Origin: an uncultured Prevotellaceae bacterium
GTDB taxonomy: Bacteria > Bacteroidota > Bacteroidia > Bacteroidales > Bacteroidaceae
Assembly: GCA_900314125.1 (NCBI GenBank)
Contig: OMUD01000126.1
Location: 1 to 37,354, forward strand
Length of the DNA stretch: 37,354 nt
Reading direction: 5' to 3'
Translations under genes and position numbers: made by a program
Notes under the pieces: model-generated
Database searches by the model: none
What the model saw: only the letters and a program-made list of their open reading frames with translations
Told to the model about the DNA's origin: nothing
Part shown: positions 1 through 37,354 of the stretch, piece after piece
Layout of the letters: every line of letters starts with the position of its first letter
How positions within the stretch are numbered: position 1 is the stretch's first letter

Positions 1-2
1 TA

Positions 3-371
3 TTCTCTGCATGCCAAGAATCGCTTGACGAACGTATCAAACGTGAAACAAGTGAATTCAACAAACGGCGATGCCCTCAAAAAATAGATGAATTTGTCAC
101 CCTTGACAGCATCTCATACATCATTCATGAGAATGGAGATGAAGCAAATGACTATATCTACAACTATTCGCTGAGATGCGATTCGTCAGAATTGGAACTG
201 TTCTACTCTCAAAAGAGCGAACTGGAAAGACGGCTTGTAAGTAAGATAAAAAACGCTCAGGACTTGCGGTTCATCAAGGAAGCGGGATGCACAATTCATT
301 GCCTGTTCAAATCGCCATCCACTCATAAAGAACTGCTAAGTTTCAAATTCACACAAACACAATATCAATAA
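3..371 (+). CDS. Putative lipoprotein, 3' part (truncated by window edge)
   Basis: An open frame runs from the left edge to a TAA at 369-371 (122 codons visible). Its first residues read F-S-A-C-Q-E, and the codon before them must be Leu, Ile or Val. This looks like the end of a signal peptide with a lipobox, so only the start codon and the hydrophobic stretch are probably missing. The mature part is charged and Lys/Glu/Arg-rich, ending in F-T-Q-T-Q-Y-Q. I do not recognise a family. A strong hairpin begins three bases after the stop, which supports a real gene end here. Confidence 0.6.
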   Translation, partial: FSACQESLDERIKRETSEFNKRRCPQKIDEFVTLDSISYIIHENGDEANDYIYNYSLRCDSSELELFYSQKSELERRLVSKIKNAQDLRFIKEAGCTIHCLFKSPSTHKELLSFKFTQTQYQ

Positions 372-373
372 AC

Positions 374-410
374 AATGCGCCGAATCAACATACTGTTGTT
401 TCGGCGCATT
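374..410. terminator. Bidirectional intrinsic terminator between convergent genes
   Basis: A 17-nt arm at 374-390 pairs with 394-410 with one mismatch around a 3-nt loop; the base holds a GC-rich core (gcgccg/cggcgc). It sits between the + strand lipoprotein gene, which stops at 371, and the - strand DUF4270 gene, which stops at 433. T-rich sequence follows on the + side. It probably ends both transcripts. Confidence 0.8.
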
Positions 411-432
411 GGTTTATTATTCGGAAAGCATT

Positions 433-1818
433 CTACTTTCTATAATTACTATAAACGATTTCCAGCCCCACATTATCATTCTCTCCTCCCACAAGTTTCA
501 CACTCGACATCGAGAAGTCGTGAGCCAATTTCACCAATGTTGTAGCATTATTAATTGTGGAATAGGTGGCTTCAACAGGAATCAGCAGTACTTTATTGTA
601 GTTTTCCGTTGCTTTTCCTTCAGCTTTCTCCTTTTGAATCACATTGATTAGTTTAGCAATATTGCTGAATTCATAGGTATTGGTAGATGAAGAAAAATTA
701 GTAACATACGATGTAATTCCATCAGCCAGCGAATATTTCTCAAAAAAGCCATTCAGATAATCATCAAGCCGTACCAACAACACGGTTTTTGTAATTGGCA
801 GTTTAAATTTGCCGTCTATTTTGTCATTATATCTTTTCAAGACCAGACGAGCAGAATTGATCGTGTCGTTAAGGCTGATTTCATCCACAGGAAGTTCCGC
901 CATAGTAAAGATTCCCGCAGGACTCTTCAAATATGTCGCTTCTTTATTATCGAGAAGAGATGTAAGATTGGAATTTCTGAACCTTGTGGCCTGAACAACT
1001 TCTTCAGTACAAGCGAACTGCATAGTTCCCAATGTGTCGCGTTTCGTCTCTTCATCAGTGAATCTGAAATTGATATTGAAATGTGCCACATTAACATAAG
1101 CAATCGCACCATCCCCACTTTCAACCTGAAAATAAAAACCCTTACTTCCTGGAAGTCCGGAATTCAGCCAGGTGTCCGTATTGGAAAAATATTGAGGTTG
1201 AGTGCGATAAGCATCATAAATCTGCTGTCCCATTTCACGAGGCAAAGCGATTCTGATGCTTTTCACATAGTCATTAGACCATCGAGTGTCATCAGAGATA
1301 GTCCTGTCAGAAATTGTGAACCATTTGGTTGCTACAGGTTTGGCAGTTTCATCATAATACTCTGATGGGTCAATATTAGTGTAGTAATCGCTGTTGGCAT
1401 CCATCACCTTATCCAATTCATAAACATTTAGTTTGAAAGTGGCTAATGAATCACCAATAAAGTCATTCACATATAGACGGATTTCCGCTCCAGTGATATA
1501 ATCATCAACAATGTTGTCTGGAAAAGCGAAAGTCTCAGGGCAATAGAATTGTGCCAAAAAATCACTGCTTATCACCGTACCTGTCTCAGGGTCAGTGTAT
1601 TTCCCAAGGTAAGAAGTACTGGACCTGGCAAGAACTTTATCCCCCACCTCATAGGAGGAAGTCTTCACATTCAAAACAGTGAAATTATTATCGACCAAAT
1701 CAGTGTTGGGCACGATATCATAGCCAAGGTTCCCTGTGTTGTCGTCACAAGAAACAAAATAGTTTCCAGCAACGGTAAGGAAAAACAACATGGACAATGA
1801 TTTAAAAAATCTACACAT
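433..1818 (-). CDS. DUF4270 family lipoprotein
   Basis: The protein has 461 residues. It starts with a hydrophobic signal peptide and a lipobox ending F-V-S-C, so Cys24 is the likely lipidated residue. The mature start (C-D-D-N-T-G-N-L-G-Y-D-I-V-P) and the following beta-rich body match my recollection of DUF4270, a Bacteroidetes surface or periplasmic lipoprotein family of unknown function. The gene lies 23 nt downstream of the short glycogen-synthase-like gene on the same strand, an arrangement I recall from other Bacteroidales, so the two are probably co-transcribed. Met10 is an alternative start, but it would shorten the signal peptide. The function is unknown. Confidence 0.85.
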   Translation of the reverse strand: MCRFFKSLSMLFFLTVAGNYFVSCDDNTGNLGYDIVPNTDLVDNNFTVLNVKTSSYEVGDKVLARSSTSYLGKYTDPETGTVISSDFLAQFYCPETFAFPDNIVDDYITGAEIRLYVNDFIGDSLATFKLNVYELDKVMDANSDYYTNIDPSEYYDETAKPVATKWFTISDRTISDDTRWSNDYVKSIRIALPREMGQQIYDAYRTQPQYFSNTDTWLNSGLPGSKGFYFQVESGDGAIAYVNVAHFNINFRFTDEETKRDTLGTMQFACTEEVVQATRFRNSNLTSLLDNKEATYLKSPAGIFTMAELPVDEISLNDTINSARLVLKRYNDKIDGKFKLPITKTVLLVRLDDYLNGFFEKYSLADGITSYVTNFSSSTNTYEFSNIAKLINVIQKEKAEGKATENYNKVLLIPVEATYSTINNATTLVKLAHDFSMSSVKLVGGENDNVGLEIVYSNYRK

Positions 1819-1841
1819 GATTACTACTAAATAAAAAAAGT

Positions 1842-2651
1842 TTATAGTAACGAATCATAAAAGTCAAGATATGCTTGTCTGAAATTATCCGGTTCTTGAT
1901 ATCCAAGCATAGGTTTGTTCAAAGATTCAATATAATTTATCACAGACTTATTGACCTTCGAATCATCAAGAATGACACCATCAGAATATTTTACTGCCAA
2001 TTTCTGCAACTCGTCATAACCATATTTACCATTAAACACATCTTTCAAATCATCAAGCTGCAAATCCTTAAATGGCAAGCAATCCACAAAATGCTTTCCA
2101 AAATCCATTTTAAATTCAGGTTTCGATGCAGAATAGACAACCTTGACATTCGCATAAGACGGTTCATCTTGATATGCTTTCTTTATATAAGCCGGAGTAA
2201 CAGAAGTGATCCATCCATGGCAATGGATGATGTCTGGGGTCCAATTCAATTTCTTCACAGTTTCCAACACCCCTCTGGCATAAAAGATGGCCCTCTCGCC
2301 ATTGTCTTCATAAGGGATTCCATTCTCATCTAAAGACATCTGACGCTTCATGAAATAATCGTCATTGTCAATAAAATATATTTGCATCCTGGCCTGGGGA
2401 AGAGAAGCTACTTTTATAATCAATGGGTGGTCCGTCTCATCGATGATGATATTCATTCCAGAGAGGCGTATAACTTCATGAAGCTGGTTTCTCCTTTCAT
2501 TGATAATTCCCCATTTTGGAGTAAAAGTTCTGATTTCGCAGTTGCTTTCCTGAATGGATTTAGGAAGATTTTTGCCGAATACAGCCTTAGGGGATTCAGG
2601 CACGAAAGGAATCATCTCCTGAGTAATAAATAGAATCTTTTTCGCTTTCAT
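1842..2651 (-). CDS. Short glycogen/starch synthase-like protein (GT5 N-terminal lobe only)
   Basis: The protein has 269 residues; full GlgA enzymes have about 480. It begins K-K-I-L-F-I-T-Q-E, keeps a Y-F-I-D-N-D-D-Y-F segment near residue 92 and an H-C-H-G-W segment at 143-147, all typical of the N-terminal Rossmann lobe of GT5 synthases. The N-terminal K-x-G-G-L loop, whose Lys contacts ADP-glucose in GlgA, is replaced by S-P-K-A-V-F-G. The C-terminal nucleotide-sugar-binding lobe is absent. No frameshift is needed to explain the length: the frame closes with TAA and DUF4270 follows at once. Short GT5-like proteins of this size occur across Bacteroidales, so this is probably a stable paralogue. 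Catalytic synthase activity looks unlikely (inference). Confidence 0.8.
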   Translation of the reverse strand: MKAKKILFITQEMIPFVPESPKAVFGKNLPKSIQESNCEIRTFTPKWGIINERRNQLHEVIRLSGMNIIIDETDHPLIIKVASLPQARMQIYFIDNDDYFMKRQMSLDENGIPYEDNGERAIFYARGVLETVKKLNWTPDIIHCHGWITSVTPAYIKKAYQDEPSYANVKVVYSASKPEFKMDFGKHFVDCLPFKDLQLDDLKDVFNGKYGYDELQKLAVKYSDGVILDDSKVNKSVINYIESLNKPMLGYQEPDNFRQAYLDFYDSLL

Positions 2652-2671
2652 CTAATAAACATATTTTCATG

Positions 2672-2705
2672 CAAAGTTACAAAAAAAATTCGACTTTTCA
2701 GCAAA
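2672..2705 (-). promoter_or_regulatory. Candidate promoter of the GT5-like/DUF4270 pair
   Basis: On the - strand a TAACTTTG box (2672-2679 on +) fits the Bacteroidetes -7 consensus TAnnTTTG. A TTTG lies upstream at 2702-2705, but the spacing is 22 nt, longer than the usual 19-20. The predicted start site is just ahead of the gene start at 2651. Confidence 0.5.
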
Positions 2706-2753
2706 TTTGTTCAGATTTAAGTTTTTATAAGATTAAAGAAAAAGCATAAAAAG

Positions 2754-2783
2754 AAAAAACGCCAAAGTTAATTGGCGTTTTTT
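2754..2783 (-). terminator. Intrinsic terminator downstream of panB
   Basis: Arms at 2754-2765 and 2772-2783 are perfectly complementary (aaaaaacgccaa / ttggcgtttttt) with a 6-nt loop. On the - strand this ends in six T residues, about 60 nt past the panB stop. It separates the panB operon from the GT5-like/DUF4270 pair. Confidence 0.85.
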
Positions 2784-2841
2784 CTAAAACAAATATCCCC
2801 AAAGGGACTAGCCTTCTAAAGCCATTTTTTAGAACCACTTT

Positions 2842-3663
2842 TTAATACTGCTCGTTGTCGTTAGGAAAATCCGAGGATTTCACATCAGTGATATATTGAC
2901 CTATAGCATCCGTCATTACCGTTGCAAGATCAGCATATCTTCTGAGGAATTTAGGTGTAAATCCTTTTGTCATCCCCAACATATCAGCCACCACAAGCAC
3001 TTGTCCATCCACCTGATGTCCAGCCCCTATCCCGATAACAGGAATGGAAAGTTCACTAGCAACCTGAGCTGCTAATTTAGCAGGTATTTTCTCAAGAACA
3101 ACAGCAAAGCATCCAGCTTCTTCAAGCGCATGAGCATCACTAACCAATTTTTTTGCTTCAGCTTCCTCCTTCGCCCTTACTGTATAAGTACCGAACTTGT
3201 TGATTGACTGTGGTGTAAGTCCAAGGTGTCCACAGATAGGAATACCCGCATCAAGAATCTTCCTAACCGTATCAAGAATCTCCACTCCTCCTTCCAGCTT
3301 AAGGGCGTCACAATGGCTTTCTTTCATGATACGAATTGCGTTAGTCACACTCTCCGTAGGATTAACCTGATAAGTTCCAAAAGGCATGTCACACACAACC
3401 AATGCTCTTTTCGTTGCCCTGACAACAGCCTTAGCATGATAAATCATCTGGTCCAAAGTAATCGGCAGTGTTGTGACATTTCCAGCCATAACGTTAGAAG
3501 CAGAATCACCGACCAAAATCACATCCATTCCGGCCGCATCAACAATTTGGGCCGTCGTGTAATCATAAGCAGTAAGCATGGCAATTTTCTTGCCTTCCCT
3601 TTTCATTTGAGTAAGCCGATGAGTTGTAACCTTTCTGGCATCCTCAACTAAATAACCAGCCAT
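2842..3663 (-). CDS. panB: 3-methyl-2-oxobutanoate hydroxymethyltransferase (ketopantoate hydroxymethyltransferase)
   Basis: PanB transfers a hydroxymethyl group from 5,10-methylene-tetrahydrofolate to 2-oxoisovalerate, giving ketopantoate in the pantothenate/CoA pathway in the cytoplasm. The protein has 273 residues, the normal length. It shows the family motifs V-G-D-S (Asp53, equivalent to E. coli Asp45), C-D-M-P-F-G-T-Y (Asp92, E. coli Asp84), L-K-L-E-G-G (Lys122 and Glu124, E. coli Lys112 and Glu114) and I-G-I-G-A-G with D-G-Q-V-L-V near residue 200. All metal and substrate residues appear intact. The start lies 5 nt after the stop of the HAD phosphatase gene, so the two are one operon. 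panC and panD are not in this window. Confidence 0.97.
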
Positions 3664-3668
3664 TTTAA

Positions 3669-4319
3669 TTATTTTTTATTGTTTAATAAATTGTTAACTA
3701 ATTCGTAATTCAAATGATTGAAATCCGGAACCGCATAATCGCACAAAGAGCGAATAGAATCTATCGGATTAGTCGTGGCAAGTCCAACAGTGAAGATTCC
3801 TGACGACATTCCAGCCTTTAAGCCATTGAAAGCATCTTCAAAAACCACACATTCACCTATGTCACAACCAAACCTTGATGCAGCCAGCAAATAGCAATAA
3901 GGATCGGGTTTTGAACGTGTGAAATCTTCAGAAGTAAGCACCATTTCAAACAATTCATCAAATCGTGGCATTTTTTTTCTGAGAGCATCAATCTTCTTAA
4001 GGTTAGAACTTGTGACTACCGCACACTTCACACCATTATTTTTGATATTGTCAATAAAGGCCCTTGCTCCTGCAATAAATGGATAATCCATCCCAGCCTC
4101 CCATTCATCAAGACGAATGGTGATTGCTTCCTGCAAAGATTCGTCGGGAAAAAAGGAATTATATATATGCTCAAGAGTTGTCCCTTTAATAGTATCACTG
4201 AAATGAGGCAATTCAGGATGAAACTCCCTTCCAATTTGTCCCCAAAATTGAGAATATTGGCTCTCTGTATCGACAAGAGTTCCATCAAGATCAAAAAGAG
4301 CTGCTTTAAAACGATTCAT
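3669..4319 (-). CDS. HAD-superfamily phosphatase (beta-phosphoglucomutase-like)
   Basis: The protein has 216 residues, typical of class I HAD phosphatases with a helical cap. Motif I is F-D-L-D-G-T at residues 9-14 (Asp10 nucleophile, Asp12 acid/base), motif II T-S-S near 104, motif III S-K-P-D-P and motif IV V-F-E-D-A near 160. The spacing and [10 protein letters not shown] signature place it with beta-phosphoglucomutase and phosphoglycolate phosphatase-like enzymes; the substrate cannot be read from sequence. It lies 51 nt downstream of the YycJ-like gene and 5 nt upstream of panB, so it may be a housekeeping phosphatase that happens to share that operon. Confidence 0.88.
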
Positions 4320-4370
4320 CAGAAAAATGGATTTTAGTTAGATTTAAAAAAATACTTGTGGGCGCAGACA

Positions 4371-5171
4371 TTATTTCAAAATCCAGGGTCCAGAAACTTT
4401 TTTTCTCATCAAGACATGGATATTCACATCTTCACCTGGCACAATACCATTTTCACGCAATTTGGCAGCGACCTCATCATGTGCCTTATCAGGCAAATTG
4501 TTCTCTGCACTCAAATGACAGAGCCACACATTTTTCAAATTTGGATGATAATTATTCGCAATCAGCTCAGCAGTCTGACGATTGGATAGATGTCCAAACG
4601 GCCCTTTTATTCTTTCTTTCAAATCTTGATAATATCTTGGATTCTTATCCAACATATCTTCATCAAAATCCGATTCGATGACAAGATTTTCCGCTTTTGA
4701 AATATAACGGCAAACCGCCTCTGTCGGCATTCCTATATCCGTCATCAAAATAAAGTTCTGCAATCCTGTGTCAATCAGATATCCAAAATTATCGACCGAG
4801 TCATGAGGCAGCCTGAAAGGACAAACATTAAAATGTCCCAGCTGAAAAGATATGTTTTCGTAAACCGGCACACAACAATCCATTTGCAATTTTGACCTAT
4901 AGGATGATGTCATTTTTTTTAGCACCAATTCAGAGGCGTAAACTTTAACATTAAGAAATTTGCTCAGTTCACCAGCAGCCTTAACATGGTCGAAGTGGTC
5001 GTGTGTAACCAAGATAGCTTTTATGTTTTTCACATCAACGCCATATTCCAAGAAGTATTTTTTTATAGTCCTTATGCCTATACCCGCATCAATAATGATG
5101 GCCTCATTACCATCTGAGAGGTAATAACAGTTGCCAGAGCTTCCACTTCCAAAACATAAAAACTTCAACAT
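4371..5171 (-). CDS. MBL-fold metallo-hydrolase, YycJ/WalJ-like
   Basis: The protein has 266 residues. The metal-binding motif T-H-D-H-F-D-H is at residues 56-62 (His57, His59, Asp61, His62). The N-terminal F-G-S-G-S-S-G-N-C sequence is characteristic of the YycJ/WalJ family. Later features include I-E-S-D-F-D and G-H-L-S-N, followed by a C-terminal L-C-H-L-S. In Firmicutes the family has been linked to cell-wall or DNA-repair phenotypes; I know of no clear role in Bacteroidales. It is the first gene of the yycJ-HAD-panB group and is divergent from the DUF4923 gene. Confidence 0.9.
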   Translation of the reverse strand: MLKFLCFGSGSSGNCYYLSDGNEAIIIDAGIGIRTIKKYFLEYGVDVKNIKAILVTHDHFDHVKAAGELSKFLNVKVYASELVLKKMTSSYRSKLQMDCCVPVYENISFQLGHFNVCPFRLPHDSVDNFGYLIDTGLQNFILMTDIGMPTEAVCRYISKAENLVIESDFDEDMLDKNPRYYQDLKERIKGPFGHLSNRQTAELIANNYHPNLKNVWLCHLSAENNLPDKAHDEVAAKLRENGIVPGEDVNIHVLMRKKVSGPWILK

Positions 5172-5184
5172 ATTATTTTTTTTG

Positions 5185-5192
5185 CAAAATTA
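5185..5192 (-). promoter_or_regulatory. Candidate -7 box upstream of the YycJ-like gene
   Basis: On the - strand the sequence TAATTTTG fits TAnnTTTG and lies 13 nt before the gene start. No TTTG is present at the expected -33 distance, so it is a partial match only. Confidence 0.4.
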
Positions 5193-5313
5193 CACATTTT
5201 TTTCAAATAAATAATCTTATTGAATCAAATAAATACAAAAGGAAAGGAAGTGATTGAAGATATATAATATAACTTTTCGTCCACAAAAATTTTTATTGGT
5301 AAAAAAAAACATC

Positions 5314-5321
5314 TATATTTG
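5314..5321 (+). promoter_or_regulatory. Candidate -7 box for the DUF4923 gene
   Basis: TATATTTG matches the Bacteroidetes -7 consensus exactly. The -33 position (5291-5294) reads TTTT and so fits weakly. The implied 5' leader is about 50 nt and AT-rich. Confidence 0.5.
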
Positions 5322-5380
5322 CAATTAATATAGAATTATGAAATTAACAAGAAATCAAAATCATTTAAAATATTATTATT

Positions 5381-6016
5381 ATGAAAAAATTTTTATCAAC
5401 ATCATTCATTGCAGCAATCCTATTGTCATCTATTAGTTGCGGTGGCGGACTGCCCAACATTCTCACCGGTACAGACGGAAATGGAACTGGCACCAATAAT
5501 GGCGCAGTTGACATCATCACAGGAGTACTCGGAGCCTTGACCAACCAGACATCCGCTTCGTCCATAGTCGGTACATGGACCTACACTGAGCCAGCAGTTC
5601 AATTCGAGAGCGACAACCTGCTTTCTCAAATAGGGAGCAGTGCCCTCAACAAAAAAGCAGAATCGACCATCACCAAATACTACGAGAAAATCGGAGTAAA
5701 AAAAGGTTCTTTCAGCATCACTTTCAATCAAGACAAAACCTGCTCATACGTATTGAAAGGCAAGACCTTCAACGGCACTTACGAATTCGATTCCAACACC
5801 AACAAAATTTCCATCAAAAGCGAGGGATTCCTGTCTTTACCTTCCGCCTTTGCCAAGGTTTCAGGAAACAGCTTGGAACTTACGTTTGACACAACCGCCC
5901 TGCTGAACATGGCACAGTCCACAGCTTCCGCATCGGGCAACAGCACACTTGGAGCCCTGTCTTCTCTCTCAACAACATTTAAGGGCATGAAGACTGGTTT
6001 TCACTTTACAAAGTAG
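5381..6016 (+). CDS. DUF4923 family lipoprotein
   Basis: The protein has 211 residues. An N-terminal signal peptide ends in S-S-I-S-C, making Cys20 the likely lipidated residue. A Gly/Asn/Thr-rich linker follows, then a lipocalin-like beta domain beginning S-I-V-G-T-W-T-Y near residue 62 and continuing with the pattern F-N-Q-D-K-T-C-S-Y, F-N-G-T-Y-E-F. This fits DUF4923, a Bacteroidales lipoprotein family of unknown function. It is divergent from the yycJ-like gene and followed after 56 nt by the SH3-like/transpeptidase pair, which may be read from the same transcript. Confidence 0.85.
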   Translation: MKKFLSTSFIAAILLSSISCGGGLPNILTGTDGNGTGTNNGAVDIITGVLGALTNQTSASSIVGTWTYTEPAVQFESDNLLSQIGSSALNKKAESTITKYYEKIGVKKGSFSITFNQDKTCSYVLKGKTFNGTYEFDSNTNKISIKSEGFLSLPSAFAKVSGNSLELTFDTTALLNMAQSTASASGNSTLGALSSLSTTFKGMKTGFHFTK

Positions 6017-6028
6017 TACTATACCAGC

Positions 6029-6046
6029 TTATATTTATATTTATAT
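6029..6046. repeat. Short AT-rich tandem repeat, 3 x 6 nt
   Basis: Three consecutive copies of TTATAT lie between the DUF4923 gene and the SH3-like gene. No promoter box or hairpin is evident in this 56-nt gap. Confidence 0.5.
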
Positions 6047-6072
6047 TTTTACAACTTAAAAAAAGAGAAACT

Positions 6073-6594
6073 ATGAAGAGTTACATTAAATTGACAGTCA
6101 TGGCATTCTTGATGGCCATGTTGGGCACACTGAGCATGAATGCCCAGAGAGTATCACTTACCGGCAACAACACCAATTTGCGTTATGGTCCATCAAGGAA
6201 TGCTGGTATTTACAGCGATTACTATGGGAACCACATTCATTATCCACGTGGCACATCTTTCAAATATGCCGGTGAATCCCGCAATGGATTCTACAGTATA
6301 TTTGTTGATGGTCAAAAATTATGGGTTTCAGCACAATTTGCCAATTTTAACGGAGCTCGACCTCAAAAGGCCGCCCCAATAAGAGGTAAAAGCCTGGTTA
6401 TCAACGGAACCGACGTGAATTTCAGATTGGCTCCAAGCATAAATGCGGGCATATTATCCAACTCTTATGGCTATCACATCCATGTGCCGAAATACACCCG
6501 CCTTCCATATTTAGGCGCATCTGGTAATTTTTTCAAAACCAAATACAATGGAAGAATTGTATATGTGTCCATGCAATTCTCCTATGTTGAATGA
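6073..6594 (+). CDS. Secreted protein with two tandem SH3-like (bacterial SH3) repeats
   Basis: The protein has 173 residues. A signal peptide ends in M-N-A-Q around residue 24. Two similar units of about 65 residues follow, roughly 27-92 and 107-172. Both share the order N-x-R-x-x-P-S-x-N-A-G-I, then Y-G-x-H-I-H, and end V-S-x-Q-F. This is the layout of bacterial SH3 (SH3_3-type) domains, which commonly bind peptidoglycan peptides. The stop codon overlaps the ATG of the downstream L,D-transpeptidase (ATGA at 6591-6594), so the two are translationally coupled. A cell-wall targeting or substrate-presenting role for that enzyme is an inference. Confidence 0.82.
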   Translation: MKSYIKLTVMAFLMAMLGTLSMNAQRVSLTGNNTNLRYGPSRNAGIYSDYYGNHIHYPRGTSFKYAGESRNGFYSIFVDGQKLWVSAQFANFNGARPQKAAPIRGKSLVINGTDVNFRLAPSINAGILSNSYGYHIHVPKYTRLPYLGASGNFFKTKYNGRIVYVSMQFSYVE

Positions 6595-7487
6595 TTTCCA
6601 AAAGACTATCCGCAATGGCAAAGACACTTTTTTCATGTGCGATGACACTATGTGCCAGTACATTATTGTTGAACGCGCAAGACATTCAAGTTACCCAACT
6701 AAAACCCGACACAGCCCCGAAAGAGTCAGCAATCACTTTTGGTTCCCCAGATGTGGCAGTTCCAGAGACTCCTTCCGCATCATCCACAGTTCCAGTTGAT
6801 CCTCCCGTTTATGGAATGAAATGGGTATGCACAAAAGCTTTTCCCAAAAAGAAATTCCATGTTTATGATTGCAATGACGAGGGCGTGATATATCAGAATG
6901 AAGCAAATGCAAACAACTGCTTCTTTGTGATTTCAAAAAAAGAATTCCGCATCTATGTCTATGAAAAGGTAAATGGCAGCACCAACTTGATAGCTCATTT
7001 CCCTGTATGCGTGGCTAAGAACACTGGTGACAAGCAAAGATCTGGCGACGGGACGACACCAGTATGCGCGAAAGACAGAAAGGGTGATTACATCCCGTTC
7101 ACAATCAGCCAAATAGCTCAAGCAAGCACATGGCGTCACGATTTCAAAGATGGAAGGGGGAACATATTGGCCTATGGCGACTGGTTCATGCGCTTGAAAC
7201 TGAACAGCCATCCAAGAGTTGCCTCAAACACCAGTATTGGCATTCATGGCAGCAGCGGCAATGCTCTTTCAGTTCCAGGCAGAGACAGTGAAGGTTGTAT
7301 AAGACTTAGAAATGCCGACCTCAACAAACTGAGAAAATTCGCCCATGTAGGCACCAAAGTCATTATCAAGCCAGAAAATGCGGGCAAACTCCCTTATGAA
7401 TTGGAAGCCCAGTCAAAATTAGGCTCGCGCTACCAACCAGCACACGAAGGTTACAAACTCCCCGACGATGCTATGTGGACACATTGA
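6591..7487 (+). CDS. L,D-transpeptidase (YkuD domain)
   Basis: These periplasmic enzymes form 3-3 peptidoglycan crosslinks or attach proteins to peptidoglycan through a catalytic Cys. The protein has 298 residues with a signal peptide ending L-L-N-A-Q near residue 30, a Pro/Ser-rich linker to about 75, and the YkuD domain at about 112-262. The catalytic signature is complete: I-G-I-H-G-S with His219 and S-E-G-C-I-R with Cys236 and Arg238, 17 residues apart. The ATG overlaps the stop of the SH3-like gene (ATGA), indicating coupled translation and probably a functional pair. An internal Met9 could also start the protein with a shorter signal peptide. Confidence 0.93.
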   Translation: MISKRLSAMAKTLFSCAMTLCASTLLLNAQDIQVTQLKPDTAPKESAITFGSPDVAVPETPSASSTVPVDPPVYGMKWVCTKAFPKKKFHVYDCNDEGVIYQNEANANNCFFVISKKEFRIYVYEKVNGSTNLIAHFPVCVAKNTGDKQRSGDGTTPVCAKDRKGDYIPFTISQIAQASTWRHDFKDGRGNILAYGDWFMRLKLNSHPRVASNTSIGIHGSSGNALSVPGRDSEGCIRLRNADLNKLRKFAHVGTKVIIKPENAGKLPYELEAQSKLGSRYQPAHEGYKLPDDAMWTH

Positions 7488-7560
7488 AAAAGTTCAATGC
7501 CACATTTAGTAACGATAAAAAAATAACTTGCCTCAGTTTTTTTCATCATTACTTAAAGCC

Positions 7561-7600
7561 AACAGCTGAAAGTATGTTTTGCTTTCAGCTGTTACTTTTT
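7561..7600 (+). terminator. Intrinsic terminator after the L,D-transpeptidase gene
   Basis: A perfect 12-bp stem (aacagctgaaag at 7561-7572 with ctttcagctgtt at 7582-7593) and a 9-nt loop are followed by AC and a T-tract. The T-tract runs into the stop codon region of the convergent DUF3943 gene. On the - strand no T-run follows the hairpin. Confidence 0.85.
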
Positions 7601-9361
7601 TTATTGGAGTCGATAAGAAAGAGAAAGTCTGAAATCAGAATAACGTGCTTTCACATTATTTTGATATTTATAGACAGAATTTCTAAAAACCCAATCCAAC
7701 TCCGCAGTAAAGAAAAGATTTTCGCAAAGTTTCATATCGATTCGAGGGTTGAAGATGAGAAAAACAGCATAACTCTTTTCACCCGCCTTTCTACCAACAA
7801 AGGGATTAAAATCAACAGGTTTGCCCTGTGACTCCAGTATTCGCTTCTGGTCTTCTTCATAACCTTTCCACGTGAAAAGATAGTGCATGGATGCATCAAG
7901 CCTGATTTTCAGCCTGTCAGACAAAACATTCAGTTCATTCCATGTCTTGAGATTAAAGCCGCTTCCCATATTATAGCCTCTGTAATAGTAATCAGAGGTG
8001 TACCCTCCCATCATAACTAGATTAGTTGTTACTGTATGACTAAAATGTGGAGCTTCCAACGAAAAAGCTGGTCCTAATGCAGCGGCATCAGACAGATTGA
8101 GCAAATGCCGCTTATCACCTTTAAAGCGGTTGCTTTTATCACTACTATAAAAAGAGAAATCCTGATTTATGGATAAAGTAGAGGCATAATTGTCTGTATC
8201 TCTCAAATTCCATCCAAAAAGGCGTCCATTGATCAGACATTTAGAAAGCAAGGGGACTTCCCCACTGGGAATGTTGAATACAAATTGAGCCCGGAAAAAA
8301 TCATACGGTTTGTTATGGACAGTTCCACACAAATCACCATATTTGGCATCTAGAGCCACAAATGCATTAAGGTGTGATTGACCAACCCGTGAATCATACC
8401 ATCGGCCTCCAACAGACAGGAAACAATCAAAAGGAATCTCACTCTTATCATGATAAAGAAAAACGGAATCATCAACTTTCCACATATCTCCTTTTGACAA
8501 TCTAACCAAACCTCCGGCTGGATTCACAGCAGTAAACAACAATTCTCTCATTACCCGATTGAAGCCGCGACGTTTGTTGTTAAGAATCAGATTTGAAATT
8601 CGATGAGTTACCTCACCAACAGCCATACCACCAAAAGTCGTTGAAAAAACATCATTGGGCGAAGGATAGTCTGACTCTGCAATCATTTCCCATTCCATAC
8701 TCCCTAAGAAAGTAAGTAATGATGACTCCAGGAAATTACATCCATAACCTTTAGCTGCATTATAATACAAAGCCCCATGATAAGGGTGAGCGAAAAAATT
8801 TGTGTAAAATCCATCTGTATCCCACACAAATCCTTTCTCCCAATTGTCCTTAATAGTTGACCAACCTTTTGAACTATAATCCCTTTTGAGAATCCATTTA
8901 TCCACAGCCCATACAGACGTATTTATCAAAACACCCGCCCCAGCTGCCATCCAAATATTCTTCTTAGGACCGGGTACGAATTTTAAGGAATCATCGTTCA
9001 TGTAAACTTTCAGATCCGTCAAGGAACTCAGTTGAGAGAATTGGGTGTCGTAATGTTCTGCAATGTCAGAATTAATACATATTCCAGTTTTTACACCAAT
9101 TTCAGAATTCTCGTTCACCAAATGATCTCCATCATACAGACCTGCTGTGTCAACTAATTCCCCTTGAACCATTGAAAGGCATAGAGAATCAATAGAATCG
9201 GTCTGAACATAGCAGGTGTCCCTTTTTTCTGTAGAGGAAGAGGCATAACTTGAGTCAATGGGGAAAAAAATCAAAATGCAGAGTCCCCTTAGGAAGATCA
9301 AACACTTAAGATTAGATAGTCTTAAAAAGAACATAAGGAAATGATAAATCTTAAACAGCAA
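7601..9361 (-). CDS. DUF3943 domain outer-membrane-type protein
   Basis: The protein has 586 residues with an N-terminal hydrophobic signal region ending near S-S-Y-A-S. The central part carries features I associate with DUF3943: W-A-V-D-K-W, then F-Y-T-N-F-F-A-H-P-Y-H-G-A-L-Y-Y-N-A-A, and G-E-V-T-H-R-I-S. The C-terminal half alternates polar and aromatic residues, and the chain ends in L-S-Y-R-L-Q, as expected of an outer-membrane beta-barrel. Its function is unknown; location in the outer membrane is inferred. It lies 10 nt downstream of the flavoprotein gene and is probably translated from the same mRNA. Met10 is a possible alternative start. Confidence 0.82.
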   Translation of the reverse strand: MLFKIYHFLMFFLRLSNLKCLIFLRGLCILIFFPIDSSYASSSTEKRDTCYVQTDSIDSLCLSMVQGELVDTAGLYDGDHLVNENSEIGVKTGICINSDIAEHYDTQFSQLSSLTDLKVYMNDDSLKFVPGPKKNIWMAAGAGVLINTSVWAVDKWILKRDYSSKGWSTIKDNWEKGFVWDTDGFYTNFFAHPYHGALYYNAAKGYGCNFLESSLLTFLGSMEWEMIAESDYPSPNDVFSTTFGGMAVGEVTHRISNLILNNKRRGFNRVMRELLFTAVNPAGGLVRLSKGDMWKVDDSVFLYHDKSEIPFDCFLSVGGRWYDSRVGQSHLNAFVALDAKYGDLCGTVHNKPYDFFRAQFVFNIPSGEVPLLSKCLINGRLFGWNLRDTDNYASTLSINQDFSFYSSDKSNRFKGDKRHLLNLSDAAALGPAFSLEAPHFSHTVTTNLVMMGGYTSDYYYRGYNMGSGFNLKTWNELNVLSDRLKIRLDASMHYLFTWKGYEEDQKRILESQGKPVDFNPFVGRKAGEKSYAVFLIFNPRIDMKLCENLFFTAELDWVFRNSVYKYQNNVKARYSDFRLSLSYRLQ

Positions 9362-9371
9362 AGATTAAATG

Positions 9372-9989
9372 TTATCTCACAAAACTGGTTCTCACAGGTC
9401 TTTCCAACTCAGGGTGCTCGTCGTCATTTAATTTGTTAATCATCCATGCAATGTTCTTTGCCAATGTCCTCATGGTTTGAAGTCCCTCTTCGTCTTGAGC
9501 CACTTGACCTGGAGTATGCCCATAAATGATATTGATATACTGTGATGATGCGATAGGCATATTTGTCATTGAGAAATAATTATTCATTCTTTCCAATGCA
9601 GCACTTGCGCCACCCCTTCTACAAACGGCAATTGCGGCAGCAGGCTTAAATTGCATAAACCGTTTTAAAGAATAGCAAACCCTGTCCATCAATGCACAGA
9701 GGGTGCCATTGGGTCCACCAAAATAGACTGGCGATGCAAGCACAAGCGCATCAAAACCCTCTTTCATCAAATCGAACAGTTCATCATAAACATTGTCATG
9801 GAATGTGCAACGTCCCATTCTCTCGCACCATCCACACGCAATACATCCTTGCATAGCTTGCTTACCAATACCCACAATCTTAACTTCTATGCCTAAATCA
9901 TTGAAGACACTAGACATTTCTTTCAATGCAGCCATTGTATTCCCATTAGTCCTTGGACTGCCGTTAATCAGAATGATTCGCTTTCTCAT
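9372..9989 (-). CDS. Flavodoxin-fold NAD(P)H-dependent FMN reductase, iron-sulfur-flavoprotein-like
   Basis: The protein has 205 residues starting M-R-K-R-I-I-L-I-N-G-S-P-R, a flavodoxin-like FMN phosphate loop. It has A-S-P-V-Y-F-G-G-P near residue 80, typical of the NADPH-dependent FMN reductase family. Cysteines at 49, 52, 55 and 61 form C-x2-C-x2-C-x5-C, which fits the compact [4Fe-4S] motif of iron-sulfur flavoproteins. An upstream in-frame extension of about 130 residues is rejected: it is hydrophobic, not family-like, and covers the divergent promoter region. The gene is divergent from the kinase-like gene and 10 nt upstream of DUF3943. A redox role is likely; the partner is unknown. 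Confidence 0.85.
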   Translation of the reverse strand: MRKRIILINGSPRTNGNTMAALKEMSSVFNDLGIEVKIVGIGKQAMQGCIACGWCERMGRCTFHDNVYDELFDLMKEGFDALVLASPVYFGGPNGTLCALMDRVCYSLKRFMQFKPAAAIAVCRRGGASAALERMNNYFSMTNMPIASSQYINIIYGHTPGQVAQDEEGLQTMRTLAKNIAWMINKLNDDEHPELERPVRTSFVR

Positions 9990-10036
9990 GCTACATAAAA
10001 TGCAATAATTGTTGTATGTAAACTTTATATAGATTT

Positions 10037-10044
10037 CAAATTTA
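10037..10044 (-). promoter_or_regulatory. Candidate -7 box for the flavoprotein/DUF3943 operon
   Basis: On the - strand TAAATTTG matches the -7 consensus about 48 nt before the ATG at 9989. No clear TTTG occurs at the -33 distance. Confidence 0.45.
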
Positions 10045-10157
10045 CAAAAAATAATTGGAAAAGTAAGAAGAGATTGCACAATTATATCGTAGAAAAGATA
10101 AAAGTAGGAGAAAAAAATGAATTTTGGAGAGTGGCCGCCATCGAAATATAAAAATAT

Positions 10158-10188
10158 TTTGTGAGTAGTTAATTTTTTCGTAAATTCG
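10158..10188 (+). promoter_or_regulatory. Candidate promoter of the kinase-like gene
   Basis: TTTG at 10158-10161 is followed by exactly 19 nt and then TAAATTCG at 10181-10188, one mismatch from TAnnTTTG. The predicted transcript begins near 10195, just before the start codon at 10210. Confidence 0.65.
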
Positions 10189-10209
10189 CACAAAATTAAG
10201 ATATTGAGT

Positions 10210-12018
10210 ATGAACAACGACAGCCTAAACAATAGCTCAATGTTGCCAATAGGAAGCACATTAAACGGGAAATATACAATCACCAAACATCTTTCATCCA
10301 GGCCATTCGGGAACATATATGTGGCCAACGACCTTAAGTTTCGCGAGAATGTTCTTATAAAGGAATTATTTATCCAAGACATTTCTAGGAGAAACTCTGA
10401 TGGATTGTCGGTAGATGTAAAAAAAGGATTTGTTGAAATCTATGAAGAATATATAGATAAATTCAATGAAGAAGCCCGTATGCTCCGCCAATTCCACAAC
10501 GATCACATCATCAACGTCAGAGATTTGTTTAATGAAAACAACACCTCCTATTATGTGATGGATTATGTTGAAGGAGAGTTATTGGCAGACAAAATGGTGC
10601 GTCTGAACAAAACCCTCAGTGAATCTGAAACCCTGAGTTACTTGAATCAACTCCTTGAAGGTCTCAGCGCCATGCATAGCCAAGGTTTCTGGCATCTTGA
10701 CATCACCCCATCAAGCATCATGGTCAATAATGAGGGCGTCGTTAAATTTCTTGAATACGGTCATTGCAAATTGGTGAACAATGAGTCCACCATTATTGCA
10801 GATCAGAATCACGACCCAATGGAACTTCAGTCGAATGACGAAGCCAACATAGGTCCATGGACTGATTTTTACGCCCTTGGTGCCACATTGTATAATCTGC
10901 TCACAGGCAAACGACCACCAGCCGCCTCCGAAGTCAATGAGGCCACTAAAAGCCTGTACCACTTCCCCACCTCTGTAAGCAAGAAAATGCAGAGGCTGAT
11001 TCTATGGATGATGTCCCCCAACATATTCCGTCGTCCTCAAGACATCAATGAGGTCAATGAATTCCTCTATGGCATCAACATGACAGGCAAAGAAGACAAG
11101 ACATTCCAGAAGAACCTGAATAATGTGTCGGGGAAATCCGCTTCTTCAGTTGTCCACAACATACAAAACGACACGGAAGACGATGATGATGAAGACGATG
11201 ATGACGAAGACGGATTGGGAAATAAAGCCTTGAAAGCCATGCAAATATTCCTTTTCCTCGCAGCAGTTGGGGTTTTAGGTTATTTTGCCTACAGGATGTT
11301 TGCTGGTGGAGAGAGACAGAAATCAAAGGATGACACCACAGACCTTCAAATCGTGAAGGAAAAACCAAAGGAAGAAAGTGTGCTAATTGATTCCCTGCGT
11401 ACTTCCGCAGACATCTTCGCTCTAACAGAAGAAGAGAAAAAAGCAGAAGAGGCTAAAAAAGCAGAAGAAGCAAAAAAGGCCGAAGAAGCAAAGAAAGCAG
11501 AAGAAGAGAAAAACAAGCAAGCTGAGAATGAATCAGCAAATGCTGCGGATTCAGACAATAATCATTCCAAAGACAATGAGAATGTGAAAACAGATTCAGA
11601 GACTTCACAAGATTCTGACAACAAAGCAACAAAAGACAAAGAATCTCAATCCGCCAACACCTCAAGCGCATCAAACACAGAAAAGGAGAAAAAAGAAAGT
11701 ACTCCTGATAAGGACGGCTCCAATGCGAAGGATAATAATAAATCCGGTTCTGAGCAGTCGTCCCCATCCTCAAACAATAAGGACAACAATTCGCAGCAGC
11801 CCGGGTCAGATAATTCCAAAAAGCTCCACAATATGATTGTGGGCAGTTTTGGAAATCAAGACAATGCCAATGCACGAGCTGCCGAATTGAAAGCAGAAGG
11901 CTACAACGCTGTAGTAAGGAGTTCGGGTTCCAACTATAGGGTTGTTGTTGTGAATGCAAACGATGCTTCCAGAGACAGACTTAAATCAAAATATAGTGAC
12001 GCCTGGGAGGAACAATAG
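10210..12018 (+). CDS. Transmembrane kinase-like protein (probable pseudokinase) with C-terminal SPOR domain
   Basis: The protein has 602 residues from the ATG; a TTG two codons upstream (10204) is possible. Residues 12-285 have a Ser/Thr kinase fold: Lys51 in V-L-I-K, an alpha-C Glu at 87/88, H-L-D at 162-164 and W-T-D-F-Y-A-L-G for the helix-F Asp. Key residues are changed: the glycine loop reads S-S-R-P-F-G, the catalytic-loop Lys is Thr166, the Asn is Ser169, and DFG is E-Y-G (Glu182). An acidic run (about 324-334) precedes one membrane segment at about 340-362. Four K-A-E-E-type repeats (409-432) and a long Asn/Ser/Lys linker lead to a SPOR domain at about 539-602, a fold that binds denuded peptidoglycan. 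The kinase domain is probably cytoplasmic and SPOR periplasmic. ATP hydrolysis is doubtful, though Asp164 is kept. Confidence 0.88.
   Translation: MNNDSLNNSSMLPIGSTLNGKYTITKHLSSRPFGNIYVANDLKFRENVLIKELFIQDISRRNSDGLSVDVKKGFVEIYEEYIDKFNEEARMLRQFHNDHIINVRDLFNENNTSYYVMDYVEGELLADKMVRLNKTLSESETLSYLNQLLEGLSAMHSQGFWHLDITPSSIMVNNEGVVKFLEYGHCKLVNNESTIIADQNHDPMELQSNDEANIGPWTDFYALGATLYNLLTGKRPPAASEVNEATKSLYHFPTSVSKKMQRLILWMMSPNIFRRPQDINEVNEFLYGINMTGKEDKTFQKNLNNVSGKSASSVVHNIQNDTEDDDDEDDDDEDGLGNKALKAMQIFLFLAAVGVLGYFAYRMFAGGERQKSKDDTTDLQIVKEKPKEESVLIDSLRTSADIFALTEEEKKAEEAKKAEEAKKAEEAKKAEEEKNKQAENESANAADSDNNHSKDNENVKTDSETSQDSDNKATKDKESQSANTSSASNTEKEKKESTPDKDGSNAKDNNKSGSEQSSPSSNNKDNNSQQPGSDNSKKLHNMIVGSFGNQDNANARAAELKAEGYNAVVRSSGSNYRVVVVNANDASRDRLKSKYSDAWEEQ
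11446..11508 (+). repeat. In-frame repeats coding for an E-A-K-K-A-E-type helix
   Basis: Near-identical 15-nt units (gcagaagaagcaaaaaa and variants) encode successive A-E-E-A-K-K. They lie in the periplasmic linker of the kinase-like protein and predict a rigid single helix. Copy number may vary between strains. Confidence 0.7.
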
Positions 12019-12084
12019 CCACTACTTTTCCTCACCTAAAAATCACTCAAATTGCATAAGAACCAAAGGAAACCAACCATTTTA

Positions 12085-13164
12085 ATGGGATTCATCATCA
12101 TTTTCTTATTGATTGTCATCATCAGCCACACGTACGTTTTTTGGCACATGTGGCAAGTTATTCCTTTGTCATCAGTTTGGAAAAGTGTGATTATCTCATG
12201 CTGCGCCTTGGCATTCAGCTGCCTTTTCCTATATCTCAGTCCCGCTCAAGACAAGATGCCAATGACATTGGCAAGAATAGTGTATGAATTAGGCACATCT
12301 TGGCTTATTGTACTCTTATACCTAATTATCATATTCTTAGTATTGGATATATGCCGTCTATTCCATGCCATTCCCAAGTCTCTACTCCACAACAGCCTGC
12401 CAACCTGTTTGGGCATAGTACTGGTAATCGGTTTAGTCCTATTTTGCGGTAACATTCATTACCATCACAAACTCAGACACGAAGTTAACATCAAAAGTCA
12501 GAAAGTGAAAGGAAGGCATAAGTTGCTATTTATCAGCGACCTTCATCTTGGCTATCATAATCCTCGTTCTGAGTTTTCCAGATGGGTAGATTTGGTAAAT
12601 GCCGAAAAGGCAGAATTGATTTTGATTGGAGGTGACATCATTGACGGCAATATACGCCCGCTTGATGAAGAACAAACATGGGAAGAATTCCAAAAAATTG
12701 AATCCCCCATGTTCGCATGCTTGGGCAATCACGAATATCTTGCCGGCAAACAGAAATCAGAAGAGTTCTATAAACAATCCGGCATCACCTTATTGAAAGA
12801 CGAAGTCAGCAATTATGGAGATTATAGTATTATAGGTCGAGATGACAGGACTAACAAAAATCGATCGGACCTTCAATCATTAGTAAAAAAAGCCAACAAA
12901 AAGAAATTCAATATCCTCATAGACCATCAACCATACCATTTGGAAGAAGCCGAGAATTCAGGCATAGACCTCCAGCTCAGCGGTCACACCCATCATGGAC
13001 AAGTATGGCCTTTAAACTGGATAACGGACTGTTTGTATGAATGTGCATACGGATATCACCAAAGAGGCAACACACATTATTATGTAAGTTCGGGTATTGG
13101 TATCTGGGGCGGTAAATTCAGAATAGGCACATGTTCTGAATACGTTGTAATAAATATCAATTGA
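12085..13164 (+). CDS. Membrane-anchored metallophosphoesterase (YaeI/YkuE-like)
   Basis: From the ATG the protein has 359 residues. Four hydrophobic segments occupy roughly the first 130 residues. The calcineurin-like domain follows with complete metal motifs: S-D-L-H-L-G, G-G-D-I-I-D, G-N-H-E, I-D-H-Q-P and S-G-H-T-H-H-G-Q. Such enzymes are membrane-bound phosphoesterases; some relatives act on lipid substrates, but the substrate here cannot be deduced. A TTG 11 codons upstream (12052) would give 370 residues; ATG is chosen as the more usual start. The gene begins 66 nt after the kinase-like gene on the same strand and is probably co-transcribed. It has a paralogue of the same layout at 29203-30330. 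Confidence 0.9.
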   Translation: MGFIIIFLLIVIISHTYVFWHMWQVIPLSSVWKSVIISCCALAFSCLFLYLSPAQDKMPMTLARIVYELGTSWLIVLLYLIIIFLVLDICRLFHAIPKSLLHNSLPTCLGIVLVIGLVLFCGNIHYHHKLRHEVNIKSQKVKGRHKLLFISDLHLGYHNPRSEFSRWVDLVNAEKAELILIGGDIIDGNIRPLDEEQTWEEFQKIESPMFACLGNHEYLAGKQKSEEFYKQSGITLLKDEVSNYGDYSIIGRDDRTNKNRSDLQSLVKKANKKKFNILIDHQPYHLEEAENSGIDLQLSGHTHHGQVWPLNWITDCLYECAYGYHQRGNTHYYVSSGIGIWGGKFRIGTCSEYVVININ

Positions 13165-13253
13165 TATTAGCTGTGTTTTACTATCTGTTTAAGATAGCAA
13201 AGATTGAATCAGCCGCTTCAAATCCGTATAGATAAACAGTTGAGCGCTCAAAA

Positions 13254-13285
13254 CTTGCATAATCCACAAAAAATCAGTAAATTTG
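13254..13285 (+). promoter_or_regulatory. Candidate promoter of ruvX
   Basis: CTTG at 13254-13257, a 20-nt spacer, and a perfect -7 box TAAATTTG at 13278-13285. The predicted start site is only about 5 nt before the ATG at 13294, so the ruvX leader would be very short. Confidence 0.6.
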
Positions 13286-13293
13286 CATAAAAA

Positions 13294-13731
13294 ATGGGAC
13301 GGTTGCTTGCCATAGACTATGGAAAGAAACGCACAGGAATAGCAGTAAGCGATCCTATGCACATCATTGCCAATGGTTTGGCCACCATTGACACCGCCAA
13401 TATTTTTGAATTTCTCAAGACCTATATCGAGAATAATGATGTTGAACGCATCATTGTGGGTTATCCCCTTCAGTCCAACGGAGAGGCATCTGAAAACATG
13501 CGGCGCGTAGTTCCATTTGTAAACAGGTTGAAGAAGTTGTACACAGCTATTCCTGTTGATTATTATGATGAACGATTCACATCCGTCATGGCTCACCAAG
13601 TGATATTGGAAAGCGGTGTCAAAAAGAAAGCACGACGTGACAACAAAGGATTGGTTGACAAGATCAGCGCCACCATTATCCTTGAGGACTATATGGAATC
13701 GCAACGAATGAAAGAGGATTTTTCAAACTAA
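13294..13731 (+). CDS. ruvX: Putative pre-16S rRNA nuclease / Holliday junction resolvase-like YqgF (RuvX)
   Basis: The family has an RNase H-like fold and in E. coli is needed for 16S rRNA 5'-end maturation. The protein has 145 residues, standard length. Motifs: L-L-A-I-D-Y-G-K-K-R-T-G at the N-terminus (first catalytic Asp), I-V-G-Y-P-L near residue 50, Y-D-E-R-F-T-S with the catalytic Glu near 92, and V-D-K-I-S-A near 127 with the last Asp. It is followed 32 nt later by def. The ruvX-def-TPR-thrS order is one I recall from other Bacteroidales. Confidence 0.93.
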   Translation: MGRLLAIDYGKKRTGIAVSDPMHIIANGLATIDTANIFEFLKTYIENNDVERIIVGYPLQSNGEASENMRRVVPFVNRLKKLYTAIPVDYYDERFTSVMAHQVILESGVKKKARRDNKGLVDKISATIILEDYMESQRMKEDFSN

Positions 13732-13763
13732 AAAACTAAACAGAAAACTATACAAATAAAACG

Positions 13764-14318
13764 ATGATACTTCCAATGTATATTTTTGGGCAGCCTGTTC
13801 TTCGCAAGCATGCAGAAGACATAGCCCCCGACTACCCCGACCTCAAAGAACTCATATCCAACATGTTCGAAACATTAAAGAACGCTGAGGGCGTTGGTCT
13901 TGCAGCTCCTCAAGTGGGATTACCGATACGAGTTGTAGTGATAGACCTTGACTGCATCAGTGACGATGAACCTCAATACAAAGGTTTTTTACGGACATAC
14001 ATCAACGGTCACATTCTTGAAGAAAGCGAAGAACAAGCCACGATGGAAGAAGGCTGCCTTTCCATCCCTGGCATTCATGAAAATGTGAAACGCCCAGCAA
14101 AAGTGAGGATTGAATATCTTGACGAGAATCTAACCCCTCATGACGAATGGGTTGAGGGATTTGTGGCTCGTGTCATCCAACATGAGTTCGACCATTTGGA
14201 AGGAAAAATGTTTGTGGACCATGTTTCTCCCCTTCGAAAGCAATTGATAAAAAAAAGGCTTGTTGGGATGGCAAAGGGCAAATTCAGCTGTCACTACAAG
14301 GCTAAAGCCAATCACTAA
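13764..14318 (+). CDS. def: Peptide deformylase
   Basis: This metalloenzyme removes the formyl group from the initiator Met of nascent proteins. The protein has 184 residues. All three family motifs are intact: G-V-G-L-A-A-P-Q-V-G at 43-52, E-E-G-C-L-S-I-P with metal ligand Cys98, and Q-H-E-F-D-H with His140, catalytic Glu141 and His144. The ATG at 13764 starts M-I-L-P-M-Y. The gene sits between ruvX and the TPR protein on the same strand, with short gaps of 32 and 53 nt. Confidence 0.97.
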   Translation: MILPMYIFGQPVLRKHAEDIAPDYPDLKELISNMFETLKNAEGVGLAAPQVGLPIRVVVIDLDCISDDEPQYKGFLRTYINGHILEESEEQATMEEGCLSIPGIHENVKRPAKVRIEYLDENLTPHDEWVEGFVARVIQHEFDHLEGKMFVDHVSPLRKQLIKKRLVGMAKGKFSCHYKAKANH

Positions 14319-14371
14319 TATTATAATGCCGACAGGAAACCTCCACACTAGCTGAGTAGCACTAATCCACA

Positions 14372-15706
14372 ATGAGCATACGCTTCCTCATATTGTTCTT
14401 TTTATCTATAACACCAAATTTATCGTATGGACAGTACGATATAGATAAGACCATGGAGGAAGGAATGACTGCTTTAGGTTTTCATGACTACAAAACTTCC
14501 ATCACATTTTTCAACCGTGTCATAGAATCTCGCCCTACCAGCCACAAAGCCTTCTTTTACAGAGCTCAGGCAAAGTATCATCTCTATGACTATGCTGGCT
14601 GTGAGACTGATTTAAGCAATGCCTTGAATCTGAATCCTTATTACTACGACGCCTATGAGCTGAGGGGAGTTTGCCGCTTTAATCAAAAAAAGTATGAAAA
14701 GGCAAGCGTAGATCTTTCCATAGCCAAGGACTACAACCACGATAACTTGGAGATTTGGCAGAAGCTGGTTGAAGCAGAATTGAAGTCTGGCCATTACTTA
14801 ACAGCAGACAGCCTAAGCATCACACTCATCCAATTATGGCCAGACAAGTCATACAACCACATTCTTCATGGGCTTGCCCTATATGGTTTAGGTGATATTA
14901 CCAGCTCAGAAATTCAGATAGACAAGTCGCTGGAATTAGACCCTTATAATTTAGAAGCACTCACAATAAAATCTGATTTTTTATTTAAACGAGAGGAATG
15001 GAACTCTGCCTCCCTCATGCTCACCCGCGCTTTGCTCATTCATCCTAAAAGTTCATCCAACCTGATAAAACGCAGCTTGTGTAAGCTAAAGTCAGGAAAG
15101 GTGAACGAAGCCATTTCTGACATTCACTCAGCAATCGACATAGCGCCCCACTCTCCGTTGTGCCAACTATTCAAGAGCATGGACACATCATCTGGTTTAG
15201 AAATCGACAATGCATTCAATGAAATTGTATCCTCACCAGATTTCATTCTTGGAGAAAGAGAGATGCTTTCAGATTATTCCAGCAGAAATATAGATGTTAC
15301 AAGCATCTATGATATCCTACCTCAAAGGAACCTATCCGATTTTCAAAATGAAGCCTACAAGCCAAGCTTTCACTTCAATAAGGGGAATGAACTTCTAAAC
15401 GAAAAAGACTATGCAAACGCCATAGCGGAATATGACAATTCTATAATTCAGAACACCAACATTCCAGAGTGCTATTACAATAGAAGTGTGGCCTATGCCA
15501 AGCTACTCTCGTTTTCCAATGCAATCAAGGATCTTGATGAAGCCATCCGCCTCCGCCCTTCCTTTGCCGAGGCCTACTACAATCGCGGAATCATCAAATT
15601 GAAAATCGGCCTACATGACGACGCCCTACTCGATTTCAGCAAAGCCGGAGAATATGGAATGGAATTTGCATACGAAATCATAAAAAGGTTAAGGGCGGTT
15701 CTATAA
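14372..15706 (+). CDS. Secreted tetratricopeptide repeat protein
   Basis: The protein has 444 residues. An N-terminal signal peptide ends around N-L-S-Y-G-Q (residue 21). Consecutive TPR units cover most of the chain, starting near residue 30; clear examples include A-F-F-Y-R-A-Q-A-K-Y, A-Y-E-L-R-G-V-C-R-F-N, and near the C-terminus C-Y-Y-N-R-S-V-A-Y-A-K and A-Y-Y-N-R-G-I-I-K. A central stretch of about 270-325 has no obvious TPRs. It is probably a periplasmic or outer-membrane-associated scaffold; the partner is unknown. It is the last gene before a 257-nt gap that precedes the thrS promoter. Confidence 0.88.
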   Translation: MSIRFLILFFLSITPNLSYGQYDIDKTMEEGMTALGFHDYKTSITFFNRVIESRPTSHKAFFYRAQAKYHLYDYAGCETDLSNALNLNPYYYDAYELRGVCRFNQKKYEKASVDLSIAKDYNHDNLEIWQKLVEAELKSGHYLTADSLSITLIQLWPDKSYNHILHGLALYGLGDITSSEIQIDKSLELDPYNLEALTIKSDFLFKREEWNSASLMLTRALLIHPKSSSNLIKRSLCKLKSGKVNEAISDIHSAIDIAPHSPLCQLFKSMDTSSGLEIDNAFNEIVSSPDFILGEREMLSDYSSRNIDVTSIYDILPQRNLSDFQNEAYKPSFHFNKGNELLNEKDYANAIAEYDNSIIQNTNIPECYYNRSVAYAKLLSFSNAIKDLDEAIRLRPSFAEAYYNRGIIKLKIGLHDDALLDFSKAGEYGMEFAYEIIKRLRAVL

Positions 15707-15787
15707 ATTACGTTTTTACATACAAATCGCTTGGGATGGTTTGAAATTCGGTTGCTTTTTGTTTGATGCGGCGTCTTTTTGCCATTG

Positions 15788-15831
15788 TTTGCAGTTACAT
15801 AGCTCGCTATGCGCCTTTAAACACTGACAAA
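15788..15831. repeat. Two-level inverted repeat in the TPR-thrS gap
   Basis: An inner stem CATAGC/GCTATG (15798-15803 and 15806-15811) is framed by an outer pair, TTTGCAGT (15788-15795) and ACTGACAAA (15823-15831), complementary apart from one bulge. There is no T-run, so it is not a standard terminator. The rest of this 257-nt gap (15707-15963) holds only the thrS promoter. It may be an interspersed palindromic element. Confidence 0.55.
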
Positions 15832-15907
15832 AATCCATCCACATCAATTCAAAAATCAATCCGACCTATTTTTTAGAACTACCCCCAAAAAATAAACGAC
15901 TATTTAT

Positions 15908-15938
15908 TTTGTTTTACAATTGGCTTTTAGTAACTTTG
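15908..15938 (+). promoter_or_regulatory. Promoter of the thrS-infC-rpmI-rplT operon
   Basis: TTTG at 15908-15911, exactly 19 nt, then a perfect TAACTTTG at 15931-15938. The predicted start site (about 15941) lies at the upstream candidate ATG (15940), so translation should begin at the later ATG at 15964. Confidence 0.8.
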
Positions 15939-15963
15939 CATGAAATTTCAAAAAAAAAGAATA

Positions 15964-17907
15964 ATGATAAAAATAACTTTTCCCGACCAGTCAGTTCGTG
16001 AGTATGAGGCCGGAATAACAGGTCTGCAGATAGCAGAAAGTATCAGTCCCCGATTAGCCCAAGACGTCATTGCATGTGGTGTTAACGGTCAGACAACAGA
16101 ATTGAACCGTCCAATTAACGAAGATGCGGAATTCGTACTTTATAAATGGGATGATGAGGAAGGCAAACATGCCTTCTGGCACACTTCAGCCCACTTGATG
16201 GCAGAAGCTATACAAGAGCTCTATCCTGGTACCCAATTTGGAATAGGTCCTGCTATAGAAAACGGCTTTTACTATGACATTATGCCACCAGAAGGAGTAA
16301 AAATTTCGGATGTGGATTTCCCTGTCATCGAAAAGAAAATGCAGGAACTAGTTCAGCGCAAGGAAATGCTTGTGAAATCCAACATTTCCAAGTCAGACGC
16401 TCTTAAATTCTTCGGTGACAAAGGTCAGACCTACAAGAACGAGCTGATAGCCGAACTTGAAGACGGTCAGATTACCACCTATACCCAAGGCAATTTCACC
16501 GACCTCTGCAAAGGTCCTCACTTGATGAGCACAGCACCAATCAAAGCCATCAAGATTCTTTCCGTTGCCGCCGCTTATTGGAGAGGTGATGAAAAACGTC
16601 CAATGATGACAAGAATGTACGGAATCACATTCCCTAAGAAAAAATTATTGGATGAATACCTTCAGAAGTTAGAAGAAGCCAAGAAACGCGACCACCGCAA
16701 AATCGGCAAAGAGATGGACCTCTTCTTTTTCTCCGAACGAGTTGGAAAGGGACTTCCGATGTGGCTTCCAAAGGGCACACAACTTCGCCTCCGTCTTCAG
16801 GACTTCTTAAGAAAAATCCAAAAGAAATATGGCTATCAAGAAGTAATCACACCACATATTGGTGGAAAAAGCCTATATGTGACTTCAGGCCACTATGCTC
16901 ACTATGGCAAAGACTCATTCCAGCCAATCCACACTCCAGAAGAAGATGAGGAATACATGCTCAAACCAATGAACTGCCCTCACCACTGTGAAATCTATGC
17001 GCTTCACCCACGTTCCTACAAAGAACTTCCATTACGCATAGCCGAGTTCGGAACAGTATATCGCTATGAGCAGAGCGGTGAGCTCCATGGACTTACCCGA
17101 GTTCGTTCCTTCACTCAGGACGACGCACACATCTTCTGCCGACCAGATCAAGTCAAAGGCGAATTCCTCCGTGTGATGGATATCATAAGCATTATCTTTA
17201 AAGCTTTGGATTTCAAAGAATTTGAAGCCCAGATATCTCTTCGCGATCCAAGTAATAAAGAAAAGTACATCGGTAGTGATGAAGTGTGGGAAGAAGCTGA
17301 AAGAGCCATTATTGAGGCATGTGAAGAAAAAGGGTTGAATGCCCGCAAAGAGCTTGGCGAGGCCGCCTTCTATGGTCCAAAGCTTGATTTCATGATTAAA
17401 GACGCCATAGGCCGTCGTTGGCAGTTGGGAACTATCCAGGTTGACTACAATTTGCCTGAACGTTTCAAGCTTGAATATACAGGTTCAGACAACGACAAGC
17501 ATCGCCCTGTGATGATTCACCGTGCCCCATTCGGCTCGATGGAACGTTTTGTTGCAGTTCTAATAGAGCACACGGCAGGTCACTTCCCTCTCTGGCTCAC
17601 TCCAGACCAAGTAATTGTGCTTCCAATTTCTGAGAAGTTCAATGACTATGCGCAGAAAGTCAATGCATATTTGAATGCTAATGATGTACGTTCAACCGTT
17701 GACGAGAGAAATGAGAAAATCGGCAGAAAGATCCGCGACAATGAAATGAAACGCATCCCTTATATGCTTGTCGTTGGTGAAAAAGAGCAGGCGGAAGGCA
17801 CTGTTTCTGTCCGCAAACAGGGTCAAGGCGACCAAGGAAGCATGAAATTTGAAGATTTTGCAAAGAAAATCAACGAAGAAGTTCGTCAGATGACAGAAAA
17901 TTTGTAA
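15964..17907 (+). CDS. thrS: Threonyl-tRNA synthetase
   Basis: The class II synthetase charges tRNA-Thr. From ATG 15964 the protein has 647 residues. A TGS domain covers about 1-60. The editing domain has H-T-S-A-H (His73, His77) plus Cys182 and His186, the same numbers as in E. coli ThrRS, which supports this start over the ATG at 15940. The catalytic core has M-N-C-P (Cys338) and the His389 region for zinc, with M-I-H-R-A-P-F-G-S downstream, followed by the anticodon-binding domain. The promoter overlapping 15940 also argues for the later start. It heads the thrS-infC-rpmI-rplT operon. Confidence 0.97.
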
Positions 17908-17912
17908 CTTTG
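17905..17912 (+). promoter_or_regulatory. Possible internal promoter box for infC
   Basis: TAACTTTG overlaps the thrS stop codon and matches the -7 consensus; the -33 site reads only TTCG. If active it would give an infC leader of about 80 nt, independent of thrS. Confidence 0.35.
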
Positions 17913-17997
17913 CAGTTGGTTTGCAAAAATCAGTTTACTGAACAGGATGAAAATCAGCAAAAAATCATCATAAACCGAAAAGCCCAAAAATCAGTTA

Positions 17998-18654
17998 ATG
18001 AAATTTGACAAGAAAAAGCAACCCCAGTACAGGGTTAATGAACAAATTCATGTGAAAGAAGTAAGAATTGTCGGAGAAGGTGTTGAGTCTGTAGTCATGC
18101 CAACTCGCGACGCACTTCGTATGGCAGAAGAAAACGGTGTGGATTTGGTGGAGATATCCCCAAACGCAGTCCCTCCAGTCTGCCGACTGATTGAATACTC
18201 CAAGTTCCTTTATCAACAAAAGAAAAAGGCAAAGGAGATGAAGGCAAAGCAGGTGAAAGTGGAATTGAAAGAAATCCGTTTCGGTCCACAAACAGCTGAG
18301 GCAGATTACAATTTCAAGCTGAAACATGCGATTGAATTCCTGAAAGATGGAAATAAGGTAAAAGCCTATGTTTTCTTCAAAGGTCGTTCTATTGTATTCA
18401 AGGAACAAGGAGAAGTATTGCTGCTCCGTTTCGCCAACGATTTGGAAGAAATTGCCAAAGTGGAGAACATGCCTGTGTTGGAGGGTAAACGCATGAGCAT
18501 CATGTTGTCTCCAAAGAAACCTGGTCAGCCAAAGAAAAGTCAGCAGAAGGCTGATGCAGAAAGAAAACTGATTTCGGAAAAAAACAAATCTGCGACACCG
18601 GCAGTTGAGGAAACAGCAACCGCAGAAATCGAAGAGACATCATCAGAAGAATAA
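17998..18654 (+). CDS. infC: Translation initiation factor IF-3
   Basis: IF-3 binds the 30S subunit and checks initiator tRNA and start codon. The protein has 218 residues, longer than the roughly 180 of E. coli. The N-domain starts Y-R-V-N-E-Q-I and includes [10 protein letters not shown]-x-P-P-V-C-R; the C-domain begins after the basic linker ([10 protein letters not shown]) with K-E-I-R-F-G. The last 40 or so residues form a Lys/Ala/Glu-rich tail ending in acidic residues, beyond the usual IF-3 end. The start is a normal ATG, unlike the AUU that mediates autocontrol in E. coli. Confidence 0.96.
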
Positions 18655-18725
18655 AGACTATAGCATGTGCGTAACGTCCTGGTATATACGTTGCCACAGT
18701 AATTACTAATTTAAACATCAAAAAA

Positions 18726-18923
18726 ATGCCAAAAGTTAAAACCAATTCAGCTGCCAAAAAGCGTTTCAAGCTTACAGGCACCGGAAAGATCAAGCGTCAG
18801 CACGCTTATCACAGTCACATTCTGACTAAAAAGACAAAGAAGCAGAAGAGAAACCTTGACCACAGCGCCATCGTTGTGAAAGCCAACCGCAAACAAGTGC
18901 TCGACCTTCTCGTGCTCCGTTAA
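18726..18923 (+). CDS. rpmI: 50S ribosomal protein L35
   Basis: The protein has 65 residues, the normal length, starting [15 protein letters not shown] and highly basic, as expected for bL35. It lies between infC and rplT in the canonical order, 71 nt after infC. Confidence 0.97.
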
Positions 18924-18958
18924 AGATTATCTTTCCAATCAACCAAAAGTTTAACCGG

Positions 18959-19003
18959 ATGTTCAGCATAAAGTTCACGATGAAAATGCCGTGGCGCTGA
19001 CAT
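18959..19003 (+). promoter_or_regulatory. Hairpin in the rplT leader
   Basis: Between rpmI and rplT, 18959-18967 pairs with 18996-19003 (8 bp, one bulged T), and CACG at 18976-18979 pairs with CGTG at 18990-18993 inside it. The structure ends 18 nt before the rplT ATG. L20 represses its own operon in other bacteria by binding mRNA structure, so a regulatory role is possible. Confidence 0.4.
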
Positions 19004-19021
19004 TCAAAAAAAAATCAAATT

Positions 19022-19366
19022 ATGCCAAGATCAGTAAATCACGTAGCATCACGTGCAAGAAGAAAAAAGATTTTGAAGCGCGTCAAGGGTCAATTTGGTG
19101 CCCGTAAGAACGTGTGGACCGTAGCCAAAAATGCTTACGAAAAAGGTTTAACCTACGCTTTTGCCGACCGTCGTCGCAAAAAACGCGAATTCCGCGCACT
19201 GTGGATTCAGCGTATCAACGCAGCAGCTCGCCTGGAAGGCATGTCTTACAGCCAGTTGATGGGAGCTCTTCATAAAGCTGGCATTGAAATCAACCGTAAG
19301 ACTCTTGCCAATTTGGCCATGAACAATCAGGAAGCATTCAAGGCAATTGTTGACAAAGTAAAATAA
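19022..19366 (+). CDS. rplT: 50S ribosomal protein L20
   Basis: The protein has 114 residues, the standard length, with the family start M-P-R-S-V-N[10 protein letters not shown] and the core Y-A-F-A-D-R-R-x-K-K-R-E-F-R-x-L-W-I. L20 binds 23S rRNA early in 50S assembly. It is the last gene of the thrS operon, followed 20 nt later by a strong terminator. Confidence 0.98.
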
Positions 19367-19385
19367 TAGAAAATTCTATTATAAT

Positions 19386-19418
19386 AAAAAAGGCAAGACT
19401 TTATGTCTTGCCTTTTTT
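19386..19418. terminator. Bidirectional terminator between rplT and the lipid-kinase gene
   Basis: A 14-bp perfect stem (aaaaaaggcaagac at 19386-19399 with its complement at 19405-19418) and a 5-nt loop, with an A-tract on one side and a T-tract on the other. It can end both the rplT transcript and the opposing one. Confidence 0.9.
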
Positions 19419-19454
19419 ATTGGATTTCTTTCATATATTGAGGATAGTTGAAAC

Positions 19455-20381
19455 TCATGGAATGATCAATGGTATCCTTTCTGGAATTACACTGATTTTG
19501 ATTGGCATCAGCATCTTTTGCTGGATGATTCTTCCATCTAAGCTGACTTTAGCCTTTCCAATATCATTAAAAGCAATATCCCAAATTCTATAAGGATGTA
19601 CATTTTTGTAATTCAGGAATTTTCCTTTCCCCAAAAGCCAAAAACCCTCGAACAATTGCCACCACTCCGGTCTGGTCACCACAGACATATCCAGCATTCC
19701 ATTATAAGGAACAGCGTTTGGCGTTTGTCCAAATCCTGTCGTATTTCCCACACAAACAGACATTACAGTCTCATGCAGATTCTCAGAATCAGTTTTAAAA
19801 GTGAAGTTGAAAGATTTTCTTTGGAAAATCTGACTTATCATCGTAATAATATTTGATATGCGCTGTGAGCCAGTGATTATTTTAGTACTGTTCGACAACT
19901 CTATCAACTTTGCACCCAACCCTACATTAATACAATTCAAAAAGAATCTACGGACTTGTCCATTTGAAGTGTTATAATCACACACACCCAAATCAATCTT
20001 CCTAGTTTTTCTTTTAATGATGGCATCCACAGCTTTCTTATAATCAGCAGGCTGAATTCCCCAGAACTTGGCAAAGTCATTGGATGAACCAGATGGTATA
20101 ATACCAAAAGCAAAGTCCTTGTGTATGAAATCAGCACTCATGATACCATTGATGGAATCATTAAGTGATCCGTCGCCTCCAACCACCACAACAGTTTTAT
20201 AAGCATTATTACAAAGCATTCTGGAGAGACGCTCTACAGACTCATTTCCATCCGACCTCAACAAATCATACGAAACCCCATTCGCCTCAAGGTATTGACG
20301 TATCTTCTTAAGGCGTTTCTTGGATTTAAGGCCAGTTTTCAGACTGCACACAATGCCAATTCTATCTTGTGATGAAGCCAA
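19455..20381 (-). CDS. Diacylglycerol/lipid kinase family protein (DagK/YegS-like)
   Basis: The protein has 308 residues. The catalytic domain shows V-V-G-G-D-G-S-L-N-D near residue 66-75, the nucleotide-binding signature of the DAGK_cat family, and P-S-G-S-S-N-D-F-A-K near 97. A C-terminal beta-sandwich typical of YegS/DgkB follows. The only start for the full domain is a TTG (20379-20381); no in-frame ATG exists between it and the upstream stop. Substrate could be diacylglycerol or another lipid. It lies 49 nt after pfkA and probably ends that operon. Confidence 0.87.
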   Translation of the reverse strand: MASSQDRIGIVCSLKTGLKSKKRLKKIRQYLEANGVSYDLLRSDGNESVERLSRMLCNNAYKTVVVVGGDGSLNDSINGIMSADFIHKDFAFGIIPSGSSNDFAKFWGIQPADYKKAVDAIIKRKTRKIDLGVCDYNTSNGQVRRFFLNCINVGLGAKLIELSNSTKIITGSQRISNIITMISQIFQRKSFNFTFKTDSENLHETVMSVCVGNTTGFGQTPNAVPYNGMLDMSVVTRPEWWQLFEGFWLLGKGKFLNYKNVHPYRIWDIAFNDIGKAKVSLDGRIIQQKMLMPIKISVIPERIPLIIP

Positions 20382-20430
20382 ATCAGGAAAATTAATAATA
20401 CAACAATAGATTACAATTCAAATCGGCCTA

Positions 20431-21408
20431 TTAAATAGACAATTCATCAAGAACTTTTATCAAATTGAGGTTCAATGGTTTATCAGAACGAATTGCGTCG
20501 GTAAATGGGATATAGATGATTTTATCATTCTTAATACCAATCATCACATTCCTCTGCCCATCAAGAATGGCATCAATAGCACCCGCTCCCATTCTTGAAG
20601 CAATAATCCTGTCGCGAGCCGTAGGTGATCCACCTCGTTGCAAATGTCCTAAAATGGACACTCTCACATCGTATTGAGGATATTCCTTCTTCACCCTTTC
20701 TGCATAGAACATGGCACCGCACTTAGGACTTTCGCTCACAATTACAATACTTGAATTTTTGCTTTTCCGAATACCTCGACCTATAAAATGTTCCAGCTGG
20801 TCTGCATCAGTATTGTCTTCAGGAATTATGGCAGCTTCCGCCCCACTTGCAATGGCACTGTTCTGGGCTAAAAATCCGGCATCCCTTCCCATCACTTCCA
20901 CAAAGAAGATACGTTCATGAGAGTTGGCTGTATCCCTGATCTTGTCAACACACTCCACTATAGTGTTCATAGTGGTGTCATATCCGATTGTGAGGTCTGT
21001 GCCATAGAGATCATTGTCGATTGTACCTGGCAGACCGATACAAGGTACGTCATACTCCTGAGCAAAAATTTTAGCGCCGGTTATAGAGCCATTACCACCT
21101 ATAACAACCAAAGCGTCAATGCCCTCATCTGTCAATGTCTTATAGGCTTTCTCACGTCCTTCTGGCGTAGTGAATTCTTTAGAGCGTGCACTCTTTAAAA
21201 TCGTACCACCTCTAGATATGATATTGCTGACACTTTCTGTGGTGAATTCTTTGATCTCATCGTTGATAAGACCATCATATCCACGATAGATTCCTTTCAC
21301 TCTGAATCCTTTGCAGATAGCAGTACGCGTGATAGCCCTGATAGCTGCATTCATTCCAGGAGAGTCACCTCCCGAAGTCAATATACCAATACACTTAATT
21401 TTTGTCAT
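20431..21408 (-). CDS. pfkA: ATP-dependent 6-phosphofructokinase type
   Basis: PfkA phosphorylates fructose 6-phosphate to the 1,6-bisphosphate in glycolysis. The protein has 325 residues, normal for the short bacterial form. Motifs: [15 protein letters not shown] at the N-terminus, P-G-T-I-D-N-D with catalytic Asp131 (E. coli Asp127), V-E-V-M-G-R near 170 and [10 protein letters not shown]. One oddity: the usual G-G-D-G-S reads G-G-N-G-S, so the residue equivalent to E. coli Asp103 is Asn106 (codon AAT on the - strand). The following Gly107 is the residue type linked with ATP rather than pyrophosphate use. It begins 18 nt after the nhaD-type gene. Confidence 0.94.
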
Positions 21409-21426
21409 ATATTCAATATATTTTAA

Positions 21427-22782
21427 TTATCCATTAATAAGCCAGAAAACCAACATTCCAGCTCCCCACGCAACCAGCACACGCCAGAAAACATGCCGAA
21501 TATACCATGAAAGCCTCACATTCTGAATATCAATCACCGCATGTCCTGCCAAAGTTCCCACATAGAGCAAACATCCTCCAATAGCACTACAATAAGACAA
21601 CATCATCCAATAGTCACCATTAAGCATGAAAGAAGGATCGGAACCGGTTGTATCACATTGAAAAAGATTCATTCCAGACATCACAAAAGGAACATTATCG
21701 ATTATAGACGACATGAAACCGGTAATGACTCCGTATGCATAAACATTATGGAATGAATCATTTAGCCAGTCTTTTGCAAAATCTAGAGCTCCACATTCAG
21801 TCAAAGCAGCAACACCCAGAGTCACACCAAGATAATACAAAATAATCTGAATACTGATGAATTCTGTGTTTTTGAGATGGTTTCTCCTCACAAACAAAAG
21901 ATTACCATTGATACGATAGGTGAAAACTGATTCCAAAATCCAAATGAGTGCAAGCACACACAACGCTCCGATGAAAGGAGGAAATCCAGTGACGCTATGA
22001 AATGTGGGTATTGACCACAATCCCACGATTCCCACGACAAGCATCGTGATGGTTTGCCATGGTGAAAGCGTGGAATCATCTCCTCTGAACATATTGATGG
22101 TTGTCGATGTCTCAACATTCCCCTTGAGCAAAGTGGACAGGAGCAGATTGAACACACACAATGTGGTGAAAGCAGGAAGGAAAATGCTGGCGGCAAATGC
22201 AGAAGGAGTAACGACTCCCCTCACCCACAGCATCAGCGATGTCATATCCCCAATGACAGTGAAAGCACCTCCCAAGTTCGCCGCCACCAAAATGGTACAG
22301 GCATAGATGACTTTCTGATGATGGTTGGTGACGATCTTACACATGATCGTCATCATAAGGACCACAGTTGTCAGGTTATCCACATTGGCCGAAACAATAA
22401 AAGTAAGCATTGACAGTGCCCATAAAAACCGCTTTCCGCTACGCATTCTCAGCCATTTGTTGAGAGGGTCAAACACTCCATTGTTATTCATGACCTCCAC
22501 AATGGTGTTGGTGGCTATGAGAAAAAGAATAACCTGGCAAGCCTCTGCTATATATTTCATGATGATATTGTCAGCCACAAACTTATGGATAGGCATATCA
22601 TCCAAAAACTCAGGGTGCATCAGATGCAGAAAAGACGACCCCTCAAGCATGTAAACAAGCCAAACGATAACACCAGTGAACATGGCTACAGCACCTCTGT
22701 TGATATGATTGATTTTATCAATACTCATCAACAGATAGCCACCTAAAAGGATTGCAACAATAATAAGTGTTATGACTAACAT
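21427..22782 (-). CDS. nhaD: NhaD-type Na+/H+ antiporter
   Basis: The protein has 451 residues and about 11-12 hydrophobic segments spread over the whole length. It contains S-A-N-V-D-N-L-T-T near residue 133 and A-A-N-L-G-G-A-F-T-V-I-G-D near 167, plus I-D-N-V-P-F-V near 365, all typical of NhaD proteins in the ion transporter superfamily. It would exchange cytoplasmic Na+ for H+ across the inner membrane. It sits between the mltF-like gene (98 nt upstream) and pfkA (18 nt downstream). The exact cation is inferred from the family. Confidence 0.88.
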   Translation of the reverse strand: MLVITLIIVAILLGGYLLMSIDKINHINRGAVAMFTGVIVWLVYMLEGSSFLHLMHPEFLDDMPIHKFVADNIIMKYIAEACQVILFLIATNTIVEVMNNNGVFDPLNKWLRMRSGKRFLWALSMLTFIVSANVDNLTTVVLMMTIMCKIVTNHHQKVIYACTILVAANLGGAFTVIGDMTSLMLWVRGVVTPSAFAASIFLPAFTTLCVFNLLLSTLLKGNVETSTTINMFRGDDSTLSPWQTITMLVVGIVGLWSIPTFHSVTGFPPFIGALCVLALIWILESVFTYRINGNLLFVRRNHLKNTEFISIQIILYYLGVTLGVAALTECGALDFAKDWLNDSFHNVYAYGVITGFMSSIIDNVPFVMSGMNLFQCDTTGSDPSFMLNGDYWMMLSYCSAIGGCLLYVGTLAGHAVIDIQNVRLSWYIRHVFWRVLVAWGAGMLVFWLING

Positions 22783-22810
22783 ATAAACCCCAAATGATTA
22801 AAGCTGTCTG

Positions 22811-22818
22811 CAAAGATA
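22811..22818 (-). promoter_or_regulatory. Candidate -7 box for the nhaD-pfkA-lipid kinase group
   Basis: On the - strand TATCTTTG fits TAnnTTTG and lies 28 nt before the nhaD start. The -33 site is not recognisable. Confidence 0.4.
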
Positions 22819-22880
22819 GGAAAAAATATGATAAATAAAAAATGTGTCAAACAAAGAAAAAGAGTAAAATATTATAATAA

Positions 22881-24140
22881 TCATTGATTTCGGAATTTCT
22901 CCCAGTCTTTCCTGATATAGTTGACATAATTGTAAGTTTCCCCACCTCTGAAATAGCCATATTTCACAACAGGATCATTATAGTAATCAGGATTAGACAT
23001 ATAGAGCACAAATTCATCAACATTGCCCTTCCACACATTTTTATCCCTTCCGCGTTTCTCTGCAAGTCTTCTTGCATCATCCACATGCCCTGGACCGGCA
23101 TTATATGCAGCAAGAGCGAAATTGATTCTTTCATCTGGATTTGGAACCACAGCATAATGTGCCATCAGATTAGCGAAATATCTTGCAGAGGCCTTCACAC
23201 TCTGTTCTGGGTCAAATGCATTTGACACTCCGAATTGCCGGGCCGTTGATGGCATCAGCTGCATCAGCCCCATAGCACCCATCGGAGAAACCGCATTCGG
23301 ATTGAACGATGATTCGTTATAAGCCACAGCGGCAAGCAGATGCCAATCCCACCCACATACAGATGAATATCTCATAAAAAGGGCATCGTAATAGGATATT
23401 TTACCCTTATGAGAATAATTATTAGAAGAATTGTCATAACCCCTTCCACCACGAGAAGCTCCTTCATGATATTGCCCATTCCCAGGATAATCTCCAAAAC
23501 TAGGGATGTCTGGAAAATACTCATCACTGACGTATGCAGTGTATTTTCTACCATCTCTTCCCCCTTTGACTTTGGGCTGTGACATAGCCAGGAGTTTGTC
23601 GGCATGAACATCCAGCCATTTCTTCAATTCGCGTGCCAGATCAGGAGATGATTTTCTTACAGCCCATGCCACATCTCCTTCTGTTCTTATAGAAGGGTCA
23701 CGTTCAACAACCGCTAAAGTGTCGAGAAATCCCTTTATCGTTTTATTTCCACAATATATCACCTCATCTTCAGCTGAATCAACAGGCAAATCATAGGCAA
23801 TCAAATCCCCATCCCCTTCTTTCAGTTTTTCCAACATCTCTCTGACCGAGCGGCAGACGTCAACTCTAGACTTTACCCCGATGCTTTTGGCATATTCGTT
23901 TGCAATCTTATACTGATTTCCGAAATCCTCTCCCCTAAATTCAAAATATGAATCAGGACCATAGAGCGTCAATATAATCATCTCTCCTCCCGCCTGCAGG
24001 TCTGTCAAATCCAAATTAACTTCAGATGAGGAATCCTCATCTCCGAAGACCCCGCGCAGTGATGGTTTCACATCTTCACCGCATGCAACGGCAAAGAGGA
24101 ATATATACAAAAGAATAATATTTTTAAACAGCCTCCACAT
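22881..24140 (-). CDS. mltF: Lipoprotein lytic transglycosylase, MltF-like (SBP + SLT domains)
   Basis: The protein has 419 residues. A signal peptide ends in F-A-V-A-C, so Cys20 is the likely lipidated residue. Residues about 50-185 resemble the periplasmic substrate-binding domain (SBP family 3) of MltF, though divergent, and a low-complexity Gly/Ser segment at about 210-245 links to the SLT domain. The SLT core has A-V-A-Y-N-E-S-S-F-N with catalytic Glu276, then G-A-M-G-L-M-Q-L-M-P-S-T-A and A-A-Y-N-A-G-P-G-H. It cleaves peptidoglycan glycan strands with anhydro-muramic ends. The gene is divergent from galE. Confidence 0.9.
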   Translation of the reverse strand: MWRLFKNIILLYIFLFAVACGEDVKPSLRGVFGDEDSSSEVNLDLTDLQAGGEMIILTLYGPDSYFEFRGEDFGNQYKIANEYAKSIGVKSRVDVCRSVREMLEKLKEGDGDLIAYDLPVDSAEDEVIYCGNKTIKGFLDTLAVVERDPSIRTEGDVAWAVRKSSPDLARELKKWLDVHADKLLAMSQPKVKGGRDGRKYTAYVSDEYFPDIPSFGDYPGNGQYHEGASRGGRGYDNSSNNYSHKGKISYYDALFMRYSSVCGWDWHLLAAVAYNESSFNPNAVSPMGAMGLMQLMPSTARQFGVSNAFDPEQSVKASARYFANLMAHYAVVPNPDERINFALAAYNAGPGHVDDARRLAEKRGRDKNVWKGNVDEFVLYMSNPDYYNDPVVKYGYFRGGETYNYVNYIRKDWEKFRNQ

Positions 24141-24210
24141 CCGTACACTGAAAAAACTTTTACCAGAATTGAAAGAATGTTATTGAAACCTATATATTAT
24201 ATTTACAATG

Positions 24211-24218
24211 CAAAATTA
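24211..24218 (-). promoter_or_regulatory. Candidate -7 box for the mltF-like gene
   Basis: TAATTTTG on the - strand fits the -7 consensus about 70 nt before the start codon. No TTTG is seen at -33. Confidence 0.4.
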
Positions 24219-24282
24219 GTGGATTTTCCATAGAAAAAGGAAAAAAACAAGAAATAATCTTTCAATTAACAAAAATTATATG

Positions 24283-24290
24283 TAAATTTG
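24283..24290 (+). promoter_or_regulatory. Candidate -7 box for galE
   Basis: TAAATTTG is a perfect -7 box; the -33 position (24260-24263) reads TTTC with 19 nt between. This implies a leader of about 65 nt, AT-rich and without an evident hairpin. Confidence 0.55.
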
Positions 24291-24362
24291 GCATTAGTAT
24301 AAAGAAACAGAATTAAGTAACGATAAAACTATAATCATTTATAAAGTATTAACAGAACCACA

Positions 24363-25403
24363 ATGAAAGAAACCATTTTAGTTACAGGTGGAACTGGTTT
24401 TATCGGTTCCCACACCACTGTTGAACTTCAGGAAGCAGGCTACAACGTAGTAATCGTTGATAATCTTTCCAATTCAAGTGCTTCCGTGATAGATGGAATT
24501 GAAAAAATCACAGGTGTCCGCCCAGCATTCGAGCAAGTAGATTGTTGTGATTATGCAGCCTTGGAAAATGTGTTCCAAAAATATCCTGGTATCAAGGGTA
24601 TTATTCATTTCGCCGCCAGCAAAGCTGTAGGTGAATCAGTTGAAAAGCCTTTGCTTTATTACCGCAACAACATCAATTCGTTGATTAACCTTTTGGAGCT
24701 TATGCCAAAATACGATGTGAAAGGCATTATCTTCTCTTCCTCCTGCACTGTTTATGGCCAGCCAAGTGAGGAGAATCTCCCTGTGACAGAAAAAGCCCCA
24801 ATTCAGAAGGCCTTGTCTCCATACGGAAACACCAAGCAGATCAACGAGGAAATCATCCAAGACTATATTCACAGTGGAGCTCCTATCAAGTCCATTATCC
24901 TTCGCTACTTCAACCCAATTGGTGCCCATCCAAGCGCACTTATCGGGGAGTTGCCTAATGGTGTCCCAATGAACCTGATTCCATTCGTCACTCAGACAGC
25001 AATTGGCATCCGGAAACAATTGAAGATTTTTGGCAATGACTATGGCACTCCTGATGGAACCTGTATCCGCGACTACATATATGTGGTTGACCTCGCCAAA
25101 GCTCATGTCAAGGCAATGGCACGTATTTTGGACACTGCTGACACTGACGCTGTTGAAGTCTTCAACATTGGTACCGGTCGTGGTCTGAGTACACTTGAGG
25201 TGGTTGAAGGATTTGAGAAAGCTACCGGTGTGAAACTGAACTGGGAATATGCACCACGTCGAGAAGGTGATATTGAAAAAGTGTGGGGTAACGTTGACAA
25301 AGCCAATAAGGTACTGGGTTGGAAAGCTGAAGCCGATATTGACGATGTGCTCCGCTCTGCATGGAAATGGCAAAAAAAATTGCGTGAGGACGGTATTCAG
25401 TAA
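24363..25403 (+). CDS. galE: UDP-glucose 4-epimerase
   Basis: GalE interconverts UDP-glucose and UDP-galactose using bound NAD+. The protein has 346 residues, the usual length. The N-terminal Rossmann motif is T-G-G-T-G-F-I-G-S-H (about 8-17). The SDR catalytic residues are the Ser cluster at 125-127 and Tyr154/Lys158 in S-P-Y-G-N-T-K. Other family features are F-A-A-S-K-A-V-G-E-S, R-Y-F-N-P-I-G-A-H and D-G-T-C-I-R-D-Y-I-Y-V. It stands alone with its own promoter and terminator and would supply UDP-galactose for glycan synthesis. Confidence 0.96.
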   Translation: MKETILVTGGTGFIGSHTTVELQEAGYNVVIVDNLSNSSASVIDGIEKITGVRPAFEQVDCCDYAALENVFQKYPGIKGIIHFAASKAVGESVEKPLLYYRNNINSLINLLELMPKYDVKGIIFSSSCTVYGQPSEENLPVTEKAPIQKALSPYGNTKQINEEIIQDYIHSGAPIKSIILRYFNPIGAHPSALIGELPNGVPMNLIPFVTQTAIGIRKQLKIFGNDYGTPDGTCIRDYIYVVDLAKAHVKAMARILDTADTDAVEVFNIGTGRGLSTLEVVEGFEKATGVKLNWEYAPRREGDIEKVWGNVDKANKVLGWKAEADIDDVLRSAWKWQKKLREDGIQ

Positions 25404-25420
25404 TCTTTCACTTGCACCAA

Positions 25421-25454
25421 AAAAAAGAGGATGTTGATGAACATCCTCTTTTTT
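25421..25454. terminator. Bidirectional terminator after galE
   Basis: A 14-bp stem (arms 25421-25434 and 25441-25454, core gaggatgt/acatcctc) with a 6-nt loop, flanked by an A-tract and a T-tract. It lies between convergent galE and the nuclease gene. Confidence 0.9.
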
Positions 25455-25495
25455 ATTGCCTTTATCTCAAAGTCAAAGATTGTCATAATATACGA

Positions 25496-26329
25496 TCACC
25501 ATTGTTGCAGATCCGCATTGATTTCGACCAAATCTTCAAGAGAATCAGGAAGCAATGGAAAAAAATCATACCCAGTGAGGCGTTCCACCTGTCGGATAGA
25601 GTTGTAGTATAGGTCAGATTTTTTCTCTCCCCCATTGTTCTTCACCACAAATCCAAAACCTTTTGGCTTTTTACCTAAATTCAGTATTACTTTGAAAAAG
25701 GATTTAGGCACAGCCACCTTGTTTTCTCCAATGGTCTCATATCCAGGTCTGAGGGGCAATGGTCCGCAAACGATGAATAAATCGCCATGTTTTTTTGCCC
25801 ATTTTCTGCAATCCATCTCTATGCTGTTCCACAATCCAGAATTTAACCTGGCATCCTGGGGACAAATATTCGTCATCAAAAAAGTTTCATGGTTAGCCTC
25901 CGCATCCCATTTGTTGTCGCCAGATGGGCACATGTGGCCTCTCGACCATCCACTACCCTTATAATCCGCAGGAGTTGCACGTGGGATTCCCACCTGCATA
26001 TCCTCTCGGAAACTATTACGTCTCGGCACATCTCCATCCACATGGTCAGGAGAAAGCCTCCATGCCACCCAATTTGGTATTCGCCAATTTTTATTATAAG
26101 AAACAATATAGGATTTACGAACGAGAATCTGCTCCGGCTGTTTCTTCAAAGGAGCAGCTGGAAGCAACCGCAGAAGCAGTGAATCTGGAAAACTACCCGA
26201 GAGAGATGTACTTGGCTCAAATGATTTTAATGGAAAGACATAAGATCTGGTTGCATGAATACCATTCCCATTAAAACACATCAATATAAATGTCAAAACC
26301 AAGAAACCAAGCCCCAGATATCTTCTCAT
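25496..26329 (-). CDS. Secreted DNA/RNA non-specific endonuclease (NUC family)
   Basis: The protein has 277 residues from the ATG at 26327-26329. A longer frame starts 13 codons upstream but would overlap the ATPase gene. The N-terminus is a hydrophobic signal sequence (to about residue 24). The nuclease domain has the S-R-G-H motif at 129-132 with catalytic His132, then N-H-E-T-F-L-M-T-N-I-C-P-Q and L-W-N-S-I-E supplying the metal-binding Asn. These enzymes need Mg2+ or a similar cation and cut both DNA and RNA outside the cytoplasm. The start is one base after the TGA of the Ca2+ ATPase gene, so the two are translationally linked. Confidence 0.9.
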   Translation of the reverse strand: MRRYLGLGFLVLTFILMCFNGNGIHATRSYVFPLKSFEPSTSLSGSFPDSLLLRLLPAAPLKKQPEQILVRKSYIVSYNKNWRIPNWVAWRLSPDHVDGDVPRRNSFREDMQVGIPRATPADYKGSGWSRGHMCPSGDNKWDAEANHETFLMTNICPQDARLNSGLWNSIEMDCRKWAKKHGDLFIVCGPLPLRPGYETIGENKVAVPKSFFKVILNLGKKPKGFGFVVKNNGGEKKSDLYYNSIRQVERLTGYDFFPLLPDSLEDLVEINADLQQW

Positions 26330-26330
26330 C

Positions 26331-29159
26331 TCACTTCCTCCTTCTGAAATAACGATATAATTCTCCAATCAAAAGCACAGGCGAAGTGAAAAGGACAATC
26401 CATCCCCACTCAGCAGCAGAAAGGGGCAAGACATGAAACATCTCACCTCCCAGCTGCACAATGAGCACCTGTCCGACAAGCACGATGAAGAGTACAAATA
26501 AAAAGCCTTTGCATTTGTCAATGTGCCAAAATGCAGACCTTCCAGTCATGAAAGCCTTGGCATTGAACAAATTCCAAAACTGGAGCATCACAAAAATGGT
26601 GAAGAACAGTGACTGTTCCTTATAGCTGAGATGGTCAGCCTCCCCCAAATTTGCTGAGAATATTGTTTGGAAGAACTGAATGTCAGCATGGTGAAAAACA
26701 TATAACAACGCAAGAAGAACCAGCGTCATCAAAACTCCTACGCCAACAATTCTTCTGAACATCGGTTTATTGACGATTGACTCGGTTATTGCCCTTGGCT
26801 TCTCACTCATCACTGCCTGGGATGGTGGCAGAGAAGCCAGCGCCAAAGCAGCGAATGTGTCCATAATCAGATTCACCCATAACATTTGAACGACAGTGAG
26901 GGGCGACTCAGTACCGGTAAAGGCACCAATTAGAACTACAGCGCAAGCAATGACATTGATTGTCATCTGGTACATGATAAAACGCTGTATGTTCTTATAC
27001 AAGGACCTTCCCCATTTCACAGCATCCGCAATCGTATGGAACGAATTGTCGAGAATGGTCATGTCGCTTGCCTCCTTAGCAACCGCTGTTCCATCTCCCA
27101 TAGACAATCCCACGTTAGCCACATTGAGTGCTGGCGCATCATTAGTTCCATCGCCAGTGACAGCCACAACCTGTCCCTGATTCTTAAGGAAACGCACCAA
27201 TCGTTCTTTGTCTGCTGGACGCGCACGGGAGAGTATTTTCAGATCCCCTATCCTTTCAGCCAATTCTTCATCAGTAAGGCTCTGGAATTCATCACCTGTA
27301 ATCATTGAAGCATCAGTGCAGTTATCAACAATCAGTCCCACCTGCCTTCCAATTTCCAAAGCAGTGAGTGCGTTGTCTCCAGTGACTATTTTAACATCTA
27401 TACCTGCATTCAAACAAGTCCTGATGGCATCTGGCACATCAGGTCTTACTGGATCAGCAATAGCGAACACACCCGCAAACGCCAAATGGTCATATTGCTT
27501 CAAATTGAACCCCTGGAAATCCGTAAAGTCTTTTCCCGTGAATGCATAAGCCACAGCCAAGGTCCTCATTCCTTTAGACTGATAATCTTTCAAAGTGGCT
27601 TCATACTGCTTCCTAATGTCGGAACACATGTCACTAGCATTGAGAAGCAGTTCTGGCGCACCTTTTACAAGAAGAAGATTCTTGGACTCATCGTAATCAA
27701 CGATAGAAGCCATATACTTATTAACCGTGGAGAAAGGCAATCGAGCCAGCAATTTTGATTGGCTACGCAACTCACGATAATCCACTTTCTTCTCAAACAT
27801 CCACATCAGCAAAGCACCTTCAGTGGGGTTGCCAATCACTTTTGCATGTTCTGGGTCAGAAAGGTCCAGATCCGCCATTGAATTAACAGCCAGCAAAGTC
27901 CAGAGTAGCTTTTCATTGTCCTCTGTAATCGAGGCATCCACCACCCTCATACTATTCTGTGTGAGTGTGCCAGTCTTATCCGTACAAATGACTGACGTTG
28001 CGCCCATCGTCTCGCATGCATGCATAGTTCTTGGCAGCGTATTCTCCTTCATCAACTTACGCATACTGAATGCCAAACTGAGAGAAACGCTCATTGGCAA
28101 CCCCTCTGGCACAGCCACCACGATAAGCGTAACAGCAATCATAACTGTCTGCAGAAGATATTTCAGGAAATGAACATAGTTTGTACTCTGTGGATCATAG
28201 TCCTGATGGAAAAAGACTATGACACGTCCAACAACAATAAGAGCCGCAATAACATAACTGGCAACAGTAATCCATTTTGAAAGCTGATTCAGTTTTATGC
28301 TCAATGGCGTAGGCTCGCCCTCTCTCACTTGAGCTGCCTCAAACACCTTGCCGGCTTCAGTAGAGTCACCGACACGAAACACCTCTGCCACCCCATATCC
28401 ATCAATAACAATAGTACCTTTAAAAATTTCGTTAGAGGGATACGTGGCATTTGCATCGAAAAAGCGTTTGTCAACCGTCTTATTCGCCTGAGTCTCACCT
28501 GTGAGTGACGATTCGTTGACGATAAGGTTGTCGGCTTCCAGAAGCAGGCAGTCTGCCGGGACTTCATCTCCTGTGTCCAACATGACGATATCTCCAACAA
28601 CAATGTCCTTACGTTTGACTTGAGTGACATTTCCGCCGCGTACTACCCTCACAAGCGTGTCATCGTTCACATCATTAAGACTTTGAAACGTTTTCTCATT
28701 CTTTTTCTCCAAGAAGAAAGCCACTCCAGTGGCAAAAAGGAGGGCGAGAACAATCCCTATGGTGTCGTAGAAAGCAGAAAAGGGCTCATCATCCCACACG
28801 TGCTCATAGATAGATATTCCCATGGAAAGAATGAATGCCGTAATCAAGATTTTAAACAACGGGTCTTCATATCCCCCGAAAAAGCCAATCAGAAGAATAA
28901 CTACCGTTGACAAAGTGAACATGGTGGGAATAGTCCAAGATCTTATCACCACATCATTATCGCCAACATAAGTGACAATCAAAAAGAATGCAATAAGAGA
29001 CAAGATGGAAAGAGAGAACATCGTCAAAGACATGGAATGTCCACAGAGCTTTCGCAATCTCTCAACCCACGTTTCCTTGACAGGTGGAGTCAATACATTT
29101 GCACCGTGTTTTTCACGGCTCTCAATAACTTGTCTTTCCGATAATCCTGAATATTTCAT
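26331..29159 (-). CDS. PMCA-type calcium-translocating P-type ATPase
   Basis: The protein has 942 residues. P-type motifs are intact: T-G-E-T at 220-223 (actuator domain), V-P-E-G-L in membrane helix 4 near 349-353, phosphorylated Asp394 in D-K-T-G-T, K-G-A-P-E in the nucleotide domain and T-G-D-G-T-N-D-A-P-A near 650. About ten membrane segments are seen, with the C-terminal cation ATPase domain. V-P-E-G-L plus overall similarity to PMCA/SERCA suggests Ca2+ export, powered by ATP. It is 43 nt after the metallophosphoesterase gene and abuts the secreted nuclease. Confidence 0.93.
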   Translation of the reverse strand: MKYSGLSERQVIESREKHGANVLTPPVKETWVERLRKLCGHSMSLTMFSLSILSLIAFFLIVTYVGDNDVVIRSWTIPTMFTLSTVVILLIGFFGGYEDPLFKILITAFILSMGISIYEHVWDDEPFSAFYDTIGIVLALLFATGVAFFLEKKNEKTFQSLNDVNDDTLVRVVRGGNVTQVKRKDIVVGDIVMLDTGDEVPADCLLLEADNLIVNESSLTGETQANKTVDKRFFDANATYPSNEIFKGTIVIDGYGVAEVFRVGDSTEAGKVFEAAQVREGEPTPLSIKLNQLSKWITVASYVIAALIVVGRVIVFFHQDYDPQSTNYVHFLKYLLQTVMIAVTLIVVAVPEGLPMSVSLSLAFSMRKLMKENTLPRTMHACETMGATSVICTDKTGTLTQNSMRVVDASITEDNEKLLWTLLAVNSMADLDLSDPEHAKVIGNPTEGALLMWMFEKKVDYRELRSQSKLLARLPFSTVNKYMASIVDYDESKNLLLVKGAPELLLNASDMCSDIRKQYEATLKDYQSKGMRTLAVAYAFTGKDFTDFQGFNLKQYDHLAFAGVFAIADPVRPDVPDAIRTCLNAGIDVKIVTGDNALTALEIGRQVGLIVDNCTDASMITGDEFQSLTDEELAERIGDLKILSRARPADKERLVRFLKNQGQVVAVTGDGTNDAPALNVANVGLSMGDGTAVAKEASDMTILDNSFHTIADAVKWGRSLYKNIQRFIMYQMTINVIACAVVLIGAFTGTESPLTVVQMLWVNLIMDTFAALALASLPPSQAVMSEKPRAITESIVNKPMFRRIVGVGVLMTLVLLALLYVFHHADIQFFQTIFSANLGEADHLSYKEQSLFFTIFVMLQFWNLFNAKAFMTGRSAFWHIDKCKGFLFVLFIVLVGQVLIVQLGGEMFHVLPLSAAEWGWIVLFTSPVLLIGELYRYFRRRK

Positions 29160-29202
29160 AATTTCAAATCATCATAATAATAGAAGTCCTATACCACATC
29201 CA

Positions 29203-30330
29203 TCATCCACATTGAATAGTGAGGACATTAAATTCGGCCCAAGCCCCAAACCTAAAGGCCATATTTCCTCCAACTCCAATCGAAACAAAAAGAGTCTGAT
29301 TGTTTTCATGATAGGTTCCACCCCAGTCACGATAAACCAGCACAGAAGGATTAAATCCAAAAATACTGAATTGCATACCGTGAGTGTGTCCAGAAAGGGT
29401 CAGCGGGATATCGGTTTTTCGCAACACCTGTTGACGCCAATGAGTTGGATCATGAGAAAGAAGGATTTTAAATGCATCCGAAGGCACGCCTTCCATAGCC
29501 TTCGGCAGATTAGCTCTTTGCGGAAACGGCGGTTTTCCATTGTTCTCCACTCCAATAACATAAATTGCTTGTCCATCTTTCTCAATCTTTCGGTTTTCAT
29601 TGATCATGATATCCCAACCAAAGTCTTTCTCCATCTGAATAATGTCCAGAATATTTCCTTTCAATTCATCATCATCATTAAAATCTCCGTAAATACAATA
29701 GTCATGATTTCCTAAAATTGAGAAGACTCCATATTTAGCCTTGAACTTAGGAAGAATTCCAAGGAATGGCTTCACCTCATCGGCCCTGCTGTTGACGAGG
29801 TCACCCGTAAAAAAAATGACGTCAGGATTTTCTTTGTTCACAGCTCTGACCAACCTTCTGCAAAATCCACGTCTTTTTCCAAAAGTTCCAAGATGGAGGT
29901 CGGAAATCTGGACAATTTTAAAGTTGTGAAAAGCATTAGGCAGATTTTTAAATGTAAAAGTTCTCCTGTCAGTCCTGAACCATTGCCATCCAAGCGTTAT
30001 GCCATAAAGCATACATAATCCCGTAATACCAAGAACAACGAACCCAATAATATTGAAGATATTGGTAAGCGGTGGATAAGCCATACCAAGAGGCCATCCC
30101 AAGAAAGAAACTGCCGCAAACACAAGTTTAGGCAGACCCAACACCAGTACGATGGTGAAAAGCGTTTTGAGCATTTTCCTTGATCCTCCATGGTGCAATG
30201 CGATAACTGCAATTAAGGCAATAATGGTAGGCAGCCAATAGAGGAAAAACAAGACTGGCTCATGAATGTAGTTGCGTGATATATAGATATCTGGCAAAAA
30301 AAGCAATAAAAGCAGAATTACATATACCAT
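29203..30330 (-). CDS. Membrane-anchored metallophosphoesterase (second copy)
   Basis: The protein has 375 residues with four hydrophobic segments in the first 130 or so, then a calcineurin-like domain: I-S-D-L-H-L-G-T, F-F-T-G-D-L-V, L-G-N-H-D-Y, L-S-H-D-P and S-G-H-T-H-G. The order and layout match the gene at 12085-13164, though sequence identity is modest by eye. The family acts as YaeI/YkuE-like phosphoesterases; substrate unknown. It lies 54 nt after a lipoprotein gene and 43 nt before the Ca2+ ATPase gene, in one probable operon. Confidence 0.9.
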   Translation of the reverse strand: MVYVILLLLLFLPDIYISRNYIHEPVLFFLYWLPTIIALIAVIALHHGGSRKMLKTLFTIVLVLGLPKLVFAAVSFLGWPLGMAYPPLTNIFNIIGFVVLGITGLCMLYGITLGWQWFRTDRRTFTFKNLPNAFHNFKIVQISDLHLGTFGKRRGFCRRLVRAVNKENPDVIFFTGDLVNSRADEVKPFLGILPKFKAKYGVFSILGNHDYCIYGDFNDDDELKGNILDIIQMEKDFGWDIMINENRKIEKDGQAIYVIGVENNGKPPFPQRANLPKAMEGVPSDAFKILLSHDPTHWRQQVLRKTDIPLTLSGHTHGMQFSIFGFNPSVLVYRDWGGTYHENNQTLFVSIGVGGNMAFRFGAWAEFNVLTIQCG

Positions 30331-30384
30331 GATGTCTCAAGCTTTTCTCACCAATAGATTTTATAATTAGCGTAGGAACAAAAA

Positions 30385-30801
30385 TCACTTAGAAGGGTCT
30401 GCAATCAACTTCTCGACAGGAATCTTCAGCACCATAGTCTCGGACGTGGAGTCAGAATAGTACTTATACACAAGTCCGGCATTATGCTTCTTGCAGAGTT
30501 TCACCAATTTCATGGAGTTTTCAATACTCTCATCATTAAGTTTGGAGATAATGGAGTTTCGAATAGAATCCTTATTCGTTTTCAGCATTCTCATATAGTC
30601 GGCATTATTCGTGGAATTGCAGAAATACACGATATCGCCTTCTTTTGAGATTCCAAGCGAATCTACAGTCCAGTTTTCTTCCACCACGGGGCAACGCTCA
30701 TTCATTTTAATAATGGATGATTTCAGTTGGTCCTGATTGTCAGAGCAAGAAAGAAAGGCAAATGCCAGCAAAGCGCTCCAAAACCACAATATATTTTTCA
30801 T
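30385..30801 (-). CDS. Small hypothetical lipoprotein
   Basis: From the ATG (30799-30801) the protein has 138 residues. The signal peptide ends A-F-L-S-C, Cys19 being the lipidation site. The mature part (S-D-N-Q-D-Q-L, then a Cys-containing middle and K-I-P-V-E-K-L near the end) has no family I recognise. It begins 8 nt after the stop of the preceding lipoprotein gene, so the two are coupled. A TTG two codons upstream is an unlikely alternative. Confidence 0.75.
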   Translation of the reverse strand: MKNILWFWSALLAFAFLSCSDNQDQLKSSIIKMNERCPVVEENWTVDSLGISKEGDIVYFCNSTNNADYMRMLKTNKDSIRNSIISKLNDESIENSMKLVKLCKKHNAGLVYKYYSDSTSETMVLKIPVEKLIADPSK

Positions 30802-30809
30802 AATCAAAT

Positions 30810-31493
30810 TTATTTTACGACAATAGCAGAGACGTATTTCACGCCGGTTATGTTCTCATCCAATTCGTAAGTGACACCATCCACTTTAAAATCAAAGACT
30901 TCATCACGATTTCTGTTGCCGACTGCCTTTTTCACTTTATCAATCTTCAAGAGTGAGTTGTAATTCATAAACTGGTTGATTCCATCTTCCGACTTGATAG
31001 AAGGCGAAGTGATTCTGATGGCAGTGATCCTATTAGTGGAATTATTAAAATCCACTTCCATGATTTGCTCTTTCTTAGAATAAACGAGACAGACTTTCCC
31101 GTCATTTCCATTAGATACAATTTTCAAGAGATCATAAAGCCCTTCTTCTTTTTTCGGCAATCGGTAAACGTCGGCTCCCAATTTCACCGCCCCCACACCT
31201 TTGTCAGTGACAATGAAATTCTTATTCATCGGTTTGAGCGACTTCTCACCTCTCTCTGAAACATTCACATTCACGGCATTCATCTCTGCCTTGTCGGCAA
31301 TGAATCTTCCATCCGATTGTTTCGTTGAGTCTTCTTCCTCAATGGTGTCTGGCTGATTAGTGGCTTTCTTCACCTCTGCCTTCACCTCATCTTTCAGACG
31401 GGTTGGCATTTCGCTGTTCTTCTTAGGCTCATCCTTACAGGAAACTAATGCAAGAAGAAAAAGTATGACAGTCAAATAAAAGTTCTTTTTCAT
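30810..31493 (-). CDS. Hypothetical lipoprotein
   Basis: From the ATG (31491-31493) the protein has 227 residues. The signal peptide ends A-L-V-S-C (Cys19). A Lys/Glu/Thr-rich stretch to about residue 80 is followed by a folded part with D-K-G-V-G-A-V-K-L-G-A-D-V-Y-R-L-P near 105, which resembles the start of small periplasmic beta domains but not a family I can name. A near-perfect promoter lies just upstream, so this gene probably heads the operon running to the nuclease at 25496. Confidence 0.72.
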   Translation of the reverse strand: MKKNFYLTVILFLLALVSCKDEPKKNSEMPTRLKDEVKAEVKKATNQPDTIEEEDSTKQSDGRFIADKAEMNAVNVNVSERGEKSLKPMNKNFIVTDKGVGAVKLGADVYRLPKKEEGLYDLLKIVSNGNDGKVCLVYSKKEQIMEVDFNNSTNRITAIRITSPSIKSEDGINQFMNYNSLLKIDKVKKAVGNRNRDEVFDFKVDGVTYELDENITGVKYVSAIVVK

Positions 31494-31523
31494 ATACGTG
31501 TAATACAATTATCAAATGACATA

Positions 31524-31554
31524 CAAATATAGGTATTTTATAAATCAAATCAAA
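31524..31554 (-). promoter_or_regulatory. Promoter of the lipoprotein/Ca2+-ATPase/nuclease operon
   Basis: On the - strand TTTG (31551-31554 on +), exactly 19 nt, then TATATTTG (31524-31531 on +): both elements match consensus. The start site would be about 25 nt before the ATG at 31493. Confidence 0.75.
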
Positions 31555-31572
31555 AGAAAACAAGAATAATTC

Positions 31573-31710
31573 TCATCTGATGTAATCCTTAGTGAACATG
31601 TCATAATACAAGGCCTCAAGTTCTTGAAGAGTGAGTGCATTCAAAGAATGCTCAATGATTTGGACCAACTCTTTTCTTCTCAATTCTGGGTCTGTGGAAT
31701 AAGTAGGCAT
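31573..31710 (-). CDS. Small protein, 45 aa, unknown function
   Basis: An ATG (31708-31710) opens a 45-codon frame ending in TGA at 31573. The product starts M-P-T-Y-S-T-D-P-E-L-R-R-K-E-L and continues as a mostly amphipathic helix rich in Leu, Glu and Ile, ending Y-Y-D-M-F-T-K-D-Y-I-R. It lies 42 nt after the DUF3298-like lipoprotein gene on the same strand and just before the promoter of the next operon. Codon choices resemble the neighbours. No signal peptide or family is seen. It could be a genuine small gene or a chance frame. Confidence 0.5.
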   Translation of the reverse strand: MPTYSTDPELRRKELVQIIEHSLNALTLQELEALYYDMFTKDYIR

Positions 31711-31752
31711 AATAAAAGAAATGTTAAAGTTTTGAAATATGATTTAGGTTAT

Positions 31753-32676
31753 TTATTGGAGAAGATCAGCCACTTTGGGCGACAGACTGAGCTTATCGAG
31801 CGGAATAATACAATAGATTTGCTCATCCGCCTCTTTCTCAGAGAGTTCCTTGTTCTTATAAATAAATTTCAGTCCGTTGCGCGTCATATATGGCGGTTGA
31901 GAAGGTAAAGAAAATTCCTGATATTTGGTTGTGTTCAGGAAACTCTGATAATTATCGTCAGAAAGTTTAAGGAATTGCACATTCACTTCCTTTTTAGCCA
32001 CATCCTTCACATTGCTGTTTTCAAACATCGCCCATGAGAGGCGCTCTCCATTATACTTGAAGAAAGTAGTCCCCCTCACCGAAGTCTTGCTTTTCATCAA
32101 ACCATAATCGCAGAAGAACTCCGTAATCTCGTAAGACACCACATCTTTAGACTCATACACTTTCAAGCATTCGATTTTATGGTCAATACCCAATTTTTCA
32201 GGGGGATAAAGGCCAAAATGTTTATCAGCGTAGAATAAAGCAAGATTTCTCACATTGTTCATATCGCCTTCATACTTTTGATTGTAGAACGCCTTGTAAG
32301 CATTGAAATCGGCCAAATTATCGGCATCGGAGTCAGCATCGAGTGTGTCAGTGATTTCTTCCTCGAGATTATTGTTGATCCACTGAAGAATTTTCATATC
32401 CACCTCTTGCTTTCCATAGGCAGGAAGCTCAATTCTCAGATTGAAACGGTTGTCCCCCAAATTTCGGATGAGATGCACGACTTTAGAAGTAACAGAAATG
32501 GTGTCAACATCCATTGTCTTTCTTGCCTCAGGAATTGCGATGGAATCAGTCCTTGTAGGCGAATTGTTTGCAACACTGTCAAAAAATTCTGCAGAAACCT
32601 CGCCCTGCTGAGCTTGTTTCTTCTCTTGACAAGAAAAACACAGCATTAAAAGCAAAAAGAGTGGTATCCTATTCAT
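31753..32676 (-). CDS. Lipoprotein with DUF3298/RsiV-like C-terminal region
   Basis: From the ATG the protein has 307 residues. The signal peptide ends L-C-F-S-C (Cys16). The N-terminal half has V-H-L-I-R-N-L-G-D-N-R-F-N-L-R-I-E-L-P, like the DUF4163 strand pattern, and the end (G-L-K-F-I-Y to C-I-I-P-L-D-K-L, then V-A-D-L-L) fits the DUF3298 closing pattern seen in RsiV-type proteins. That assignment is from pattern only. It begins 14 nt after the CPA2 antiporter gene, so it is probably co-transcribed and may be a surface partner of the transport operon. Confidence 0.7.
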   Translation of the reverse strand: MNRIPLFLLLMLCFSCQEKKQAQQGEVSAEFFDSVANNSPTRTDSIAIPEARKTMDVDTISVTSKVVHLIRNLGDNRFNLRIELPAYGKQEVDMKILQWINNNLEEEITDTLDADSDADNLADFNAYKAFYNQKYEGDMNNVRNLALFYADKHFGLYPPEKLGIDHKIECLKVYESKDVVSYEITEFFCDYGLMKSKTSVRGTTFFKYNGERLSWAMFENSNVKDVAKKEVNVQFLKLSDDNYQSFLNTTKYQEFSLPSQPPYMTRNGLKFIYKNKELSEKEADEQIYCIIPLDKLSLSPKVADLLQ

Positions 32677-32690
32677 AAAAATCAAAAAAA

Positions 32691-34934
32691 TTATAAGTTA
32701 TTCTTTTCAAAAACGTGAATTTTCTCAGTCTCTCCTGCTACGACCACAATGTCGTTGACTTGGAAAATCATGCTTGGTTTGGGATTCATATAAATTTCCC
32801 CATCACGTTCAATAGCCATAACAATGCATTCCGCCTCTTCCCTGATTTTCGACATCAGAATGGAACGCCCCACAAGCTTGGAAGTGTCAGAAATGCGGAA
32901 TCGCTCCAAATTAACATGTGTACGTGTTTTGCGTAGCGACATATCTATGCTTCCATTCAGCATCTGAGAGAAAAGGGCTATTTGCTCATCACTTCCTGCC
33001 ACTACAATCTGATCTCCGGGATAAAGCCTGACTTCACCTCCCGGAATGTTAATATTCATACCATTACGTACAATTCTCAGCACACTGACTCCCGATTTGG
33101 CCCTCACGTCAATTTCATGCAGAGAGCGTCCACAGAAAGATGAATTGATATCAAGTTTGAAGTCTGATATATGTATATCATATCCCAGCAAAGAATTTGT
33201 GAACGCCTTGCTTACACTTCGCTTTGCCTCTTGGGACTTTTCTCTGGCAGAAAGATTGTTTTCCAACAATTTAGATAGTGCAAATGCCCTTTTCCTCACA
33301 GTTCTTGAACCGACAATCAGATTGAGCAGGAAAAGGCTGAGAACAACCACAATACCAGATGTGAGAGAAAACAGCTTAAACACAGGATAGCTGATAAGTG
33401 CAATGCTAACAAGAATCTGAAGGAACACAATCCCAATAAGTTTAGCTTTCTGCGTATTGCCACCTGACCACATCTGTCGGAATGATTCAGAACGTAATTG
33501 ATAAAGGGCTATTGACCAAATAAATGGAGAAGCCAACACCAACACCCCCACTAAAAGCACCACATTGAGAGCAAAATGAGGGATGCTGTCAGGCACAACC
33601 TGCCTTACCCATGGAATCACATACAGGAAAGAAATCAGATAAATAAAAGTGACGACAACTCCATACACAAGCACTCTGGTTATAGACCTTTTCATCAACG
33701 TGGAAACTCCCACCTCCTTGGAAATGGTATTCCTACTGTTGGAATAGTTGTCAATCATGATTTTGGCAGACTTTGACAAATGGTTGTCCACCCAGGTATA
33801 TGCTGGCAGAGCTGTCTTGATAATAAAAGGTGTGAGGAATGTGGTAATAACACTGACCGCCACAACAATAGGATACAGCTGCTTGTCAATCACCCCAAGT
33901 GTAGTTCCCAAGGTGGCGATGATGAAAGCGAACTCACCAATCTGCACCAGGGAGAATCCCGTCTGCATGGACACCTTAAGTGACTGTCCGGAAAGCAAGG
34001 TTCCAAAAGTGGCAAAAACAATCTGCCCGACGATGACCACAACTGTGATAATCAATATAGGCAACCAATGTTCAGCCAATTGCGATGGATTTATCATCAT
34101 ACCCACAGACACAAAGAAAATAGATCCAAACACATCTTTTATCGGCTGCACCAATCCTTCTATTCTTTCCGCTTCCACGGTTTCCGCCAAAAGAGAGCCC
34201 ATCACGAAAGCTCCCAAAGCAGAACTGAATCCCGCTTTGACCGCCAAAAGGACCATACCCAGGCAAAGCCCAACAGAAAGAATAGTGAGAAGCTCATCAG
34301 ACATGTGCTTACGGAATAACCTCAGGAAAGTTGGTAAAATCACGATACCTAAGAAGAACCATAGTATGAGGTATGCCATAAGTTTAACGACTTCAAAGGC
34401 AAGAGTCTGTCCCTCAAAATTCCGAGAAGTAGCAATCGAAGAGAGTAAGACCATAAGAATAATGGCAAAGATATCCTCCACCACAAGAATACTGAAGCAG
34501 ATTTTGGCAAATTTCTGGCTTCTCAGCCCCATGTCATCCAATGCCTTGAACACGATAGTTGTTGAAGACATACATATCATTCCGCCGAGAAAAAGAGAAT
34601 TCATCTCATTCCATCCCATCAACCTTCCCGTTAGGAACCCAGTACCCATCATGCCGACAACAATAACTCCTGCTGCAATCAAGGCTGTGCTTCCCATTTG
34701 CAGGAGTTTCTTGAACGAGAACTCAAGTCCCATGGCAAAGAGGAGGAAAAGGACACCGATTTCTCCCCAAGTCTCAACCGATTCCTCATTTGAGATCCAA
34801 GAATCACCAATGACATAAGGACCGATAATGATGCCCGCCACAATGTAGCCAAGGACAACAGGTTGTCGCAGCAACTTGAATATGAGGCTGGTTACAGCCG
34901 CAATGAGCATAATGACACAAAGGTCAGTCAACAT
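32691..34934 (-). CDS. CPA2-family cation:proton antiporter with two TrkA-C domains
   Basis: The protein has 747 residues. About 12 membrane segments cover residues 1-390, in the KefB/CPA2 manner (G-Y-I-V-A-G-I-I-I-G-P-Y near the N-terminus). A second membrane-rich stretch lies near 415-545. Two TrkA-C (RCK-C) units follow: one near 595-660 (F-C-G-R-S-L-H-E-I-D) and one near 675-745 (L-V-G-R-S-I-L-M-S-K-I). No N-terminal RCK Rossmann domain is visible. It would exchange K+ or Na+ for H+, with the TrkA-C pair as ligand sensor. It follows the AGCS gene by 13 nt. Confidence 0.9.
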   Translation of the reverse strand: MLTDLCVIMLIAAVTSLIFKLLRQPVVLGYIVAGIIIGPYVIGDSWISNEESVETWGEIGVLFLLFAMGLEFSFKKLLQMGSTALIAAGVIVVGMMGTGFLTGRLMGWNEMNSLFLGGMICMSSTTIVFKALDDMGLRSQKFAKICFSILVVEDIFAIILMVLLSSIATSRNFEGQTLAFEVVKLMAYLILWFFLGIVILPTFLRLFRKHMSDELLTILSVGLCLGMVLLAVKAGFSSALGAFVMGSLLAETVEAERIEGLVQPIKDVFGSIFFVSVGMMINPSQLAEHWLPILIITVVVIVGQIVFATFGTLLSGQSLKVSMQTGFSLVQIGEFAFIIATLGTTLGVIDKQLYPIVVAVSVITTFLTPFIIKTALPAYTWVDNHLSKSAKIMIDNYSNSRNTISKEVGVSTLMKRSITRVLVYGVVVTFIYLISFLYVIPWVRQVVPDSIPHFALNVVLLVGVLVLASPFIWSIALYQLRSESFRQMWSGGNTQKAKLIGIVFLQILVSIALISYPVFKLFSLTSGIVVVLSLFLLNLIVGSRTVRKRAFALSKLLENNLSAREKSQEAKRSVSKAFTNSLLGYDIHISDFKLDINSSFCGRSLHEIDVRAKSGVSVLRIVRNGMNINIPGGEVRLYPGDQIVVAGSDEQIALFSQMLNGSIDMSLRKTRTHVNLERFRISDTSKLVGRSILMSKIREEAECIVMAIERDGEIYMNPKPSMIFQVNDIVVVAGETEKIHVFEKNNL

Positions 34935-34947
34935 ATTATCGTATCAA

Positions 34948-36327
34948 TTAAACAGGGTTATTATTATTTCGTTCATCCTCATGCTCATGAAGATTCTTTT
35001 TCCAAACATAATAGTTTGTCTCACGAGCTATGACATTTGACAAAAACAAAACAGCAATCAAGTTAGGAAGCGCCATCAATGCATTCATGATTTCAGCAAG
35101 GCTCCATACCATTCCCAAGCTCATCACACTGCCGACAAACACAAGTATGACCCAAGCCACACGGTAAAACTTGATACTCTTCTTTCCTGCAAGATACTCC
35201 ATCGACCGTTCACCATAGTAGCTCCATCCAAGGATTGTGGAGAACGCAAAAGTGAGCATCCCAAAAGAAAGCAAAGGCATTCCCACATACGGAATAGTCT
35301 CAAAGACTTTCTTTGTGAGCAATCCAGTCTCATTCTGTAACGATGGATTTGCCATCAGAGTGGTGACGATGACCAATCCAGTCATGGCACATATGACGAC
35401 AGTGTCCCAGAACACACCCGATGAAGAGACCAAGGCCTGTCGCGCGGGATTACGAGTCTGTGCTGCAGCAGCCACAATTGGTTCTGACCCCATTCCCGCC
35501 TCATTAGAGAACAACCCACGGGCGATTCCATATCTTGCCACAAGCATGATGCCACCTCCCGCAGCACCACCTCCTACAGCCTGCCCCGTGAATGCATCTT
35601 CACAAATCCACGAAATGGCCGGTAAAATATAATCGTGATTCACGATGAGGATATACAGGCATCCCAAAATATAGAACAAAGCCATGAAAGGCACAAGACG
35701 GGTGCATATTTTAGATATGCTTTTCACTCCGCCAATAATAACAACACCAACAAGAAGCGACATGATAAATCCTGCCACAACCTTGGTTGTCTGAGGATTC
35801 CAGAATGGAAGCATCTCACTGACATTCTCACTAATGGCATTTGCCTGAACGCTATTCCCTATACCAAAAGCAGCCAATGAGGTCAAAATGGCAAACAGTG
35901 TGCCGAGCCACTTCATTTTCAAGCCTTTTTCCAAAGCATACATAGGTCCTCCCAGCATCATGCCATCGGATGTTCTCACACGGTACTTAATGCCGATGAA
36001 ACTTTCCGCGTATTTGGTTGACATACCGAAAATACCTGTAAACCAGCACCAAAGTACAGCTCCAGGTCCACCCAAGGTGATTGCTGTGGCAACACCAACA
36101 ATATTACCCGTTCCTATCGTAGCAGCCAAGGCAGTGGCAAGTGCGGCAAAAGGGCTGACATCGCCTTTCTGTCCATCTTCTTTCGTAACTGAGAGTTTGA
36201 TGGCTGTAAAGAGCTTACGCTGGGGTATTTTTAACCTAAAAGTCATAAAAAGATGCGTACCCAGGAGAATTATTACCATAGGCCATCCCCAAAGGAACCC
36301 ACTTATATCATTTAAAACCGCTTCCAT
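34948..36327 (-). CDS. AGCS-family sodium:alanine symporter (AlsT-like)
   Basis: The protein has 459 residues with about 11 membrane segments. The family signature G-T-G-N-I-V-G-V-A-T-A-I near residue 72, W-C-W-F-T-G-I-F-G-M near 92 and G-M-G-S-E-P-I-V-A-A-A-A-Q-T near 285 are all present. AGCS transporters take up alanine or glycine with Na+ across the inner membrane. It begins 14 nt after DUF554 and is 13 nt before the CPA2 gene; the three are probably one transcript. The Na+ brought in here could be removed by the neighbouring antiporter (inference). Confidence 0.93.
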   Translation of the reverse strand: MEAVLNDISGFLWGWPMVIILLGTHLFMTFRLKIPQRKLFTAIKLSVTKEDGQKGDVSPFAALATALAATIGTGNIVGVATAITLGGPGAVLWCWFTGIFGMSTKYAESFIGIKYRVRTSDGMMLGGPMYALEKGLKMKWLGTLFAILTSLAAFGIGNSVQANAISENVSEMLPFWNPQTTKVVAGFIMSLLVGVVIIGGVKSISKICTRLVPFMALFYILGCLYILIVNHDYILPAISWICEDAFTGQAVGGGAAGGGIMLVARYGIARGLFSNEAGMGSEPIVAAAAQTRNPARQALVSSSGVFWDTVVICAMTGLVIVTTLMANPSLQNETGLLTKKVFETIPYVGMPLLSFGMLTFAFSTILGWSYYGERSMEYLAGKKSIKFYRVAWVILVFVGSVMSLGMVWSLAEIMNALMALPNLIAVLFLSNVIARETNYYVWKKNLHEHEDERNNNNPV

Positions 36328-36341
36328 AGAACAATTTGAGT

Positions 36342-37025
36342 TTATTGGATAACATGGATAAATAAAAAGAACAAAACAGGCATCAGTAAAGATGGTATCA
36401 TGTTTAAAGTCTTACAGTCTTTTATTTTCAGGATGGATAGACCGGAAGCCATGATTAAGGCGCCACCAATAATCTGTAATTCTGTCATAAGGTCAGTATT
36501 GATGGCTGATTCCGAAATCTTAGCTATCAAATAGAACATTCCTTGCCAGCAGAAAAGAACTGGCGCAGCCCATATCATTCCAATACCATAAGTTGAGGCT
36601 AAAACAGCCGAAGTGATAAAATCCAGGGTGGCATTTGTGTAAAGATAGGTGTTGTCGCCCTGCAATGCGCTCTGCATGGGACCAAGAATTGAGAATGTTC
36701 CGATACAGAAAAGCAGAACACCCGTTGTCAGTCCCTCCCCCAACCTTCCATCGGCTGACTTCCGATTTACAAGACGGTTGAAACGATCAGAAAGGTTCAG
36801 GCCTGCACCAATCAACGAGCCCAACGCTATGCTGACGATAAACAGAACGGGGTATGCACTGTTTGGAATATTCCTCACACATGCATTGACACCAAGTGCC
36901 AACGAGCATATACCCATTGCCGCATATAGAGAGTCCTGATATTTGGGGCGTATTCCTCTTTTCAAAACAGACCCAATAACAGACCCTGCAATAATACATC
37001 CTGTATTAACTAAAGTGCCAACCAT
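36342..37025 (-). CDS. DUF554 family membrane protein
   Basis: The protein has 227 residues, standard for DUF554 (YdfK-like). It starts M-V-G-T-L-V-N-T-G-C-I-I-A-G-S-V-I-G and has about six to seven hydrophobic segments, with G-A-G-L-N-L-S-D-R near residue 80 and G-P-M-Q-S-A-L-Q-G-D near 116, both typical of the family. The function of DUF554 is unknown. A good promoter lies just upstream, so it heads the DUF554-AGCS-CPA2-lipoprotein operon. Confidence 0.9.
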   Translation of the reverse strand: MVGTLVNTGCIIAGSVIGSVLKRGIRPKYQDSLYAAMGICSLALGVNACVRNIPNSAYPVLFIVSIALGSLIGAGLNLSDRFNRLVNRKSADGRLGEGLTTGVLLFCIGTFSILGPMQSALQGDNTYLYTNATLDFITSAVLASTYGIGMIWAAPVLFCWQGMFYLIAKISESAINTDLMTELQIIGGALIMASGLSILKIKDCKTLNMIPSLLMPVLFFLFIHVIQ

Positions 37026-37100
37026 TAAATATCAAAAGTAGAATTTCAATCTCTCATTAACCCCGGTCCTCACCCCAAAAGAGTCAGACCATATAAATTG

Positions 37101-37132
37101 CAAATTTACAAAAAAATCGTCTGATATGCAAA
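37101..37132 (-). promoter_or_regulatory. Promoter of the DUF554-AGCS-CPA2 operon
   Basis: On the - strand TTTG (37129-37132 on +), a 20-nt spacer and TAAATTTG (37101-37108 on +) match the Bacteroidetes consensus. The start site would be near 37095, giving a leader of about 70 nt. The adjacent + strand promoter serves the tRNA, so this is a divergent pair. Confidence 0.7.
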
Positions 37133-37180
37133 AAAATCCATACAACCTGAAAATTATTTCAAATTCTAAAAGCAAAAAGC

Positions 37181-37211
37181 TTTGTACTTTTAAAAAAATA
37201 ACGTAACTTTG
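37181..37211 (+). promoter_or_regulatory. Promoter of the tRNA-Arg gene
   Basis: TTTG at 37181-37184, 19 nt, then TAACTTTG at 37204-37211; both boxes are perfect and the tRNA begins 20 nt further on. Confidence 0.75.
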
Positions 37212-37230
37212 CAAACGTTTTTGAAAAGAT

Positions 37231-37304
37231 GGACCGGTAGCTCAGCTGGATAGAGCAACAGCCTTCTAAGCTGTGGGTCAAGGGTTCGAATCCCTTCCGG
37301 TTCA
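37231..37304 (+). tRNA. tRNA-Arg (anticodon UCU)
   Basis: A 74-nt cloverleaf: acceptor stem GGACCGG pairs with CCGGTTC (one G-T pair), a D arm GCTC/GAGC, anticodon arm ACAGC/GCTGT with loop CTTCTAA (anticodon TCT), and T arm AAGGG/CCCTT with loop TTCGAAT. The discriminator is A. CCA is not encoded; the next bases are CTTTT. It would read AGA and AGG codons. Confidence 0.95.
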
Positions 37305-37354
37305 CTTTTCCAGTAAAAAAGCACTGGATTTGAGTGAAAAGCAAGAAGGATTAA

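Follow-up and report, generated by a model that had tools for sequence, protein, structure and literature searches.

A transmembrane pseudokinase ending in a SPOR domain, a candidate cell wall scaffold in Bacteroidaceae

What could a kinase domain that lacks catalytic residues do when its chain also crosses the membrane and ends in a SPOR domain? This question is raised by a gene in a 37,354-nucleotide stretch of DNA (the window) from an uncultured Prevotellaceae bacterium, a gut or rumen member of the Bacteroidaceae. The features under discussion are as follows.

10210..12018, + strand: gene for the pseudokinase-transmembrane-SPOR protein, 602 residues, ATG start (ORF and Pfam)
10231..11079, + strand: pseudokinase domain, residues 8-290 (motif alignment, AF2 model, PpkA fold match)
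11080..11229, + strand: acidic juxtamembrane linker (TEDDDDEDDDDEDG), residues 291-340 (sequence)
11230..11292, + strand: single transmembrane helix, about residues 341-361 (hydropathy; helix in the model)
11293..11814, + strand: linker of about 170 residues (362-535), a Lys/Glu/Ala-rich helix with KAEEA repeats followed by a disordered Ser/Asn/Lys stretch (model)
11815..12015, + strand: SPOR domain, residues 536-602 (Pfam; AF2 core pLDDT about 90; RlpA SPOR fold match)
12052..13164, + strand: YaeI-like metallophosphoesterase with N-terminal membrane helices, 33 bp past the pseudokinase stop codon

The ORF matches the Pfam kinase profile (PF00069; E 9e-29, 101 bits, cut-off 31.7), and the AF2 model of this part (pLDDT 80, pTM 0.80; low confidence in the activation segment, 185-211) has the bilobal Hanks-type fold. 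Such a model had been suggested as a check in the earlier note, and it folds as expected. Its nearest match is PpkA (Z 28.3), followed by PknA and PknB (Z about 24); MviN is absent among the 50 fold matches listed. PpkA (5hnv, which we take to be the kinase domain of the Serratia protein) is also the best solved match by sequence (E 1e-27). Residues 542-585 match the SPOR profile (PF05036; E 6e-8, 33.4 bits, cut-off 21), and a model of the SPOR domain made without an alignment (pLDDT about 90) has an RNP-like fold. Its top matches are the SPOR domain of Pseudomonas aeruginosa RlpA (6i05 and 6i09, Z 8.4), one structure containing denuded glycan, with CwlC and the FtsN SPOR further down among CutA-like folds. 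Profile and fold therefore bear out the C-terminal SPOR domain that had been called from the letters of the sequence, and the membrane crossing corresponds to a single hydrophobic segment that starts at about residue 341.

The protein is not a PASTA kinase of the PknB/Stk1 kind, as it scores 112 bits against the PknB_PASTA_kin model, below the cut-off of 450; the Pfam scan of the 602 residues found no PASTA domain. The NCBIfam FtsN model matches the linker and SPOR domain weakly (30.8 bits, cut-off 107.65). In the model of residues 362-535 a helix (H61-113 in model numbering) is followed by a remainder of low pLDDT. A tract akin to the acidic juxtamembrane linker is also present in a sister active kinase (L055). 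There is no signal sequence ahead of the kinase domain, from which we infer that this domain lies inside and the SPOR domain outside. The Lys and Arg residues flanking the helix, two before it and three or four after it, do not follow the positive-inside rule; most active relatives have more of them before the helix.

Can the kinase domain phosphorylate? Alignment confirmed that it keeps K51, D164 and the helix-F Asp (D219, in a TDFYALG motif), as the earlier note had read them, and the altered residues given there were correct in identity and number. The glycine loop is SSRPFG (residues 29-34), with Arg in place of its second glycine (column 31). The catalytic loop is HLDITPSS (162-169), with K166T and N169S, and DFG is replaced by EYG (182-184), with D182E and Tyr 183 at the Phe position. 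Moreover, the P+1/APE segment (198-206, around the APE Glu) has been rewritten, reading NHDPMELQ vs TPxYAPxEQ. A set of structural and catalytic positions is untouched: Y22, G34, Y37, K51, F85, E88 (the alpha-C Glu), M117, H156, H162, D164, P167, G184, E205, D219 and R275. The losses thus map mainly to the ATP/Mg cleft and the activation segment. As four residues of a competent Ser/Thr kinase (K166, N169, the DFG Asp D182 and Gly31) are replaced in all three orthologues, with the Lys and the HxD Asp kept, the domain is predicted to be catalytically inactive.

The orthologues were recognized in a set of 52 family kinases from Bacteroidaceae and related genomes, which contains three pseudokinases and 49 others. 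The three share the signature SSR-x-[FL]-G, HLDITPSSI and FLEYG: the window protein, a full-length orthologue with SPOR domain in genome G012 (57% identical to the window protein), and one in G009, which ends at a contig end ahead of the transmembrane helix. The G009 sequence is apparently the same record as L035 (JAFUVE010000065.1, a rumen Bacteroidaceae; same ORF). Because the kinase domains of G012 and G009 are 99% alike, the three genomes, all of one genus, represent two independent lineages only. In the 49 other kinases the Lys, HxD-K-N and DFG are intact, except that one incomplete sequence, L088, does not cover the Lys. Six positions that are 100% invariant in these relatives are changed in all three orthologues, namely G31R, position 36, K166T, N169S, D182E and F183Y, so the altered positions are conserved as a group, as the earlier note had proposed should be checked. 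As columns 31, 166, 169, 182 and 183 are invariant in those of the 49 relatives that align at them and have the same states in both lineages, this pattern of substitution is, by the alignment, far from chance.

These changes have been maintained. Within the close pair the kinase domain shows a dN of 0.006 and a dS of 0.27 (dN/dS about 0.02), which points to strong purifying selection; in the distant pair dN is 0.23 and dS is saturated. The two lineages share 70% identity in the kinase domain, 61% in the SPOR domain, 39% in the juxtamembrane linker and 37% in the linker after the helix; the N-terminal end is also poorly kept, and the best-kept part (about 83%) is residues 181-280, the C-lobe and activation segment. 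For comparison, an intact sister kinase whose two neighbouring genes look alike in these two species (C295 in the window genome, C43 in G012) shows 59% identity in its kinase domain, so that the inactive domain has changed less than the intact one; flanking proteins range from 44% to 93% identity. Recent decay was rejected, since the same losses occur in two diverged lineages with low dN/dS. The earlier note had named intact HRD-K-N and DFG motifs in orthologues as grounds for refutation; the orthologues carry the same changes instead, and we regard the pseudokinase assignment as well supported.

Some form of chemistry might nevertheless persist in this domain. Nucleotide could be bound through K51/E88 and D164, with weak, metal-free or non-kinase catalysis as the outcome; all orthologues retain K51, E88, H162 and D164, a metal might in principle be held by E182, and some pseudokinases, such as SelO and SidJ, do have other activities (PMC12599244). 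Against this, a glycine loop with Arg, loss of the catalytic Lys and Asn, the change of the DFG Asp to Glu and the rewritten activation segment all occur together, and we consider residual catalysis quite unlikely.

In a maximum-likelihood tree the three pseudokinases form one clade (100/100) that falls among the active kinases (99/100); its stem is long (1.41) and its tips are short. By this tree, the pseudokinase is shown to have arisen from within the active kinases. A phage origin was also considered and rejected: the search gave just weak matches to kinases, and viral contigs yielded none. Could the protein then act on one of its active relatives? It might be an allosteric subunit that pairs with an active sister kinase, for example C295, through the kinase-domain dimer face, so that SPOR binding switches the phosphorylation carried out by the partner. 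All three pseudokinase genomes have active sister kinases with a transmembrane helix of their own, the window genome also encodes FHA and PP2C proteins, and the C-lobe is highly kept. However, the sister position of the pseudokinase clade to the C295 group is weakly supported (84/74), the two genes are unlinked, and other genomes have active family kinases and no detected pseudokinase. We grade this regulation of a sister kinase as a strong rival to a scaffold, a tentative possibility that deserves to be kept in mind.

Alternatively, the dead kinase domain could be a mere folded plug or anchor on the cytoplasmic side of a SPOR protein and have no partner of its own. The poorly kept linkers and N-terminal end would fit such a role, but the very low dN/dS, the 70% identity of the domain and the best-kept C-lobe argue for a specific surface, which makes a plug very improbable. 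An assembly or frameshift error that fused a SPOR gene with part of a kinase gene had to be considered as well, because the draft assembly is broken into 323 contigs. It was refuted by the full-length architecture at the same locus in G012, and we give it practically no weight.

What does the SPOR domain recognize? Characterised SPOR proteins bind denuded glycan by means of a conserved Gln and a basic patch. In RlpA, Q270 contacts the glycan, and this Gln is important for binding denuded glycan (PMC6895207). It is kept in FtsN and CwlC, but in an alignment to these proteins the pseudokinase SPOR has Ile at this position. Ile or Val also occupies it in all other Bacteroidales SPOR domains read (L130, L131 and L137-L139). 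The change from Gln to Ile looks like a trait of the Bacteroidales group and not a peculiarity of this protein, and the ligand mode of Bacteroidales SPOR domains may differ from that of RlpA and FtsN. The domain may bind glycan. The earlier note had linked it to denuded glycan at division sites; the SPOR fold stood, but with the contacting Gln replaced, a septal location is uncertain.

A search of 295 Bacteroidales genomes with the SPOR part returned the window ORF as the sole kinase fusion. The other matches were mostly ORFs of 150-410 residues, too short for a kinase-transmembrane-SPOR layout, and the longer or doubtful ORFs that were inspected (in G489, G095 and G538) proved to be HU-like transmembrane-SPOR proteins. 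By these searches the pseudokinase-SPOR protein is restricted to a single small clade within a genus.

The window and G012 share the gene order DUF4923, L,D-transpeptidase (YkuD), DUF3943 (- strand), pseudokinase, metallophosphoesterase, ruvX, def, TPR, thrS and infC, and G009 has the first part of this order up to its contig end. An FMN reductase gene (9372-9947, - strand) between DUF3943 and the pseudokinase is found in the window only, being absent from the syntenic G012 and G009 loci. The metallophosphoesterase is likely to be on the same transcript as the pseudokinase, given the 33-bp gap, and their adjacency is kept in G012. Obligate coupling of the two was rejected, since many Bacteroidaceae genomes have the metallophosphoesterase without a detected pseudokinase. 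The pseudokinase is absent from the ruvX locus of the other genomes of the genus where this locus is readable. At ruvX loci of several Bacteroidaceae genera (L116, L123 and L125) a SPOR gene lies directly upstream of ruvX; in L116 and L123 its product is a lipoprotein, judged by the N-terminus. Fusion in place with this SPOR gene is unsupported; a similar lipoprotein is encoded here on another contig (C168, L130). No defence genes were found among the flanking genes scanned, and PADLOC matches to the protein were generic kinase-domain matches, which removes a defence-system kinase from consideration.

Several loci elsewhere may bear on phosphosignalling in these bacteria. In the window genome, contig C59 (L132, 1-10163) has a cluster of two PP2C-type phosphatases, two FHA proteins and VWA-like, caspase-like and kinase-like proteins, a possible phosphosignalling island, and one family kinase (L052) carries an FGE-sulfatase domain. 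Close arrays of family kinases with differing C-terminal parts are present in other Bacteroidaceae (L060, G024:C82; L062, G052:C348; L063, G047:C243).

We propose that the pseudokinase-SPOR protein is most likely a bitopic scaffold that docks a cytoplasmic partner at suitable glycan, a reading to which we assign a probability of roughly 0.55. One transmembrane helix would keep the inactive Hanks-type domain in the cytoplasm, and the periplasmic linker and SPOR domain would tether the protein to peptidoglycan, placing it at sites of suitable glycan, probably glycan that amidases have processed. The pseudokinase fold would there offer a docking surface. The best candidate partner may be an active sister kinase of the same genome, or alternatively a division or wall-synthesis protein; both partner and cellular site are suggestions. 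The protein would probably tether to or report on the cell wall rather than phosphorylate, and the phosphorylation-free link between wall and cytoplasm that the earlier note suggested is plausible. A docking face is favoured by the high conservation of residues 181-280. The scaffold is further favoured by catalytic losses shared by two lineages and seen in none of the 49 relatives, by the low dN vs dS of the closest pair, by the nested position, long stem and short tips in the tree, by lesser divergence than the syntenic sister kinase, by the predicted folds, and by the precedents of MviN, EssB and DamX.

Some observations count against a scaffold. The retained K51, E88 and D164 would still allow nucleotide binding or unusual chemistry, the SPOR domain is without the Gln that contacts denuded glycan, and the charges around the helix are not positive-inside, though the kinase domain would be expected to remain cytoplasmic, as no signal sequence precedes it. 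The metallophosphoesterase is the only potential partner gene that adjoins the pseudokinase, and there are just the two lineages. In a bolder and, in our view, unlikely version, the pseudokinase would sense glycan and pass the signal across the membrane, either by controlling the activity of a sister kinase or through binding of nucleotide without metal; it would in effect be a wall receptor made from a non-phosphorylating kinase.

A role is known for only a small number of bacterial pseudokinases. The scaffold proposed here has a built-in address in its SPOR domain, it arose within a group of active kinases that these cells still possess, and few residues are specific to its clade, so that a transition from kinase to scaffold can be tested. 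It may also provide a handle on cell division in Bacteroidaceae, within the reach that its narrow range allows. Kinase and SPOR domains are known kinds of protein; their pairing is new to us. No published protein joining a SPOR domain to a kinase or pseudokinase was found in the partial collection of literature searched, and a 2025 review of bacterial pseudokinase families has no mention of SPOR or of Bacteroid- names.

Among known systems, MviN and EssB are membrane pseudokinases that recruit partners as scaffolds (PMC12599244). MviN (MurJ) of Mycobacterium tuberculosis, of the ActPs3 family, likewise has a cytoplasmic pseudokinase on a transmembrane cell wall protein and serves as a recruiting platform (PMC12599244). 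However, it is polytopic, is needed for peptidoglycan synthesis in Actinobacteria and has no SPOR domain, and ActPs3 proteins have lost the VAIK Lys, the HRD motif and part of the activation loop (PMC12599244), whereas our protein keeps K51 and HxD. EssB/YukC of Firmicutes type VII secretion is likewise a single-pass pseudokinase with a scaffold role (PMC12599244), but it has lost all three motifs, is part of a secretion machine and has no SPOR domain. The DYD pseudokinases are defined by a VAIK Lys changed to Arg, no alpha-C Glu and a DYD motif; here K51 and E88 are present and the motif is EYG. DamX, FtsN and DedD of Escherichia coli have a bitopic plan of a cytoplasmic part, a transmembrane helix, a long linker and a C-terminal SPOR domain, which our protein would share in its predicted orientation, and DamX acts on PBPs and in division (PMC7642682). 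These proteins belong to another phylum and are not described with a kinase fold inside. PpkA, the closest solved structure by sequence and fold, differs in keeping the catalytic-loop Asp and Asn (HRDISLDN) and DFG, and its solved domain is without SPOR. Bacteroidales also have transmembrane-SPOR proteins that we take to be HU-CCDC81-like, and one is encoded in the window genome (C203; L131, 4114-5752). The gene next to it encodes a zinc-ribbon FHA protein, which may connect SPOR to phosphosignalling a second time in this bacterium. Its plan of an N-terminal domain, transmembrane helix, linker and SPOR domain is the same, but it has an HU-like fold inside where the pseudokinase-SPOR protein has a kinase.
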